Shown: positions 1-64,000 of the stretch, in pieces
How positions within the stretch are numbered: position 1 is the first letter of the stretch
How the letters are laid out: the number at the start of each line of letters is the position of its first letter
Origin: Bacteroidota bacterium
Lineage (GTDB): Bacteria > Bacteroidota > Bacteroidia > 2-12-FULL-35-15
Direction of reading: 5' to 3'
Length of the DNA stretch: 64,000 bases
Assembly (NCBI GenBank): GCA_025963725.1
Contig: JAOQAE010000003.1
Location: 620,001 to 684,000, forward strand
The notes under the pieces: generated by a model
What the model saw: only the letters and a program-made list of their open reading frames with translations
Told to the model about the DNA's origin: nothing
Databases searched by the model: none
Translations under genes and position numbers: made by a program

Positions 1-7
1 GATCACA

Positions 8-368
8 CTTTGAGAGCTCCGGAGGAGCGAATTATCCACAGAGCGAGAACCTTTTTTGAAGCCCCATCGGGGCGCCCTGTTTGTAACAATGCTTAAGAGC
101 TCTTTTAACCAAGCTCCATAGGAGCGGCCTGTTGAACACAGTTTCTTTATGGCTCGTAGAACATTTTATTAATAACAACCCACAAGCTTACCATAGCGCG
201 CTCCAGAGAAGCGTATTATTAATAGCACAACCATCTAACGGTGCTTTGAGAGCTCCGGAGGAGCGAATTATCCACAGAGCGAAAGTCCTTTTTTGAAGCC
301 CCATCGGGGCGCCCTGTTTGTAACAATGCTTAGCCCCTTTTAACCAAGCTCCATAGGAGCGGCCTGTT
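8..368. repeat. Tandem REP-like palindromic repeat, two ~126-bp copies
   Basis: Positions 8-133 and 244-368 are near-identical direct copies, offset by 236 bp. Each contains three short imperfect palindromes (GCTCCGGAGGAGC, GCCCCATCGGGGC, GCTCCATAGGAGC) separated by conserved linkers. Related half-units containing ATTAATA follow each copy, near 200-225 and 389-410. There is no credible ORF in 1-497. The layout resembles the REP-type intergenic repeats of Bacteroidota; assignment to a named family is not possible here. Confidence 0.85.
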
Positions 369-448
369 AACAGCATCACCGGAAATATGCTCCGAGAGGG
401 ACTATTAATATTAAAATAAGATTATTTAAAAATAAAGTTTCAGAAACT

Positions 449-478
449 TTTGAAAGTTCAAAAATAGAATTACATTTG
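449..478 (+). promoter_or_regulatory. Bacteroidetes-type promoter for the GbsR operon
   Basis: TTTG at 449-452 and TACATTTG at 471-478 match the -33 TTTG / -7 TAnnTTTG consensus with 18 nt between the boxes. This puts the start of transcription near 484, just ahead of the ATG at 498. Confidence 0.6.
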
Positions 479-497
479 TTGCGTTAATCATCACATA

Positions 498-1004
498 ATG
501 AAACTAAGAGAGAGCAGGGAAAAGTTTATAAGCGCATGGGGAACCCTTGGCACCAGCTGGGGGATCAACCGGACCATGGCGCAGGTACATGCCCTGTTGC
601 TGATCTCTGCCGATGCATTAACAGCGGAAGAGATCATGGAGGAGCTGAACATTTCGAGGGGGAATACAAACATGAACGTAAGGACCCTCATCGACTGGGG
701 TTTGGTGCAGAAGGAATTGAGGCCGGGCGAGCGCAAGGAGTATTTTGTGGCCGAAAAGGACATTTACAAAGTGTTCAAGCAGATCGCGAAAGAAAGAAGG
801 AAGAGGGAGCTGGAGCCGATCTTCAAGGTGCTGGAGGATGTGAAGGCTGTGGAAGGTGACAAGCGTGACAGGAACATAAAGGCTTTTGTGGATACCATCG
901 AGCAGATCGAGCGCTTTACGCGCAAGGCTGACCGTACCCTGGAAACGCTTATCAAGGCAGATGAGAACTGGCTGATGAGCTCGTTCATGAAGCTGATGAA
1001 GTAA
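498..1004 (+). CDS. GbsR/MarR family transcriptional regulator
   Basis: This 168-residue winged-helix DNA-binding protein resembles the GbsR/MarR group. The N-terminal half holds the wHTH: a predicted recognition region around residues 45-62 (EELNISRGNTNMNVRTLIDW), then a wing with the basic segment KELRPGERKEYF. The C-terminal half is charged and helical, suited to dimerisation. Length is normal for the family. It is the first gene of a same-strand cluster with two small membrane proteins and SRPBCC proteins, so it may regulate that operon. The effector is unknown; family members sense small ligands such as choline or drugs. Confidence 0.85.
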   Translation: MKLRESREKFISAWGTLGTSWGINRTMAQVHALLLISADALTAEEIMEELNISRGNTNMNVRTLIDWGLVQKELRPGERKEYFVAEKDIYKVFKQIAKERRKRELEPIFKVLEDVKAVEGDKRDRNIKAFVDTIEQIERFTRKADRTLETLIKADENWLMSSFMKLMK

Positions 1005-1050
1005 AAAAATTTGCCCCTATGTTTCAATAATTATTGAAAGTTCTGAAAAA

Positions 1051-1428
1051 ATGAATTATAACGTTATCACTTATTGCCTGTATTTGCTCATCACCCTGTT
1101 TGTGGTAGTGTATGTAGGCAATATGCTTTTCCGGAATGGCTGCCCTTTTCTCCTCAATACCTTCGGCGGTAACGTGCAGCTTGCCGATGCCATCAACCGG
1201 ATCCTGCTTGCCGGCTATTACCTGATTAATATCGGTTATGCGGTAATCGTGCTCAAGGTGTGGAAGCAGGTGGCATCCCTGCAGGAAATGCTGGATGTTC
1301 TCGGCAACAAGGCAGGTACGATCATTCTCGGGCTGGGCATCATTCACATGTTTAATGTGGTAGTACTCGCCGCTATCGGCCGCAAAAAAGGATATTTAAT
1401 ACTCACCAATAAAAACCAACAACCATGA
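1051..1428 (+). CDS. Small multi-pass membrane protein, paralogue of the next gene
   Basis: I do not recognise a named family for this 125-residue hydrophobic protein. It has a TM helix at about 5-27, a segment with NRILLAGYYLINIGYAVIVL at about 47-66, and another TM near 89-110, ending in a short basic/polar tail. It shares layout and motifs with the next protein (MNY start, xxSLYL/YCLYL, KLLQVGFYLISIGCA versus RILLAGYYLINIGYA). The stop overlaps the next start by 4 nt (ATGA), so the two are translationally coupled, and they may form a heteromeric membrane complex. The function is unknown. Confidence 0.75.
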   Translation: MNYNVITYCLYLLITLFVVVYVGNMLFRNGCPFLLNTFGGNVQLADAINRILLAGYYLINIGYAVIVLKVWKQVASLQEMLDVLGNKAGTIILGLGIIHMFNVVVLAAIGRKKGYLILTNKNQQP

Positions 1429-1859
1429 ACTACATCGTATCCGCTTACAGCCTCTACCTCGCAATTGCAGTAGCGCTGACCATTTGGGTGGCACGCACCC
1501 TTCACACCAACAGCAAAGTACTTTTAGTGGAGATCTTCCACGGAGAGAATGAGCTTGCCGTTTCCGTCAACAAATTATTACAGGTCGGGTTTTACCTGAT
1601 TAGCATCGGCTGCGCGATCATCCGCCTCGAGATCCGCCCCAACTGGCAGTTTGATGAGGTGACACGTACTAATATGCTGCAGGAGATCAACAGTGTACAA
1701 AGCACGATCGAGGTGCTGAGCTACAAGCTGGGGTCCTTTATCCTGATCCTCGGCCTCATGCTGTTTGTGAATTTTTTCCTGCTGCTGATGCTGAGAAGCG
1801 GCTCGAAGCCACGCACACCAAGAGTGATCCAGCAGCCGCTTGTAAGGCCTGCATTGTAA
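1425..1859 (+). CDS. Small multi-pass membrane protein, paralogue of the previous gene
   Basis: This 144-residue membrane protein has TM segments at about 5-22, 47-66 and 100-122. Relative to its upstream paralogue it has an inserted polar loop (about 70-90) and a basic C-terminal tail. The start at 1425 overlaps the previous stop by 4 nt. The duplicated pair behind a GbsR-type regulator and ahead of SRPBCC proteins suggests a membrane or lipid-related job, but this is inference from context only. Confidence 0.75.
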   Translation: MNYIVSAYSLYLAIAVALTIWVARTLHTNSKVLLVEIFHGENELAVSVNKLLQVGFYLISIGCAIIRLEIRPNWQFDEVTRTNMLQEINSVQSTIEVLSYKLGSFILILGLMLFVNFFLLLMLRSGSKPRTPRVIQQPLVRPAL

Positions 1860-1885
1860 GTGTTGTTTACTAAAAACCCCGCGTT

Positions 1886-2800
1886 ATGAAAACACAAAAA
1901 ATAGTTCCTGCACTGATCATTGCGAACGTGTTCGCTTTGATCATCATCGGGATCACCAAATGGATCAGCCTGTACAGCAGCGATGCTGCCGGCATCTTCG
2001 TGTTCTCCGATTTTGTGATCGTCCCCATGCTCATGGGAATGATCACCGCATACTCCTGGAGGGACTTTGACCTGACCGGCCTCGAATATGCTAAATATTC
2101 GATCTGGAATGCATTCATCGCCATCGCCTGCGCTTACTTTTTCCTGGATGAAGGCTATATCTGCCTCATCATTGTTTCCCCGCTGCTGGCAGGCTTTGTG
2201 ATCGCCGGGGCTTTCCTCGGAAAGGCCATGTTCAGGAATAACGGCAACAGGATGAATGTAAGCATCTTCTCCCTGCTGCTGCTGATCACAATCGCAGATT
2301 CTATAACGGCAGCACCTTATGAGAACGAGGTTTCCGATACGATGATCATCAACGCACCGCCTGAAAAGGTATGGCCATACGTAGTTGCCTACGAACCGAT
2401 CAAAGAGAAAGAAGAGTACTGGCTGTTCCGCGTAGGCATGCCGAGCCCCGTGCAAAGCACTGCCGAAGCCTATTGTGAAGGTGCAGGAAGGAAATGCATT
2501 TTTTCGAACGGCTATACCTTCGATGAGAAGATGACCGTATTTAAACCTGCTGAAGACCTTACATTCGACATTGTTAACCAGCCCCGCGATCCCGAAATTA
2601 TGGGTCACATCGACATCCTGCGCGGACAGTTCATCTTAAAGGATAACGGCGACGGCACAACCACGCTCACCGGGAATTCATGGTACAGGCTGTACGTAAT
2701 GCCTTCCTGGTACTTCGATGCCTGGGCTTCCTCCGTTACACGAAATGTTCATTTGCGCGTGATGGAACACATTAAAAAATTAAGCGAGAAAAATGTTTGA
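1886..2800 (+). CDS. Membrane-anchored SRPBCC-domain protein
   Basis: This 304-residue protein has two parts. Residues 1-140 hold about four TM helices. The C-terminal part (about 145-300) is a START/SRPBCC (polyketide cyclase-like) fold, recognised from the opening DTMIINAPPEKVWPYVV and the closing amphipathic helix. SRPBCC domains make a hydrophobic pocket for lipids or other apolar ligands. The stop overlaps the next start by 8 nt (ATG at 2793). A second, soluble SRPBCC protein lies two genes downstream, so the operon may handle a shared hydrophobic ligand. The ligand is unknown. Confidence 0.75.
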   Translation: MKTQKIVPALIIANVFALIIIGITKWISLYSSDAAGIFVFSDFVIVPMLMGMITAYSWRDFDLTGLEYAKYSIWNAFIAIACAYFFLDEGYICLIIVSPLLAGFVIAGAFLGKAMFRNNGNRMNVSIFSLLLLITIADSITAAPYENEVSDTMIINAPPEKVWPYVVAYEPIKEKEEYWLFRVGMPSPVQSTAEAYCEGAGRKCIFSNGYTFDEKMTVFKPAEDLTFDIVNQPRDPEIMGHIDILRGQFILKDNGDGTTTLTGNSWYRLYVMPSWYFDAWASSVTRNVHLRVMEHIKKLSEKNV

Positions 2801-3206
2801 CTTCATCATTAAATACTTCAGCTTCTTAAAGCACATTCCCCTGCTGCCGCATATTTTTGATGCGCTCATCAGGCTGCAGACCTTTGTATTCAACAAAAAA
2901 GTGCTCGAGCACATCGACGTGATCGAACGCACGGTGTTATCCTGGGAAAAGACCTCGGCGGGGATGCACCAGTACGGCGGACTGCAGTTCAATGTGAATA
3001 ACCGCGAGATCGGGCATATCCACAGCAACGGGCTGGTGGATGTGCTGCTGAAGAAAGAGATCAAGGAGCAGCTGATGAAGGAGGGGAGGGTGGAGGACCA
3101 TCACATCTTTAAGCGCTCCGGCTGGGTGAGCCTGCACCTCAGGACCGAGCAGGACAAGCAGCTGGCGCTGGAATTATTAGAGTATTCTTATTTGCTAAAA
3201 CGATAA
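2793..3206 (+). CDS. DUF5519 ('luciferase-like') family protein
   Basis: This 137-residue protein matches the DUF5519 pattern: an H-Q-YGG-LQF strand, then REIGHIHSNGLVDVL, then VEDHHIFKRSGWVSLHLRT and a terminal helix ending in LLEYSY. Families with this domain are often annotated as luciferase family proteins, without proof of light emission. The conserved His residues in GHIH and DHH could bind a metal or ligand (inference). It overlaps the preceding SRPBCC gene by 8 nt and is followed 3 nt later by another SRPBCC gene, so it is co-translated with them. Confidence 0.7.
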   Translation: MFDFIIKYFSFLKHIPLLPHIFDALIRLQTFVFNKKVLEHIDVIERTVLSWEKTSAGMHQYGGLQFNVNNREIGHIHSNGLVDVLLKKEIKEQLMKEGRVEDHHIFKRSGWVSLHLRTEQDKQLALELLEYSYLLKR

Positions 3207-3209
3207 ACG

Positions 3210-3686
3210 ATGCCTGTAATAAAGCTGATCACACACATCAATGCCCCGGTAGAAAGGGTTTTCGACCTTGCAAGAAGCATCGACTTTCACCAGGAAACAA
3301 CAAAGGAAACGAATGAGAAGGCCATCGCCGGAGTTACTACAGGACTGATCGGCAAAGGCCAGCAGGTAACCTGGCGGGCAAAACATTTCGGGATCTACCA
3401 GGAGCTTACCTCGGTGATCCCGGAGATGGATGCGCCTTTTTTCTTTGAGGACAGGATGCTGAAAGGCGCGTTCAAAAGCATCAGGCATCAGCATTTTTTT
3501 GAAAGGAAGAATGAAGGGACGGTGATGAAGGATGAGTTCGAATTTGAAGCGCCGTTCGGGATTCTCGGGAAGGCCTTTTGCAGGCTCGTGTTAACAGCTT
3601 ACCTCCGGAAGTTCATCATAGAGCGGAACCGGCTTTTAAAGGAAGCCTGCGAGTCGGGAGAATGGAAAAAGTACCTGGAAAAATAA
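3210..3686 (+). CDS. Soluble SRPBCC family protein
   Basis: This 158-residue SRPBCC/polyketide-cyclase-like protein starts with IKLITHINAPVERVFDLAR, the usual first strand and helix of the fold. It continues with GKGQQVTWRAKHFGIYQEL and ends in a long C-terminal helix. Similar proteins are often labelled cell division inhibitor or cyclase/dehydrase, but there is no functional evidence for either. It is the last gene of the 498-3686 cluster and converges on the polyphosphate operon 5 bp away, with no obvious terminator between them. Confidence 0.75.
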   Translation: MPVIKLITHINAPVERVFDLARSIDFHQETTKETNEKAIAGVTTGLIGKGQQVTWRAKHFGIYQELTSVIPEMDAPFFFEDRMLKGAFKSIRHQHFFERKNEGTVMKDEFEFEAPFGILGKAFCRLVLTAYLRKFIIERNRLLKEACESGEWKKYLEK

Positions 3687-3691
3687 ATAGC

Positions 3692-4591
3692 TTACACCTT
3701 TTCGGCGAGGATCTTCTCCTGGTGCTTTTCATACAATTGGTGCACAATGCCGTCGGAAAGCCCGATCTCAGGCACTATGATCTTCTCGATCTCCGCTTTT
3801 TTCAATACGGTAAGCAGGATTCTTGAAGCGGGAATGATCACATCGGCCCTGTCGGGATTCAGCCCCAGCGTTTGGATGCGCTCCTCGTATGTATATGATT
3901 CGATAAGCTCGCACAGCGATTTTAATTTCGCCACGGCAAGCGGCTTGCCCGTTTTCTTGCGGGTCATCTTTGAAAGCTTGTTGATATTGCCTCCCGAACC
4001 GATGGCGATCAGCGGCTTGTAGCCCGCGGTGATCTCCTTTACCCAGTTCTTGAAATAGCTCCAGTATTCCTTGTCGATCTGGTCATGAAGCATGCGAATG
4101 GTGCCAACATTAAACGATTGTGAAACTACAGGCTTGTTCTTTGAGAAAAGCGTGATCTCCGTGCTTCCCCCGCCAATATCGATATACAGGTAATTATTGT
4201 TCTTGTCGAGGTGCTGCTCGATGTGATTGGAATAAATAATGTCGGCCTCTGTTTTTCCATCGATGATCTCGATCTTTATTCCCGCTTCCCTTCTTACGCG
4301 GTCCACCACTTCATAGCGGTTGTCGGCATCGCGCATCGCGGAAGTGGCGCAGGCACGGTAATCTACGGCATCGTTCACATCCATCAGGTGCCTGAAAGCC
4401 TTCATGGCCGTTACCAGCTTATCGGCTTTTTTGGGAGAGATCCTCTTATGCGTGAAGGAGTCTTCTCCGAGACGGATCGGTACGCGGATCAGCTCCGCTT
4501 TTTTAATGGAGGTTTTGCCATTGTGTGTATACACATTGCAGAACAGCAGCCTTACTGCATTTGAACCGATATCTATTGCCGCGAATTTCAA
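3692..4591 (-). CDS. Ppx/GppA phosphatase family protein (exopolyphosphatase-like)
   Basis: This 299-residue actin/ASKHA-fold enzyme contains the phosphate-1 motif AAIDIGSNAVRLLF, the glycine-rich phosphate-2 motif YIDIGGGSTEI, and IAIGSGGNINKL. It lacks the C-terminal HD-like domain of the longer E. coli Ppx, as is common for short members. The expected activity is removal of terminal phosphate from polyphosphate or pppGpp. It lies 6 nt downstream of ppk on the same strand, so synthesis and breakdown of polyphosphate are encoded together. Sequence alone cannot decide between polyphosphate and pppGpp as substrate. Confidence 0.88.
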   Translation of the reverse strand: MKFAAIDIGSNAVRLLFCNVYTHNGKTSIKKAELIRVPIRLGEDSFTHKRISPKKADKLVTAMKAFRHLMDVNDAVDYRACATSAMRDADNRYEVVDRVRREAGIKIEIIDGKTEADIIYSNHIEQHLDKNNNYLYIDIGGGSTEITLFSKNKPVVSQSFNVGTIRMLHDQIDKEYWSYFKNWVKEITAGYKPLIAIGSGGNINKLSKMTRKKTGKPLAVAKLKSLCELIESYTYEERIQTLGLNPDRADVIIPASRILLTVLKKAEIEKIIVPEIGLSDGIVHQLYEKHQEKILAEKV

Positions 4592-4597
4592 CGAATA

Positions 4598-6658
4598 TTA
4601 TATTTTTTTAGGTTTCAACAAACTATAAACATCTTCCTGTGCGCGTACCCTGATCACAGAATCATTTTTGCGGTACTCATTATCCTGCTTGCTACCCAAA
4701 ATACGTGCCTTCGTATTATCGCTCCACAGTGTATCAATGATCTTCCTGATCTGTTGGCGGATCTTTGCATCATAAACCGGCACTGCGACTTCGGAACGGT
4801 GATCGAGATTCCGTGTCATCCAGTCGGCCGAAGATAGAAAGTATTTCTCATCTCCGTTATTGCAAAATATAAACAGCCTGCTGTGCTCCAGGAATTTATC
4901 GATGATGCTGATGGCTTCGATGTTATCGCTCAGGCCTTTTACTCCGGCGATCAGCGAGCAGATGCCGCGGATCATCAGCTTCACCTGCACGCCATGAGAG
5001 CTTGCCTCGTATAATTTTTTGATCATTGCCGGATCAACAAGGTTGTTCAGCTTCAGAATAATGAATGCAGGCTTGCCGCTTTTCGCATTCCTGATCTCCC
5101 TGTTGATAAGTTGCACGATCCGCTTGCGCATAAAGAACGGCGACACCATCAAATGCTTGTATGTTCCGGGCTTTGTATTATCGGCGTAGAATGTAAACAC
5201 CTTTTCCACTTCTTCGGTGATGTGCTTGTTGGCTGTCAGCAGGCTGTGGTCGGTATAGATCCTGGAAGTGTCGCCGTTAAAATTCCCTGTGCCGATGTGT
5301 GCGTAATGGTGGATCTTCCCGCTTTCCCTGCGCGTGATGAGGAACATCTTTGAATGCACCTTTAAGCCGGGTACGCCGAAGATCACTTTAGCGCCTTCTT
5401 CCTGCAGCTTGCCTGCCCAGTACATGTTGGCTTCCTCATCGAACCTCGCCTGCAGCTCCACCACGGCCGTCACCTGCTTGCCGTTCTTCACCGCATTGAT
5501 GAGGGCTTTCACCACGTTCGAGTTCCTGGCCACGCGGTATAATGTGATCTTTATGCTCAGCACTTTCGGATCAATGGAGGCTTCGCGCAGCAGGTCGATG
5601 ATGTGTTCGAATGACTGATAGGGATAGGTAAGCAGCACATCCTGCTTCCGGATCACCTTGAAAAGATTCGCCTGGTTCTCGAAGTCGGGATGCTTCAGCG
5701 CCGGAACTTTTTTATAGCTCAGCTCGGCCGGGCCGATGTTGGGAAAGGAGATAAAATCCTTGAAGTTATGGTAGCGGCCGCCGGGAATAGGATTGTCCTC
5801 TTTGCGGAGCTTGATCTTTTTCTTGATGAATGCGAGAATGTCCGGTGCAATTTTCCCGTCATACACAAAGCGCACAGGCTGTCCTTTTTTTCGGTCCTTC
5901 AGTCCTTTCGAAAGCTTTTCCACGAGGCTTTTGGAGAGGTCGTTATCAATGTCGATCTCCGCATCCCTTGTCAGCTTTATGTTATACGCCTCCACGTAAT
6001 CATGCTCGAAGTTCGGGAAGATCTCTTCAAGGCAAACGCGGATCACATCATCGAGAAGGATGATGTAATTATTTTCGTTCACTTTCGGCAGCACAACAAA
6101 GCGTGAAAGAGTGTCTGTTGGCACCTCGATAAGCGCATATTTGCTTTTTTGTGTCTTCTTGTTGCGGCCGAGCTTGATGATGAGGTAGCCCGATTTATCC
6201 TTAAGATAGGGGAAGTTTGTGCGGTGGTCGAGCATGATCGGGAACAGCGAAGGCATTACCTTTTCGCGAAAATAATCCTTCACGAAATGCTCCTGTTTCG
6301 TGTCGAGCTGCTTTTCATTGATGATGAAAACATTGTGCTTTTCGAGCTCTGCAAGGATCGCGAGATACGTGTGCTCAAACTTGTTCTGCTGCTCGATCAC
6401 CACCTTCTGGATCTTGTCGAGCAGGCGCTTCGGGTGCTCGCCCATGAGGCCTTCCGCTTTTTTTTGGTGCTTCACCACACGCTTCAGCGTAGCTACGCGC
6501 ACCCGGAAAAATTCATCGCGGTTGTTGGAATAGATGCCAAGAAATTTTATCCGTTCGATGAGAGGTACCGTTTCATCTTCCGCTTCCTGGAGAACCCTCT
6601 CGTTAAAGGCCAGCCAACTTAACTCGCGGTTGATTAAAATAATGTTCTTCTTAGCCAT
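4598..6658 (-). CDS. ppk1: Polyphosphate kinase 1
   Basis: This 686-residue enzyme makes long-chain polyphosphate from ATP. The N-terminal domain begins with INRELSWLAFNERVL, typical of PPK1. His435 in LKVHSKMFLITR is the expected autophosphorylated residue, and His454 lies in HHYAHIGTGNFN. A second PLD-like half includes LMIRGICSL and SADWMTRNLDHRSEV. Length and motif order are complete. It sits between a lysine-rich H1-like gene (33 nt upstream) and ppx/gppA (6 nt downstream) in a likely operon. Confidence 0.97.
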   Translation of the reverse strand: MAKKNIILINRELSWLAFNERVLQEAEDETVPLIERIKFLGIYSNNRDEFFRVRVATLKRVVKHQKKAEGLMGEHPKRLLDKIQKVVIEQQNKFEHTYLAILAELEKHNVFIINEKQLDTKQEHFVKDYFREKVMPSLFPIMLDHRTNFPYLKDKSGYLIIKLGRNKKTQKSKYALIEVPTDTLSRFVVLPKVNENNYIILLDDVIRVCLEEIFPNFEHDYVEAYNIKLTRDAEIDIDNDLSKSLVEKLSKGLKDRKKGQPVRFVYDGKIAPDILAFIKKKIKLRKEDNPIPGGRYHNFKDFISFPNIGPAELSYKKVPALKHPDFENQANLFKVIRKQDVLLTYPYQSFEHIIDLLREASIDPKVLSIKITLYRVARNSNVVKALINAVKNGKQVTAVVELQARFDEEANMYWAGKLQEEGAKVIFGVPGLKVHSKMFLITRRESGKIHHYAHIGTGNFNGDTSRIYTDHSLLTANKHITEEVEKVFTFYADNTKPGTYKHLMVSPFFMRKRIVQLINREIRNAKSGKPAFIILKLNNLVDPAMIKKLYEASSHGVQVKLMIRGICSLIAGVKGLSDNIEAISIIDKFLEHSRLFIFCNNGDEKYFLSSADWMTRNLDHRSEVAVPVYDAKIRQQIRKIIDTLWSDNTKARILGSKQDNEYRKNDSVIRVRAQEDVYSLLKPKKI

Positions 6659-6691
6659 ACAGCACGGTAAATAACAGAACTAAGGTACGGA

Positions 6692-6967
6692 TTACTTTTT
6701 CTTTTTTGCTGAGCGTTTTGCGGCAGGTTTGCGTGCAGGTGCAGCTTTGGCTTTCGAACCTTTGCCGGCAGCGGCTTTAACTGCTGCAGCTTTTACATTG
6801 CTCAGTTCCTTAATGGCTTTGTAGAACCTTTTTGCAACCGCTTTCGATGCTTCGGAAACTTTCTTTTTGATTTGCTTCCCCGCAATAGCGTTGCGCTTGT
6901 TCAGGGTTTCTTCGATCGACTTGACCAGTGCAAGCTCAAGTTCTTTGCGAAGTGCTTTTTTGTCCAT
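6692..6967 (-). CDS. Lysine/alanine-rich histone H1-like protein
   Basis: This 91-residue, very basic protein has a helical N-terminal part (about 1-58) that is mixed-charge and Ala-rich, and a low-complexity tail from about 60 made of K, A, G, P and S with KPAAKRSAKKKK at the end. Such tails are typical of bacterial H1-like nucleoid proteins. It is encoded 33 nt upstream of ppk1 on the same strand. The tail may bind DNA, or polyphosphate itself, and this is inference. No enzymatic motif is seen. It could also be a ribosome-associated or RNA-binding protein. Confidence 0.7.
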   Translation of the reverse strand: MDKKALRKELELALVKSIEETLNKRNAIAGKQIKKKVSEASKAVAKRFYKAIKELSNVKAAAVKAAAGKGSKAKAAPARKPAAKRSAKKKK

Positions 6968-7045
6968 GATATGTTTGGTTTTTTATGAATTAAAGATGTT
7001 AAAAAAAACGATGCGAAAAGAGAATTTCCAAATCTTAACGTTTTG

Positions 7046-7543
7046 TTAACGCTGCGGATTCTTCGGAAAGTCGTAAAGCACAAGCTTCCCCGGTTCCTTC
7101 GTAATTTCTTTCCAGTTGTTCACCGTGAACAAAATGGCCGTTACGCCGCAGGTAGGAACGTTCTCGGTAAAAGGCGCCGTTAGGCTGTTTACAAGGGCGG
7201 TGATGGTCGAATTATGCCCGAAGATCATAACCGATGAAAAAGAATTGTCGAGCTCACCGATCACTTTCAGGTAGTCCTTCATACTGCTTTCGTACAATGC
7301 ATGCTCGAGCATGATCTTCTTCGGATCGTAATTGAATTTCCGTGCAAAGATCAGCGCAGTAGTAAGGGCGCGTATGGCAGGGCTGGAAACGATCAGCTCC
7401 GGTTTCCTGCGGGTATCGTTCAGCTTGGAGCCCATAGCATGCGCATCAATATAGCCGCGCGGATTCAGCGGCCTGTCTATATCTTCCAGCTTTTCCTGGT
7501 CCTTGTCGGATTTCGCATGACGCACAATGTAAAGTGTTTTCAT
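7046..7543 (-). CDS. SixA-like histidine phosphatase
   Basis: This 165-residue member of the histidine phosphatase superfamily has the catalytic RHA motif at the N-terminus (TLYIVRHAKSD, His9). It also has RPLNPRGYIDAHAMG, SSPAIRALTTA and a second catalytic His in MIFGHNSTIT. SixA proteins dephosphorylate phosphohistidine on proteins. Its position at the head of the reverse-strand polyphosphate cluster suggests co-regulation, with a 78-nt gap to the H1-like gene. The substrate is unknown. It is divergent from the endonuclease gene at 7592. Confidence 0.88.
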   Translation of the reverse strand: MKTLYIVRHAKSDKDQEKLEDIDRPLNPRGYIDAHAMGSKLNDTRRKPELIVSSPAIRALTTALIFARKFNYDPKKIMLEHALYESSMKDYLKVIGELDNSFSSVMIFGHNSTITALVNSLTAPFTENVPTCGVTAILFTVNNWKEITKEPGKLVLYDFPKNPQR

Positions 7544-7591
7544 CTTATTTTGTATATTTAATCACGAATACAGAACTAAGCCGTAAATGTA

Positions 7592-8392
7592 ATGTTATTG
7601 AGAATCATTTTCCCCTTTTTGCTTATTCCGGGGCTTGGAATAATGCAGCCTGCGCCGTTAGAGCAGGATCAATGCAGCGCTGCATCTCATGACAGCCTGG
7701 AGCTGATCCATAAAAACTATGTGCCAGCGTATTTAACCTCCGATGTTATCACGCAGCACAAGGCTTTTACGCTTTGTTACAGCGAAGCTTATGAGCAGGC
7801 GCGATGGGTGGCGTATCATCTTACAGCCGAAATGTGTAATAATAACGGGGAGGAGCGGACCAACAACTTCCGTCCGGATCCGGCCATTCCAACGGGTTCC
7901 GCCACGCCGGATGATTATAAAAAGTCGGGTTACGACCGCGGACATCTTTGTCCGGCAGGCGACATGGGCTGGAACGATGAAACCATGAGCGAGTCCTTCC
8001 TGATGAGCAACATGAGCCCTCAGCTCCCTGCATTCAACCGCGGCATCTGGAAAAGCCTTGAAAGCGATGTAAGGGAATGGGCGAAGATAAACAAGGAGAT
8101 CTACGTGGTAACTGCCGGTGTGCTGGAAGATGGGTTGCCAACGATCGGCCCCGATAAAGTTGCGATCCCGCGCTATTATTACAAAGTGATCCTCGATGTG
8201 AGCGCGCCTGAATACAAGGCCATTGCATTTGTATTGCCAAATAAGAAGAGCAGCGCTTCCGTATTTAATTACGCCGTAAGCATCGATTCGGTGGAGCGCC
8301 TTACCGGCATCGATTTCTTTCCTGCGTTGCCCGATTCGCTAGAGCATGTGTTGGAAATGCAGGCGGATAGTACGCAATGGAAGATAAACTAA
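7592..8392 (+). CDS. Secreted DNA/RNA non-specific endonuclease (NucA family)
   Basis: This 266-residue protein has a hydrophobic N-terminus (about 1-20) suited to export. The catalytic core shows the DRGH motif at residues 115-118 (His118 is the general base) and the metal-binding Asn region in SNMSPQLPAFNRGIWKSLE. This is the beta-beta-alpha-metal (NUC1) architecture, which cuts DNA and RNA without sequence preference using Mg2+. It is likely exported and used for nucleic-acid scavenging. It is monocistronic, with an intrinsic terminator-like hairpin at 8505-8537. Confidence 0.9.
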   Translation: MLLRIIFPFLLIPGLGIMQPAPLEQDQCSAASHDSLELIHKNYVPAYLTSDVITQHKAFTLCYSEAYEQARWVAYHLTAEMCNNNGEERTNNFRPDPAIPTGSATPDDYKKSGYDRGHLCPAGDMGWNDETMSESFLMSNMSPQLPAFNRGIWKSLESDVREWAKINKEIYVVTAGVLEDGLPTIGPDKVAIPRYYYKVILDVSAPEYKAIAFVLPNKKSSASVFNYAVSIDSVERLTGIDFFPALPDSLEHVLEMQADSTQWKIN

Positions 8393-8488
8393 TGGACGCT
8401 GTCGGAGATAATTTCGGGAGCCGCTAAACGTAATTCTCAGAATCCGATAAAATCACCCGGGGTTAACATCTAAAACCAATAAAAGTCC

Positions 8489-8496
8489 TATTTTTG
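8489..8496 (+). promoter_or_regulatory. Candidate -7 box for the giant PKD gene
   Basis: TATTTTTG matches TAnnTTTG exactly, but no TTTG box is seen at the right distance upstream. If used, transcription would start near 8502, leaving a 100-nt leader that begins with the hairpin at 8505-8537. Confidence 0.35.
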
Positions 8497-8504
8497 AATA
8501 CAAT

Positions 8505-8537
8505 TCAGCCAATTTCAATAAGCTTGAGATTGGCTGA
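8505..8537 (+). terminator. Hairpin: terminator of the endonuclease gene or 5'-leader hairpin of the PKD gene
   Basis: A 14-bp stem (8505-8518 with 8524-8537, one U-G pair) and a 5-nt loop is followed by TTTTAT. It fits an intrinsic terminator for the gene ending at 8392. It also lies just after a possible -7 box at 8489, so it could be a stabilising 5' hairpin of the next mRNA. Confidence 0.55.
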
Positions 8538-8599
8538 TTTTATCAGGTGATGCATGGTGCAACTTAAACCATTTAAAAAGCATCATTTTATAGGATAAA

Positions 8600-11500
8600 A
8601 TGATCTTTACTCTTTTACATAATCTTTTGAGAAATTGCCTGCGCCTTTCTTTCGTTACATTGCTGTTCGTTATCGCGCTGACACCAAGGCTTTCCGCGAA
8701 TTGCGGCAATATCAATTCTGCTTTTACGCCCTCCCAAACGCTGGTGTGTGGCCCGGGTGCGACAACCATTTCCTTTACAAATAACAGTACCGGTGCAGGC
8801 GCTGCGGGTGCCGGGTACAACTGGTACCTGAACGGCGTCTTCTTTTCAACCACCACGGGGCTTGTTGCTCCGGGAACCTCCACGATCTCCGCTGTGGGAA
8901 CCTACAATTACCTTCTTGTTGCTTACGATACCGCACTTAACTGCCGCGATTCAGCCACTGTGCAAGTGATCATCCGTCCCTTGCCGAATGCTGCTTATTC
9001 ATTTGCGCCGAATAACCAATGTGCCGGGACAACCGTTGCCTTCACCAATGCTTCAACAGGCACCGGCGGATTCACAACGTCTGCCTGGAATTTTGGTGAT
9101 GGCGGAACATCAACAGCAGTGAGCCCTACGCATGTATATGCAGCAGGCGGAACTTACAATGCCACGCTCACGATCACGAATGGCGCAGGATGTACGAGCA
9201 CGGTCTCGCATCCTGTCACAGTGCTTCCGCGCCCGGTGGCTACCATCGCGGGTGACGACGGCGATGGCGATACCCAATACTGCTTATCTCCTGTCGACAA
9301 TACAACTTCGGAAGTAGTCACCTTTTTCAACCTCAGCACAGGCGCCGTTTCATATACCTGGAGCTTTGGCGACGGATCTCCTGCATTCACAACAGCATCC
9401 ACGGCAAGCTTCAACCATACTTACAGCAGCTATGGCACTTTTGTAGTAACAATGACAGCCACAGGCGCGAACGGATGTACCACCACTACCACGCTCAGCG
9501 TGATCTTCGACAAATTTGTTTCTGCATCCTTCATTGTGCCGCTTGCAGAATTCTCCGGTTGTGTGCCGCACGTGGTAACGCCTGCCAATGCATCCCAGAA
9601 TGCCAGTCAGTATGTATGGAACTTCGGTGACGGCACGCCATCGGTAACAACCACAACCTATACTGCACCCAGCCATACCTACAACACCGGCGGATCCTAC
9701 ACGATCTCCTGCGTGGCTTCCAACAGCTGCAACTCTTCCACTTCCACGGTTGGCCCGATCACGGTAGTAGGCCCGCCGGTGATCAACTTTACCGCTACGC
9801 CCGGCTTAGGCTGCTCGCCGCAAACGGTAACCTTCGGAAATACCACTACAGGCGCTTCCCCTACTAATAATTATTACTGGGATTTTGGAAATGGAAATAC
9901 GCTGAACGGCGTGAAATTTCCTCCTGCACAGGTGTATTACCAGGGAACCTGGACCATCATGCTTGTTTCGGGAAATGCCTGCGGAACGGATACGGCCTTC
10001 AGGACAATCGTAGTGGATACGATCCCAACTGCGATCATGACAGCCACGCCAACCGTGGGATGTACGCCGTTAACAGTGGCAACCACCAACAGCTCAACAG
10101 GCGGGAATCTTTCCTATCAATGGTTCATTGACGGCGTTCTTACCTACACTTCACCAACCATTCCGAACATTGTATTCACAGCGCCTGCGGGCAATGCGGC
10201 GGTAACGCACAGCATTCACCTGCATGTGTTCAATCATTGCGGTGTGGATGATACAACTGTTACCATAACAGTTCATCCTTTGGTGCAGGCGTTGATGGCG
10301 CCCGCAACATCCACTATTTGTGCGGGAAGCAGCGTTACGTTCACACAAAGCTCGCTGGGCGATCTGCTCACGTATTCATGGAACTTCGGGAACGGGAATA
10401 CATCCGCTTCGGCGGCACCACCCACGCAAACCTATGCTGCTGCGGGAACATACACTGTCACTTTAACTGTAACAGGCTTCTGCGGAACGAGCAACACTAC
10501 CGCTGTCGTAAATGTGAACCCGATCCCGGCAGCACCTACTGTTCCCGCTGCGACCATTTGCTCTGGAACTTCCACCACGCTTACTGCTACCGCGCCGGGC
10601 CCTGTTTATCAATGGTACAATGCGGCGGCCGGAGGAACACTTCTGCAGACAGGCGCCAGCTATACCACACCTGTGCTGAGTGCAACAACAACGTACTATG
10701 TGCAATCCACGGCATTGGGCTGTACCAGTCCGCGCACTGCCGTAACTGTTACAGTGAACCCGATCCCTGTGGCGCCAACTGCGTTTCCGGCAACAATCTG
10801 CTCGGGAAGCACCGCCACATTAACAGCCACAGCACCCGGCGGAACCTATGAATGGTACAATGCAGCCGCAGGCGGAACGCTGCTGCAAACGGGCGCTTCG
10901 TACACAACACCAGCACTTGCCGCTACAACAACGTATTATGTTCAGGCTACGGTAGGCGGCTGTACAGGCCCGCGCACCGCCGTAACAGTTACTGTGAACC
11001 CGATCCCTGCCGCGCCAACGGTTGCACCGGCAACGATCTGTACCGGCAATACGGCAGCATTAACAGCCACCGCGCCGGGCGGAATTTATCAGTGGTACGA
11101 TGCGCCGGCAGCGGGCACGCTTCTGCAAACAGGCGCCGGCTATACAACGCCGGTATTAACGGCAACAACAACGTACTATGTGCAAACCACGGTTGCCGGA
11201 TGTACCAGTCCGCGCACCGCCGTAACCGTTACCGTGAACCCGATCCCTATTGCCGATATTATTCCCGATGTAAGCTCCGGCTGTGCAGGATTGGTGGTGC
11301 ATTTCAACAACAACTCGAGCCTTGGCGGAACGTATGCATGGGCCTTTGCGGGTGCCGCGCCTGCAACATCCGCAGTGTATTCGCCGCCTCCTGTTACATT
11401 TACTGCATCGGGAAATAACATGGTGGTGATCACCGTAACGGTTGCAGGATGTGTGAAAAAGGATACAGCGTTCATCAGCATTGCACCTTTGCCTACGCCT

Positions 11501-14500
11501 GCATTTACGCTGACGCCGAATGCGGGATGCTCGCCGGTAACGACCGTGATAAATAACACAAGCGGTGTAACGGCAGGCGATACCTACGCATGGGATTTCG
11601 ATAATGGCAGCACTTCCGCCTTGCTGAATCCGCCTTCGCAAACGTATACCACAACGGGTGCCGACAGCATTTACACGGTGCAGCTGATCATCTCCGCTGC
11701 CAATGGCTGCAGCGACAGCGTAGCGCATACGGTTACTGTTCATCCGAACCCGCAGGCTGCGTTCACTGTAAGCAACGATACAGCCTGCGCGAACACCGCA
11801 GTCACATTTTCAAATGCATCAACAGGCGCATCAAGCTATCAGTGGACATTCGGCGATGCCGGCACCAGTACAGCAGCCAGCCCGGTGCATACATACGCAA
11901 TACCAAATAATTACAGTGTTCAGCTCATCGCATCAACGGCCTTTAGTTGCAGGGATACGGCGCAGGCGCTGATCGTTATCGACAGCGTTCCTGCTGCGGC
12001 ATTTTCGGCAAGCACCGAATGCCTTGGCTTTGCAACACAGTTCACTAATGTTTCATCAGGCAGCATTGTGAGCTGGAGCTGGAATTTCGGGGATGGCTCT
12101 CCGGCAGGTGCCACAAGCAATCCCGCGCATACATATCCTTCCAGCGGAACGTACAATGTAACGCTCACGGTAACGAATGCGTTCGGATGTATTCATTCCG
12201 TAACGCACCCCGTTATTGTGAATCCTGTGCCGGTGGCGGCATTTGCGAATTCAACAGCATGCCTCGGGCAAGCGACCACATTTACCGATCAGACTACCGG
12301 CACACCGATCAGCTGGAACTGGAACTTTGGCGATGCAAGCCCGGCGGGCAATACGCAGAATCCTTCACATACCTACGCAGCAGCAGGAACATACGCGGTT
12401 ACGCTGATCGCTTTCGGCGGAAGCGGCTGCTCGGATACGGTAAGCCATACGGTAACGGTGAACCCTGTTCCAACGGCTAATTTCACATCTGCGAATGTTT
12501 GCACGAATGATCCGATGTCCTTCAGCAGCACATCGCTCGGGGCGCCGACAACCTTCGTATGGAATTTCGGGGATGGTAATTCAGACAATACAAACAATCC
12601 TTCACCAACGCATGTGTATACAGCTGCGGGAACATACAACGCAGTGCTCACCGTTGGCTATGCAACGGGCTGTACCAACAGCATCACGATCCCTGTGACC
12701 TCGTTCCCGCTCACCGTTCCGAATTTTACAAGCACCACTTCCTGCCTGAATGTAACAACAGCATTTACGGATGCCACAGCAAACACGCCCGTACAATGGA
12801 GTTGGAATTTCGGTGATGCCGCAACAAGCACTGTTCAGAATCCTTCGCACACGTATGCCGCACCGGGAACTTATCCGGTGATGCTCATAACGCAAAACAG
12901 CTTTGGCTGCCGCGATTCGGTAACGATCAATGCGGTAGTGAATCCCTTGCCTGTAGCGGCATTTGCGTTTGATACGGTTTGCCAGGGAACTGCAAGCGCA
13001 TTCATGAACCAGTCGCTTTCCTCTTCCGCATGGAGCTGGAGCTTCGGGGATGGTAGCCCTGCAAATGCTGCGAATTCTCCTACGCACATCTATGCTGCAA
13101 GCGGCACATATACTGTTACGCTGATCTCCTCCAATGTATTCGGCTGCACCGATACGGTGACGCACTCCGTGATCGTTCGTCCGAACCCTGTTGCCGCCTA
13201 CACGGCCACTACAGCCTGTTTTACGTACGCAACAACGTTTACCGACAACTCTGTTTCAGCAGTATCGTGGAGCTGGAACTTCGGCGATGGCTCCGCAGCG
13301 GTAACCACAGCAAGCCCTTCGTACACTTACCCGGCAGCCGGCACTTACAATGCGGCGCTTACGGTAACAAATGTTTTCGGCTGCATAAATGTGGTAACGC
13401 ATCCTGTGCTTGTGAACCCCGTTCCGGTGGCGGCGTTCAACAATACAACGGTTTGCTTCGGGCAGGCCACAGCCTTCACCGATCAAACCACGGGTACGCC
13501 TATCGGCTGGACCTGGGATTTTGGCGATGCATCTGCAATTGGCAATACACAAAATCCAACACATACCTATGCAGCCGCAGGCACGTATAACGTAACGCTC
13601 ATTGCATCCGGGGGAAGCGGCTGTCTGGATACGGTAAGCAATTCGATAACCGTGAATCCTGTTCCTACAGTGGGCTTCAGCTTCGCATCCGTTTGCACGA
13701 ACGATACCATGTTCTTCAATAGTACATCCTTAGGAGCTCCGGATACATTCACCTGGAATTTCGGCGATGGCTTCTCCGATAATTCAAATGATCCTTCACC
13801 TTCACATGTATATATAGCTGCAGGAACGTACAATGTAACGCTCACTGCCGGCTATTCCGCAACAGGCTGCACCAACAGCATCACTATCCCGGTAACGGCT
13901 TTCCCGCTTACCGTTCCCGGCTTTACAAGCAGCACGCCATGCCTCAATGTGGCAACCGCATTTACAGACGCTACTTTAAATTCGCCAACACAGTGGAGCT
14001 GGAATTTCGGTGATGGCTCTGCAGTGAACACAACTCAAAATCCCACACATGTGTATGCTGCGCCGGGAACATATTCCGTAATGCTGCTTACGCAGAATAC
14101 ATTCGGCTGCCGTGATTCAATAACGATCAGTACAGTCGTAAATCCATTGCCGGTAGCGGCATTTACAGCAGATACCGTTTGCGCAGGCGCGGCAACATCC
14201 CTCACTGACCAATCCACATCCGCGGTTGGCTGGTCATGGGATTTCGGTGATGGAAGCGCATTTAGTACAAGCAATTCACCAGCACACACGTACCCTGCAA
14301 GCGGAACGTATACAGTTACATTAATTGTATCGAACATTTTCGGCTGCACCGATACTATCTCGCATGCTGTTATTGTTAACCCGAATCCTGTTTCATCCTA
14401 CGCGGCCACAACAGCTTGTCATTCGTATGCAACGCTGTTCACCGATAACTCAACAGCCGCAGTGAGCTGGGCATGGAGCTATGGCGATGCAACAGCAACC

Positions 14501-17500
14501 GACACCCTTCAATCACCTTCGCACATTTTTGCGAACCCCGGTAACTACACGGTTTCACTGCTGGTCACAAATGTGTTCGGCTGTACCAATTCATCATCAC
14601 AAATGGTAACCGTGTTGCCGCAGCCGGTTGCCGATTTCAGCTTTAGCACGGTCTGCGCAAGACAGACCGTACAATTTACCGATATTACCGTTGGCGCTTC
14701 GCTCACAACCTGGTCATGGGATTTTGGCGATGGAACACCGCTGAGCACAACACAAGATCCAACACACATCTATACGCTTGGCGGAAATTATGTAGTAACG
14801 CTGATCGTTGGTAACGTTGCCGGATGTGCCGATACAATTGTGAAGCCCGTGATCGTGAACACTGTTCCCGTGCCTTTATTTTCAGTTACGGATGGCTGCC
14901 TTGGAACAACCACATCCTTCACCGATCTTTCTTCCGATGTGGTCGCGCTCAGCACCTGGCAATGGGATTTCAATGACGGAAACAGCTCTTCATCCCAGAG
15001 CCCGGATTACATTTACATCAATCCCGGAACGTATAATGTTTCATTAACGGTGACGAATATCAACGGTTGCGACAGCAGCATTGTTCTGCCGGTTGACATT
15101 CACCCCTTCCCTGTTGCAGCATTTACGGTGAATACGGTCTGCGCCGGAAATACAACAACATTTACAAATACATCCACCGGCGCTTCACAATATACCTGGG
15201 ATTTCGGCGATGGCAGCGCAAGCGATACAACACAAACCCCAACGCATACTTACGCGCTTCCGGGGATGTACACGGTAAGCCTCTACGCGCAAAATGCTTT
15301 TGGCTGCAGCGATTCCATCACACAGAATGTAAATGTAAACCCTGTTCCGCTTGCGGCATTTTCAATGGATACCGTTTGCGCCAATGCGGCAACCTCTTTT
15401 GTTGACCAATCCACATCCGCTGTTTCCTGGCAATGGAATTTGGGCGACGGAAGCCCTGTAAATACAGGCAATTCGCAGACGCATGTTTATCCGGCTGCAG
15501 GAACCTACAACGTAACGCTGATCACTGCCAACCTTTACGGATGTGCCGATACGGCTTCACATGCTGTCCTCGTGCATCCGAATCCTGTTTCTTCATATAC
15601 GGCTACGAACGCCTGTTTCGGCTCCGCAACAGCCTTTACGGATAATTCAACGGGAGCTGTAAGCTGGGACTGGAGTTTCGGTGATGCCACGGCGAACGAT
15701 ACAGCACAATCGCCTTCGCATGTGTTTGCAAACACCGGCAATTACAATGTTTCACTGTTGGTGACGAATGCATTCGGATGTACAAATTCATCGCTGCAAA
15801 CGATCAACGTGCTGCCGCAGCCGGTTGCTGATCTCACATACAGCATTTTATGCGAGCAGCAGCTCATGCAGTTCAGCGATCTTACCGCAGGCCCTTCCAT
15901 CAGCACCTGGAGCTGGGATTTCGGCGATGGCTCAACAGCAAGCAACCTTCAAAATCCATCGCATGTGTATGCGCTTGCAGGAAATTACAATGTAACGCTT
16001 GTTGCGGGCAACAGTTCGGGCTGCCTCGATACGGTTGTTAAGGCAATTACGGTGAACAGCGTTCCTTTGCCTTTGTTCACTGCGAACACAAGCTGTGCGG
16101 GAACAGCAACAACATTCACGGACCAGTCTGCGGATGTGGTGCCGATCAGCAGCTGGTATTATGATTTCAACGACGGTAACAGCTCGGCTTCGGCAAATCC
16201 AAGCTACATCTATGCTGCAGCGGGCACTTACAATGTTTCGCTCATCGTTACCAATATCAACGGCTGCTCGGATACCATAACAGTTCCGGTAACAGTGAAT
16301 GTTTATCCTGTTGCCAATTATGTTGCAGATACGGTTTGCATCGGCACGCCAACTACATTCACCGACATTTCAACGGGCGTTCCAACGTCATGGTCATGGA
16401 ATTTCGGTGATGGAGGAAGCAGTGTAACAGGCCCCTCGGCAACGCATATTTATGCAACGGCAGGATCGTATGTAACATCGCTTACCGTGTCAAGCGGCGC
16501 AGGTTGCACCGATCAGGCCTTCCTTGTAGTGATGGTGAGAGGCGATGTGCAAGCCGATCTTACTGCTGCGAACACCGCTTGCGCGAACGACCTTGTAACG
16601 ATGAATGATAATTCGGTGGTGAGCACCGGCTTTATTGCTTCCAGCGCATGGGATTTCGGCGATAGCTCTCCGCAGGTGTTTGCAACGAACACAACACATG
16701 CATACTCGGTTGCTGGCACCTACATAATTACGCATGTGGTTACTTCCGACGGTGGATGCGCAAGCACTGCGATCGATACCATCCTGATAAACCCCTTGCC
16801 TGTCGCCGGCTACACAACTGCAAATACCTGCCAGTCGCAGGCCGCGCTCTTTACCGATAACTCCTCCGGCTCGCCTGTAACATGGAGCTGGAGCTTTGGG
16901 GATGGCGGAACAAGCAGTCTTCAGAACCCTTCACATCCGTATGCTGCAGCAGGAAATTATGTGGCCACGCTTATCGTAACCACCGCTGCAGGCTGCGCCG
17001 ATACGTCCATCCGGAGTGTAACCGTTTACCCGCAGCCCAATGCATCCTTTACAAGCAACGTGGTTTGCTGGGGCGATATGACAACCTTTATCAGCACGTC
17101 CACAACAGCAAGCGGAACGATCACCGGCACTTGGTGGGATTTCGGCGATGGAGCGAATTCAACCATCAGCAGCGTGGACCATATCTTCGGAACAATGAAT
17201 GACACGTTCAATGTAACGCTTGCCGTGGTTACAAATTTTGGCTGCGTGGATACGGTAACGCAGCCCGCATATACTCATCCGCTGCCGGCATTCAATTATG
17301 GGCCGCAGCAGGCGAGCGGCTGCGATGCATTCACCACCACCTTCAATGAAACATCCACTGTTTCGGGCGGAACCATTGTGAACTGGCTCTGGGATTTCGG
17401 CGACGGAAATTTAACCTACACGCAAAACCCAACACATACGTACGATTCCGCGGGAAGCTATTATGTATCATTAACGGTAACCGATACCTATGGTTGTACA

Positions 17501-18064
17501 ATGAGCGATACGCTGAACTATCCTGTGGTGGTGTATCCACATCCGGTAGCGGGATTCAGCGCTTCTCCGCAGCAGGCATCCATCTACGAGCCCAACATCC
17601 AGTTCAGCAACGAATCGATCGGTGCCACATTGTGGGATTGGGATCTGGGCGATAATGAAACAAGCATCCTGCAGGATCCTTATCATGTGTACCCCGATAC
17701 GGGAACGTTCATCGTGACACAGATCGCGATCAACCAGTATGGCTGCCGCGACACTGTTCAGCACCCGGTTACCATCACAGGTGAAAGTACTACGTTCATC
17801 CCGAACGCGTTCACGCCGAACGGCAACGGGCTTAACGATGTGTTCGCGCCGAAGTTCTATGGCATGATAGAATACAGGATGTTCATCTTCGATCGCTGGG
17901 GCAATGAGATCTTTAAGACGGAGAGTATGACCGAAGGCTGGAATGGACGCGTGAATGGAGTAGGTGCGGAAGTGCAGCAGGATGTATATGTTTATAAGAT
18001 CTTCACCAAGGATCTGCTGCATAATGATCACCGATATATTGGAAGCATTACGGTTGTGAAGTAG
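8600..18064 (+). CDS. Giant PKD-repeat surface protein with T9SS type B (gliding-associated) C-terminal domain
   Basis: This 3154-residue secreted protein has a signal peptide at about 1-33. It then carries about 32 PKD domains, each with the W-x-W-x-F-G-D-G core and a TYxVTL strand, and mostly two Cys per unit. Three Ig-like modules (QWYNAAAGG type, residues about 637-880) interrupt the PKD series. The C-terminus (about 3065-3154) is a CHU_C/type B sorting domain (TFIPNAFTPNGNGLNDVF, then FDRWGNEIF). Such proteins are exported by T9SS and act as cell-surface or adhesin-like fibres. The PKD units repeat with a five-unit, roughly 1.2-kb period between about 12.3 and 16.0 kb. Confidence 0.93.
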   Translation: MIFTLLHNLLRNCLRLSFVTLLFVIALTPRLSANCGNINSAFTPSQTLVCGPGATTISFTNNSTGAGAAGAGYNWYLNGVFFSTTTGLVAPGTSTISAVGTYNYLLVAYDTALNCRDSATVQVIIRPLPNAAYSFAPNNQCAGTTVAFTNASTGTGGFTTSAWNFGDGGTSTAVSPTHVYAAGGTYNATLTITNGAGCTSTVSHPVTVLPRPVATIAGDDGDGDTQYCLSPVDNTTSEVVTFFNLSTGAVSYTWSFGDGSPAFTTASTASFNHTYSSYGTFVVTMTATGANGCTTTTTLSVIFDKFVSASFIVPLAEFSGCVPHVVTPANASQNASQYVWNFGDGTPSVTTTTYTAPSHTYNTGGSYTISCVASNSCNSSTSTVGPITVVGPPVINFTATPGLGCSPQTVTFGNTTTGASPTNNYYWDFGNGNTLNGVKFPPAQVYYQGTWTIMLVSGNACGTDTAFRTIVVDTIPTAIMTATPTVGCTPLTVATTNSSTGGNLSYQWFIDGVLTYTSPTIPNIVFTAPAGNAAVTHSIHLHVFNHCGVDDTTVTITVHPLVQALMAPATSTICAGSSVTFTQSSLGDLLTYSWNFGNGNTSASAAPPTQTYAAAGTYTVTLTVTGFCGTSNTTAVVNVNPIPAAPTVPAATICSGTSTTLTATAPGPVYQWYNAAAGGTLLQTGASYTTPVLSATTTYYVQSTALGCTSPRTAVTVTVNPIPVAPTAFPATICSGSTATLTATAPGGTYEWYNAAAGGTLLQTGASYTTPALAATTTYYVQATVGGCTGPRTAVTVTVNPIPAAPTVAPATICTGNTAALTATAPGGIYQWYDAPAAGTLLQTGAGYTTPVLTATTTYYVQTTVAGCTSPRTAVTVTVNPIPIADIIPDVSSGCAGLVVHFNNNSSLGGTYAWAFAGAAPATSAVYSPPPVTFTASGNNMVVITVTVAGCVKKDTAFISIAPLPTPAFTLTPNAGCSPVTTVINNTSGVTAGDTYAWDFDNGSTSALLNPPSQTYTTTGADSIYTVQLIISAANGCSDSVAHTVTVHPNPQAAFTVSNDTACANTAVTFSNASTGASSYQWTFGDAGTSTAASPVHTYAIPNNYSVQLIASTAFSCRDTAQALIVIDSVPAAAFSASTECLGFATQFTNVSSGSIVSWSWNFGDGSPAGATSNPAHTYPSSGTYNVTLTVTNAFGCIHSVTHPVIVNPVPVAAFANSTACLGQATTFTDQTTGTPISWNWNFGDASPAGNTQNPSHTYAAAGTYAVTLIAFGGSGCSDTVSHTVTVNPVPTANFTSANVCTNDPMSFSSTSLGAPTTFVWNFGDGNSDNTNNPSPTHVYTAAGTYNAVLTVGYATGCTNSITIPVTSFPLTVPNFTSTTSCLNVTTAFTDATANTPVQWSWNFGDAATSTVQNPSHTYAAPGTYPVMLITQNSFGCRDSVTINAVVNPLPVAAFAFDTVCQGTASAFMNQSLSSSAWSWSFGDGSPANAANSPTHIYAASGTYTVTLISSNVFGCTDTVTHSVIVRPNPVAAYTATTACFTYATTFTDNSVSAVSWSWNFGDGSAAVTTASPSYTYPAAGTYNAALTVTNVFGCINVVTHPVLVNPVPVAAFNNTTVCFGQATAFTDQTTGTPIGWTWDFGDASAIGNTQNPTHTYAAAGTYNVTLIASGGSGCLDTVSNSITVNPVPTVGFSFASVCTNDTMFFNSTSLGAPDTFTWNFGDGFSDNSNDPSPSHVYIAAGTYNVTLTAGYSATGCTNSITIPVTAFPLTVPGFTSSTPCLNVATAFTDATLNSPTQWSWNFGDGSAVNTTQNPTHVYAAPGTYSVMLLTQNTFGCRDSITISTVVNPLPVAAFTADTVCAGAATSLTDQSTSAVGWSWDFGDGSAFSTSNSPAHTYPASGTYTVTLIVSNIFGCTDTISHAVIVNPNPVSSYAATTACHSYATLFTDNSTAAVSWAWSYGDATATDTLQSPSHIFANPGNYTVSLLVTNVFGCTNSSSQMVTVLPQPVADFSFSTVCARQTVQFTDITVGASLTTWSWDFGDGTPLSTTQDPTHIYTLGGNYVVTLIVGNVAGCADTIVKPVIVNTVPVPLFSVTDGCLGTTTSFTDLSSDVVALSTWQWDFNDGNSSSSQSPDYIYINPGTYNVSLTVTNINGCDSSIVLPVDIHPFPVAAFTVNTVCAGNTTTFTNTSTGASQYTWDFGDGSASDTTQTPTHTYALPGMYTVSLYAQNAFGCSDSITQNVNVNPVPLAAFSMDTVCANAATSFVDQSTSAVSWQWNLGDGSPVNTGNSQTHVYPAAGTYNVTLITANLYGCADTASHAVLVHPNPVSSYTATNACFGSATAFTDNSTGAVSWDWSFGDATANDTAQSPSHVFANTGNYNVSLLVTNAFGCTNSSLQTINVLPQPVADLTYSILCEQQLMQFSDLTAGPSISTWSWDFGDGSTASNLQNPSHVYALAGNYNVTLVAGNSSGCLDTVVKAITVNSVPLPLFTANTSCAGTATTFTDQSADVVPISSWYYDFNDGNSSASANPSYIYAAAGTYNVSLIVTNINGCSDTITVPVTVNVYPVANYVADTVCIGTPTTFTDISTGVPTSWSWNFGDGGSSVTGPSATHIYATAGSYVTSLTVSSGAGCTDQAFLVVMVRGDVQADLTAANTACANDLVTMNDNSVVSTGFIASSAWDFGDSSPQVFATNTTHAYSVAGTYIITHVVTSDGGCASTAIDTILINPLPVAGYTTANTCQSQAALFTDNSSGSPVTWSWSFGDGGTSSLQNPSHPYAAAGNYVATLIVTTAAGCADTSIRSVTVYPQPNASFTSNVVCWGDMTTFISTSTTASGTITGTWWDFGDGANSTISSVDHIFGTMNDTFNVTLAVVTNFGCVDTVTQPAYTHPLPAFNYGPQQASGCDAFTTTFNETSTVSGGTIVNWLWDFGDGNLTYTQNPTHTYDSAGSYYVSLTVTDTYGCTMSDTLNYPVVVYPHPVAGFSASPQQASIYEPNIQFSNESIGATLWDWDLGDNETSILQDPYHVYPDTGTFIVTQIAINQYGCRDTVQHPVTITGESTTFIPNAFTPNGNGLNDVFAPKFYGMIEYRMFIFDRWGNEIFKTESMTEGWNGRVNGVGAEVQQDVYVYKIFTKDLLHNDHRYIGSITVVK
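12313..15920 (+). repeat. Higher-order repeat: five-PKD blocks with ~1.2-kb period
   Basis: Equivalent PKD units recur every fifth domain. The TGG...GGCGATG cores near 12313, 13508, 14711 and 15908 are spaced about 1195-1203 bp apart. Neighbouring units keep the same order and family-specific wording, such as CTND...SFSSTSLGAP and SSYAATTAC...FTDNSTAAVSW. This points to block duplication of five domains rather than single-domain growth. Confidence 0.75.
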
Positions 18065-18081
18065 ATGTTGTAGCAATGTAA

Positions 18082-18300
18082 AACACACCCCTAACCCCTC
18101 TCGAGAGGGGAATACATCCTGCTCAGGTAATAATTACTCTCTTAAAGGTAAATACAATTCAGAACTATAATGTGAGAGTTGGCGGCATCAATTCATTCAG
18201 CTCAGATAATAATCACTGTCTTAAATATAATACAATTCAAAACTAAAATGTAGAGGTTAGCAGTATCAATTCCCCTCTCGAGAGGGGTTAGGGGTGTGTT
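18082..18300. repeat. MITE-like element with 31-bp perfect inverted ends and two internal 72-bp direct repeats
   Basis: Positions 18082-18112 and 18270-18300 are perfect reverse complements (31 bp, containing CCCCTCTCGAGAGGGG). Inside are two imperfect direct repeats, 18121-18193 and 18200-18271, both starting GCTCAG and ending ATCAATT. No ORF is present. Related CCCTCTCC palindromes occur elsewhere in this window. It could be a non-autonomous mobile element or a paired palindromic repeat. Confidence 0.8.
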
Positions 18301-18330
18301 CTTGAAGCATAGAAAAATTTTAATAAACAA

Positions 18331-18360
18331 AAAAACGGGAAGCATCAGCCTCCCGTTTTT
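18331..18360. terminator. Bidirectional intrinsic terminator
   Basis: AAAAACGGGA (18331-18340) pairs with TCCCGTTTTT (18351-18360). It lies between the convergent PKD gene and the small basic secreted protein, and can serve both strands. Confidence 0.75.
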
Positions 18361-18381
18361 TTATTTAAATATGATCCGGAA

Positions 18382-18675
18382 CTATTTCCTTTTCCTTCTT
18401 TTCTGTTTCCCCTGTGTCGCCGTTCCGAAGCCATCACCATCTACATTGTATTTGCTTTTGCGGTTCCTGCGGTATGATGTTCCGTTGTTCTTCATATTGG
18501 GATCCTTCTTCTTTTTTTCGAAGTGGCGCATCTGCCCGTGAGGTGCCTGCTCTTTATGGAACAGTCGGTGAAAGAAACCTCCCGATTTTTCGCTGCTGCC
18601 TTTTCCTGCGGATTGGGCAAATGAGATAGAAGATAATCCGGTAAAAAGTAGCGTCAGCAGGAAAATTTTTTTCAT
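18382..18675 (-). CDS. Small secreted, highly basic protein
   Basis: This 97-residue protein has a clear signal peptide (MKKIFLLTLLFTGLSSISFAQ). The mature part is strongly K/R-rich, with FHRLFHKE, HFEKKKKDP and a terminal KQKRRKRK. I do not recognise a named family. The charge suggests binding to anionic polymers such as nucleic acid, exopolysaccharide or LPS, which is speculative. A TATATTTG -7 box sits at 18718-18711 on this strand, giving a leader of about 30 nt. The gene stands alone between the PKD gene and a lipoprotein gene. Confidence 0.7.
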   Translation of the reverse strand: MKKIFLLTLLFTGLSSISFAQSAGKGSSEKSGGFFHRLFHKEQAPHGQMRHFEKKKKDPNMKNNGTSYRRNRKSKYNVDGDGFGTATQGKQKRRKRK

Positions 18676-18710
18676 TCGATCGGGCGTTTTTTAAAAAATG
18701 CGATGAAACA

Positions 18711-18718
18711 CAAATATA
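18711..18718 (-). promoter_or_regulatory. Candidate -7 box for the small basic secreted protein
   Basis: On the reverse strand this reads TATATTTG, an exact TAnnTTTG match about 36 nt before the start codon. No clear TTTG -33 box is seen. Confidence 0.4.
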
Positions 18719-18796
18719 ATTATAAGTTTTAGAAAATTTCCCTTGTTAATAAATTTCTGTAAATTGGTCATTAATAAAACCAAAAGAGGAAACGAA

Positions 18797-19009
18797 ATGA
18801 AAAAACAAGCTTTAATATTGACCGCGTTTATTTTAACGCTGATAATCGTTCCGGGTTGCAATGGAAGCGATAAATCTTCGGAAGCTCCGGCGCAGCAACA
18901 GGTAAAAGAGCAATACCAGTGCCCGATGAAATGCACGGAAGAGAAGTTTGACAAGGCCGGCAAATGCCCGGTTTGCGGGATGGAGCTCGAAAAAGTGGCG
19001 AATGGTTAA
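18797..19009 (+). CDS. Small lipoprotein with heavy-metal-binding domain
   Basis: This 70-residue protein starts with MKKQALILTAFILTLIIVPGC, a lipoprotein signal with the lipobox Cys at residue 21. After a short linker comes a heavy-metal-binding domain of about 30 residues: YQCPMKC, then KAGKCPVCGMEL. In known families this YxCPMxC...CPxCGMxL motif occurs on copper/silver efflux adaptor proteins. The ATG at 18797 is chosen because AGAGGA lies just upstream and the signal peptide starts there. A role as periplasmic metal trap or donor is likely. It stands 45 nt ahead of the next forward gene. Confidence 0.82.
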   Translation: MKKQALILTAFILTLIIVPGCNGSDKSSEAPAQQQVKEQYQCPMKCTEEKFDKAGKCPVCGMELEKVANG

Positions 19010-19054
19010 GCAGTAGCATACCGCGAATTAATTTTTAAATAAGAATCCGATCAC

Positions 19055-20158
19055 ATGAAGAAAATCCTTTTATCTCTTTCAGTTGCCCTGCTTTCGTTTG
19101 CCGGCTCTGCACAAACGTACAACAGTCCTGAGAGCATTGAGTTCGACTATGCCAACAACCGCTGGCTCATCGCCAACAACAGCGGTAACAACATACTTTC
19201 CCGCAACAGTGTAACCGGCGCATTGTCGGTGTTTGCCGCTTGTCCGGGCGGGCCGCACGGCATTGAGATCGTAAACGATACATTGTATGTATGCGCGGGT
19301 GGAAGCCTCAAAGGGTTCAACGTGAATACCGGTGCATCCATTTTTACAAAAAGCCTGGGCGCAACTTTCCTGAACGGGATCACGCACGACAATAGCGGCA
19401 ACCTCTACATCACCGATTTCTCTGCAAAGAAGATCTACCGCTTCAATATTGCAACCCGCGCGTTCAATGTATACGTTACCGGCCTTGCAAAAAGCCCGAA
19501 CGGCATCATCTACGATCAGCCGAACAACCGATGCATTTTTGTTAACTGGGGAACAAGCGCCCCGATCATGGCGGTAAGCCTTGTTGATTCAACTACATCC
19601 ACTATTACAACCACTACGCTTGGCAACTGCGATGGCATTGCAAAGGATGGCGCAGGAAATTATTATGTGTCGTCCTGGAATCTCAACGGCATCAGCAGGT
19701 TTAACAATGCGTTCACAGGCGGGCCCGTAACTGTTGTAACAGGGTTGAACAGTCCGGCTGATATTTTTTACAACACAGTTACCGATACATTGGGCGTGCC
19801 TAACTCCGGAACTTCCGGAACAAGTATTTATACGAATAAAACTTCCTATCATTATTTTGGCAGCGCTGCAGGCCTCAATGATCTTGCCGCAGCTCCCGGA
19901 AAGCTTGGCTTATCAGTGAACCCTAACCCGGTTGTAAAAACAGCGGAGATCAATTACAAATTGCCTGCCGATGCAAACGTGCTGATCGAATTATTTGATG
20001 TGAACGGAAAGCTGGCGAAGACAATTACAAATGAAGGACAAACCAAAGGGGAGCAGACCACCTTCTTCAGCAAATCAGGATTGGCTGCCGGAACATACCT
20101 GCTCAAAATAGAAACGGAAACATTCGTGGAAACAAAGCGGATCATTATCGCAGAATAA
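19055..20158 (+). CDS. Secreted SMP-30/NHL-like beta-propeller protein with T9SS type A sorting domain
   Basis: This 367-residue protein has a signal peptide at 1-19 (ending SFAGSAQ). Residues about 25-285 form short repeated blades with 'NGITHDNSGNLYITDF', 'NGIIYDQPNNRCIFV' and 'DGIAKDGAGNYYVSSW', typical of SMP-30/NHL propellers. Residues about 290-367 are a type A T9SS sorting domain (LSVNPNPVVKTAEINY ... GTYLLKIETE ... RIII). The enzymatic activity, if any, is unknown; lactonase-like or purely binding roles are both possible. It ends at a strong terminator (20182-20220). Confidence 0.85.
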   Translation: MKKILLSLSVALLSFAGSAQTYNSPESIEFDYANNRWLIANNSGNNILSRNSVTGALSVFAACPGGPHGIEIVNDTLYVCAGGSLKGFNVNTGASIFTKSLGATFLNGITHDNSGNLYITDFSAKKIYRFNIATRAFNVYVTGLAKSPNGIIYDQPNNRCIFVNWGTSAPIMAVSLVDSTTSTITTTTLGNCDGIAKDGAGNYYVSSWNLNGISRFNNAFTGGPVTVVTGLNSPADIFYNTVTDTLGVPNSGTSGTSIYTNKTSYHYFGSAAGLNDLAAAPGKLGLSVNPNPVVKTAEINYKLPADANVLIELFDVNGKLAKTITNEGQTKGEQTTFFSKSGLAAGTYLLKIETETFVETKRIIIAE

Positions 20159-20181
20159 TAATTAGCTCACACACAGAATTT

Positions 20182-20220
20182 AAATAAGAAGCTCCCGGTA
20201 ATTCCGGGAGCTTCTTATTT
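20182..20220. terminator. Strong intrinsic terminator, bidirectional
   Basis: A 17-bp perfect stem (20182-20198 with 20204-20220) with loop TAATT carries A/T-rich flanks on both sides. It separates the propeller gene from the convergent phoH gene. Confidence 0.88.
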
Positions 20221-20263
20221 AATACAATACTTATTTTAATCTGTGAATCTGTGGCTATTCTAC

Positions 20264-21595
20264 CTACAAGAACTCATTCGCTAAATTCGCCAGCTCGGAG
20301 CGCTCGCCTTTTTCAAGCGTGATGTGCGCGTACAACCCCTGGTCTTTCAGCTTATCGATCAGGTATGATAAGCCGTTACTTTGCGTGTCAAGATAAGGCG
20401 TATCGATCTGGTAAATATCACCTGTAAAGATCATCTTCGTGTTTTCCCCTGCGCGTGAAATGATCGTTTTTATTTCATGCGGCGTTAAGTTCTGCGCCTC
20501 ATCCACGATAAAGAACACATCCGATAAGCTTCTTCCGCGGATATACGCCAGCGGGCAAACAACCAGCTTCTCATGCTCCACCATCTCGTTGATCTGCTTG
20601 TATTCGCGGTCCTTTTCGTTGAACTGGTTCTTGATGTATTTCAGGTTATCCCACAGCGGCTCCATATATGGATTCAGCTTCGATTTAATATCTCCCGGCA
20701 GGTACCCGATGTCCTTATTGCTCAGCGGCACGATCGGCCTTGCAAGATAGATCTGGTGAAAGTTCCTGCGCTGCTCCAGCGCGCCGGCCAGCGACAATAA
20801 TGTTTTCCCTGTCCCGGCAACACCCTGGATCGAAACAAGCTTGATGTTCGGGTTAAGGATCGCATCCAGTGCAAAAGCCTGCTCAGCATTGCGCGGGTTG
20901 ATGCCGAATGCGGTCACCTTTTTCACGCGCTCGATCACATCCTTGGTAGGGCTGTACGAAGCAAGCACCGATTTACTGCCGTTCTTTAATGTATAGAAAT
21001 GATTGGAAGATGACTTTTGCTTCTTCAGCAGTTTGGATGTCTCACAAAAGCCTTTTTCATAGATCTCGTTGATCACCTCGATAGGCACTTTCTGGATCTC
21101 GCTGCGGCCTGTATACAGCTGCTCGTTCACATCCTTGATCTTGCCTGTTTCATAATCTTCGGCAGTCAGCTTCAGGGATTTTGCCTTGATGCGGAGGTTG
21201 ATATCCTTCGTTACCATCACCACTTTCCGCTTCGGGTATTGTTCGGCAACATACATCGCCGTGTTGAGGATGCGGTGGTCGCCCTTGCGCTCGCCGAAGA
21301 TCTTTTCAGCATCTATCTTCGAGCTGGTGTGCATCTCTATCTTGATCATCCCATGGCCTTTGCCATTGATGTTGATCCAGTCCTGCAACGTATTTCCCAA
21401 GGAGATTTTATCAATGTACCGGGTGAATTCACGGGCAGCAAAATTCTTCGTATCGTTCCCCTTTTTAAAATTGTCGAGCTCTTCTAACACCGTAATCGGT
21501 ATTACCACATCGTGCTCCTTGAAATTTTTGACCGCCATGTGATCATAGATAATTACAGACGTATCAAGAACGAAGATTTTTTTCTCTTTCACCAT
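20264..21595 (-). CDS. PhoH family protein (PIN domain plus PhoH ATPase)
   Basis: This 443-residue fusion starts with an N-terminal PIN-type RNase domain (about 1-150), opening with KIFVLDTSVIIYDHMAV and containing VVMVTKDINLRIKA. A PhoH P-loop ATPase follows, with Walker A GVAGTGKTLLSL and Walker B FFIVDEAQNLTPHEI, then KMIFTGDIYQID. This PhoH2 architecture has been linked to ATP-dependent RNA unwinding and cleavage. Length is normal. It is monocistronic, divergent from the large gene at 21928 across a 332-bp spacer. Confidence 0.93.
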   Translation of the reverse strand: MVKEKKIFVLDTSVIIYDHMAVKNFKEHDVVIPITVLEELDNFKKGNDTKNFAAREFTRYIDKISLGNTLQDWININGKGHGMIKIEMHTSSKIDAEKIFGERKGDHRILNTAMYVAEQYPKRKVVMVTKDINLRIKAKSLKLTAEDYETGKIKDVNEQLYTGRSEIQKVPIEVINEIYEKGFCETSKLLKKQKSSSNHFYTLKNGSKSVLASYSPTKDVIERVKKVTAFGINPRNAEQAFALDAILNPNIKLVSIQGVAGTGKTLLSLAGALEQRRNFHQIYLARPIVPLSNKDIGYLPGDIKSKLNPYMEPLWDNLKYIKNQFNEKDREYKQINEMVEHEKLVVCPLAYIRGRSLSDVFFIVDEAQNLTPHEIKTIISRAGENTKMIFTGDIYQIDTPYLDTQSNGLSYLIDKLKDQGLYAHITLEKGERSELANLANEFL

Positions 21596-21927
21596 ATACA
21601 GAACGTTTTTAATTAGGTTTTGATAAAACTATAAAACAATTACCACGTTTTCGGAATATTGAAATAAAGTAATGAACAGATAACTGTTTAAACTACTGAA
21701 AGGGTTTTAAAAAATGTGCCATCGCCCGAAAAAACTGGTAAATTGATACGGCATAAATCTCTTCCAGGACATTTTTCAGGGATTTGGTTATAGTTGAGGG
21801 GGTTAAAAAAGACGCTGAACGGCCTTAATAGTTGTCTATAAAAAACGCATATTCGTCTAAAACAGCTTTATAAACTTGATAATGCGGCAATTAAAAATTA
21901 GATTCGTAATACCCAATTATAAATGCT
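21596..21927. other. Intergenic region between divergent phoH and a large T9SS gene
   Basis: This is 332 bp of A/T-rich DNA with no ORF, RNA gene or repeat that I can identify. It must hold the promoters for both flanking genes, but no full TTTG/TAnnTTTG pair was found. Confidence 0.6.
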
Positions 21928-24900
21928 ATGAAAAAACGCTTATTATTTCTTCCACTGCTCTGCATTATTTTCTCATTTAAGATCACACTTTCCCAAACTA
22001 CATGGGTAGAAAAAATGCAGGATCCGGCTGTTAACTTTTACGAAGTGCAGAAGGCCTTCAATAAAAAATACCACAAGCAGGAAAAGGAAAAATCGCGTGA
22101 AGCCTATGAGGCATTCGAAAAGCATCAGAAAGAGCTGAAGAAGGCTGAAAAGCTCGCGGCTAAAGGCATTAAGCCTCCGAAGGGAAGCGCTGAGATGCTG
22201 AAGGAGGAAGAGGAAGAAGGCGAGATTCCGGGCTGGGAGATCTACAAGCGTTGGGAAGATTACATGAAGCCCCGCGTATATCCTACAGGCGATCGTTCTG
22301 TTATGGTCGCTGCAATGAATGATTACCTTGATAATTTTTATGCTGCCGATGGAAGCACCGGCGGGCCGATGCGCGCACCGATAGGAACCGGTACAACACC
22401 AACAACACTTGCTGCAAACTGGTCGCTCATAGGGCCAACCACATCCATTCCTACGGGAGGCGGTGCAGGCCGCGTGAACTTTATCCGTTTCGACCCCGCA
22501 AATACCAACATCATCTGGGTGGGATCACCCGATGGCGGATTGTGGAAATCAACAACAGGAGGTACCGCATGGACTACCAATACAGATAACCTTCCTTTGA
22601 TCGGCTGCTCCGATTTAGCGATTCACCCTACAAACAACCAGATCATGTACCTCGCCACCGGCGATGGCGATGCATCCGATACCTACAGCCTCGGAGTGCT
22701 CAAAACAACCAACGGCGGCACTACATGGGTGCCTACAGGACTTAACTGGTTAGTGACCAACGGAAGGAACATCAGCAGGCTGCTGCTCAATCCGCAAAAT
22801 CCAAACACTATTTTTGCCGCAACCAGCAATGGCGTGTACCGCTCGATCAATGCAGGGGCTAACTGGACACAGATCGCCACTGCAGTTGCAAACATCAAGG
22901 ACATTGAATACAAGCCCGGCGATACTACAGTAGTATACGCTGCAAGCACCACGCGTTTTTACAAATCCACCAACGGCGGAACATCGTTTACAAACATTAC
23001 AACAGGTTTGCCCGCCACAACTGCGGTCGATCGCCTTGCTATCGCTGTAACTGCGGCGAATCCGGCCTATGTTTATGTGCTTGGCTCGCTTGCGACTGAT
23101 GATGGCTTCCAGGGATTGTACCGCTCTACCGACAGCGGAAACACGTTTACAACACGCTCCACAACTCCAAACATATTGGGCTGGTCCAACGTTGGATCCG
23201 ATACAGGCGGACAGGGCTGGTACGACCTCTCCATTGCAGTATCGCCAACCAACCAGGATCTTGTGATCGTGGGCGGCGTGAACATTTGGAAATCAACGAA
23301 CGGCGGCACCAACTGGACCATTAATGCACACTGGACAGGCAGCGGCGCGCCTTATGTACATGCCGATTGCCATGCGCTTGAATTTATCCCGGGCAGCGCA
23401 ACAACGTACTTTGCAGGAGTTGATGGAGGATGCTTCAAAACTTCCAATACGGGAACAGCATGGTCTGATCTGAGCAACGGCCTCCAGATCGCACAGCCTT
23501 ACCGTTTGGGCTTATCGGCAACCAATGCAAACCTCCTTGTAACAGGCTTCCAGGATAACGGAACCAACAGGTGGAGCGGAACAGCTGCTTGGAACTACAT
23601 CCAGGGCGGCGATGGTATGGAAGCCATTGTTGACTGGTCGAACGCCAACGTACAATACGGTGAGCTGTATTACGGGCAGATCAACAGGACAACAACCGGC
23701 GGAAATTTAAATACCTCTATTGTCGCTTCAGGCGGAACAGGCGTAAATGCTGATGGCGACTGGGTAACACCTTATATCATGAACCCGCAGAAGGCATCCA
23801 CGCTCATTGTTGGAAAGGCGCAGGCCTTCCGCTCGAGGAACCGCGGTACCGCATGGACGGCGCTCGGAACAGTTACAGGCGGAACAGGAAACCTCATCGC
23901 GCTTGCGTATGCTCCTACCGACAGTAATTATATCTACATGGCAAAGATGAACAAGTTCTACGCTTCCACCAACAGCGGTACATCGTTCACCGACCGTACA
24001 GGAACATTGCCTGTTGCATCTGCAGCCATCACGTATATTGCGGTGGCAAGCAACAACCCGGCTCACGTATGGGTAACATTCTCGGGATATTCGGCGGCCA
24101 ATAAAGTATGGTACTCTGCCGATGCAGGCGTTACCTGGGCCAATTACACTACCGGCCTTCCAAACCTTCCGGCGAATTGCATCGTGTACCAGAACGGATC
24201 TGCAACCGATGCGCTTTACGTTGGAACGGATGTAGGCGTTTATTACAGGGACAACACAGCCGGCTCATGGTCGGCATACAACACAGGCTTGCCGAATGTG
24301 ATCGTAAAAGAGCTGGAGATCCAGTACACGGCTGCTAAATTAAGGGCGGCAACATTCGGCCGCGGCATCTGGCAATCCGATCTTGCAAGCCCGGGAACTT
24401 CACCTCCTGTTGCCGATTTCTCTGCGAACAGGACAAACATCTGTACCGGCGACTGCATCAACTTCACCGACCTTTCAACCGGCACGCCAACTTCATGGAG
24501 CTGGTCGTTCCCCGGTGCGGCAACTACTACATCAACCCTTCAAAACCCAACAGGCATCTGCTATAACACAGCCGGAACCTATAATGTAACATTAACCGCA
24601 ACCAATGCCAACGGAAGCAACCCGATCACAAAAACAGCATACATCACCGTAAGCGGAACCACCGTATTGCCGTTGGTGGAAGGCTTTCAGGCCACCTTCG
24701 TGCCTGCAGGCTGGGCGCTGAGCAACCCCGATTCGGACAATACATGGGCGCAAACAGCAACTGCCGGCGGCTTCGCTACAAGCTCTTCCAGCGCAATGAT
24801 GGACAGCTATTCACCGGCAGCCAGCATCGTAGGAACCATCGATGAGCTCATCACGCCGAAGTATTCATTCAGCAGCGTATCTTCCGCACAGATGACATTC

Positions 24901-27900
24901 GATGTTGCTTATGCAAGATATAACGGTACTTATACCGATTCACTCATTGTTTATGTAAGCACCAATTGCGGCGTTTCCTGGACACAGGTATACAGCAAGG
25001 GCGGTTATACCGGATTGCAGACCGCACCCGACAATGCAACAAGCATGTTTGTTCCTACCGCTGCACAGTGGAGAACAGAAACAGTGAACATGACGCCATA
25101 CGCAGGACAGGCAAATGTTTCTGTTAAATTCACCAGCAGGTCTGGCTGGGGACAGGCGCTTTACCTTGATAACATCAACATTACAGGAGCAGGTGCAGCG
25201 GTTGCAAGCGTAAGCATTGCACAAACAACCGGCACCAACCCGATGTGCTCCGGCGCAACCGCCACATTCACCGCAACGCCTACAAACGGCGGAACAGCTC
25301 CAACTTACCAGTGGCAGGTGAACGGCTCCAACGTTGGAACAAACAGCCCGACCTACACTACAACAACATTAACGAGCGGACAAATCGTAACCTGTATCAT
25401 GACGTCCAACCTGGCAGGCGTAACAGGCAGCCCGGCAACATCCAACTCGATCACCATGACGGTGAACCCGACGCCTGCAACACCGGCGCCTACCTCCAAC
25501 TCACCGGTATGTACAGGCACAACCATCAATCTCTCGACAGCAGCAGTTGCAGGAGCGACATATAGCTGGACGGGCCCTTCCGCATTTACATCATCTGTGC
25601 AGAACCCAACCCGCACCGGCGCAACAGCCGCTATGGCAGGAACCTACAGCGTAACTGTAACGGTAGGCTCATGTACAAGCCTTGCAGGAACAACCGTTGT
25701 AGTGGTGAACACCACACCGGCAGCTCCTACAGCCGGCAGCAACAGCCCTGTTTGTGCAGGCTCGCCGATCAACTTAACGGCAACAACAGTGGCCGGAGCA
25801 ACGTACAGCTGGACCGGCCCTTCCACATTCACATCAACAACACAGAATCCTGTCCGTACCGGCGCAACAGCAGCCATGGCGGGAACATACACCGTAACGG
25901 CAACAGTGAGCGGATGTACCAGCGCAGCGGCAACCACGGCAGTGGTCGTGAATGCTGTGCCTGCAACACCAGCCGTAACTGCAAGTTCACCGGTATGTGC
26001 GGGAAGCACGATCACATTATCGACACCAACCGTTGCAGGTGCAACGTATGCATGGACCGGCCCTGCGTCATTTACATCGGCAGTGCAGAATCCAACACGC
26101 GCAGGAGCAACAGCAGCAATGGCAGGCACGTATAGCGTAACTGTAACAGTAGGCGGATGTACCAGCGCAGCAGGAACTGCAGCCGTGGTTGTAAATCCGG
26201 CCCCCGCAGCACCAACAGCCGGCAGCAACAGCCCTGTTTGCTCGGGCACCGCGATCAGCTTAACATCAACAACCGTTGCCGGTGCAACGTACGCATGGGC
26301 CGGCCCGTCAGCGTATACATCGGCCGTGCAGAACCCATCGCTCCCTTCCTCTACAGTGGCAATGGCAGGAACATACACCGTAACTGCAACAGTGGGCGGA
26401 TGTACCAGCGCACCTGCAACAACAACAGTGGTTGTGAATCCTACGCCTGCAACGCCGGCGCCGGGAAGCAATTCACCTGTGTGCTCCGGAACCACGATTA
26501 ACCTTACCACAGCTCCGGTTGCAGGAGGTACTTATTCCTGGGCCGGCCCTGCCACATTTACAAGCACGGCTCAAAACCCGGTAATAGCGGGTGCAACAAC
26601 AGCGATGGCAGGAACATACAGCGTTACTGCAACAGCGGGCGGATGTACCAGCGCAGTGGGAACAACAGCGGTTGTTGTAAATGCAACACCCGCAGCACCG
26701 GTTCCTAAGATCAACGGAAGCAGCACGCCCGCAGCAATTTGCGCAGGCGGAACGATCACGCTTACTTCCAACGCAGTAACCGGCGCCACTTATTCCTGGA
26801 CCGGCCCGAACAGCTATACTGCTGCTGTCCGCAACCCGCCTGCGCTTACAGGTGCAACGGCTGCAATGGCAGGAACGTATTCACTTACAGTAACAGTAGG
26901 CGGATGTACAAGCGCTGTGGCAACAGTGAGTATCGGTGTTACACCGATCCCGGCTACGCCAACAGCGGGCAGCAATAGCCCCGTTTGTACGGGAACAGCC
27001 ATTAACTTAACCACGCCAACCGTGGCAGGAGGTACTTATTCCTGGACCGGCCCGTCAACATTCACATCAACCACTCAGAACCCGAGCCGTCCTTCAGCGA
27101 CAGCAGCCATGGCGGGAACCTACAGCGTAACAGTAACTGTAAGCGGATGTACCAGCCTGCCGGGAACAACAGTAGTAGCAGTTAATTCGAGTGTAACACC
27201 TTCGGTAACGGTTTCACAAACTGCGGGAACCAACCCGATGTGCGCCGGATCCTCTGCAACCTTTACGGCAACGCCAACCAATGGAGGAACAACGCCTTCG
27301 TACCAATGGCAGGTGAATGGCTCCAATGTGGGAAGCAACAGCCCGACGTATACAAGCTCAACGCTTACAAGCGGACAGTCAGTGACCTGCACTATGACAT
27401 CCAGCTCCGGCTGTGCTGTTCCGGCAAGCGCTACTTCCACGGGCATCACCATGACGGTGAACCCTGTGCCTTCCGCACCTTCTGCGGGAAGCAACACGCC
27501 GGTCTGCTCGGGCAATACAGTTGATCTCACGGCAACAACCGTTGCAGGCGCAACTTATAGCTGGACCGGTCCGAACTCTTTCACATCATCGGTGCAAAAC
27601 CCTTCTACCGCTGCATCAACAGCTGCGATGGCGGGAACATACAGCGTTACTGTAACGGTGAGCGGATGTACCAGCGCAGCAGCGACCACAGCAGTGGTTG
27701 TGAATACAAGCGTAACTCCTGCCGTGTCGATCACGCAGACATCCGGCAGCAACCCGATGTGTGCAGGAAGCCCTGCAACATTTACGGCGACATCCTCAAA
27801 CGGCGGCGCGTCACCTGCATATCAGTGGCAGCTGAACGGCTCTAATGTTGGAACAGGAACTACCTATACAAACGCGGCCTTGTCGGATAACGACATTGTA

Positions 27901-29007
27901 ACTTGTATCCTTACCAGCAATGCAGTCTGCGCAAGCCCTGCTACGCTTACATCCAATGCCATCACAATGGCTGTGAATGCAACGGTAGCGCCATCTGTCA
28001 GCACCTCCATCGTATCGGGCAGCAACCCGATGTGCAGCGGACAAATGATCACTTTCCTTGCATCTGCCGCGAACGGCGGAACCAGCCCGGCATACCAGTG
28101 GCAGGTGAACGGCTCCAACGTGGGAACCAACCTGGCAACCTATACTTCGGGGATGTTGTCTGATGGAGATGTTGTAACAGTCACACTCACATCCGATGCA
28201 GCCTGTGCAAGCCCTGCAAGCGTAAGCTCAACAGGGATCACAATGACAGTGAATGCGAATGTGGCACCTGCGGTCAGCATTGCGGGATCACCTTCCGGCG
28301 CGATCTGCCAGGGCGATGCGGTAACATTTACTGCTACACCTTCCAACGGTGGCGCAACGCCATCTTATCAGTGGGTGCTGAACGGCGCAAATGTTGGCAC
28401 CGACAGCCCAACCTATACATCCGCATTGAATAACGGCGATGTAGTAAGCTGTATCCTTACCTCTTCTTCTGCCTGTGCAACCACACCAACCGCAAACAGC
28501 AACAGCGATACAATGGTGGTGAACCCAATTCCTTCAACGCCAACCATCACCCAATCGGGCTCAACATTAACGTCCAGCGCTGCAACAGGCAACCAGTGGT
28601 ACCTGAACGGTTCGCCGATCCCGGGTGAAACAGGGCAGAGCTACAGCTTCCTGTCCAATGGTAATTACACGGTGGTAGTTACTGCGGCAGGCTGCTCTTC
28701 GGCTTCATCGGCTGTAACATCCATCACCAATGTCGGAATTAACGATGCCGCCAACCCGTATGTGTTATCGGTTTATCCGAACCCGAACGATGGTAATTTT
28801 ACGTTGTCCTTCTTCACTTCCGATAAGTCGGATTACAAAGTAGAGATCACAAATGCGATCGGACAGCTTGTTTACAAGGAGAACCTGGCAGCCTTCTCAG
28901 GCAGCTATTCCAAGCAGCTCAGCGTAGTTGAGTTCGGAAAAGGCGTTTATACGATCAGTCTCACCAATTCAAAAAATGAAACAGTGAAGAAGGTCATCGT
29001 GTACTAA
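21928..29007 (+). CDS. Very large secreted protein: sortilin/BNR-type propeller, PKD, jelly-roll and Ig-like repeats, T9SS type A
   Basis: This 2359-residue protein has a signal peptide at 1-22 and a charged coiled segment at about 25-100. Residues about 150-820 form a BNR/sortilin-like propeller (repeated WKSTNGGTNW, YRSTDSGNTF, KFYASTNSGTSF). A PKD-like domain (about 825-910) and a MAM/choice-of-anchor-like jelly-roll with EGFQATFVPAGWALSNPDSD (about 915-1090) follow. Then come many Ig-like modules of about 80 residues (SPVCAG...YSWTGP...AMAGTYSVT). The end (about 2280-2359) is a type A sorting domain. It is likely a cell-surface or released carbohydrate/protein-binding protein. C-terminus and Ig modules closely match the next gene. 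Confidence 0.9.
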   Translation: MKKRLLFLPLLCIIFSFKITLSQTTWVEKMQDPAVNFYEVQKAFNKKYHKQEKEKSREAYEAFEKHQKELKKAEKLAAKGIKPPKGSAEMLKEEEEEGEIPGWEIYKRWEDYMKPRVYPTGDRSVMVAAMNDYLDNFYAADGSTGGPMRAPIGTGTTPTTLAANWSLIGPTTSIPTGGGAGRVNFIRFDPANTNIIWVGSPDGGLWKSTTGGTAWTTNTDNLPLIGCSDLAIHPTNNQIMYLATGDGDASDTYSLGVLKTTNGGTTWVPTGLNWLVTNGRNISRLLLNPQNPNTIFAATSNGVYRSINAGANWTQIATAVANIKDIEYKPGDTTVVYAASTTRFYKSTNGGTSFTNITTGLPATTAVDRLAIAVTAANPAYVYVLGSLATDDGFQGLYRSTDSGNTFTTRSTTPNILGWSNVGSDTGGQGWYDLSIAVSPTNQDLVIVGGVNIWKSTNGGTNWTINAHWTGSGAPYVHADCHALEFIPGSATTYFAGVDGGCFKTSNTGTAWSDLSNGLQIAQPYRLGLSATNANLLVTGFQDNGTNRWSGTAAWNYIQGGDGMEAIVDWSNANVQYGELYYGQINRTTTGGNLNTSIVASGGTGVNADGDWVTPYIMNPQKASTLIVGKAQAFRSRNRGTAWTALGTVTGGTGNLIALAYAPTDSNYIYMAKMNKFYASTNSGTSFTDRTGTLPVASAAITYIAVASNNPAHVWVTFSGYSAANKVWYSADAGVTWANYTTGLPNLPANCIVYQNGSATDALYVGTDVGVYYRDNTAGSWSAYNTGLPNVIVKELEIQYTAAKLRAATFGRGIWQSDLASPGTSPPVADFSANRTNICTGDCINFTDLSTGTPTSWSWSFPGAATTTSTLQNPTGICYNTAGTYNVTLTATNANGSNPITKTAYITVSGTTVLPLVEGFQATFVPAGWALSNPDSDNTWAQTATAGGFATSSSSAMMDSYSPAASIVGTIDELITPKYSFSSVSSAQMTFDVAYARYNGTYTDSLIVYVSTNCGVSWTQVYSKGGYTGLQTAPDNATSMFVPTAAQWRTETVNMTPYAGQANVSVKFTSRSGWGQALYLDNINITGAGAAVASVSIAQTTGTNPMCSGATATFTATPTNGGTAPTYQWQVNGSNVGTNSPTYTTTTLTSGQIVTCIMTSNLAGVTGSPATSNSITMTVNPTPATPAPTSNSPVCTGTTINLSTAAVAGATYSWTGPSAFTSSVQNPTRTGATAAMAGTYSVTVTVGSCTSLAGTTVVVVNTTPAAPTAGSNSPVCAGSPINLTATTVAGATYSWTGPSTFTSTTQNPVRTGATAAMAGTYTVTATVSGCTSAAATTAVVVNAVPATPAVTASSPVCAGSTITLSTPTVAGATYAWTGPASFTSAVQNPTRAGATAAMAGTYSVTVTVGGCTSAAGTAAVVVNPAPAAPTAGSNSPVCSGTAISLTSTTVAGATYAWAGPSAYTSAVQNPSLPSSTVAMAGTYTVTATVGGCTSAPATTTVVVNPTPATPAPGSNSPVCSGTTINLTTAPVAGGTYSWAGPATFTSTAQNPVIAGATTAMAGTYSVTATAGGCTSAVGTTAVVVNATPAAPVPKINGSSTPAAICAGGTITLTSNAVTGATYSWTGPNSYTAAVRNPPALTGATAAMAGTYSLTVTVGGCTSAVATVSIGVTPIPATPTAGSNSPVCTGTAINLTTPTVAGGTYSWTGPSTFTSTTQNPSRPSATAAMAGTYSVTVTVSGCTSLPGTTVVAVNSSVTPSVTVSQTAGTNPMCAGSSATFTATPTNGGTTPSYQWQVNGSNVGSNSPTYTSSTLTSGQSVTCTMTSSSGCAVPASATSTGITMTVNPVPSAPSAGSNTPVCSGNTVDLTATTVAGATYSWTGPNSFTSSVQNPSTAASTAAMAGTYSVTVTVSGCTSAAATTAVVVNTSVTPAVSITQTSGSNPMCAGSPATFTATSSNGGASPAYQWQLNGSNVGTGTTYTNAALSDNDIVTCILTSNAVCASPATLTSNAITMAVNATVAPSVSTSIVSGSNPMCSGQMITFLASAANGGTSPAYQWQVNGSNVGTNLATYTSGMLSDGDVVTVTLTSDAACASPASVSSTGITMTVNANVAPAVSIAGSPSGAICQGDAVTFTATPSNGGATPSYQWVLNGANVGTDSPTYTSALNNGDVVSCILTSSSACATTPTANSNSDTMVVNPIPSTPTITQSGSTLTSSAATGNQWYLNGSPIPGETGQSYSFLSNGNYTVVVTAAGCSSASSAVTSITNVGINDAANPYVLSVYPNPNDGNFTLSFFTSDKSDYKVEITNAIGQLVYKENLAAFSGSYSKQLSVVEFGKGVYTISLTNSKNETVKKVIVY

Positions 29008-29022
29008 TATTAAAAAGCATAT

Positions 29023-29063
29023 AAAAAAAGCCCCGGCCCTGCAAAGGAGCCGGGCTTTTTTTT
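29023..29063 (+). terminator. Intrinsic terminator
   Basis: A GC-rich stem (AGCCCCGGC against GCCGGGCT, one bulged C) is flanked by runs of A and T, 16 nt after the stop of the preceding gene. Confidence 0.8.
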
Positions 29064-29107
29064 GCAGTATAAACGGTAGCGAAACCTTAGTTTTATCTTA
29101 TTTTTTA

Positions 29108-29139
29108 TTTGCTTTTTTTAGTTCCGTGTATTACTTTTA
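29108..29139 (+). promoter_or_regulatory. Bacteroidetes-type promoter for the gene at 29175
   Basis: TTTG at 29108-29111 and TACTTTTA at 29132-29139 (7 of 8 to TAnnTTTG) are 20 nt apart. The predicted start of transcription near 29145 gives a leader of about 30 nt. Confidence 0.5.
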
Positions 29140-29174
29140 ACATTCTCTAAACGAATAATTTAATTAGTCCCCCC

Positions 29175-32100
29175 ATGAAAAAAGCTACTTTACTCATTGC
29201 TGGTGTTTTCGCAGCCGGCGTTTTGTTTGCTCAAAAGGCTGAAGACAATACCGCCGTAGTGATTCCCTGTACTTCCTTCCACATTACAAGGCCATTAAGC
29301 GAGATTGCTGCTGAAAACCCTGTGGATGAGAATGCGATCCATAAAAAAGAAGAATCCGAAGACCGCGAGAACAGGAAGCCGCAGAAATTCCGCTATTCGC
29401 CAGAAGATGGCCCCCAATACGGAAATGATCCATCCACCATCCAGGATAAAATGGGCGATGTTCCCTGCAAAGCCCCGATCACCAACTGGGCCGGACAAAC
29501 GGCAACAGGCTTCAGGCCATTCGACCCGAGTGGTGCGGTTGGCCCTAACCATTACGTTCAGGCGATTAATTCAACCACTTTCAAGGTGTATAATAAAACA
29601 ACCGGCGCCACCATGCTTACGGCAAGCGTTGGAAGCTTATGGTCGCCGGCCACTGCCAACGACGGCGATCCGATCGTTATGTACGACAAGGCGGCCGACC
29701 GCTGGTTCATCAGCCAGTTCGGAAGCGCGGGAAATAACATTTACATCGCTATCTCACAAACAAACAATCCTACAGGTGCATATTACACCTATACGTTCAC
29801 ATCGCCGCAATTCCCGGATTACCTGAAGTTCGGGGTTTGGCAGGACGGTTATTACATGACCTCCAACCAGGCACAAAAAGTATTTTGCTTTGAAAGAACA
29901 GCAATGCTTGCAGGAACGCCGGGCGCACGCTCGATCTACAAAACGTTCTCACCTCCACAGGGCGGCGGCTTCTTTGTGCCGATGCCCGGAGATGCAGCCG
30001 ATGGCACCCTGCCTCCTGCAGGAACTCCCTGCCCGATCTTCTCTTATTCCGATAACGGTTGGGGCGCAGGTTTTACAGATGCAGTGAACATTTATAAGAT
30101 GGCGGTTACCTGGGCGGCAACGCCAACAGCAACCATCACTTCCGCAGGAACAGTTCCCACCGCAGCCTTTGATGCAACTTACAGCTCAAGCTGGGATGAT
30201 TGCCCGCAGCCGGGTACTACCCAGAAGCTGGATGGTATCGGTGGCGTGATCATGTACCGCGCACAATGGAAAGCGTGGTCAGGATACAATTCCGTAGTGC
30301 TCAACTGGGCCGTGAAAGTAAGCGCAACTCAGCGAAGCATCAAATGGTGCGAATTAAGGCAGAACCCTTCAACAGGCGTATGGTCAATGTACCAGGAAGG
30401 GATCTATACCCCTGATACCGACACGCGTTGGATGGGCGGGATTTGCATGGATAATAACGGTGCGATCGCATTGACATACCTTAAATCAAACTCCACATCC
30501 ATTTACCCGGGATTGTATTACACCGGCCGCAGGCCTTGCGATCCGCTGGGAACGTTACCTGTTACCGAAACGGTGGCAATTGCCGGTACGGGCTCACAAA
30601 CCGGCGGCGTTAACCGCGATGGCGATTACAGCCAGGTGGTGCTTGACCCTTCCGATGGAGTTACTTTCTGGAGCACTTCCGAGTATATGGGCGGTGCAAC
30701 CGGCGCAAATGCAGCAAAGACAAGGATCTTCTCCTTCCAGTTGCCTTTGTGCGCAGCAGCAACCCCTGTAGCCAATTTTACAGGAGCTCCTACTACAATT
30801 TGTGCCGGACAGTCGGTTACCTTTACAGATGCAAGTACAAACACACCGACCTCATGGGCATGGACATTCACTGGCGGAACACCAGCCAGCTCCACGGTTC
30901 AGAACCCGGTGGTTGTTTATAATACTCCGGGAACCTATTCGGTAACATTAACGGCAACCAATTCTTCAGGAAGCAGCACGCCATTTACAAGAACAAATTA
31001 CATCACAGTAACCGCAGCTCCTGCAACACCAACGGCAACCGCAAGCTCCCCTGTATGCGCAGGCAGTACCATCAGCTTGTCAACACCTGCGGTAACCGGC
31101 GCAACGTATGCCTGGACCGGCCCTTCCGCTTTTTCGTCGGCAGTGCAGAACCCAACCCGTCCATCTGCTACAGCAGCAATGGCCGGTACTTACAGCGTAA
31201 CAGTAACGGTTGGCGGATGTACAAGCGCAGCCGGAACAGCAACGGTAGTGGTGAACCCAACACCTGCGGCTCCAACGGCCGGAAGCAATTCATCTGTTTG
31301 TGCAGGCTCGGCTATTAACTTAACGGCAAGCACAATAGCGGGCGCCACTTATTCCTGGACCGGCCCGTCTGCCTTCACATCAACTACGCAAAATCCTACC
31401 CGCCCATCTGCAACAGCAGCAATGGCTGGTACATACAGCGTAACGGCAACTGTTGGCGGATGTACGAGCGCAGCGGGAACCACAGCGGTTGTTGTGAATG
31501 CAGCTCCTGCAACTCCAACAGCAACGGCAAGCTCTCCTGTATGTGCAGGCGCAACCATCACCTTGTCGACACCGGCAGTAACGGGCGCAACGTATGCCTG
31601 GACCGGCCCTGCGGCATTTACCTCTGCAGTGAGAAATCCAACCCGTCCATCTGCAACAGCAGCAATGGCCGGTACATACAGCGTAACAATAACGGTTGGC
31701 GGATGTACAAGCGCAGCCGGCACAGCAACGGTAGTGGTGAACCCAACGCCTGCAGCTCCAACAGCCGGCAGCAATTCACCTGTTTGCGCAGGCTCTGCTA
31801 TTAACCTGACTTCAACAACAGTGGCGGGTGCAACGTATGCCTGGACCGGCCCTTCAACCTTTACCTCTGCAGTGCAGAACCCTACGCGCCCGTCAGCCAC
31901 AGCGGCAATGGCCGGAACGTACAGTGTAACGGTAACGGTTGGCGGATGTACCAGTGCGGCAGCAACTACCGCAGTAGTGATAAATGCAGTTCCTGCAACA
32001 CCAACGGTAGCGGCAAGCTCCCCTGTTTGTACGGGTGCAACCATTACATTATCAACACCGGCAGTTACGGGCGCAACATACGCCTGGACCGGCCCCGCGT

Positions 32101-33662
32101 CCTTCACATCTTCGGTGCAAAGCCCGGCACGCCCGGGTGCTTCGGCATCTATGGCAGGTACATACAGCGTTACAGTAACGGCAGGCGGTTGTACCAGCGC
32201 AGCCGGCACAGCAACTATAGTGGTGAACCCAACCCCGGGAGCGCCAACTGCAGGAAGCAGCTCACCTGTATGTTCAGGCTCAACGATCAGCTTAACAGCA
32301 ACAACGGTAACAGGTGCAGCATATTCCTGGACCGGCCCTGCGTCATTCACATCGGCAGTGCAGAACCCTTCACGCCCATCAGCAACCGCAGCAATGTCGG
32401 GTACTTACAGCGTAACGGTAACTGTGGGCGGATGTACAAGCGCAGCAGCAACCACAGCAGTGGTGGTGAATGCAGGCCCTACGGCACTGGCGGTAACCTC
32501 AACCAACTCGGGCTGCAGCTCTCCTTCCGGAACGATCACACTTGGTGCAACAAGCGGCGGAACATCGCCATACACCTACTCGGTGAACGGCAGCGGCTTT
32601 ACGTCAACAACTTCGTATACCGGCCTCTCGGCAGGATCTTATCCTGTGATAGTGCAGGATGCGAATGGCTGCCAGTTCTCAACAACAGCAACCATCGGAA
32701 CTTCATCCGGCCCAACCGCACAGACAGTATCAACAGTTAACAGCACCTGCGGCAGCTCAAACGGTGTGATCAATATCGGCTCAACAAGCGGCGGCACAGC
32801 GCCGTTCACATACTCTGTGAATGGAGGTGCTTTCAGCGCAACAACTACCTACACCGGCCTTGCAGCAGGAACATATCCAGTGGTTGTTAAGGATGCAGGC
32901 GGATGTACTTTCAGCACAACTGTAACAGTTACCAACACGCCGGGCCCTACGACCGCAGTAGTTACTGCCACCAACTCAACATGCGGTGGAACAAACGGAG
33001 CTATTAACATAGGTGCAGTAACAGGAGGAACATTTCCTTACACCTATTCCGTGAACGGAAGTGCTTCAACAACAACTACAAGCTATTCCGGCCTGGCAGC
33101 AGGCAGCTATCCTGTAATAGTCACAGATGCGAACGGATGTATATTCAGCACCACCGGAACGGTTAGCAACACAGGTACAACACCTGCAACGCCAACCATC
33201 ACGCAGGCAGGCTCAACATTAACATCCAGCTCCGCAACAGGCAACCAGTGGTACCTGAACGGCTCGCCGATAGCTGGTGCAACCGGGCAGAACTACACTT
33301 TCACTTCAAATGGTAATTACACCGTGATCGTTACAAGCGGCGGATGCTCATCAGCATCTTCGGCAGTGACCTCGATCACCAATGTAGGCATCAGCGAAGC
33401 TGGAAATGATCCTTACGGATTGCTGGTTTACCCGAACCCGAACGACGGGCACTTCACCGTGTCATTCACTTCGTCCGACAGGGATGCCTACACGGTGGAG
33501 ATCGTGAATGCCTTAGGACAGCTGATCTTCAGGGACAATGTAAAAGACTTCTCCGGAACCTATAAGAAGGAGATGAGCGTTGTGGAATACGGACAAGGTA
33601 TTTACACGATCAGCTTAACCAACAGCAAAAATGAAACAGTGAAAAAGATCATTGTGTACTAA
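29175..33662 (+). CDS. Very large secreted protein with PKD, six Ig-like and three SprB repeats, T9SS type A
   Basis: This 1495-residue protein has a signal peptide at 1-19. An N-terminal globular domain follows (about 90-510: 'DPSGAVGPNHYVQAIN', 'DRWFISQF', 'YKTFSPPQGGG'), of a kind seen in secreted Bacteroidota proteins but not named here. Then come a PKD domain (about 529-612), six Ig-like modules (about 613-1099), three SprB repeats (about 1100-1332), a short Ig-like domain and a type A sorting domain (about 1418-1495). The last 150 residues are nearly the same as in the upstream gene. It probably sits on the cell surface or is released. Confidence 0.88.
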   Translation: MKKATLLIAGVFAAGVLFAQKAEDNTAVVIPCTSFHITRPLSEIAAENPVDENAIHKKEESEDRENRKPQKFRYSPEDGPQYGNDPSTIQDKMGDVPCKAPITNWAGQTATGFRPFDPSGAVGPNHYVQAINSTTFKVYNKTTGATMLTASVGSLWSPATANDGDPIVMYDKAADRWFISQFGSAGNNIYIAISQTNNPTGAYYTYTFTSPQFPDYLKFGVWQDGYYMTSNQAQKVFCFERTAMLAGTPGARSIYKTFSPPQGGGFFVPMPGDAADGTLPPAGTPCPIFSYSDNGWGAGFTDAVNIYKMAVTWAATPTATITSAGTVPTAAFDATYSSSWDDCPQPGTTQKLDGIGGVIMYRAQWKAWSGYNSVVLNWAVKVSATQRSIKWCELRQNPSTGVWSMYQEGIYTPDTDTRWMGGICMDNNGAIALTYLKSNSTSIYPGLYYTGRRPCDPLGTLPVTETVAIAGTGSQTGGVNRDGDYSQVVLDPSDGVTFWSTSEYMGGATGANAAKTRIFSFQLPLCAAATPVANFTGAPTTICAGQSVTFTDASTNTPTSWAWTFTGGTPASSTVQNPVVVYNTPGTYSVTLTATNSSGSSTPFTRTNYITVTAAPATPTATASSPVCAGSTISLSTPAVTGATYAWTGPSAFSSAVQNPTRPSATAAMAGTYSVTVTVGGCTSAAGTATVVVNPTPAAPTAGSNSSVCAGSAINLTASTIAGATYSWTGPSAFTSTTQNPTRPSATAAMAGTYSVTATVGGCTSAAGTTAVVVNAAPATPTATASSPVCAGATITLSTPAVTGATYAWTGPAAFTSAVRNPTRPSATAAMAGTYSVTITVGGCTSAAGTATVVVNPTPAAPTAGSNSPVCAGSAINLTSTTVAGATYAWTGPSTFTSAVQNPTRPSATAAMAGTYSVTVTVGGCTSAAATTAVVINAVPATPTVAASSPVCTGATITLSTPAVTGATYAWTGPASFTSSVQSPARPGASASMAGTYSVTVTAGGCTSAAGTATIVVNPTPGAPTAGSSSPVCSGSTISLTATTVTGAAYSWTGPASFTSAVQNPSRPSATAAMSGTYSVTVTVGGCTSAAATTAVVVNAGPTALAVTSTNSGCSSPSGTITLGATSGGTSPYTYSVNGSGFTSTTSYTGLSAGSYPVIVQDANGCQFSTTATIGTSSGPTAQTVSTVNSTCGSSNGVINIGSTSGGTAPFTYSVNGGAFSATTTYTGLAAGTYPVVVKDAGGCTFSTTVTVTNTPGPTTAVVTATNSTCGGTNGAINIGAVTGGTFPYTYSVNGSASTTTTSYSGLAAGSYPVIVTDANGCIFSTTGTVSNTGTTPATPTITQAGSTLTSSSATGNQWYLNGSPIAGATGQNYTFTSNGNYTVIVTSGGCSSASSAVTSITNVGISEAGNDPYGLLVYPNPNDGHFTVSFTSSDRDAYTVEIVNALGQLIFRDNVKDFSGTYKKEMSVVEYGQGIYTISLTNSKNETVKKIIVY
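31015..32472 (+). repeat. Three tandem 486-bp units, each two Ig-like modules
   Basis: The phrase CAGCTCCTGCAA / CAGTTCCTGCAA marks unit starts at 31015, 31501 and 31987, exactly 486 bp apart, and the third unit ends at 32472. Each unit codes for an A-type module (ASSPVCAG...STPAVTG) followed by a B-type module (AGSNSPVCAGSAINLT). The exact period indicates recent two-module duplication. Confidence 0.85.
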
Positions 33663-33684
33663 GGAACGCTAAGAATAAATTAAG

Positions 33685-33712
33685 ATCGCCCGGTATTTAT
33701 TTGCCGGGCGAT
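33685..33712 (+). terminator. Intrinsic terminator
   Basis: ATCGCCCGG (33685-33693) pairs with CCGGGCGAT (33704-33712), followed by TTTGTTTTT, 22 nt after the stop codon. Confidence 0.8.
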
Positions 33713-33747
33713 TTTGTTTTTAAGGTACTCTTCGATGCAAGCAGTAT

Positions 33748-33872
33748 GTCATCCTGTTTCACCTACGGCAAGCCTTCGGCGACCGAAGGAGCGCAGCGAA
33801 TGGATCTTCTCTAACTTAATTGTGGTCGCGTTAAGAAGATTCTTCACTCCGCTGCGCTGCGTTCAGAATGAC
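33748..33872. repeat. REP-like inverted repeat element
   Basis: GTCATCCTG at 33748-33756 is matched by CAGAATGAC at 33864-33872. The inner arms AGCGCAGCG (33790-33798) and CGCTGCGCT (33850-33858), plus GGATCTTCT / AAGAAGATTC, also pair. There is no ORF. The rest of 33663-34023 holds a terminator, this element and a promoter. A fragment of a related sequence (CCTGAGCGAAGCCGAAGGA) lies at 52258-52276. Confidence 0.7.
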
Positions 33873-33956
33873 AAGGCGCACAACTGATCGACTATATCAT
33901 AAAATAAGCGGTTCCGACTCCTTAATTTTAGGGTATAATTTTTTAGGAAAAACCGA

Positions 33957-33988
33957 TTTGTTTTATTTTCTTCGTTAAGATCAATTTG
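33957..33988 (+). promoter_or_regulatory. Bacteroidetes-type promoter for the M4 protease
   Basis: TTTG at 33957-33960 and TCAATTTG at 33981-33988 (7 of 8 to TAnnTTTG) have 20 nt between them. The predicted start is near 33994, 30 nt before the ATG. Confidence 0.5.
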
Positions 33989-34023
33989 CCCCCCGCTTAT
34001 AATCACGTTTTAAAAAATAATCC

Positions 34024-37000
34024 ATGGATCACTTTTTCAAAAAGGGAATGTTGCTTTCCTCCGTCCTTCTCACGTTCTGCGCAGGCAGCACATCTGCGCA
34101 AACAGCAAAGCTTCACCTCTCGAACGCGATAGTGGTAAGCTACAGTCAGGCTACCGGCCTTCCCAATTTTATCAGGCTGAACCCTGACCAGGCAATTGCG
34201 GAGAACAGCTTTTCCGACTGGGCGGCATTTACGTTCGGCACACCCGAAGGAGTTGTATTTAAATCGTATGATACAAAAAAGGATAAGCTCGGATTTACAC
34301 ATACCCGTTACAGGGAATATGTAAATGAGATCCCGGTGGAAGGCACCATGCTTATCGCGCACAGCAAAGAAGGCCGCATCACGATGGTGAATGGTGATTA
34401 TTATTCCGCGATCGGCACCAGCCAGTCGCCCGCCATTACCGAAGCGCAGGCGCTCACAGCAGCATTGCAAAAAGTGAATGCCGAAAGATATAAGTGGGAG
34501 AACCAAGCGGAAACAGAGGCGATGCGAGAAGCATTAAGCCAGCCGGATTTCAGCTATTTCCCGAAAGGGGAGCTTACCATGGTGCATGTGGCAGGAACAG
34601 ATTATGCTGCCGCAAATATCCGCCTTGCCTACAAGTTCAACATCTATGCAGAGAAGCCGCTGTCGAGGGCGTACATTTTCGTGGATGCAAATTCCGGAAC
34701 GGTGATCTCCGAAACGCAGATCATCCACACCGCCGATGTGGTGGGAACAGCCAACACAAAATTCAGCGGCACGCAACCGATGACCTCCAACAACACCACG
34801 GGAACAACGCACCGCCTGCAGGAAAGCACACGGGGCAATGGTATCAAAACATTCAACATGTCGAATACCACCACCTACGGCACTACCGATTTTACAAACA
34901 CTTCCTCCACCTGGAACATCACCGGCGCCAACCAGGCTGCAACCGATGCTCACTGGGGAGCGGAGGTGACCTATGATTATTACATGAATGTGCATGGCCG
35001 CAACAGCATCGACGATGCCGGCTTCACCTTATTAAGCTATGTGCATTATGATGTGAATTATGTGAATGCATTCTGGGATGGAAGTCGCATGACCTATGGC
35101 GACGGACAGGTAAGCCAGGGATTCCTGATCATGACCGCGCTGGATGTTTGCGGGCATGAGATCACGCACGGCCTTACGGAAAATACTGCCGGCCTTAACG
35201 GCGGCGGCAATGGCGAGCCCGATGCGCTGAATGAAGGATTCAGTGATATTGTAGGGACCTCCATCGAGTGGTATGCGAGGCCTTCGCAGCACGACTGGAT
35301 CATCGGCGCCGACATTACCTGCAATGGAGCGGGCGTGCCCGATGGGCAGGGGATCCGCAGCATGTCAAACCCCAACGCATACGGACAGCCCGATACTTAC
35401 CAGGGAACCAATTGGGATAACAGCGGCGAGCCGCATACCAACAACGGGCCTTCCATCTTCTGGTACTACCTGCTTTGTCAGGGTGGCAGCGGCACCAACG
35501 ACAATGGTGATGCATACAATGTATCCGGGATCACGATGAGCTCCGCGCAGATGATCGCGTTCAGGGGTCTCACCGCTTATTTTACACCGGGAACCACCTA
35601 CGCTGATGCACGCACCTATACGATCCAGGCAGCGAATGATATTTACGGCGGCTGCTCTCCCGAAGTGATCGCCACCACCAATGCATGGTATGCGGTAGGC
35701 GTGGGGCCGGTGTTCTCTTCGGTGGTGAATGCCGATTTTTCTGCGCTCAGCACCAGCAGCTGCGTATTGCCTTTCAATGTAGCCTTTACAAATACCAGCG
35801 TGAACGGAAGCAGCGCAGTATGGTCGTTCGGTGATGGCGGAACAAGCACCCAGCTCAACCCGGCACATACCTACACCGCAGCGGGAACATACAATGTTCA
35901 GTTAACGGTAAGCGGCGCCTGCGGTACAGATTCTGTTTTGCAGTCGTCGTACATTACGGTGAACCCGCCGGCATCTCCTTCAGCAACGCCATCATACAGC
36001 TGCACCAGTCCGGCCAGCGTAACGCTTGGCGCAAGCGGCGGTGGAACGCTGAACTGGTATGCCACGGCAACAGGCGGCTCTTCGCTTTATTCGGGAACAT
36101 TGTTTACAACGCCATCCTTATCGGCAACCACCACTTATTACGTGGAAGACCTCACGCCCGGCGCAACAGGAAATGCCGGCCCGCTGAACAATTCATTCGG
36201 AACGGGTGGAATGCATAACAACACTTCCACGCAGTACCTGGTGTTTGATGTGCTTCAGCCCTGTACGCTGCAAACGGTGTTTGTAAACTCCGGAGCGGCG
36301 GGCACAAGAAATGTGATGCTCTGGAACAGTGCAGGCGCTTTGCTGCAAACCATCCCTGTAACCTATCCGGCGGGAACCGGTACCGTTACGCTGAACCTGC
36401 ACCTTAACCCGGGCACAGGTTACCGCATCGGCGGAACATCCATGAACTTATACAGGAACAATTCGGGGCCTGCTTATCCGTACTCATTTGCGGGCACCAT
36501 TAATATTACCGGCTCTTCCGCAGGAGCAGGCTACTATTATTATTTTTATAACTGGCAGGTGCAGAACGATCCCTGTGTAAGCGTTAGAACGCCTGTAACG
36601 GCAACGATCGGAGGCCCGGCGGTGTCGTATGCTTCGGCCGTTGATACGGTTTGCGTAACAGACGCGGCAATCGCATTAAGCGGCGGAATGCCTTCAGGAG
36701 GCAGCTATTCAGGAACAGGCGTGAGCGGCGGAACATTCGATCCGGCAATGAGCGGAGCGGGAGCTCAAACGATCACATACACTTACAGCGATGCCAACAG
36801 CTGTTCCCAATCGGCCACGCAAACAATTTACGTGGATGCCTGCACAACGGCAGGGATCAATGTATCAGAGCCCGTTTCCGGGATGAAAGTGTACCCTAAT
36901 CCCGCAAACGACTTTATTACCGTAGAGCTTGGAATGAGCAGCAGCGGCAATGTCGGGATAAAGATCATGAATGCTTTAGGACAGATAGTGGCTGCTGAAA

Positions 37001-37125
37001 GCCGCATGCTTGCCGCAGGAAATTCAAAGCTGGAGCTCAGCCTGGAACAGCTGGATGCAGGGATTTATTTTGTGGAGATCAGCACTTCCGCAACAGTAAG
37101 CGTTCAGCGCATTACAAAAAATTAA
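34024..37125 (+). CDS. Secreted M4 (thermolysin-like) metallopeptidase with PKD domain and T9SS type A sorting domain
   Basis: This 1033-residue zinc protease has a signal peptide at 1-25 and an FTP/PepSY-type propeptide at about 30-235. The catalytic domain shows His378-Glu379-x-x-His382 (CGHEITHGLTE), third ligand Glu404 in NEGFSDIVG and the transition-state His471 in GEPHTNNGPS. A PKD domain follows (about 570-650, WSFGDGGTSTQLNPAH), then Ig-like and jelly-roll regions and a type A sorting domain (about 955-1033). All active-site residues are present. It should mature by propeptide removal and degrade extracellular protein. Confidence 0.94.
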   Translation: MDHFFKKGMLLSSVLLTFCAGSTSAQTAKLHLSNAIVVSYSQATGLPNFIRLNPDQAIAENSFSDWAAFTFGTPEGVVFKSYDTKKDKLGFTHTRYREYVNEIPVEGTMLIAHSKEGRITMVNGDYYSAIGTSQSPAITEAQALTAALQKVNAERYKWENQAETEAMREALSQPDFSYFPKGELTMVHVAGTDYAAANIRLAYKFNIYAEKPLSRAYIFVDANSGTVISETQIIHTADVVGTANTKFSGTQPMTSNNTTGTTHRLQESTRGNGIKTFNMSNTTTYGTTDFTNTSSTWNITGANQAATDAHWGAEVTYDYYMNVHGRNSIDDAGFTLLSYVHYDVNYVNAFWDGSRMTYGDGQVSQGFLIMTALDVCGHEITHGLTENTAGLNGGGNGEPDALNEGFSDIVGTSIEWYARPSQHDWIIGADITCNGAGVPDGQGIRSMSNPNAYGQPDTYQGTNWDNSGEPHTNNGPSIFWYYLLCQGGSGTNDNGDAYNVSGITMSSAQMIAFRGLTAYFTPGTTYADARTYTIQAANDIYGGCSPEVIATTNAWYAVGVGPVFSSVVNADFSALSTSSCVLPFNVAFTNTSVNGSSAVWSFGDGGTSTQLNPAHTYTAAGTYNVQLTVSGACGTDSVLQSSYITVNPPASPSATPSYSCTSPASVTLGASGGGTLNWYATATGGSSLYSGTLFTTPSLSATTTYYVEDLTPGATGNAGPLNNSFGTGGMHNNTSTQYLVFDVLQPCTLQTVFVNSGAAGTRNVMLWNSAGALLQTIPVTYPAGTGTVTLNLHLNPGTGYRIGGTSMNLYRNNSGPAYPYSFAGTINITGSSAGAGYYYYFYNWQVQNDPCVSVRTPVTATIGGPAVSYASAVDTVCVTDAAIALSGGMPSGGSYSGTGVSGGTFDPAMSGAGAQTITYTYSDANSCSQSATQTIYVDACTTAGINVSEPVSGMKVYPNPANDFITVELGMSSSGNVGIKIMNALGQIVAAESRMLAAGNSKLELSLEQLDAGIYFVEISTSATVSVQRITKN

Positions 37126-37145
37126 GAATAGCTTAGGTTTGTAAA

Positions 37146-37177
37146 GAAGGCGGCCCGGTATTTTCCGGGCCGCTTTT
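37146..37177. terminator. Bidirectional intrinsic terminator
   Basis: GCGGCCCGG (37150-37158) pairs with CCGGGCCGC (37165-37173), with A-rich DNA before and T-rich DNA after. It lies between the convergent M4 protease gene and the reverse-strand propeller gene. Confidence 0.85.
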
Positions 37178-37182
37178 GATTT

Positions 37183-39975
37183 TTATTTGACGATCTTTCC
37201 TGTGAGAACCTCATCTCCGGCAACAAGCCGTACAAAATAAATTCCCTGCGCGCAGGCCGAACCGTCGATGCTGAACTCATTCTCACCTGCCTGCAGCCTC
37301 AGCTCCTTTTCAAGTATGATCTTCCCGCTGATATCCGTTATCATCAGCTGTGCGGTTTTTGTGCCTGCCGCGGTAATGCTGATGGTGAACCTCTCATTGA
37401 AGGGATTCGGAAAAAGGTTGAAGGATGTACGTGCTGCATCTGCCAGGTCGTTCACCGAAACAAGATGATTTGAATACAATGTATACGGATAAACTGTAGT
37501 GCTGGCGCAATTCACCATTGCAGTAGGTGCCGCGGAGTTGCTGAAGCCGTATTTATCGATCCAGAGCGTATAGTTCTGCGCAGCAATGTTGCTGAAGCTG
37601 AATGTTCCATCCATGTTGGAAAGCGTTGATTTAACAGGTTTTCCGGCATACATCAGGATCACGCGTACGCTTCCTGTGCGCTCAGTGCTGCTTACCAGCT
37701 TACCGTTGAAGCTGCAGCTGCCGGCTGCTGCAATCGTCCTTTTCAGCCAGATGTTGGTGCTGAAATTACCGTCGGCAGTAATGTGCAGCGGCGCCGACTG
37801 CTGCACCACAAGCGATGAATCGTGATAGGAAGTGATCTCACCCGGATAAATGGCCGGGTTCACCACCGCATCAAAAAAGTAAGTTCCCGTATCGGCAGCA
37901 GTATAGTAAAACTTTCCGCTGTTATCCGTGTAAATGTTTTCTACCTGGCTTACATCCGTCCTGCTGCTGTTGAGCTTGTAAACATACACAAGCGTATTCG
38001 CCGCCGCAACAGCGCCCGGGTGGTATACGTTTCCTGAAACATTGATGCCCTGGGAAGATCCGCATTGGTTGCGTGCTACCGTAAGGCCGTTCTCTGTAGC
38101 GATCCATACATTGCATTCATTGTCGAGCACAATGCTTTCCACATCGCTGTTGTTCAGCTGTGAGTTGGCCACTGTGTACACCTCCCATGTGCTGCCATGC
38201 AGGGAAGCAAAGCCATTCTGCGTAGCGAACCATGTGCTGCCGTCATCGGCAAAGTATACATATTCCGCATCGTTTGACGGAATGGGCGAGTTGGCAGTGG
38301 TGAATATTGTCCAGCTTCCGTTGGAGAATCTTGCAAAGCCTCCCGAAGTGGAGATCCACATGTTATTGGTATTCGGCTCCCTTGTAATGTCATCGATCGT
38401 ATCATTGGGCAGGGCTGAAGTGGCGCTCGTGTAATGCACCCACGTGCTGCCATTGTAAACGTACACACCGTCCCAGGAAGTATAAGACGCCCACTTGTTG
38501 CCAAGGGAATCAATATCGAGCGCATAGATGTTGTTGGAGGATGAGGGATTAACATGGTAGTTGACCGTTGTGCCGTCAAACTCTGCAAGTCCCGTAACAG
38601 CTCCTGCGCCGGGGCCTCCATACCAGTAATGGTGGTTCTGGTCGATGGCAAGCTCTTCCACGGTTTTGTTATAGGAGAAGGTGGGATCGAGGTAATTAAG
38701 CGTGTCGCTCAAGATCATCGGCCCGTCAGAAAAGTTATCTCCTCCTCCGAAAACGATTGCCTGTCCGGTATCCTGCTTGATCGTGAACACGCCGCCGTAA
38801 AAATAATCAGACGTGTGAATGGTTGAAAATGTACCATCGTATTTCATAAGCGGGTTCTCGCTCATCATGGAGCAGTCGCCAAACCACAATGTACCGTCCC
38901 TGTCCTTCAGCGAAGGCAGCAGCTGGTTTCCCGAAAGCACCGCATGCGGATCGTCATAGCGGTATGCGGTAACGCTTGCTCCATCCACAATGTAATTATG
39001 GTAATTATCGGAAAGAAGAACGGTGGTCCCCGCGAGCGGCTGCAGCAGGTTCAAATAGCTGAGATTGGCTCCCGCTGCCGCCGCTGCGCCGAAGTAATCA
39101 TAAAACTGCGTTCCGTCGTAGCGGCAAAGCACGCTGTCGCCGGCGATCCAGAGGTCTCCGGAGTTGTCGTACACAGTGGAGTTGATGCCATAGCCATAAA
39201 AAGAATGAATAACGGAAGCTGGGATCTGCGCGCTTGTCCACGAATTAGAGGCATTCACAAAAGTGTGAATGGAAGAGTCGAGCCCGCTGAAAAAGGAATA
39301 ATCATTGGAAAGGCTTGTGCTGATGCCAAGGGTGTGCACATAATGCTGGTGGAAGAAAGTTGTGTCGTAAGTAGCCCAGGCGCCGCCGTGGTAAATGGCA
39401 ATGCTGTAGCCTCCTGCCATAAAAATATCATCGTTTGGAGTGGTGTTCAGGTAATAGTATACGTAGGAAGAATAGGGGCTGTTCGAAAGGTCGAAAACGG
39501 TATGTGTGCTGCCATCGTATTTGTGGAGCTTGTTATCGGTAGAATTAAAGAAAATGCTTCCTCCCGTGAATGGAAGAAAGGTAACAGAATCGCTTGAGTA
39601 GCCAAGATAGGCGGAAAAGGGATTGAAGCTTGTGCCGTCGAAAAGATAATTGTTCCCGCCGCATCCTCTCACAACAGTGGAAGTGCCGGGGCCGGGAACC
39701 GCCATAGGAAGGCAGGAATAATACATTCCGCCCGACATATAACCGCTGTTATGCAGGTTGATCTGTTGGATGTCGTCCGGAAAGGGCACGCGCGTGAATG
39801 CAAGCGTGGTTTTGTCCATGAGGATCAGCTCTTCAGGGCCTCCGCTTGTAATGTTATTGCCGGTGTTAAAATAATAATACGGCCGGGCGTAATAGTGGGT
39901 CCAGCCGGTAAGGCTTTGAGAGACCGCCTGTAATTGCAGGCAGATCAGCAGGAGCGGGAGCAGGATCTTTTTCAT
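37183..39975 (-). CDS. Secreted two-component-regulator-type propeller protein with T9SS type A sorting domain
   Basis: This 930-residue protein has a signal peptide at about 1-19. Residues about 25-655 contain propeller blades of the Reg_prop kind: DSLGNKWASYTSWDGVYVYN, NNMWISTSGGFARF, DGSTWFATQNGFAS, CNVWIATENGLTV. A carboxypeptidase-regulatory-like beta sandwich follows (about 660-800, ISGNVYHPG-type strand, then SSTERTGSVRVILMYAG), and a type A sorting domain (about 855-930, FNLFPNPFNERFTI ... GIYFVRLVAGDEV). No kinase part is present, so this is a stand-alone secreted sensor-like propeller. The ligand is unknown. Confidence 0.85.
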   Translation of the reverse strand: MKKILLPLLLICLQLQAVSQSLTGWTHYYARPYYYFNTGNNITSGGPEELILMDKTTLAFTRVPFPDDIQQINLHNSGYMSGGMYYSCLPMAVPGPGTSTVVRGCGGNNYLFDGTSFNPFSAYLGYSSDSVTFLPFTGGSIFFNSTDNKLHKYDGSTHTVFDLSNSPYSSYVYYYLNTTPNDDIFMAGGYSIAIYHGGAWATYDTTFFHQHYVHTLGISTSLSNDYSFFSGLDSSIHTFVNASNSWTSAQIPASVIHSFYGYGINSTVYDNSGDLWIAGDSVLCRYDGTQFYDYFGAAAAAGANLSYLNLLQPLAGTTVLLSDNYHNYIVDGASVTAYRYDDPHAVLSGNQLLPSLKDRDGTLWFGDCSMMSENPLMKYDGTFSTIHTSDYFYGGVFTIKQDTGQAIVFGGGDNFSDGPMILSDTLNYLDPTFSYNKTVEELAIDQNHHYWYGGPGAGAVTGLAEFDGTTVNYHVNPSSSNNIYALDIDSLGNKWASYTSWDGVYVYNGSTWVHYTSATSALPNDTIDDITREPNTNNMWISTSGGFARFSNGSWTIFTTANSPIPSNDAEYVYFADDGSTWFATQNGFASLHGSTWEVYTVANSQLNNSDVESIVLDNECNVWIATENGLTVARNQCGSSQGINVSGNVYHPGAVAAANTLVYVYKLNSSRTDVSQVENIYTDNSGKFYYTAADTGTYFFDAVVNPAIYPGEITSYHDSSLVVQQSAPLHITADGNFSTNIWLKRTIAAAGSCSFNGKLVSSTERTGSVRVILMYAGKPVKSTLSNMDGTFSFSNIAAQNYTLWIDKYGFSNSAAPTAMVNCASTTVYPYTLYSNHLVSVNDLADAARTSFNLFPNPFNERFTISITAAGTKTAQLMITDISGKIILEKELRLQAGENEFSIDGSACAQGIYFVRLVAGDEVLTGKIVK

Positions 39976-40244
39976 GGTAAAATGGCTTCTTTAGTGGGTG
40001 AAAATCTAAGGCAAGAGTCCCTTCTTCACATAAAGGTTGCTTTTGTGCATTTTATTGAGTGAACGGCGTTTTTTCCCGGTTTGCGCTTTTTCCCGGTTCA
40101 GCACACCATAGCAGTAATTAGTCTAAATAAGCACCTGAAAGGGCTTAATTTCAGTGATAAAATCGTAAATTTGTACTGAAAATTTGATGATATTTCAAAA
40201 GAAATACCTAAAATTGAACCTTCAAAACTAAAACTGAACATTTT
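39976..40244. other. Intergenic region with a 17-bp tandem duplication and nuo promoter
   Basis: This 269-bp spacer lies between the divergent propeller gene and nuoA. It holds a 2 x 17-bp direct repeat (40066-40099, each GCG-C/T-TTTTTCCCGGTT) and a -7 box TAAATTTG at 40166-40173. Nothing else is recognised. Confidence 0.6.
40166..40173 (+). promoter_or_regulatory. Candidate -7 box of the nuo operon promoter
   Basis: TAAATTTG is an exact TAnnTTTG match 72 nt before the nuoA start codon. The -33 region lacks a clear TTTG. Confidence 0.45.
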
Positions 40245-40616
40245 ATGGCTCCTTCCAGCTCCCCGATCGATTTTTTGCCTATTGCACTCATGTTTATTGT
40301 TGCGCTGGGCTTTGTGGTAACAACCATGTTTGTTACGCATCTGCTCGGGCCGAAAAGGAAGTCGAAGATCAAGGAAGATACCTTTGAGTGCGGGATCGAA
40401 GTGCAGGGAAATGCGCGGATCCCATTCTCCATCAAATATTTTCTTGTTGCCATTCTTTTTGTGTTGTTCGATGTGGAGGTGATCTTCATGTACCCGTGGG
40501 CGGTGAACTTTAAATCGCTTGGCTTTACGGGGTTCATCGAGATGCTGACCTTTGTTGGCTTTTTACTGGTTGGCTTTTATTACATCATTAAAAAAGGCGC
40601 ATTGAAATGGGAATAG
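40245..40616 (+). CDS. nuoA: NADH-quinone oxidoreductase subunit A
   Basis: This 123-residue three-helix membrane subunit of complex I has the family signature KEDTFECGIEVQGNARIPFSIKYF and the conserved acidic stretch LFDVEVIFMYPWA. It helps form the quinone site region at the junction of arm and membrane. It opens a complete nuoA-N set on the forward strand. It is separated from nuoB by an unrelated secreted-protein gene. Confidence 0.96.
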   Translation: MAPSSSPIDFLPIALMFIVALGFVVTTMFVTHLLGPKRKSKIKEDTFECGIEVQGNARIPFSIKYFLVAILFVLFDVEVIFMYPWAVNFKSLGFTGFIEMLTFVGFLLVGFYYIIKKGALKWE

Positions 40617-40665
40617 TACGGATAGCGAATCTGTGCGAATTTTCGAATCTATGTTAAAATTAAAT

Positions 40666-41064
40666 ATGAAAAAAAAGATCCAACTGTTGTTTGTGCTGAT
40701 GCTGTTTGCGGCAGCCGGCTTCGCGCAGAAGGAAAAGCCTTTGTATTCGTTCGCTGGTAAAACAGGCAACTGCTCTATGACCTGGGATGAGTTCCTGTCC
40801 TGCAAAAAAGAGCTGGCGCCAACCGACAAAGGCATTACTGTAAATTCGTTCATTCTCACCATTCAGAAGGCGGAGAAAAAAGATACGATCCAGATCGAAT
40901 ACCCTTCACGCGGAAGTGCATTCAGCAAGCAGGCGATCGAGTCGATCGAGGAACTGCACAAAAAGAAAAAGATGGGCAATAAGGTGTTGATAGAAGCGGT
41001 ACAGGTGGTTCAGAGCGGAAAAGAGGCACGCAAGGTGGCCGGAATGGTGATCACGTTAAATTAA
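40666..41064 (+). CDS. Secreted protein resembling the GldM C-terminal domain, inserted between nuoA and nuoB
   Basis: This 132-residue protein starts at the ATG at 40666, chosen because it begins a clean signal peptide (MKKKIQLLFVLMLFAAAGFAQ); upstream GTG/ATG options at 40633 and 40651 would spoil it. The mature part reads VNSFILTIQKAEKKDTIQIE, then GSAFSKQAIESIEELHKKKK and GNKVLIEAVQVV. Order and spacing resemble the last domain of gliding protein GldM, by recollection of that family, not by alignment. It is not a complex I subunit. Spacing of 49 nt to nuoA and 39 nt to nuoB suggests co-transcription. Confidence 0.65.
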   Translation: MKKKIQLLFVLMLFAAAGFAQKEKPLYSFAGKTGNCSMTWDEFLSCKKELAPTDKGITVNSFILTIQKAEKKDTIQIEYPSRGSAFSKQAIESIEELHKKKKMGNKVLIEAVQVVQSGKEARKVAGMVITLN

Positions 41065-41103
41065 AAATTATGGAAGGCATCTGTCTTCCCGAAAGGATAA
41101 AAA

Positions 41104-41664
41104 ATGAGTAAAGAAGAAGATAAAAAAGTAAATCTCGATGCCGATGCCCCTCCGGGGATTGAAGGCCCGGGGTTTTTTGCAACCCGGATCGATAAGGTTG
41201 TAGGGATGGCACGCGCCAATTCATTGTGGCCATTGCCGTTCGCAACATCCTGCTGCGGGATCGAGTTCATGGCAACCATGGCATCCACATACGACCTTGG
41301 CCGCTTTGGTGCTGAGCGTTTGAGCTTTTCGCCGCGCCAGGCCGACCTGCTGATGGTGATGGGAACGATCTCCAAAAAGATGGGCCCTGTGCTGCGCCAG
41401 GTGTACGAGCAGATGGCTGAGCCGAAATGGGTGCTTTCAATGGGTGCCTGCGCTTCCAGCGGAGGTGTGTTCGATACATACAGTGTGTTGCAGGGAATCG
41501 ACAGGATCATCCCGGTGGATGTGTACATCCCTGGTTGTCCGCCGCGCCCGGAACAGGTGCTGGATGGGATCATGCAGATCCAGAAGCTTGTTGAATCAGA
41601 ATCGATCAGGAGAAGAGATTCGCCTGAATACAAGGCATTGCTTGCAAAATATAATATTGAATAA
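41104..41664 (+). CDS. nuoB: NADH-quinone oxidoreductase subunit B
   Basis: This 186-residue peripheral-arm subunit carries the N2 [4Fe-4S] cluster. Ligand motifs are the tandem Cys in FATSCCGIEFMATMAS, the Cys in MGACASSGG and the Cys in VYIPGCPPRPEQ. N2 is the last electron donor to quinone. Length is normal. A palindromic repeat fills the gap to nuoC. Confidence 0.97.
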   Translation: MSKEEDKKVNLDADAPPGIEGPGFFATRIDKVVGMARANSLWPLPFATSCCGIEFMATMASTYDLGRFGAERLSFSPRQADLLMVMGTISKKMGPVLRQVYEQMAEPKWVLSMGACASSGGVFDTYSVLQGIDRIIPVDVYIPGCPPRPEQVLDGIMQIQKLVESESIRRRDSPEYKALLAKYNIE

Positions 41665-41667
41665 AGA

Positions 41668-41716
41668 CCTCACCCCTTAATCCCCTCTCCAAAGGAGAGG
41701 GGGCTATAGGTGTTAG
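41668..41716. repeat. Palindromic repeat, CCCCTCTCC family (nuoB-nuoC spacer)
   Basis: GACCTCACCCC followed by CCCCTCTCC-AAA-GGAGAGGGG and a diverged outer arm. It is the same family as 43539-43578 (opposite orientation) and 53797-53838. Confidence 0.75.
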
Positions 41717-41726
41717 AAAACAGGAT

Positions 41727-42233
41727 ATGGAAAACACATTATTGGCCACTGTCGGCGATAAGCTCAAAGCAAAATTCGGTGATGCAATTATCAGTGCGGA
41801 GCAGCATTATGATTTCCCGGTATACGTGATCAGGAGAGATGCAATTTATGCTGTGCTGCAGTTCCTGAAAGAGGATGAAGAGCTTGCCTTCACTTTTTTA
41901 ACCACTATGTGCGGACTGCATTATCCCGATAACAAAGGGCAGGAGCTGGGCGTGATGTACCAGCTGCACAACCTCCCGAAAAATCTCCGCATCCGCTTAA
42001 AAACATTCTTCCCTGTTTCCGACCCTACTCTTCCTACAATAACAACGTTATTCCCAACAGCAAACTGGATGGAACGCCAGGAGTTCGATTTCTTCGGGAT
42101 CATCTTCAAAGGCCATCCGAACTTAAAGCGCATCCTTAACATGGATGAAATGACCTATCACCCGATGCGCAAGGAATATCCGCTGGAAGACGGAACACGT
42201 GAAGATAAGGACGATAAGATGTTTGGACGATAA
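41727..42233 (+). CDS. nuoC: NADH-quinone oxidoreductase subunit C
   Basis: This 168-residue 30-kDa-type subunit of the peripheral arm has the family signature ERQEFDFFGIIFKGHPNLKRILNMDE. It is a stand-alone NuoC, not fused to NuoD as in E. coli. It packs against NuoD and NuoB near the quinone site. The gap to nuoD contains a TTGCCAACTG box (42239-42248). Confidence 0.95.
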   Translation: MENTLLATVGDKLKAKFGDAIISAEQHYDFPVYVIRRDAIYAVLQFLKEDEELAFTFLTTMCGLHYPDNKGQELGVMYQLHNLPKNLRIRLKTFFPVSDPTLPTITTLFPTANWMERQEFDFFGIIFKGHPNLKRILNMDEMTYHPMRKEYPLEDGTREDKDDKMFGR

Positions 42234-42275
42234 AGGATTGCCAACTGAACAATTGTAAAATTGCCTACGAAGAAA

Positions 42276-43526
42276 ATGAGTACAAAAAATAAAATAGAAA
42301 AGGTAAACCCGGGAAACATCCCTGATAAAACAGGGTTGGAGCAGGTGAAGCCGGATGAGTTTACAACGCTCAACCTTGGCCCAACACATCCTGCCACACA
42401 CGGCATCTTCCAGAACGTCCTGAAAATGGATGGTGAGATCATCATGGAAGGGGAGTCTACCGTTGGCTACATTCACCGCGCATTTGAAAAGATCGCGGAG
42501 CGCCGTCCGTATTACCAGATCACCGTGCTTACCGACCGACTGAATTATTGCTCATCGCCGATCAATAATATGGGCTGGCACATGACGGTTGAAAAGTTGC
42601 TGAAGCTCGAGATCCCGAAGCGCGTGCAATACCTGCGCGTGATCATCATGGAGCTTGCGCGGATCGCCGATCACATCATCTGCAACAGCGTTATCGGTGT
42701 GGATACCGGCGCAATGACCGGCTTCCTTTACATTTTCCAGCAGCGTGAAAGCATTTACGATATTTTTGAAGAATTGTGCGGCGCGAGGTTAACCACCAAC
42801 ATTGGCCGTATCGGCGGCTTGGAAAGGGATTTTTCACCAAAGGCATGGGCGTTCATCGATAAGTTCCTGAATGAGTTTCCCGGCAAATTAAAAGAGTTTG
42901 AGAACCTGCTGATGCGCAACAGGATCTTTATGGACCGCACCATCAATTGCGGCCCTATCACGGCGGAGAAAGCGCTTGGATATGGCTTTACCGGGCCTAA
43001 CCTGCGTGCAGCCGGCGTTGATTACGATGTGCGCGTAATGAACCCATACTCCTCCTACGAAGAATTTGAATTCACTGTTCCCGTGGGAACACAGGGCGAT
43101 ACATACGACCGCTTCATGGTGCGCCAGGAAGAAATGTGGCAGAGCCTCAGCATCATCAAGCAGGCAATTGAAAAAGTGAAGAAGGAGCCTGCAGGAGTTT
43201 TCCATGCGGATGTTCCTGAATTTTTCCTTCCACCGAAACAGGAAGTGTACAACAATATGGAAGCATTGATCTATCACTTCAAAATTGTGATGGGCGAATC
43301 CGATGTTCCTGTTGGTGAAGTATATCACTGCGTGGAAGGCGGAAACGGCGAGCTTGGGTATTATTTAATAAGCGATGGCGGCCGCACGCCTTACAGGATG
43401 CACATCCGCAGGCCATGCTTCATTTATTACCAGGCATACACCGACATGATCAAAGGCGCTTACCTTTCAGATGCCATCTTAACAATGAGCAGCATGAATG
43501 TGATCGCGGGAGAGCTGGATGCATAA
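42276..43526 (+). CDS. nuoD: NADH-quinone oxidoreductase subunit D
   Basis: This 416-residue 49-kDa-type subunit helps form the quinone pocket with NuoB. Signatures are LGPTHPATHGIF near the N-terminus, then RVQYLRVIIMELARIADH, NIGRIGGLERDF and the C-terminal MSSMNVIAGELDA. The ATG at 42276 is preferred over an upstream in-frame TTG at 42261 that falls in repeat-like spacer. The homologous fold is a hydrogenase large subunit without the Ni ligands. Confidence 0.97.
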   Translation: MSTKNKIEKVNPGNIPDKTGLEQVKPDEFTTLNLGPTHPATHGIFQNVLKMDGEIIMEGESTVGYIHRAFEKIAERRPYYQITVLTDRLNYCSSPINNMGWHMTVEKLLKLEIPKRVQYLRVIIMELARIADHIICNSVIGVDTGAMTGFLYIFQQRESIYDIFEELCGARLTTNIGRIGGLERDFSPKAWAFIDKFLNEFPGKLKEFENLLMRNRIFMDRTINCGPITAEKALGYGFTGPNLRAAGVDYDVRVMNPYSSYEEFEFTVPVGTQGDTYDRFMVRQEEMWQSLSIIKQAIEKVKKEPAGVFHADVPEFFLPPKQEVYNNMEALIYHFKIVMGESDVPVGEVYHCVEGGNGELGYYLISDGGRTPYRMHIRRPCFIYYQAYTDMIKGAYLSDAILTMSSMNVIAGELDA

Positions 43527-43538
43527 ATAACATCGTCA

Positions 43539-43578
43539 TTTCTCCCTCTCCTTTGGAGGGGGCCGGGGTGAGGTCAAA
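43539..43578. repeat. Palindromic repeat, CCCCTCTCC family (nuoD-nuoE spacer)
   Basis: The CCCTCTCC-TTT-GGAGGG core with outer GGGGTGAGGTC is the reverse orientation of the element at 41668-41716. Confidence 0.75.
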
Positions 43579-43587
43579 AGAGTTAAA

Positions 43588-44127
43588 ATGAACGGAGAAA
43601 TAAAATTTAACGAAGAAACATTAGCAACGGTGAATAAGATCATCGGGCGTTACCCGGCAGATAAATCAAAATCTGCACTGATCCCGATCCTTCACATTGC
43701 ACAGGCTGAATTCGGCGGATGGCTGAGCCCGGAATCAATGGATTATGTTGCATCTATCCTGAAGATCAAGCCGGTGGAAGTATATGAAGTAGCATCCTTC
43801 TACTCCATGTTCAACCTCAAACCGGTTGGGAAATGCATGCTGGAAATCTGCCGTACATCTTCCTGCTGGGTACGCGGAGCTGAAGATGTGGTGAAGCACA
43901 TTGAAAAGCGCCTCAACATTAAGGAAGGTGAAACCACGAAAGACGGCATGTTCACGCTGAAAACGGTGGAATGCCTCGGAAGCTGCGGCTCTGCGCCAAT
44001 GATGCAGGTAGGCGCTTCGTACCACGAGAACTTAACGCTCGATAAAGTGGATGCGCTCATCGAAGAATACCGCGTAAGCGGAAAGCAAAGAAGCTATACA
44101 GATCTGGATTATAAGAACACATTGTAA
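43588..44127 (+). CDS. nuoE: NADH-quinone oxidoreductase subunit E
   Basis: This 179-residue thioredoxin-like [2Fe-2S] subunit (cluster N1a) has ligands in EICRTSSCWVRGAE and VECLGSCGSAPMM, the C-x4-C...C-x3-C arrangement. It works with NuoF in the NADH dehydrogenase module. The stop codon TAA shares its last base with the ATG of nuoF (1-nt overlap), so the two are translationally coupled. Confidence 0.96.
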   Translation: MNGEIKFNEETLATVNKIIGRYPADKSKSALIPILHIAQAEFGGWLSPESMDYVASILKIKPVEVYEVASFYSMFNLKPVGKCMLEICRTSSCWVRGAEDVVKHIEKRLNIKEGETTKDGMFTLKTVECLGSCGSAPMMQVGASYHENLTLDKVDALIEEYRVSGKQRSYTDLDYKNTL

Positions 44128-45470
44128 TGGGCAAAAAATTATTGATACAACACGCAGACGTACCCAATATCCACACCTTGCAGGTGTATAAGGAAAAGGG
44201 CGGCTATGCATCGGTGGAAAAGGCGTTGAAGTCGATGGCCCCGAACGATGTAGTGGAAGAGGTGAAGAAGTCGGGGCTGAGAGGCCGTGGCGGTGCGGGT
44301 TTCCCCACAGGGATGAAATGGAGCTTTCTTGCAAGGCCTGAGGGCGTCGACCGTCACCTCGTTTGCAATGCCGATGAATCGGAGCCGGGAACCTTCAAGG
44401 ACCGTTACCTCATGGAGAAGATCCCGCATGCCCTCATCGAGGGAATGATCACATCGAGCTATGCGCTGGGGGCAAAATCATCCTACATCTACATCCGCGG
44501 CGAGTACTTTTATGTAGCGCGCATCCTGGAAACAGCGATCGAAGAAGCATACGCGGCAGGTTACCTCGGGAAAAATATTTTAGGAACAGATTACTCGCTC
44601 GACCTGTATGTGCAGGTTGGCGCAGGAGCATACATCTGTGGTGAAGAAACTGCATTGCTCGAATCGCTCGAAGGCAAGCGCGGCAATCCGCGGATCAAGC
44701 CGCCATTCCCTGCCGTTGCGGGCTTATGGGGCCGCCCTACCGTGGTGAACAACGTTGAAACAATTGCAGCCGTTTGCCCGATCGTAATGATGGGCGGCGA
44801 TGAATACGCAAAGATCGGCATCGGCAGAAGCACGGGAACAAAATTGATCTCCGCATCCGGCCACATCAACAAACCGGGAACATACGAGATCGAGCTGGGA
44901 TTGCCGGTGGAAGAATTTATTTATTCGGAAGAATATTGCGGAGGCATCATCAATGGAAGAAAGCTAAAGGCCGTTGTTGCCGGGGGCTCATCCGTTCCGA
45001 TCCTGCCTGCTGAATTGATATTGAAGAACGACAAAGGCGAACCGCGTTTGATGTCTTATGAATCATTAAGTGAAGGAGGCTTTGCAACAGGCACCATGCT
45101 TGGCTCCGGCGGCTTTATCGTGTACGATGAAACAACCAGCATTGTAAAGAACCTGTATACATTCGCGCGTTTTTATCACCACGAAAGCTGCGGACAATGT
45201 TCACCCTGCCGTGAAGGTACGGGCTGGATGGAAAAGATCCTGCACCGCATCGTAGAAGGGCATGGCAAGCCAAGCGACATCGACCTGCTCTGGGATATCC
45301 AGCGCAAGATCGAAGGAAATACAATTTGCCCGCTCGGTGATGCCGCTGCATGGCCTGTAGCCAGCGCCATTCGCCATTTCCGTGCAGAGTTTGAAGAGTA
45401 CATTAATCACCCGGAACGAATTAAGGACGTGAAGCATTATTATAGTGTGCATCAACTTGCAGGAGCGTAA
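44127..45470 (+). CDS. nuoF: NADH-quinone oxidoreductase subunit F
   Basis: This 447-residue subunit binds NADH and FMN and carries [4Fe-4S] cluster N3. Motifs are the glycine-rich [49 protein letters not shown] and the cluster ligands [15 protein letters not shown] with a later Cys in [12 protein letters not shown]. It is complete. The next gene starts only 2 nt after its stop and is not a nuo gene but an MNT-type antitoxin. Confidence 0.97.
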
Positions 45471-45472
45471 AA

Positions 45473-45781
45473 ATGTTAGCACCGGTCATAACAGATAATA
45501 TTAACCAGATAAAAGCATTGTGCGAACAGCATAAAGTGAAAGAGCTGTTTGTGTTTGGTTCTGCTGTATCGGAGAGATTCAATGAGCAAAGTGATGTGGA
45601 TTTAGTGGTGGAATTTTGGGAAATGGATATCAATACATACGCTGATAATTATTTTGATTTTATTGAAAAGCTGGAAAATTTATTAGGCCGTAAGGTTGAT
45701 CTGATCACAGCGAAGTACTTAAAGAACCGGATCTTTATCAGGCGGCTGGAGCAAACAAAACAAAAGCTATTTGCAGCGTGA
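45473..45781 (+). CDS. MntA-like minimal nucleotidyltransferase (antitoxin of an MNT-HEPN pair)
   Basis: This 102-residue MNT-family protein has the catalytic pattern G29-S30-x10-D41-x-D43 (VFGSAVSERF ... SDVDLVVEF). In studied type VII systems such enzymes add AMP to the partner HEPN toxin and neutralise it. The active-site residues are present. The ATG lies 2 nt after nuoF and the GTG of the partner overlaps its TGA stop by 4 nt. The pair thus interrupts nuoF-nuoG in the same orientation and is probably read by the nuo promoter. Confidence 0.9.
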   Translation: MLAPVITDNINQIKALCEQHKVKELFVFGSAVSERFNEQSDVDLVVEFWEMDINTYADNYFDFIEKLENLLGRKVDLITAKYLKNRIFIRRLEQTKQKLFAA

Positions 45782-46122
45782 CGGAAGAAGAGTTAAAATA
45801 CCTCGTTGATGTGCAAATCTTTATTGATGAGCTGATCGAGATTGTTGGGGATAACAAACGTTTTGAAAAGTTTGATAGTAATTTAATAGTTAGAAGAGCG
45901 ATCGAAAGGCAATTTGAGTTGATCGGGGAAGCGATAAAGAATTTTAAAAAAACGAATACCGAAACGGAAATTTCCCATTCAAAGGAAATAATCGGATTAA
46001 GAAACAGGATTGTGCATGCATATGATTCTATTGATTACGCAACACTTTGGGGCATTATTATTAATCATATCCCAAAATTAAAAGCAGAAATAGAAGAAAT
46101 GATTAAAAAGAATGACATCTAA
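45778..46122 (+). CDS. HepT-like HEPN-domain toxin (DUF86)
   Basis: This 114-residue all-helical HEPN protein carries the RNase motif R75-x4-H80-x-Y82 (LRNRIVHAYDS), as in HepT toxins. Translation starts at GTG 45778, coupled to the MNT gene through a GTGA overlap. Known HepT toxins cleave RNA and are silenced by AMPylation of the Tyr in this motif. All key residues are intact, so it is likely active or recently so. nuoG follows 32 nt later after a small CGGTT-GTAA-AACCG hairpin. Confidence 0.9.
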   Translation: MTEEELKYLVDVQIFIDELIEIVGDNKRFEKFDSNLIVRRAIERQFELIGEAIKNFKKTNTETEISHSKEIIGLRNRIVHAYDSIDYATLWGIIINHIPKLKAEIEEMIKKNDI

Positions 46123-46154
46123 TTTTCGGTTGTAAAACCGCTAAAAGAATAACA

Positions 46155-47147
46155 ATGGCTAAAGTAACAATAGACGGACACACGATCGAAGTACCCGATG
46201 GGACCACCATCCTGCAGGCTGCGCGGATGATCGTGGAGGACAAAGATTATGTAGGGGCGAACATTGCGCCGCCTACCATGTGCTATTACTCCAAATTAAA
46301 AACAAGCGGAGGATACTGCCGTACCTGCATCGTGAAGGTGACGAAGGGCTCTGAAAAAGATCCGCGCCCGATGCCGAAGCCTGTGGCAAGCTGCAGGACG
46401 AACGTGATGGACGGCATGGAAGTGCAGAACTTAACTTCCCCGGATGTACTCGAAGCACGCAAAGGTGTTGTTGAATTTTTACTGATCAACCACCCGCTCG
46501 ATTGCCCCATCTGCGACCAGGCCGGAGAATGCGACTTGCAGAACCTTGGCTATGAGCACGGAAAAGCAATGACCCGCTACGATTTCAAACGCAGGACATT
46601 CCAGCAGATCGACATCGGCCCGTACATCAAATTGCACATGACCCGCTGCATCCTTTGCTACCGCTGCGTGAAAACTGCCGACCAGATAACCGATACACGC
46701 GTGCACGGCGTAATGAACAGGGGAGATGTTTCGGAGATCAGCACGTATATTAAGAATGTGATCACCAATGATTTTTCAGGAAATGTAATTGACGTGTGCC
46801 CGGTGGGTGCGCTTACCGACAGGACCTTCCGCTTCAAGAGCCGCGTATGGTTCACCAAGCCGATGGACGCGCACCGCAGCTGCACAAAATGTTCAGGCAA
46901 AGTAGCCTTATGGCTCAAAGGAACAGAAGTGCTGCGTGTAACGGCGCGTAAAAACATCTGGGGAGAAGTGGAAGAGTGGATCTGTAACGAATGTCGCTTC
47001 GAGAAAAAGAATGTGAACGACTGGACAATCGAAGGCCCTCGCCATATCGAGCGTCATTCCGTGATCTCCGCGAACCATTATGAGAATTTAGCACAACTGA
47101 AACTGGACGTCAGCAAACAGCAAAAACAGCTATCGGCCCTAAAATAA
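46155..47147 (+). CDS. nuoG: Short NuoG-type subunit (iron-sulfur part of complex I subunit G)
   Basis: This 330-residue protein matches only the N-terminal iron-sulfur half of NuoG. The first domain is a [2Fe-2S] ferredoxin (TMCYYSKLKTSGGYCRTC ... ASCR). Then come the N3/N5-like ligands HPLDCPICDQAGECDLQ, the [4Fe-4S] set CILCYRC ... VCPVGALTDR, and two further CxxC pairs (SCTKCSG, ICNECRF) of the Fe4S4 region. The molybdopterin-like C-terminal domain of E. coli NuoG (about 900 residues) is absent. From memory, short forms are usual in Bacteroidota, so I do not call it truncated. Confidence 0.92.
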   Translation: MAKVTIDGHTIEVPDGTTILQAARMIVEDKDYVGANIAPPTMCYYSKLKTSGGYCRTCIVKVTKGSEKDPRPMPKPVASCRTNVMDGMEVQNLTSPDVLEARKGVVEFLLINHPLDCPICDQAGECDLQNLGYEHGKAMTRYDFKRRTFQQIDIGPYIKLHMTRCILCYRCVKTADQITDTRVHGVMNRGDVSEISTYIKNVITNDFSGNVIDVCPVGALTDRTFRFKSRVWFTKPMDAHRSCTKCSGKVALWLKGTEVLRVTARKNIWGEVEEWICNECRFEKKNVNDWTIEGPRHIERHSVISANHYENLAQLKLDVSKQQKQLSALK

Positions 47148-47182
47148 CCTTGCCTTATTAAGGAAAGACATAAAAGGAAACT

Positions 47183-48220
47183 ATGACATTACAGAGCTTG
47201 CTTATTTACAAAGGAATAATGGTACTTGCCGTGTTTGCAATTACATTATTGGTTGCAACCTACAGCACTTATGCTGAACGTAAGATCGCTGCATTCCTGC
47301 AGGATCGTATCGGCCCCGACCGTGCCGGCCCTTTCGGGATCCTGCAGCCGCTTGCCGATGCCGTGAAAATGTTCATGAAGGAAGAGATGATCCCTTCCGT
47401 TTCCAACAAGGCATTGTTTATCCTTGGCCCTTCTATCGCCATGCTCACCGCCTGCTTAACAGGTGTTGTGATCCCCTGGGGAAAATCATTGTGGATCGGC
47501 GGAACGGAATATCCATTGCAGATCACAGACCTTAACATCGGCATCCTTTATTTGTTCGGCGTGATCTCCCTCGGAGTTTACGGGATCATGATCGGCGGTT
47601 GGGCGTCCAACAATAAATATTCGCTGCTTGGCGGGATCCGCGCATCTTCCCAGATGATCAGCTACGAGGTGGCAATGGGCCTTTCCATCATTGCGCTTGT
47701 AATGACAACAGGCTCCCTGAGCTTAAGGGAAATTGCAGCGCAGCAATCGGGATGGCACTGGAACGTAGTGTACCAGCCTTTGGGCTGTTTGATCTTCATC
47801 ATCTGCGCTTTCGCGGAAACCAACCGTGCACCATTCGATTTGCCGGAGTGTGAAACCGAATTAGTGGGTGGTTACCACACAGAGTACAGCTCCATGAAAT
47901 TAGGGTTCTTCCTCTTCGCGGAATACATCAACATGTTCATTTCATCGGCGGTGATCTCCACCTTCTATTTCGGTGGCTACAACATGCCGTTTATTGGCCG
48001 CTGGGTGCATGACCCTAACTGGTTAGCCGTATTAGGGATCGTTTTCCTTTTTGTAAAGATCTCTTTCTTTATCTTCTTCTTCATGTGGGTTCGCTGGACA
48101 CTGCCGCGCTTCCGCTACGATCAGCTGATGAACTTAGGATGGAAGATCCTGATCCCGTTGTCAATTTTGAATATCGTGATCACAGGATTTGTGATGTATT
48201 TTACAGGAAGCCTGAATTAA
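47183..48220 (+). CDS. nuoH: NADH-quinone oxidoreductase subunit H
   Basis: This 345-residue membrane subunit has about eight TM helices and the conserved loops STYAERKIAAFLQDRIGPDRAG and AETNRAPFDLPECETELVGGYHTEYS, which form the quinone-access channel at the base of the peripheral arm. It is complete. An unrelated four-helix-bundle gene with inverted-repeat ends lies between it and nuoI. Confidence 0.97.
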   Translation: MTLQSLLIYKGIMVLAVFAITLLVATYSTYAERKIAAFLQDRIGPDRAGPFGILQPLADAVKMFMKEEMIPSVSNKALFILGPSIAMLTACLTGVVIPWGKSLWIGGTEYPLQITDLNIGILYLFGVISLGVYGIMIGGWASNNKYSLLGGIRASSQMISYEVAMGLSIIALVMTTGSLSLREIAAQQSGWHWNVVYQPLGCLIFIICAFAETNRAPFDLPECETELVGGYHTEYSSMKLGFFLFAEYINMFISSAVISTFYFGGYNMPFIGRWVHDPNWLAVLGIVFLFVKISFFIFFFMWVRWTLPRFRYDQLMNLGWKILIPLSILNIVITGFVMYFTGSLN

Positions 48221-48235
48221 TAAGTTGGCAGTATG

Positions 48236-48726
48236 CAGTTGGCAAAGATGAGGGATGCGAAATGAGAATAGTTCTTTAGTTTATTTATGGGTAGTTACAG
48301 GGATTTAAAAGTGTATCAAAAGGCATTTGATTTATCAATGCTCATTTTTAAAGAATCAAGGAATTTTCCTTCCGAGGAGAAATTTGGATTGACGAGCCAG
48401 ATCAGGAGATCATCGCGCTCGGTGTGTTCAAATGTAGGGGAAGGCTACAGGAAGCGGATCTATCCCGCGCATTTTGTAAGCAAATGTTCCGATGCCGACA
48501 TGGAGAACAGTGAAACGCAGGTATGGCTTGATTTCGCACTGGCCTGTGAGTATATAACAAAAGAAACGTACGATGATTATTTTAATCGTTCAGAAGAAAT
48601 AGGAAGGATGATCAATCACATGATTGAGAATCCTGAAAGATATAAAGGAAGTAAATAGAGAGTTAATAATTATAAAAAATACAGTCAGTAATTGTTTCAT
48701 ACGGTAAATCGGATCTTTGCCAACTG
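48236..48726. mobile_element. Candidate mini-element: four-helix-bundle gene in a 14-bp perfect inverted repeat
   Basis: CAGTTGGCAAAGAT (48236-48249) and ATCTTTGCCAACTG (48713-48726) are perfect inverted repeats enclosing one complete gene (491 bp). Further outward, AGTTGGCAG upstream is mirrored by CTGCCAACT downstream. The unit splits nuoH from nuoI. No transposase is present, so any movement would be in trans. This is a candidate, not a recognised element. Confidence 0.5.
48287..48658 (+). CDS. Four-helix-bundle protein (S23/IVP family)
   Basis: This 123-residue protein is of the family found in 23S rRNA intervening sequences and related to the Avd protein of diversity-generating retroelements. 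Signatures are the start YRDLKVYQKAFDLSMLIF, then EEKFGLTSQIRRSSRSVCSNVGEGY and ENSETQVWLDFALACEY. It is thought to bind nucleic acid, and the function of stand-alone copies is unknown. No rRNA or reverse transcriptase is nearby. It sits within a 14-bp perfect inverted repeat between nuoH and nuoI. Confidence 0.88.
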   Translation: MGSYRDLKVYQKAFDLSMLIFKESRNFPSEEKFGLTSQIRRSSRSVCSNVGEGYRKRIYPAHFVSKCSDADMENSETQVWLDFALACEYITKETYDDYFNRSEEIGRMINHMIENPERYKGSK

Positions 48727-48756
48727 ACCAATTGCCAACTGCCAACTAAATAAACA

Positions 48757-49401
48757 ATGCAATTAACGAACCGATCAAAAGTTGTTTCCAAAAAAGAAAT
48801 GACCTTCGTTGAAAGAATGTATCTCCCTGCTATTTTCAGCGGGATGATGATCACTTTCAGCCACTTTTTCAGAAAGAAGCCTACCATTAAATATCCTGAG
48901 CAAACACGTGAATTCAGCGGAGTGTTCCGCGGGCAGCACGTATTGAAGCGCGATGAGAACGGAGCCGAACGCTGCACAGCCTGCGGATTGTGCGCGGTTG
49001 CATGTCCGGCCGAAGCCATCACCATGACCGCTGCGGAGCGTGAGCCGGGAGAAGAGCATTTGTACCGCGAAGAAAAATACGCGGCTAAGTACGAGATCAA
49101 CATGCTGCGCTGCATTTTCTGCGGCGACTGTGAAGAAGCTTGTCCGAAGGAAGCCATCTTTTTAACCGACCGTAAGGTGGATACCATGTACAACCGCGGA
49201 GCCCTTGTTTTTGGAAAAGATATCCTGGTTGAATCGTTAGAGAACCCGATCGACCTCTCCAAGCGCCAGACCCCGGAAGTGAAAGAGTTCAAGAAGCAGA
49301 AAGGCTATCAGCACAATGAAACGCATGACCTGAACACAAGAACGGAGATGGATCCGAAGAATCCGCGTCCTGTTCAGAAAAAGAAATTAGGCAACAGCTA
49401 A
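48757..49401 (+). CDS. nuoI: NADH-quinone oxidoreductase subunit I
   Basis: This 214-residue ferredoxin-like subunit has two [4Fe-4S] motifs, CTACGLCAVACPAEAIT and CIFCGDCEEACPKEAIF, holding clusters N6a and N6b that pass electrons to N2 in NuoB. The ATG at 48757 is used; a second ATG 14 codons later is possible. The spacer before it carries TTGCCAACTG boxes. The C-terminal 45 residues are a charged tail. Confidence 0.96.
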   Translation: MQLTNRSKVVSKKEMTFVERMYLPAIFSGMMITFSHFFRKKPTIKYPEQTREFSGVFRGQHVLKRDENGAERCTACGLCAVACPAEAITMTAAEREPGEEHLYREEKYAAKYEINMLRCIFCGDCEEACPKEAIFLTDRKVDTMYNRGALVFGKDILVESLENPIDLSKRQTPEVKEFKKQKGYQHNETHDLNTRTEMDPKNPRPVQKKKLGNS

Positions 49402-49423
49402 ACACAGACAACGACACTCGTAT

Positions 49424-49921
49424 ATGACAACTTACTTGTTTTACTTTCTATCATTCCTTGCCATCATGTTTGCCTTAATGGTGGTGTTATCTAAAAATCC
49501 TATTCACAGCGTATTATACTTAGTGCTTACTTTCTTCGCGATCGCGGGGCATTATGTATTGCTCAATGCGCAGTTCCTTGCAGCGGTGCACATCATTGTG
49601 TATGCCGGCGCCATCATGGTGCTCTTCCTCTTCGTGATCATGCTGCTGAACCTTAACAAGGAAACCGAGCCGCACAAAAGCTTATGGCTGAAAGGCATGG
49701 CAGCTGTTGCTTCCGGGTCGCTGCTGGTTGTGCTTGTGGGCTCGCTTAAAAATGCAGGACAAATGCAGGCTGCAGCGCCTTATAATGGCAGCATCGGACT
49801 GATCGAGAACTTAGGGCAAACATTGTTTCATGAATTCTTATTGCCGTTTGAAGTTGCGTCCATCTTATTATTGGGTGCAATGGTAGGTGCGGTAATGTTA
49901 GGAAAGAAAAGTATCAAATAA
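49424..49921 (+). CDS. nuoJ: NADH-quinone oxidoreductase subunit J
   Basis: This 165-residue membrane subunit with five TM helices has the typical LVVLSKNPIHSVLYLVLTFFAIAGHYVLL and VHIIVYAGAIMVLFLFVIMLLNL, the latter containing the pi-bulge helix region of complex I. It starts 22 nt after nuoI and ends 12 nt before nuoK. Confidence 0.95.
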   Translation: MTTYLFYFLSFLAIMFALMVVLSKNPIHSVLYLVLTFFAIAGHYVLLNAQFLAAVHIIVYAGAIMVLFLFVIMLLNLNKETEPHKSLWLKGMAAVASGSLLVVLVGSLKNAGQMQAAAPYNGSIGLIENLGQTLFHEFLLPFEVASILLLGAMVGAVMLGKKSIK

Positions 49922-49933
49922 ATATAATCGGCT

Positions 49934-50239
49934 ATGCAAATTTCAATCAACTGGTATCTTTTATTAAGCGCGGTGCTGTTCACCATCGGCGTATTAGGCG
50001 TGCTCTTCCGTAGAAATGCCATCATCATCTTTATGTCGATAGAGCTCATGCTGAATGCCGTGAACCTTTTGCTTGTGGCGTTTTCGAGCTATTTGTCCGA
50101 CAGCAAAGGGCAGGTGTTCGTGTTCTTCATCATGGCGGTGGCTGCTGCTGAGGTGGCAGTCGGGCTTGCGATCCTGATGAGTGTATACAGGAATTCGAAA
50201 TCGACGGATATTAACAGTCTGAACAAGCTCAAAGGATAA
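49934..50239 (+). CDS. nuoK: NADH-quinone oxidoreductase subunit K
   Basis: This 101-residue subunit has three TM helices, with conserved [20 protein letters not shown] (membrane Glu in the proton path) and [16 protein letters not shown] (second Glu). Length and motifs are complete. The 91-nt gap to nuoL contains a TTGCCAACTG box (50307-50316). Confidence 0.96.
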
Positions 50240-50330
50240 TCGAATAAATTTAAAAGCAAAAATTTACACAGTTCGTGAAACACAGTGCGGCAATTGCCAA
50301 AGCCTATTGCCAACTGCAAATTGAAAAGTT

Positions 50331-52229
50331 ATGATAAAATTAGTTGGATTGGTTCCGCTTCTTCCCCTGGTCGGTTTTTTGATCATCGGATTTTTTGGGA
50401 AAAAATTATCAAAGGGATTAGCCGGGGTGATTGGCAGCGCTGCTGTGTTTGCAGCCTTTGCAGTTGCAGTCGGAATATTTTTTGAGCTGAACGGGCAGGC
50501 TGATAAATCGGTCACCGTTCCATTGTTCAGCTGGATCACTGCAGGCAAGCTGTCGGTGCCATTCTCCTTTTTGATAGATCCGCTTTCTTCCTTATTCCTG
50601 TTGATCATCACCGGGATCGGCTTCCTGATCCACGTGTACTCAACCGCTTACATGCACGACGATGAGGGCTTTTCCCGCTTCTTCGCTTACCTGAACCTCT
50701 TTATCTTTTTCATGCTTCTGCTCGTGCTGGGCTCCAACTACCTCATCATGTTCGTAGGCTGGGAAGGTGTTGGATTATGCTCCTACCTGCTCATCGGGTT
50801 CTGGTTCAAAAATACCGCTTACAACAATGCGGCAAAAAAGGCATTCATCATGAACCGCATCGGTGACCTTGGTTTCCTGCTCGGGATCATCCTCATCTTC
50901 GTAACATTCGGAAGCATCTCTTACCACGAAGTATTCGAACAGGCAAAAAGCTACGCTACAGGCACCCCGGTTTTAACTGCGATCGCCTTGCTGTTATTTG
51001 TAGGTGCAATGGGTAAAAGCGCGCAGCTACCATTATACACCTGGCTTCCGGATGCGATGGCGGGCCCGACACCTGTATCCGCACTGATCCACGCAGCAAC
51101 CATGGTAACTGCCGGGATCTACATGATCGCGCGCTCCAACATCTTATACACGCTTTCGCCGGATGCAATGTCGGTAGTGGCGATCATCGGCGTTTGCACG
51201 GCTTTGTTTGCAGCGACGATCGGACTTGCACAGAACGATATTAAGAAAGTGCTTGCATACTCAACGGTTTCCCAGTTAGGCTACATGTTCCTTGCATTGG
51301 GCGTAGGCGCATACACCGGCGCTGTGTTCCATGTAATGACGCATGCATTCTTCAAAGCATTATTGTTCCTCGGCGCAGGAAGCGTGATCCACGCGATGAG
51401 CGGCGAGCAGGACATCCGCAAAATGGGCGGACTGAAAAAATACATTCCGATCACGCAGATGACCTTCCTGATCGGAACGCTTGCTATCTCCGGCTTCCCG
51501 GGTTTCTCGGGATTCTTCTCAAAGGATGAGATCCTGGCGCATGCGTATGAGCACAACAAAGTATTATGGTTCGTTGGGATCTTAACTGCGGGGATGACCA
51601 CCTTCTACATGTTCCGCTTGTACTTCCTCACGTTCAAAGGCACATTCCGCGGCACACACGAGCAGGAGCATCACCTGCACGAATCACCGAAAGCGATGAC
51701 CATTCCATTGATCATTCTGGCGGTGCTTTCCCTGCTGGGCGGATTGATCGGCATCCCGGAAGTATTAGGCGGACGCCATTTCCTTGAAGAATTCCTTAAG
51801 CCTGTTTTCGAAGATTCATCCTTCAGGCTCGTCCATCACTTATCCCATAATACGGAATATATCCTGATGGCTGTTGCTGTTGCAGTGATGGCGGGATCGA
51901 TCTGGTATGCGTACAAAACATACGTTACCGATAAAACAGTTCCTGCAGAAAGCGAAGAGGAATTGAACCCGCTTCACAAATTGGTGTACAGGAAATACAT
52001 GGTAGATGAGCTGTATGAATCCATCATCACAAAGCCTTTGAACTTTATCGGCGAAGGATTGCACAAGGTGGTGGATAACCAGATCGTGGATGGCGTAGTG
52101 AATGGCTGCGGCTATGTGGTGAACGGCGTAAGCGGCGTGATCAGGAAAGCGCAGACGGGTAACATCGGCTTTTATGTATTTGTGATGGTGATCAGCATCG
52201 TGCTGATCCTATTCACCCAATTGTTCTGA
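50331..52229 (+). CDS. nuoL: NADH-quinone oxidoreductase subunit L
   Basis: This 632-residue antiporter-like proton-pumping subunit is the far end of the membrane arm. Motifs are FVGWEGVGLCSYLLIGFW (key Glu), GAMGKSAQLPLYTWLPDAM, HAATMVTAGIYMIAR and AYSTVSQLGYM with the pumping Lys/His residues. The C-terminal part forms the long lateral helix, after a soluble loop around residues 430-460. Confidence 0.97.
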   Translation: MIKLVGLVPLLPLVGFLIIGFFGKKLSKGLAGVIGSAAVFAAFAVAVGIFFELNGQADKSVTVPLFSWITAGKLSVPFSFLIDPLSSLFLLIITGIGFLIHVYSTAYMHDDEGFSRFFAYLNLFIFFMLLLVLGSNYLIMFVGWEGVGLCSYLLIGFWFKNTAYNNAAKKAFIMNRIGDLGFLLGIILIFVTFGSISYHEVFEQAKSYATGTPVLTAIALLLFVGAMGKSAQLPLYTWLPDAMAGPTPVSALIHAATMVTAGIYMIARSNILYTLSPDAMSVVAIIGVCTALFAATIGLAQNDIKKVLAYSTVSQLGYMFLALGVGAYTGAVFHVMTHAFFKALLFLGAGSVIHAMSGEQDIRKMGGLKKYIPITQMTFLIGTLAISGFPGFSGFFSKDEILAHAYEHNKVLWFVGILTAGMTTFYMFRLYFLTFKGTFRGTHEQEHHLHESPKAMTIPLIILAVLSLLGGLIGIPEVLGGRHFLEEFLKPVFEDSSFRLVHHLSHNTEYILMAVAVAVMAGSIWYAYKTYVTDKTVPAESEEELNPLHKLVYRKYMVDELYESIITKPLNFIGEGLHKVVDNQIVDGVVNGCGYVVNGVSGVIRKAQTGNIGFYVFVMVISIVLILFTQLF

Positions 52230-52329
52230 TTTGAGTAGGCCCGTTCCCCCGTTTATCCTGAGCGAAGCCGAAGGAAGTGGGTTAGGGGTGTGTTATAAAT
52301 GAAACTTAGAGATTAGAATTTAAAAACAT
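52230..52329. repeat. nuoL-nuoM spacer: fused remnants of two repeat families
   Basis: CCTGAGCGAAGCCGAAGGA (related to the element at 33748) runs directly into GTGGGTTAGGGGTGTGTT (the end arm of the element at 18082-18300). Neither is complete. There is no gene. Confidence 0.6.
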
Positions 52330-53793
52330 ATGATCACATTACTATTGATATTTTTTCCTTTGGTTGCAGCATTACTGCTGTTAATGGTAAAAGGCGAACA
52401 GGTTAAGAAGATCGCGTTGGGAGCTGCGGTTGTGGAGTTTATAATTTCCATTGCCGCCGTTGCGCAGTTCCGGCACAATGCAGATACACAGTTTGTGTTC
52501 AACATGCCATGGATCAAATCACTTGGGATCAGTTTCCATGTGGGCATGGACGGCATTTCCCTGCTGCTCGTGCTGCTCACTACCTTCCTTGTGCCGGTTA
52601 TCATTCTTACCTCTTTCAGGAAAGCGTATAAGAACCCTACCGCATTTTATTCGCTGATCCTTGCCATGCAGTTCGCCCTCATCGGTGTGTTTGTTTCATT
52701 GGATGGCTTCCTGTTCTATGTGTTCTGGGAATTGGCGCTCATCCCGATCTATTTCATTTGTTTGCTTTGGGGCGGCGAAGACCGTGCACGCATCACCTTT
52801 AAATTCTTTGTATACACGTTAGCAGGGTCGTTACTGATGCTTGCGGGCCTGATCTACCTGTACCAGAATTCAGCGGCTCATACGTTTGATATTGCCAACT
52901 TATATGCAGCCGGTCAAAACATGGATGTGCTTCACCAGGGATATGTGTTCTGGGCGATGTTCATGGCTTTCGCGATCAAGATGCCGGTATTCCCTTTCCA
53001 TACATGGCAGCCCGATACGTACACCACTGCTCCAACGCAGGGCACAATGATGCTTTCGGGGATCATGCTGAAAATGGGCGTTTACGGAGTGATCCGCTGG
53101 CTGCTGCCTTTGGCTCCGCTCGGCGTTGAGCATTGGGCGCACCTTGCCATCACGCTTGCCGTGATCGGGATCGTTTATACCTCTTGCATCGCTATCGTTC
53201 AGAAAGATTTCAAGCGTTTGATCGCTTATTCATCCATTGCCCACGTCGGGCTTATCGCTGCGGGGATCCTTGCCGGAAATGTGCAGGGCGTGCAGGGTGC
53301 AATGATCCAGATGATCAGCCACGGCGTGAACGTTGTCGGCTTGTTCTTCATTGTTGATATGCTGCAGTCGCGCTTAGGCACAAGGGATATTTCTTCAATG
53401 GGAGGCATCCGGAACCTGAACCCGCAATTCGCGGTGCTGTTCCTCATTGTATTATTAGGAAGCGTTGCCTTGCCGCTTACCAACGGATTTATCGGAGAGT
53501 TCCTGCTGATCAACGGCGTTTACCAGTACAATGCATGGCTGGCTGCTTTTGCAGGATTAACAGTGATCCTGGGTGCGGTGTACATGCTGCGCAGCTACCA
53601 GTCGATCATGCTGGGCGAAACCAACGCGGTAACCGCCGTGTTCCCTCCGCTGGAAGGATATGAAAAAGCAGTGCTTGTGATCATTTGTGCAGCTATCATT
53701 GTGTTCGGGGTGTACCCGAAACCGCTGCTCGACATTGCAGAGCCTTCAGTTATAAAATTAGTGGACAGCTTCAGGGCGGCAACGGGGAAATAG
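52330..53793 (+). CDS. nuoM: NADH-quinone oxidoreductase subunit M
   Basis: This 487-residue antiporter-like proton-pumping subunit has FYVFWELALIPIYFICLLWG with the conserved Glu, then AFAIKMPVFPFHTWQPDTYT and LIAYSSIAHVGLI. It has about 14 TM helices and normal length. A CCCCTCTC palindromic repeat follows the stop. Confidence 0.97.
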   Translation: MITLLLIFFPLVAALLLLMVKGEQVKKIALGAAVVEFIISIAAVAQFRHNADTQFVFNMPWIKSLGISFHVGMDGISLLLVLLTTFLVPVIILTSFRKAYKNPTAFYSLILAMQFALIGVFVSLDGFLFYVFWELALIPIYFICLLWGGEDRARITFKFFVYTLAGSLLMLAGLIYLYQNSAAHTFDIANLYAAGQNMDVLHQGYVFWAMFMAFAIKMPVFPFHTWQPDTYTTAPTQGTMMLSGIMLKMGVYGVIRWLLPLAPLGVEHWAHLAITLAVIGIVYTSCIAIVQKDFKRLIAYSSIAHVGLIAAGILAGNVQGVQGAMIQMISHGVNVVGLFFIVDMLQSRLGTRDISSMGGIRNLNPQFAVLFLIVLLGSVALPLTNGFIGEFLLINGVYQYNAWLAAFAGLTVILGAVYMLRSYQSIMLGETNAVTAVFPPLEGYEKAVLVIICAAIIVFGVYPKPLLDIAEPSVIKLVDSFRAATGK

Positions 53794-53796
53794 AAA

Positions 53797-53838
53797 ACCT
53801 CAGCCCTTAATCCCCTCTCAAAAGAGAAGGGCTGTGTG
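53797..53838. repeat. Palindromic repeat, CCCCTCTCC family (nuoM-nuoN spacer)
   Basis: CCTCAGCCCTTAATCCCCTC with an AGAGAAGGGCTG return arm. It has the same orientation and wording as the nuoB-nuoC element (TTAATCCCCTCTC). Confidence 0.7.
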
Positions 53839-53895
53839 AATAAAAATATAGAAATGCAGGATCGTATCATCGGCCTGTGGTGAAAAATAAAAATT

Positions 53896-55266
53896 ATGAC
53901 AGCATTAATATTACTTTCTGCATTAGGTGTAATAGCATTACTGGCTGAGATCTTCAGCTTCAAAAAATTACTGTACCCGGTTGTGATCCTCGGCCTGATC
54001 ACCACTTTCGTGCTGAACCTGGTTGACTGGAACACCGATAAACTATGGTATGGCATGATGCGCTACGATAATTTCGCAGTGGCGTTTTCTTCTGTGCTGA
54101 TCGGCATCACCACGCTCTGGTTCATTATGGCGGAAAACTTTTTCAAGGAAGAATCGAGCCTTACCGACCACTTTGCGCTGATCCTGTTTGCGCTTGTCGG
54201 CGGAATTGTAATGGTGTCGTACACCAACATGACCATGCTGTTCCTTGGTATCGAGATCTTATCCATTCCAATGTATGTGCTCGCAGCCAGCAAAAAAGAA
54301 GATGTTTCTTCCAATGAGGCAGGCTTCAAATACCTTATTCTTGGCGCATTTTCCACAGGCTTCCTCTTATTCGGCATTGCGCTGATCTATGGCTCTACAG
54401 CCTCTTTCGACCTTCCGGTGATCGCAGATTTTATTACTTCTCATAACGGTGCGGTACCGGGAATGTTTTACATAGGCATCCTGCTCATCCTTGTTGCGAT
54501 GGTGTTCAAGGTGTCGGCTGTTCCTTTCCATTTCTGGGCGCCGGATGTTTACCAGGGAGCGCCTACATCGGTTACGGCCTTTATGGCAACCATTGTGAAG
54601 ACAGCTGCTTTTGCTGCATTCCTTCGCCTGTTCGCATCAACGTTTGCGGGAGCTGGAAGTGTTTGGATCGATGTGCTGTGGGTGATCGCCGCGCTTACAT
54701 TGCTTGTCGGAAATATCACTGCGGTGGTGCAAACCAGCACGAAGCGCATGCTTGCGTATTCCAGCATCGCACATGCAGGTTACATGCTGCTTGCGCTGAT
54801 CGCGCTCAACAGCTTTACACAAAGCTCGGTGCTGTTCTATTCACTTGCTTACTCCATCGGCTCCATTGCATCATTCGGTGTGCTGGGCATTGTAGCAACT
54901 TCAAGAGGGAACGATACAACAGATGCATTCAACGGACTTGCAAAAACAAATCCGCTGCTGGCGGTTGCCATGACGGTTGCCTTGCTTTCACTTGCCGGGA
55001 TCCCGCCAACAGCAGGCTTCTTTGCGAAGTATTATATTTTCACTGCTGCATTTGCAAGCGGCTACGGCTGGCTTGTGCTCATCGCTATCCTTGCATCGCT
55101 TATCGGGGTGTATTATTATTTCCGCATCATTATCGCGATGTTCTTTAAGGAAAGCACGGAAGCTGCGATCGAAGTAACGGCAAACCATAAGCTGCTGTTC
55201 ATCCTTACCATTGTGCTCACCATCGCATTAGGATTGTTCCCTGATTTTATTATCAGGTTGCTGTAA
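53896..55266 (+). CDS. nuoN: NADH-quinone oxidoreductase subunit N
   Basis: This 456-residue antiporter-like subunit is the last gene of the nuo operon. Motifs are MLFLGIEILSIPMYVLAASKKED, MVFKVSAVPFHFWAPDVYQGAPTSVTAFMA and KRMLAYSSIAHAGYMLLAL. It is complete, with about 13-14 TM helices. The operon ends in palindromic repeats (55277-55404) that may act as its terminator. Confidence 0.97.
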   Translation: MTALILLSALGVIALLAEIFSFKKLLYPVVILGLITTFVLNLVDWNTDKLWYGMMRYDNFAVAFSSVLIGITTLWFIMAENFFKEESSLTDHFALILFALVGGIVMVSYTNMTMLFLGIEILSIPMYVLAASKKEDVSSNEAGFKYLILGAFSTGFLLFGIALIYGSTASFDLPVIADFITSHNGAVPGMFYIGILLILVAMVFKVSAVPFHFWAPDVYQGAPTSVTAFMATIVKTAAFAAFLRLFASTFAGAGSVWIDVLWVIAALTLLVGNITAVVQTSTKRMLAYSSIAHAGYMLLALIALNSFTQSSVLFYSLAYSIGSIASFGVLGIVATSRGNDTTDAFNGLAKTNPLLAVAMTVALLSLAGIPPTAGFFAKYYIFTAAFASGYGWLVLIAILASLIGVYYYFRIIIAMFFKESTEAAIEVTANHKLLFILTIVLTIALGLFPDFIIRLL

Positions 55267-55276
55267 GCTGATTTGT

Positions 55277-55404
55277 ACCACCCCAGCCCTCCTACAAGGA
55301 GGGAGCTGATTCTGCGTGCATTTAAAAAGTAATTCTAATTAAAAATTTAGCTCAAATTATTCCAACGGAGCATTCCCCTCCTCCCAGGAGGGGACAGGGG
55401 TGGT
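55277..55404. repeat. Paired palindromic repeats after nuoN, with ACCACCCC ends
   Basis: The left half is ACCACCCCAGCCCTCC-TAC-AAGGAGGG (from 55277). The right half is CGGAGCATTCCCCTCCTC ... GGGGACAGGGGTGGT (55366-55404), so the outer ends are inverted repeats. The right half is a direct copy of the repeat at 55437-55477 inside cvpA. There is no ORF in 55267-55422. Confidence 0.75.
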
Positions 55405-55422
55405 CCAACGAATGTTTATCGT

Positions 55423-55992
55423 TCACTTGTTTTTCACGGAGACTTCCCCCTTCTCGAAGGAGGAAACAGGGGTGGTGACACTATCCGTTCTCGGAAGCAT
55501 AGATGCCACTTTGCTTTTATTTAAGGAAGGAATTAATGCCGGTGCAACTTTACCCACCGGCTTGTATAATAAAGATTCTTCTTTTGTTTTAAAGGAGATC
55601 ATAGGATAGCTTTCTTCCAGGGCATCGATCATGAAGATTACCACGCTCATCACCATCGCAAATTTCAGCGCGCCGAAGATCGCCCCGCTGATCTTATTGA
55701 ATGCCCCGAGCGCCATTCCTTCCACCATCCGCTGTACCAGCTTTGCAATAAAATAAATAAGGATCACGATCGCTAAAAAAGTGATGGCGAAGGAAACTAT
55801 CGGTAAATAAGGCGAATCCCAGTGAAAGCTGTCTTTTAGCTTACCGGCGACAAGGTCCGAAAATTTAATTCCGCCCCAAACACCCAGCCCGAACGCCACA
55901 AATGTAGCGGCTTCCACGATGAGCCCCTTTGTGAAACCCTTGTAAAGCCCCCATACGATGGGAATGCAGAGAATAATATCGATGTAGTTCAT
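55423..55992 (-). CDS. cvpA: CvpA family membrane protein with repeat-derived C-terminus
   Basis: This 189-residue protein has four TM helices: YIDIILCIPIVWGLYKGFTKGLIVE, FVAFGLGVWGGIKF, IVSFAITFLAIVILIYF and the region LKFAMVMSVVIFMIDALE. CvpA proteins affect envelope stability and colicin V production; the mechanism is unresolved. The last 16 or so residues (VTTPVSSFEKGEVSV) are encoded by a palindromic repeat whose second copy lies downstream at 55366-55404, so the original end was probably replaced. It converges on nuoN. Confidence 0.88.
   Translation of the reverse strand: MNYIDIILCIPIVWGLYKGFTKGLIVEAATFVAFGLGVWGGIKFSDLVAGKLKDSFHWDSPYLPIVSFAITFLAIVILIYFIAKLVQRMVEGMALGAFNKISGAIFGALKFAMVMSVVIFMIDALEESYPMISFKTKEESLLYKPVGKVAPALIPSLNKSKVASMLPRTDSVTTPVSSFEKGEVSVKNK
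55437..55477. repeat. Palindromic repeat within the 3' end of cvpA
   Basis: CGGAGACTTCCCCCTTCTCG ... GGAAACAGGGGTGGT is a direct copy of 55366-55404. In the reverse-strand reading frame it codes for the C-terminal tail of CvpA. Confidence 0.75.
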
Positions 55993-56116
55993 TTTTTAAA
56001 TGATGGATGCAACCTAAAGCCGGACAATATCATCTCAACAAAGAACGCAATACTCCCGCTCACCTTTTGCGCTCTTTATAAAACTTATTAAACCCTAATT
56101 GTTAAATTTTATTGAT

Positions 56117-57958
56117 ATGAAAAAGATTTACGTGTTTTTGATCTGTTGCCTTTCTTATGCAAATGCCAATTCCCAGTCGTATGTGCAGGGCGATATTAAC
56201 GTGATGCCGCAGCCAATGATGACGCATGATTCCACCACCTGTACCTCTAACTGCAACCTTATGTACAGCATCATGATCTCCAACTCTTTTATGGGCGATT
56301 CGGTAAAGATCAAGGACCAGTCTTCAGGAAGCGTTATTGTTTATGATGTAAACATGTCCGGTGCAAATCCATGGTATGTTTATCTTCCTGTTCCAGTGTA
56401 TAACAGCTTCGTTGGCGACAATGAGCTGATGGGCGGAAATGCCAGCTTTTTCGGGCCTACCGTAAAAGTGATCTCGGGGCCTGACACCATTTACAATATC
56501 AATAATTATTATATCCTGCCTGTAAGCAATCCATGCAATTACGGAACAGTTTCGGGCCGCATATATGTTGATCATAATAACGATTGTTCCTTCAATACAG
56601 GCGATGTGGCATTATCGTCCATCCCGGTGGAGTGGTCGGCCAATTTGAACAGTCCATCCATGACCTACTCATTTGGGAGCGGTTTTTATTCCGATGGCAG
56701 CGGCATGTACACGGCGCAGGTGCTGGAAAGCTGGATGCTCGATTATTCTGTTAACATTCCTTCCAATTACCAGTTCATATTTCCATCTACCACGTGCTCG
56801 CCCGCAAGCTACCTGTTTACAACGCTTCCGCAGGTAAATGCAGATTTTTCCCTGCAGTGCTCCAGCAGCGTGGATGTGCAGTGTTATGCAGGCTCATCCG
56901 GTGTTATCCGTCCCAATGTGCCTTTTTCCATGTTCCCTTCGGTGAGCAACACCGGCTGTGATTCTGCTTCCGGACAATTAAGGCTGGTGCTCGACAGCAG
57001 GGTTACCTATAATGCAGCGCTGAGCTCTTCACCAGCCCCTTCGGTGAGTGGCGATACGCTTACCTGGAATTATTCAGGCCTTACTAACTTAACATCAGGA
57101 GGATACTGGAACAGCTTCTTCGCGAACATTAACCTTACACCTGATCCAACAGTGATCAGCGGCGACATGCTTTGCTTTCATGTATTTACGAATGTTCCTG
57201 CGGCTGATGTAAATCCTGCGAACAATGATTATTCGTTCTGCCTTCCTGTAGTAAGCTCATACGATCCTAATTTCAAGGAGGTGTCGCCCGCGGGAACTAC
57301 CGCTGCCGGCCTTATCGATCCGATTTCCGATACTGTATTAACATACACCATTCACTTCCAGAACACAGGTACTGCGCCTGCAATGACAGTGAGCGTTACC
57401 GATTCACTTGATGCTGATCTCATTCCATCGAGCCTGCAGATCCTTGGATCAAGCCACAATGTTACGCCGGTATGGTCGGCTCCCAATGTAGTAAGCTTTA
57501 CGTTCTATGGCATTAACCTGCCCGACAGCACCAGCAACGAAGCAGCGAGCCATGGCTCAGTTACGTTCAGGATCAAGCGCCAGCCTTCGCTTGCGGCAGG
57601 AACACAGATCAGGAACAAAGCGGAGATCTATTTTGATTTTAACCCGGCTGTTGTTACCAACACCACCCTGAACACGATCCAGGGGCCTGCGGGGATCACG
57701 GACATTGTAAATAACGGCTCCGTTTCTGTGTATCCAAATCCTTTCTCCGACAACACCACTTTTATGATCAACACAGATAAGTCCGGCGAAGTGTACTCTT
57801 TTGAGCTGAGCGATGTGTTGGGTAAAAGCGTGAAGAGCATGAAAACAACCGACAGGCAATTCTCTGTTTCCCGTGAAGGATTGCAGAACGGAATGTATTT
57901 CTATAGCATTACAACTGCCGATGGCCTTGTGGGTATCGGGAAGGTGATCATTAAGTAA
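56117..57958 (+). CDS. Secreted T9SS type A protein with DUF7619-like domain
   Basis: This 613-residue protein starts at the ATG at 56117, which gives the signal peptide MKKIYVFLICCLSYANANSQ. A first domain includes SGRIYVDHNNDCSFNTGDVAL, an SdrD B-like or prealbumin-like strand set. Then comes the domain YDPNFKEVSPAG ... LTYTIHFQNTGTAPA ... DSTSNEAASHGSVTFRI ... RNKAEIYFDFNPAVVTN, of the DUF7619 / conserved-repeat kind. Residues about 535-613 are a type A sorting domain (VYPNPFSDNTTF). The C-terminal half is homologous to the next gene, 21 nt downstream. The function is unknown. Confidence 0.82.
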   Translation: MKKIYVFLICCLSYANANSQSYVQGDINVMPQPMMTHDSTTCTSNCNLMYSIMISNSFMGDSVKIKDQSSGSVIVYDVNMSGANPWYVYLPVPVYNSFVGDNELMGGNASFFGPTVKVISGPDTIYNINNYYILPVSNPCNYGTVSGRIYVDHNNDCSFNTGDVALSSIPVEWSANLNSPSMTYSFGSGFYSDGSGMYTAQVLESWMLDYSVNIPSNYQFIFPSTTCSPASYLFTTLPQVNADFSLQCSSSVDVQCYAGSSGVIRPNVPFSMFPSVSNTGCDSASGQLRLVLDSRVTYNAALSSSPAPSVSGDTLTWNYSGLTNLTSGGYWNSFFANINLTPDPTVISGDMLCFHVFTNVPAADVNPANNDYSFCLPVVSSYDPNFKEVSPAGTTAAGLIDPISDTVLTYTIHFQNTGTAPAMTVSVTDSLDADLIPSSLQILGSSHNVTPVWSAPNVVSFTFYGINLPDSTSNEAASHGSVTFRIKRQPSLAAGTQIRNKAEIYFDFNPAVVTNTTLNTIQGPAGITDIVNNGSVSVYPNPFSDNTTFMINTDKSGEVYSFELSDVLGKSVKSMKTTDRQFSVSREGLQNGMYFYSITTADGLVGIGKVIIK

Positions 57959-57979
57959 CAAACAAACAACACATACAAC

Positions 57980-60900
57980 ATGAAAAAATTAATCGCTACT
58001 CTCGGTTTATTTTCGCTTGCCATAGCCGCCTTTGCAACAGGTGTGGTGGCAACTGCAACGGGAACAAATCCTACATGCTACGGCTTTTGTAACGGATCCG
58101 CAACTGCAATGGCAGGCGGCGGTGTGGGGCCTTATGGCTTTACATGGACCGGCCCTTCATCGTATACCGCTTCAGGTGCGAATATCAGCGGGCTGTGTGC
58201 GGGAACGTACGTGGTTACTGCAACCGACAGCAGCGACATGACCACTGCACAATACACGCTTGTATTGAGCCAGCCGGGAATGCTTGCTGCGGCTATCACA
58301 GGAGGCGGCCCTGTTTGCTCGGGCAGCTGTGTTAGTATGGCGGGTTACGCTACAGGTGGTAGCGGCGGCGGATATACTTATTCATGGTCGCCGGCCGCAG
58401 GGTTAAGCAGCAGCACTATTTCCAATCCTACAGCTTGTCCGGTAACCACCACTGTTTACACACTTACCGTAACGGATGCAAACGGATGCACTGCAAATAC
58501 TGTGAATACGGTAGGGGTCAATCCTGTTCCGACAATTACAGTTAATTCAATAACAATTTGTGCAGGCAATTCGGGAACGCTGTCTGCAAGCGGCGCATCA
58601 ACCTACAGCTGGAGCGGCGGCATGACCACAGCAACGGTTACTGTATCGCCTTCTTCCACAACTACCTATACCGTTATGGGAACGGCTGCGGGTTGCACGG
58701 GTACTGCCACTGCAACAGTTACGGTTAATTATCCGCCGGTTGTTACCTTGTCACCTTCCCCTTCTGCATGCGGAGGATGTAACGGTTCGATCACCGCTTC
58801 GGTACCCGGCGGAACCGTTGTGTCATGGAACGGGCCTTCAGGTTATACTTCCACAGTACTGAGCCCTACGAACCTCTGCACGGGATTTTATACTGTTAAT
58901 GCCACTTTGATGGGTTGCGTATCAACTACGAGTACAACAGTTGGCAGCGCCTCCACAGTTTCTACCACGATAGGTTCATATATTCCTTCTTCCTGCAGTA
59001 TCTGCAATGGCGGAGCCACTGTTTATGCCACGGGCGGAACTCCGCCGTATGCGTTTCTGTGGAGTGATGCAGGGGCTCAGACTACAGCTACGGCAACCGG
59101 CTTATGTGCCGGAACTTATTCCGTGACAGTTACTGATGCAGCCGGCTGTACCTCTGTGTCGATAGCAACTATTTCAAGCACAGCGCCAATCACCGCCATG
59201 GTAAGCACAACGTCGACAGCCTGCGGTTTCTGTAACGGAGGGGCTAACGTAACGGCATCAGGCGGGACCGGCCCTTACACGTATACATGGACTCCTTCCG
59301 GTGGAACCGGCACATCGCTTACTGCGCTTTGTGCAGGTATATATAATGTTACGGTTACCGATATGAACGGATGTTCATCAACCGCAAGCGGAACAGTAAC
59401 TTCTGCCACGCCGGTGTACGTTACCGCCTCGATAAGCCCTTCCACCTGCGGCATGTGTAATGGTACTGTCAGCGTATTCCAGAGCGGCGGTGTTGCGCCA
59501 TACCTGTATGACCTGAACAATGGATCACCAACACAAACAAATGGTAATTTCTCCAGCGTATGCTCAGGAGCGTACATTGCAACCGTTACCGATGCAAACG
59601 GATGCTCGGGGATTTATACGTTATATGTTGCATCAACTAACACGTCTTCTTTCAGTGTCAGCAATGTTATCCAGAATGAAAGCGCTTCAGGGTTGCACGA
59701 TGGTTCGGTGGACCTTACAGTTACAGGATCAACAGGCCCATATACGTTTTTATGGAGCAATGGAGCTACAACGGAGGATGTTTATTCGCTGGCGCCAGGC
59801 TCATACAATGTAACAGTCACCGATAGCAATGGCGACTGCGGCACTTATTATTTTAATGTGTCCACCACTTCATCGGCAGGATATGTTACGGGCTATATTT
59901 ATAACGATAATAATTCAAATTGTGTATTCGACGTAGGCGATGCTGCATTGTCAGGATATTGTGTTCAGGTAACAAGTGGCCCGGCGCATTATTATGGCTA
60001 CGCCAACAGCGCAGGTTATTACAGTGTGTATGTGCCTTCCGGGGGAAGCTATACGGTAACACCCTATAACACAGTTAACCTGGAGGCGGCCTGCACGAAC
60101 TCATACAGCGTAAGTGTTACTGCAGGCGGAACTGTTTCCAACATTAATTTTTCTTACACCATCCCCACGGTTTATGATGTGTGTGTATCCGCATATTCAA
60201 CGGGTATAGTTCCGGGCTTTAACGGCGGCTATAGCATTAGCCTGCAGAACTACGGCAACATGCCTTCCAATGGTGTTGTGTATTTTGTATTGCCGCCGAT
60301 GCTGAATTATCTGTCGGCATCGCCTGTGCCGTCAAGCATTTCGGGCGACACGCTGTTCTGGAACTATACAGGCCTGGCAGCATATTCAAACTCTTATTAC
60401 TACGTTCAGTTCTATACACCATCAACAGTTCCGCTGGGATTAACTGCAACGGCCTATGCTCACGCAACGCTTACCAATGGCACGGATGTGAATCCTGCAT
60501 GTAACTCGTACACGTATACACGCCTTGTAAGCGGCTCCTTCGATCCGAATGAAAAAACGGTTTCTCCTTCCGGAACAGGTGTAACAGGCGATATTCCTTT
60601 AACGGAAGATGAGTTCACCTATCTCGTTGCATTTCAGAATACCGGAACAGGGCCTGCAGTGAACATCACGATCACGGATACGCTTTCTTCCTTGCTGGAT
60701 AACATGAGCTTCGCGATGATCGATGCCAGCCATCCGTATGTGGTGGAGTTTTTACCGGGCAATGTGCTTCGCTGGGAGTTTAATAACATTATGCTGCCCG
60801 ACAGCACAACGGATGAAGCAGCAAGCCACGGGCATGTACAATTCAGGATCCATAAGCTGAATGCGCCGGTTGCCGGCCAGGTGATCCGGAATAAAGCCTA

Positions 60901-61237
60901 CATCTATTTCGATTTCAATGCTCCTGTGATCACCAATACAGCCATCAATACATACAATCTTGCTGCGGCTGTTGAAGGCCAGTTCAATGAGAATGGCGCG
61001 GTGGCTGTTTATCCAAATCCATTCACAGACAATACCACTTTCGTGATTAGTTCTGAAAAGCTGAATGAAACATACTCTTTCGAACTGAAAGATGTGCTTG
61101 GTAAAACGGTGAGGAAGATAAAAACAAATGAGAAGCAATTCTCTGTTTCAAGAACAGGGCTGGAGAACGGAATGTACTTCTACAGCATTACAGGCTCAGA
61201 CGGAGTGGTTGGTGTTGGTAAAGTGATCATTAAATAA
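57980..61237 (+). CDS. Secreted SprB-repeat T9SS type A protein with DUF7619-like domain
   Basis: This 1085-residue protein has a signal peptide at 1-19. The first 640 residues contain about seven SprB-like repeats (CSICNGGATVYATGGTPPYAF, then AGTYSVTVTDAAGCTS) with Ig-like modules between. An SdrD-like strand (GYIYNDNNSNCVFDVGDAAL) and the DUF7619-like domain (SFDPNEKTVSPSG ... RNKAYIYFDFNAPVITN) follow, then a type A sorting domain (about 1010-1085). SprB repeats are named after the gliding adhesin SprB. The gene forms an operon with the upstream paralogue and ends at a strong terminator. Confidence 0.85.
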   Translation: MKKLIATLGLFSLAIAAFATGVVATATGTNPTCYGFCNGSATAMAGGGVGPYGFTWTGPSSYTASGANISGLCAGTYVVTATDSSDMTTAQYTLVLSQPGMLAAAITGGGPVCSGSCVSMAGYATGGSGGGYTYSWSPAAGLSSSTISNPTACPVTTTVYTLTVTDANGCTANTVNTVGVNPVPTITVNSITICAGNSGTLSASGASTYSWSGGMTTATVTVSPSSTTTYTVMGTAAGCTGTATATVTVNYPPVVTLSPSPSACGGCNGSITASVPGGTVVSWNGPSGYTSTVLSPTNLCTGFYTVNATLMGCVSTTSTTVGSASTVSTTIGSYIPSSCSICNGGATVYATGGTPPYAFLWSDAGAQTTATATGLCAGTYSVTVTDAAGCTSVSIATISSTAPITAMVSTTSTACGFCNGGANVTASGGTGPYTYTWTPSGGTGTSLTALCAGIYNVTVTDMNGCSSTASGTVTSATPVYVTASISPSTCGMCNGTVSVFQSGGVAPYLYDLNNGSPTQTNGNFSSVCSGAYIATVTDANGCSGIYTLYVASTNTSSFSVSNVIQNESASGLHDGSVDLTVTGSTGPYTFLWSNGATTEDVYSLAPGSYNVTVTDSNGDCGTYYFNVSTTSSAGYVTGYIYNDNNSNCVFDVGDAALSGYCVQVTSGPAHYYGYANSAGYYSVYVPSGGSYTVTPYNTVNLEAACTNSYSVSVTAGGTVSNINFSYTIPTVYDVCVSAYSTGIVPGFNGGYSISLQNYGNMPSNGVVYFVLPPMLNYLSASPVPSSISGDTLFWNYTGLAAYSNSYYYVQFYTPSTVPLGLTATAYAHATLTNGTDVNPACNSYTYTRLVSGSFDPNEKTVSPSGTGVTGDIPLTEDEFTYLVAFQNTGTGPAVNITITDTLSSLLDNMSFAMIDASHPYVVEFLPGNVLRWEFNNIMLPDSTTDEAASHGHVQFRIHKLNAPVAGQVIRNKAYIYFDFNAPVITNTAINTYNLAAAVEGQFNENGAVAVYPNPFTDNTTFVISSEKLNETYSFELKDVLGKTVRKIKTNEKQFSVSRTGLENGMYFYSITGSDGVVGVGKVIIK

Positions 61238-61252
61238 ATAAGCATGTTCATT

Positions 61253-61287
61253 AAAAAGCCCTTCCGGATTTTCCGGAAGGGCTTTTT
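61253..61287. terminator. Bidirectional intrinsic terminator
   Basis: A 16-bp perfect stem (61253-61268 with 61272-61287) and TTT loop reads AAAAAGCCCTTCCGGA on the left arm. It lies between the convergent SprB-type gene and the lipocalin gene. Confidence 0.9.
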
Positions 61288-61788
61288 TTATTGGAGTGGT
61301 TTCCTGATCTCTGAAATATCATATCCCATGCGCTTGCAGTGCTCCACAAGCGAAGTGTAAAGCTGGTTATCCATCTTCCCGGTGCGGTTCATGATATAAA
61401 GAAATTTCTTTTTCGGGTGCCCCACGATCACGTACGAATAATCTTCCGCGATCTCTTCTATGAGGTAATCCGCTTTAAAAGGCCAGAAGAACTGTACTTT
61501 CCATTTTACGTTCTTTGTGTCGGCTTGCGGGAATCCTTTTGCGCGGAGCTCTTTTTTTTCAGGCTGTCCTTTTTTCTTATAAGTTGTATATACGTCAATG
61601 TTGCCGTCCTCACGGATGGTATAGGTTTCCGTAGTGTAATCCCAATCCGCATCGAAACGCGTAGGAATAGTGCCGATCACATACCATTTGCCGGAGTATT
61701 TCTGCAGGTCGATCGTGGAAGGCGCTATGGCGGGCATTGCTGTGCTCACAATGGAGCAGATAACAGATGCAATTTTAAAGGTGGTCAT
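61288..61788 (-). CDS. Lipocalin family protein (Blc-like)
   Basis: This 166-residue protein starts at the ATG at 61788, giving the signal sequence MTTFKIASVICSIVSTAMPAIA; an upstream ATG at 61815 would add nine residues. The lipocalin signature is YSGKWYVIGTIPTRFDAD, followed by ETYTIREDGNIDVYTTYKKKG and VGHPKKKFLYIMNRTGKM (Arg-containing third motif). Blc-type lipocalins bind lysophospholipids or fatty acids. No lipobox Cys is seen, so it is probably periplasmic. A reverse-strand promoter lies at 61871-61841. Confidence 0.9.
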   Translation of the reverse strand: MTTFKIASVICSIVSTAMPAIAPSTIDLQKYSGKWYVIGTIPTRFDADWDYTTETYTIREDGNIDVYTTYKKKGQPEKKELRAKGFPQADTKNVKWKVQFFWPFKADYLIEEIAEDYSYVIVGHPKKKFLYIMNRTGKMDNQLYTSLVEHCKRMGYDISEIRKPLQ

Positions 61789-61840
61789 GCCCCATTTAAT
61801 AAAAAAGTGTGCCATTTAACACAAAAACAGGATTTTACCC

Positions 61841-61871
61841 TAAAAATATGAACCTCTGAAAGTATTGCAAA
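61841..61871 (-). promoter_or_regulatory. Bacteroidetes-type promoter for the lipocalin gene
   Basis: On the reverse strand TTTG (61871-61868) and TATTTTTA (61848-61841, 7 of 8 to TAnnTTTG) are 19 nt apart. It is divergent from the promoter at 61914-61946. Confidence 0.5.
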
Positions 61872-61913
61872 CATTGAACAAATCAATTAGTTTAAAGGCC
61901 GGGCACAAATAAA

Positions 61914-61946
61914 TTTGGAAGTTGAAATATTCCAAGGCTATATTTG
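61914..61946 (+). promoter_or_regulatory. Bacteroidetes-type promoter of the sulfur operon leader
   Basis: TTTG at 61914-61917 and a perfect TATATTTG at 61939-61946 are separated by 21 nt. Transcription should start near 61952, about 12 nt before the leader ATG at 61964. Confidence 0.65.
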
Positions 61947-61963
61947 CAGCGCAATTACGAAAC

Positions 61964-62035
61964 ATGCACAACAGCGCAACACATACTTTAAACACGATCA
62001 GCAGCACAATGATGTGCTGTATGATGTGTTTTTAA
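61964..62035 (+). CDS. Cys/Met-rich leader peptide of a transcription attenuator
   Basis: A 23-codon ORF begins with ATG at 61964 and stops with TAA at 62033. The peptide is MHNSATHTLNTISST followed by MMCCMMCF. Four of its last eight codons are Met and three are Cys. It starts about 12 nt after the predicted transcription start and lies upstream of genes for sulfur export, APS reduction and homoserine dehydrogenase. The coding region also contains a perfect hairpin CAGCACA-ATGA-TGTGCTG (62002-62019). The expected role is to stall ribosomes when Cys- or Met-tRNA is scarce. No Shine-Dalgarno is seen, which is common in Bacteroidota. Confidence 0.75.
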   Translation: MHNSATHTLNTISSTMMCCMMCF

Positions 62036-62040
62036 TTAGT

Positions 62041-62107
62041 GGAAGGCCTGTTATATCAGCACATATAAACAATTTAAAAAAGGCTTTCCGTTATGGGAAG
62101 CCTTTTT
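62041..62107 (+). terminator. Attenuator: antiterminator arm and intrinsic terminator before the sulfur operon
   Basis: The terminator is a 13-bp stem (62077-62089 with 62095-62107, one U-G pair), loop GTTAT, ending in TTTTTATTTT right before ATG 62113. GGAAGGCCT (62041-62049), 5 nt after the leader stop codon, can instead pair with AGGCTTTCC (62081-62089), nine pairs with one G-U, and block the terminator. A ribosome waiting at the leader stop would cover 62041-62049; one stalled at the Met/Cys codons would not. Confidence 0.75.
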
Positions 62108-62127
62108 ATTTTATGCAGGAACACACA

Positions 62128-63120
62128 ATGAATCAACCTGAGGAGAACATACACAAGCCCGGTAAGCCCAACGCTGCGCCCGATGCGGGCGAAAGCTTGT
62201 CTTCACTGCAGCCTCACCTTGTTACCGGTGAGCCGCGCGGGAGGAAGCGGACATGGAAATACTGGCTGAGCTACAGCGCTGCTGCATTGGCGCTGATGAT
62301 CGTGGGACATATTATTTTTTCTTATTTACCCCTCTCGCAGATTGGTGGCCTGGCGGGTGATCTTTTGTCGCAGGTAGACAGCACGCTGCTCATTTTTGTT
62401 GCCGGCGGCTTCGTTGCGCAGATGGTGGACGGAGCCTTGGGCATGGCTTATGGCGTAACGGCAACCACGTTCCTGCTCTCGTTCGGGATCGGCCCGGCGG
62501 CGGCCAGCGCCAGCGTACATGCTTCGGAGATCTTTACCACGGGCGCTTCGGGGCTCAGTCATTTGCGATTTAAGAATGTGAACTCAAAGCTGTTCAGGCA
62601 CCTGCTCATCCCCGGCGTGATCGGCGCCATCATAGGAGCGTATGTGCTCTCCTCCTTTTCGGAATACGGAGGATATATTAAGTCGGTGGTGTCGGTATAC
62701 ACGCTCATCCTTGGCATTGTGATCATCGTGAAAGCGGTCCGCAGGCTGCGCAATAAGAAAAAGATCAAACGGATCGGGATCCTCGCATTTTTCGGCGCGT
62801 TCCTGGATTCGATCGGCGGCGGGGGCTGGGGCCCCATTGTTTCCTCCACGCTGATCGCAAGAGGGCGGAACATGCGCTACACGATAGGATCGGTGAACCT
62901 GGCGGAGTTTTTCATTACGCTGGCGAGCTCTGCCACTTTCTTCACGCTTATCGGGATCCATCACTGGCAGGTGATCACCGGGTTGATCATCGGCGGAAGC
63001 ATTGCGGCGCCTCTCGCAGCGTATTTCACCTCGAAGATCCCGGTGCGTGCCGGACTGATCACCGTGGGCATTGTAATAGTTGTTGTAAGTTTAAGGAACC
63101 TTTTGAGCGCTGTGTTTTAA
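62128..63120 (+). CDS. Sulfite exporter TauE/SafE family protein
   Basis: This 330-residue membrane protein has a polar N-terminal region of about 45 residues, then about eight to nine TM helices. Signatures are VAQMVDGALGMAYGVTATTFLLSFGI, ASASVHASEIFTTGASGLSH and FFGAFLDSIGGGGWGPIVSSTLI. The ATG at 62128 is favoured because AGGA lies 7 nt before it; ATG 62113 inside the terminator U-tract is an alternative. Family members move sulfite, sulfoacetate or other sulfur anions. It shares one base with the cysH start (63120), supporting a role in sulfur assimilation. Confidence 0.9.
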   Translation: MNQPEENIHKPGKPNAAPDAGESLSSLQPHLVTGEPRGRKRTWKYWLSYSAAALALMIVGHIIFSYLPLSQIGGLAGDLLSQVDSTLLIFVAGGFVAQMVDGALGMAYGVTATTFLLSFGIGPAAASASVHASEIFTTGASGLSHLRFKNVNSKLFRHLLIPGVIGAIIGAYVLSSFSEYGGYIKSVVSVYTLILGIVIIVKAVRRLRNKKKIKRIGILAFFGAFLDSIGGGGWGPIVSSTLIARGRNMRYTIGSVNLAEFFITLASSATFFTLIGIHHWQVITGLIIGGSIAAPLAAYFTSKIPVRAGLITVGIVIVVVSLRNLLSAVF

Positions 63121-63767
63121 TGGATATTATTGAGCTGAATAAGAAATATCTTCCTTTAACTCCGCCGGAACGGATCAGGATGCTGTATACGGATTTCGAC
63201 AGGATCCTTTTCACATCTTCCTTCGGCACCACATCTGCATTTTTATTGCATTTGTTCAATACGGTAAACCCCGCTCAGGTGGTGCATTTCCTGGATACGA
63301 CCTATCATTTCAATGAAACGCATGCCTACAGGCAATTGCTCACTGATCTGCTGAAGCTGAAAGTGATCGAGGTGAAGCCGGAAGAATGGAAGAATACATT
63401 CACACAGCAGGATAAGACCTGGAACAGCGATCCCGACCTTTGCTGCTCCATCAACAAGGTAGAGCCGCTGGATAAGATCAAGCCGGGTTTCCAGGTGTGG
63501 GTGTCGGGACTGATGTCGTCACAGAACAAATACAGGGAGAATTTAAAGATCTTTGAAGAAAAGGATGGCATATTAAAATTTTTTCCGATCGTTGACCTTT
63601 CCGAGAAGGATGCTTACGATTACATACGGAAAAATAAGCTTCCCGAGCATCCGCTGCTGAAGGCCGGCTACAATTCCGTGGGCTGCTTTCATTGCACGGT
63701 GGCCGGAAAAGGCCGCAGCGGACGCTGGGTGAACAAATCGAAAACAGAATGCGGATTGCATTTGTAA
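63120..63767 (+). CDS. cysH: Assimilatory APS reductase (phosphoadenosine/adenosine phosphosulfate reductase family)
   Basis: This 215-residue enzyme reduces adenylylated sulfate to sulfite. It has the nucleotide-binding start FTSSFGTTSAFLLHL and DTTYHFNETHAY. Cys108-Cys109 and Cys189-x-x-Cys192 are the [4Fe-4S] ligands that mark APS rather than PAPS reductases. Catalytic Cys211 lies in KTECGLHL. It is slightly shorter than many family members but all motifs are present. The start overlaps the TauE/SafE stop by 1 nt (TAATG), and homoserine dehydrogenase follows 36 nt later. Confidence 0.94.
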   Translation: MDIIELNKKYLPLTPPERIRMLYTDFDRILFTSSFGTTSAFLLHLFNTVNPAQVVHFLDTTYHFNETHAYRQLLTDLLKLKVIEVKPEEWKNTFTQQDKTWNSDPDLCCSINKVEPLDKIKPGFQVWVSGLMSSQNKYRENLKIFEEKDGILKFFPIVDLSEKDAYDYIRKNKLPEHPLLKAGYNSVGCFHCTVAGKGRSGRWVNKSKTECGLHL

Positions 63768-63803
63768 GCACTGCTTATACTAACAGAATAAAAACAAATT
63801 GAT

Positions 63804-64000
63804 ATGGAAAATAAAAATATTACAATAGGATTATTCGGGTTCGGCTGTGTTGGCCAGGGACTGTATGATGTGCTGAACCATTCGCAGGGACTGAAGGCGA
63901 ACATCGAAAAGATCTGCGTAAAGGACAGGAACAAGAAGCGGAAGATCGCTGATGAATTTTTTACGTTCGATAAGGAAGAGATCCTGCAGCGCAACGGGCT
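63804..64000 (+). CDS. Homoserine dehydrogenase (N-terminal part, cut by window end)
   Basis: Only 65 residues are visible. They begin with MENKNITIGLFGFGCVGQGLYDVL, a Rossmann NAD(P)-binding start with GxGxxG typical of homoserine dehydrogenase, and continue with IEKICVKDRNKKRKI. The enzyme makes homoserine for methionine and threonine. Its place after cysH ties sulfide production to the carbon skeleton for methionine, in agreement with Met and Cys codons in the operon leader. The frame is open to the end of the window. Confidence 0.85.
   Translation, partial: MENKNITIGLFGFGCVGQGLYDVLNHSQGLKANIEKICVKDRNKKRKIADEFFTFDKEEILQRNG

Follow-up and report, generated by a model that had tools for sequence, protein, structure and literature searches.

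A putative ribosome-mediated cysteine/methionine attenuator before the tauE-cysH-hom operon of a Bacteroidota bacterium

The tauE-cysH-hom operon of a Bacteroidota bacterium is very likely (probability about 0.88) controlled by a ribosome-mediated transcription attenuator that responds to how fully two tRNAs, tRNA-Cys and tRNA-Met, are charged. The sequence parts of this attenuator, their conservation, their pairing, and the modelled ribosome geometry are shown; translation of the leader ORF, stalling of ribosomes in it, and the direction of the response are inferred, and there are no expression, ribosome, or starvation data.

The leader and its alternative pairings

The window is the whole stretch of 64,000 nucleotides that was analyzed, C3:620001-684000 of a 4.79-Mb genome (here called the own genome, G000). 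Its attenuator region, 61914-62107, consists of a promoter, an ORF, arm A, a spacer, arm B, and a terminator, and lies directly before tauE-cysH-hom. The features are as follows.

61914..61917, + strand: promoter -33 element TTTG; TTTG in 9 of 13 aligned genus leaders, one base off in the other 4
61939..61946, + strand: promoter -7 element TATATTTG; identical in 13 of 13 aligned genus leaders
61964..62035, + strand: ORF of the putative leader peptide MHNSATHTLNTISSTMMCCMMCF, 23 codons; ATG at 61964, stop codon TAA at 62033-62035
62009..62029, + strand: putative regulatory codons Met-Met-Cys-Cys-Met-Met-Cys; 23 related cores compared
62037..62049, + strand: arm A, the 5' side of the antiterminator, starting 1 base past the stop codon; 13 bp with arm B
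62081..62093, + strand: arm B, common to antiterminator and terminator; 62081-62089 in the terminator stem, the remainder in the loop
62095..62107, + strand: arm C, the 3' side of the terminator, ending in a T run
62077..62107, + strand: intrinsic terminator, 13 bp, -16.8 kcal/mol, AAAAAGGCTTTCC-GTTAT-GGGAAGCCTTTTT
62113..63120, + strand: tauE, TauE/SafE exporter family (Pfam PF01925); ATG at 62113 or, in frame, at 62128
63120..63767, + strand: cysH, PAPS/APS reductase; NF002537 above cut-off, TIGR00434 below
63804..64000, + strand: hom, homoserine dehydrogenase (NF004976); continues beyond the window end, 401 aa in the genome

The promoter, ORF, and terminator are all where a first-pass annotation, made from sequence alone, had placed them. 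Its naming of the TauE/SafE exporter and of homoserine dehydrogenase also held; the gene that it called APS reductase is a PAPS/APS reductase whose substrate, APS or PAPS, is undetermined. The part of hom inside the window scored below the NF004976 cut-off, and the full-length protein scored 305.5 bits (cut-off, 205). We take TATATTTG to be the Bacteroidota consensus promoter element. A lipocalin (Blc-like) gene lies directly upstream of the leader, divergently, on the minus strand at 61288-61815. With its upstream neighbor transcribed away from it, the leader has its own promoter region.

The 9 bp that had been claimed between arms A and B (62041-62049/62081-62089) were confirmed in part: the pairing is longer, with 13 consecutive pairs from 62037 (62037-62049/62081-62093), three of them G.U, at -16.9 kcal/mol. 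Against 999 dinucleotide shuffles of the region behind the motif, it had a z of -4.7 (p 0.001), and a repeat with hand-set arms in the window gave a z of -5.2. The fold of the 179-nt segment 61950-62128 beat 200 of 200 shuffles (z -4.8). We collected 63 distinct instances of the leader, many of them mutually related, and left 18 out of the A:B test because no terminator was detected. A p of ≤0.05 was reached by 36 of the 45 testable instances and missed by 9, of which 6 were in Flavobacteria-type loci.

Pairs were counted on a model-based alignment (A4) because some rows of the MAFFT alignment (A1) had arm B displaced by one base. A4 was fitted to B:C, not A:B, and so leans towards the terminator structure. 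Across 26 homologues the 9-bp core of A:B was paired in 93.5% of 230 cells and B:C in 85.4% of 336 cells, and in neither case did any of 500 shuffles equal these values; slid versions of the A:B core were paired in 23 to 71% of cells. Changes on both sides were found in 5 of the 13 B:C pairs, a number that 32 of 500 shuffles reached. The first-pass annotation had named compensating changes as support. There were two A:B pairs with both sides changed, which is not above the shuffles (mean 2.0; 380 of 500 as high), and one pair, at columns 43/84, that covaries (C-G in 11, A-U in 9, G-U in 1, and unpaired in 3). Because that pair mainly splits the tauE/sulfite reductase type from the cysC type, it may represent a single event.

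Two structural tests of membership in the attenuator class are thus met by the leader itself: an intrinsic terminator lies between the ORF and the first gene, and an antiterminator employs the 5' arm of that terminator.

Conservation and the genes behind related leaders

A third membership test, a short ORF with end-product codons between promoter and first gene, is also met, with translation inferred. The 18-base core codon string, allowing ≤1 mismatch, was found in 39 of 198 genomes (the own genome counted), and a reversed control pattern in 2 of 198. The 198-genome search gave 17 exact matches, 16 of which were short leader ORFs by inspection; the match at G013:C105 sits in a long frame and was rejected as chance or coding sequence. 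In 23 aligned leader cores the four Met columns were kept in 20, 23, 22, and 20 and the three Cys columns in 22, 22, and 21, with both TGC and TGT occurring at each Cys column. The ATG aligned in all of 13 genus leaders and the stop codon in 12; the stop of L063 is one codon later. The N-terminal part of the peptide varies between families and is alike within the genus. The cysC-type leaders have an extra Cys codon, in frame, and in the sulfite reductase/tauE type the distance from stop codon to arm is nearly constant. The proposed check that the peptide, the stop position, and both stems be conserved in relatives was therefore largely passed.

A covariance model, R1, was built from 23 leaders, all from the genus. 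It matched 31 places in 18 of 36 genus genomes (E ≤0.001) and 14 of 247 genomes in a class sample. We compared 38 R1-matched loci (L198-L235) with 15 reference proteins; a match at G001:C83 had no locus, and L031 was left out. Of the 38, 37 carried either a sulfur or Met gene (sulfite reductase-like, cysC/cysD, hom, tauE, or metY) or the aldo-keto reductase gene located ahead of such genes. At L207 the aldo-keto reductase alone was seen, and L071, which is the same place, shows the reductase behind it. Training sequences account for 22 of the 38 loci. Among the 16 outside training, 15 had sulfite reductase-like, cysC/cysD, hom, or metY genes, and the remaining locus was a 2-oxoacid:acceptor oxidoreductase operon. 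One of the 16, L211, is almost a duplicate of a locus used in training, and the motif searches had already turned up L232 and a close relative of L234. The name sulfite reductase is contextual, as these proteins fit the NirA family best and scored below the cut-off of every NCBIfam model.

Searching from the genes instead, we found 14 sulfite reductase-like loci in the genus, of which 11 have the leader, and an MMCC-like leader at 10 of 24 orientable cysD loci (26 were returned; upstream sequence at L140 was too short). Two further cysD loci, L146 and L149, were picked up by R1, and the own cysCDN locus was a weak match (E 0.02). At the cysD loci of several genus genomes neither the gene-first search nor the model search found a leader. 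No comparable leader was found in the ≤650 bases upstream of tauE in 29 relatives. That search was empty because tauE, where the leader exists, sits inside a longer leader-headed operon, which the motif search resolved. The first gene behind the same attenuator is tauE in the window and hom in G028 and G009, and in these three genomes it is possible, by inference, that the operon has been trimmed behind the attenuator.

The own genome has two more copies of the leader, one before cysC-cysD-cysN and one before a 2-oxoacid:acceptor oxidoreductase, and both gave an A:B p of 0.001 with hand-set arms. The cysCDN leader (L190:3886-3939, MKTNAFHTVQGICTMRCC) ends in ICTMRCC and is the weak R1 match given above; cysD and cysN were named by NCBIfam and cysC by eye. 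The other copy (L236, G000:C6:320000-327200, minus strand; R1 match at C6:326651-326747) is the sole exception among the 38 loci. Its leader is Cys-rich (MIVTASTKMACMCCIFSVCGNCF), has A, B, and C arms, and precedes an alpha/beta pair of oxidoreductase genes, of which alpha scored above its model cut-off and beta just below. In relatives, a Cys/Met-rich leader was present by inspection at 10 of 30 loci of the alpha subunit (the raw script count was 14, of which 4 were rejected by eye), and the R1 match at G001:C83 lies just before the same alpha gene. The leader marks this gene pair as having an unexpected link to sulfur, and it is possible that it couples ferredoxin supply or Fe-S demand to sulfur status. 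The own genome gave no match to the NirA-like reductase and none to CysI (TIGR02041), though cysC-cysD-cysN and cysH are present.

Behind the first attenuator, nine operons of the genus have another leader, of the type MTT...MCMCCMMYLRMRK...CKR, with its own terminator; second leaders are also present in L175 and L178. L070 has a MNLIAKNMCCMMSETSAEFAIV leader and then a MNNTVVNKMMMCCKMPMCIPIYCCRK leader, and similar pairs occur in L111, L126, L127, L130, L192, L193, and L100. Kordia likewise has two leaders in tandem. No second leader was found within 430 bases upstream in L109 and L194.

Modelled ribosome positions and rival explanations

In the mechanism that we propose, the promoter would yield a short leader RNA with an ORF ending in MMCCMMCF. 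When both charged tRNAs are ample, the ribosome would reach the stop codon and cover arm A, so that B would pair with C and transcription would stop before tauE. When the charging of Cys- or Met-tRNA is scarce, the ribosome would stall on the Met/Cys run and leave A free; A would then capture B before C is made, and RNA polymerase would enter the operon.

We modelled the leader of the window with ribosomes at these positions. With arm C not yet made, the probability of A:B was about 0.96 for a ribosome on the Met/Cys codons 62009-62027 (footprint edge ≤62039), 0.67 for one on the last Cys codon at the widest footprint setting (edge 62042), and 0.43 or 0.00 for one at the stop codon. In the complete leader at equilibrium, the terminator was favored (0.99) in every modelled state. 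Because the terminator wins at equilibrium in the finished leader, the capture of B by A must be kinetic. The Cys/Met attenuation that the first-pass annotation had inferred is thus supported by conservation and by modelled geometry, with this kinetic requirement added and with the response itself still an inference.

The same shift was modelled in 49 instances with a terminator, consisting of 33 motif leaders ("_a") and 16 downstream leaders ("_b"). Moving the ribosome from mid-run to the stop codon cost 30 of the 33 motif leaders at least 3 expected A:B pairs, and a loss of this size occurred in 25% of 990 shuffles. The failures were L105_a, L108, and L132, the last two from outside the Bacteroidota. 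Among the downstream leaders, which came from the genus, Kordia, and Saprospiraceae, the loss was seen in only 3 of 16 (shuffles, 38% of 480). We therefore rejected the idea that downstream leaders act exactly like motif leaders, because the simple stop-codon model fits only those 3. The last membership test, that a ribosome at the stop codon masks the arm and a stalled one does not, is met by modelling alone, and it is unmet in 13 of the 16 downstream leaders.

Of the alternatives, the one closest to our reading is that the attenuator is real but senses one amino acid, or mainly Cys, with the Met codons kept for another reason. In its favor, diverged copies retain Cys and thin out Met: the own cysCDN leader ends in ICTMRCC, that of the 2-oxoacid oxidoreductase has the sequence ACMCCIFSVCGNCF, and that of L244 is CGCCCMMCI. 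Against it, conservation in the 23 cores is about equal for the Met and the Cys columns, and metY and hom are also among the targets. We consider this alternative unlikely.

Less credible still are two explanations in which the peptide or the ORF has no part in attenuation. Met/Cys-rich strings can bind Cu(I), and the MMCC peptide might be a ligand for a metal such as copper, or another functional small protein, with the terminator unrelated to it. This is very unlikely, because 37 of 38 loci have sulfur or Met genes or their usual neighbor, because both the arm that follows the motif and its base pairing to the terminator are conserved, and because the peptide's N-terminal part, although alike within the genus, changes from family to family. 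It could equally be supposed that control acts at the terminator only, for example through Rho/NusG or a protein antiterminator, and that the ORF is incidental or untranslated. The terminator is strong by itself, and translation data are absent. However, Cys is retained despite synonymous variation, the extra Cys codon of the cysC type is in frame, and the stop-to-arm distance is nearly fixed in the sulfite reductase/tauE type; we regard this explanation, too, as very unlikely. The dual Cys/Met attenuator remains the preferred reading.

Related systems and distribution

The mechanism class is well known. Like the trp, his, thr, ilv, leu, and phe attenuators, the leader has a short ORF, regulatory codons, and a shared arm, with the position of the ribosome predicted to decide between structures; unlike them, it has Cys plus Met codons and sulfur assimilation targets, occurs in Bacteroidota, and is sometimes in tandem. 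At the time of one survey, the attenuator motifs in Rfam were those for His, Leu, Thr, and Trp, with Ile/Val and Phe known besides, and attenuators were considered possibly of gamma-proteobacterial origin (PMC3766115). Actinobacterial polycysteine leader ORFs likewise place a run of Cys codons before cys genes, but they have Cys only, and the mycobacterial regions have no conserved terminator hairpins (PMC1262725). Because the window leader has a terminator and interleaved Met codons, it does not meet the definition of that class (Cys run, no terminator hairpin). The actinobacterial leaders have been described as translation attenuation (PMC13236596), and Canestrari 2020 reportedly concerns the polycysteine leader ORFs of actinobacterial cys operons.

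The first-pass annotation knew of no description of such a leader. We found no Cys/Met attenuator described in Bacteroidota in the open-access literature searched, subscription papers and supplements being out of reach. The caveat is a 2021 transcriptome of Flavobacterium psychrophilum (PMC9723704), whose authors see "strong clues" that attenuation by leader peptides acts ahead of operons for amino-acid biosynthesis. These leaders are from the same phylum and of the same mechanism kind, suggested from transcript data, but the relevant section (supplement Table S7 aside) names no Cys, Met, or sulfur leader; pheA and hisG are among its conserved 5' elements. Candidate sORF leaders have been reported in long 5' UTRs of Bacteroides (PMC7366714). 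The relevant passages of PMC2965389 contain no word beginning "Bacteroid", and the subject of PMC4833913 is reinitiation. Within the literature that we could search, the specificity, the host phylum, and the tandem layout are therefore likely to be new.

SAM-I and SAM-II riboswitches (RF00162, RF01726) resemble the leader in being RNA controls of Met and sulfur genes in the same genomes, but they are metabolite-binding aptamers. The window had no Rfam family at the gathering score, so that membership in the SAM-I/SAM-II aptamers is not met. The only matches of 15 leader-bearing loci to Rfam were to SAM-I or SAM-II, at places other than the leaders. The own genome has one SAM-I riboswitch (C6:389256), and SAM-I scored over cut-off in 91 of 119 genomes searched. 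At L070 the order is two leaders, metY (TIGR01326), a SAM-I riboswitch, and a metX-like gene (best model MetX, below cut-off). Leaders and SAM riboswitches thus coexist in one genome and, once (L070), in one operon. The suggestion that the leader is a different solution from SAM riboswitches was therefore only partly right, as the riboswitches are not replaced. SAM-II riboswitches also lie within a few kilobases of leaders in the Flavobacteria-type loci L111, L098, L099, L089, and L070.

A scan of named genomes returned 44 loci, of which 29 were leader-like in Bacteroidota by inspection; the hosts include Flavobacterium hydatis, F. hydrocarbonoxydans, three Salinimicrobium, four Kordia, a Saprospiraceae MAG, and others. 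The 15 not counted looked like chance or coding sequence or were from outside the Bacteroidota (L090, L092, L093, L096, L097, L103, L108, L114, L115, L116, L117, L119, L123, L124, and L132). In an even sample of the phylum, the strict motif occurred in 10 of 395 genomes and the control in none. Six of the 10 were leader-like by inspection, and the matches in G173, G361, G367, and G566 were judged not to be. With these numbers, the strict motif is a minority form.

A bolder reading is that Bacteroidota possess an old sulfur regulon of Cys/Met attenuators, often two in series, beside SAM riboswitches. Charged Cys- and Met-tRNA would govern genes for sulfate activation, sulfite reduction, siroheme, homoserine, and O-acetylhomoserine sulfhydrylase, and in the genus also the 2-oxoacid:acceptor (probably ferredoxin) oxidoreductase, which could feed electrons to the NirA-like reductase. 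The MMCC leaders of Anaerolineae and Oscillospiraceae would then mean spread or convergence beyond the phylum. We offer this joint reading tentatively, as the odds fall slightly against it. The attenuator itself, if it works as proposed, would give Bacteroidota a defined sensor of reduced sulfur: a single amino-acid signal would coordinate methionine synthesis with the assimilation of sulfate, alongside SAM riboswitches active in the same genomes. Leader-peptide attenuation would gain a Cys plus Met specificity and a tandem layout, and direct tests of regulation would become possible in cultured Flavobacterium, Kordia, and Salinimicrobium.

Several isolated leaders deserve mention. In an Anaerolineae MAG (L132:2896-3020), an MMCC leader ORF and a terminator are followed by metY (TIGR01326 above cut-off), with no clear A:B pairing in the geometry model. 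In an Oscillospiraceae MAG (L114, oriented ~4800), an MMCC ORF lies upstream of methyltransferase-like and cystathionine gamma-lyase/synthase-family genes, the latter reaching no equivalog cut-off. A Vampirovibrionales MAG (L108, oriented 7244) has an MMMCCMMC leader ORF and then a strong terminator. Within the phylum, in another class (L197, G288), leader MNQKKPTTNILAPAHRNMCCMMCCMMMPRKVVERIC at 1441-1551 has a terminator behind it, and the next ORF, 1694-2533, resembles by eye a thiosulfate sulfurtransferase, another sulfur gene. Finally, L070, L126, L127, L130, L192, and L193 have, ahead of the MMMCC leader, an upstream leader whose last codons are SAE-like and contain an arm like CCGCAGAG. 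These six upstream leaders have CTATTGT near the stop codon and ACAAT downstream, and by eye a nested hairpin over the stop codon is possible.
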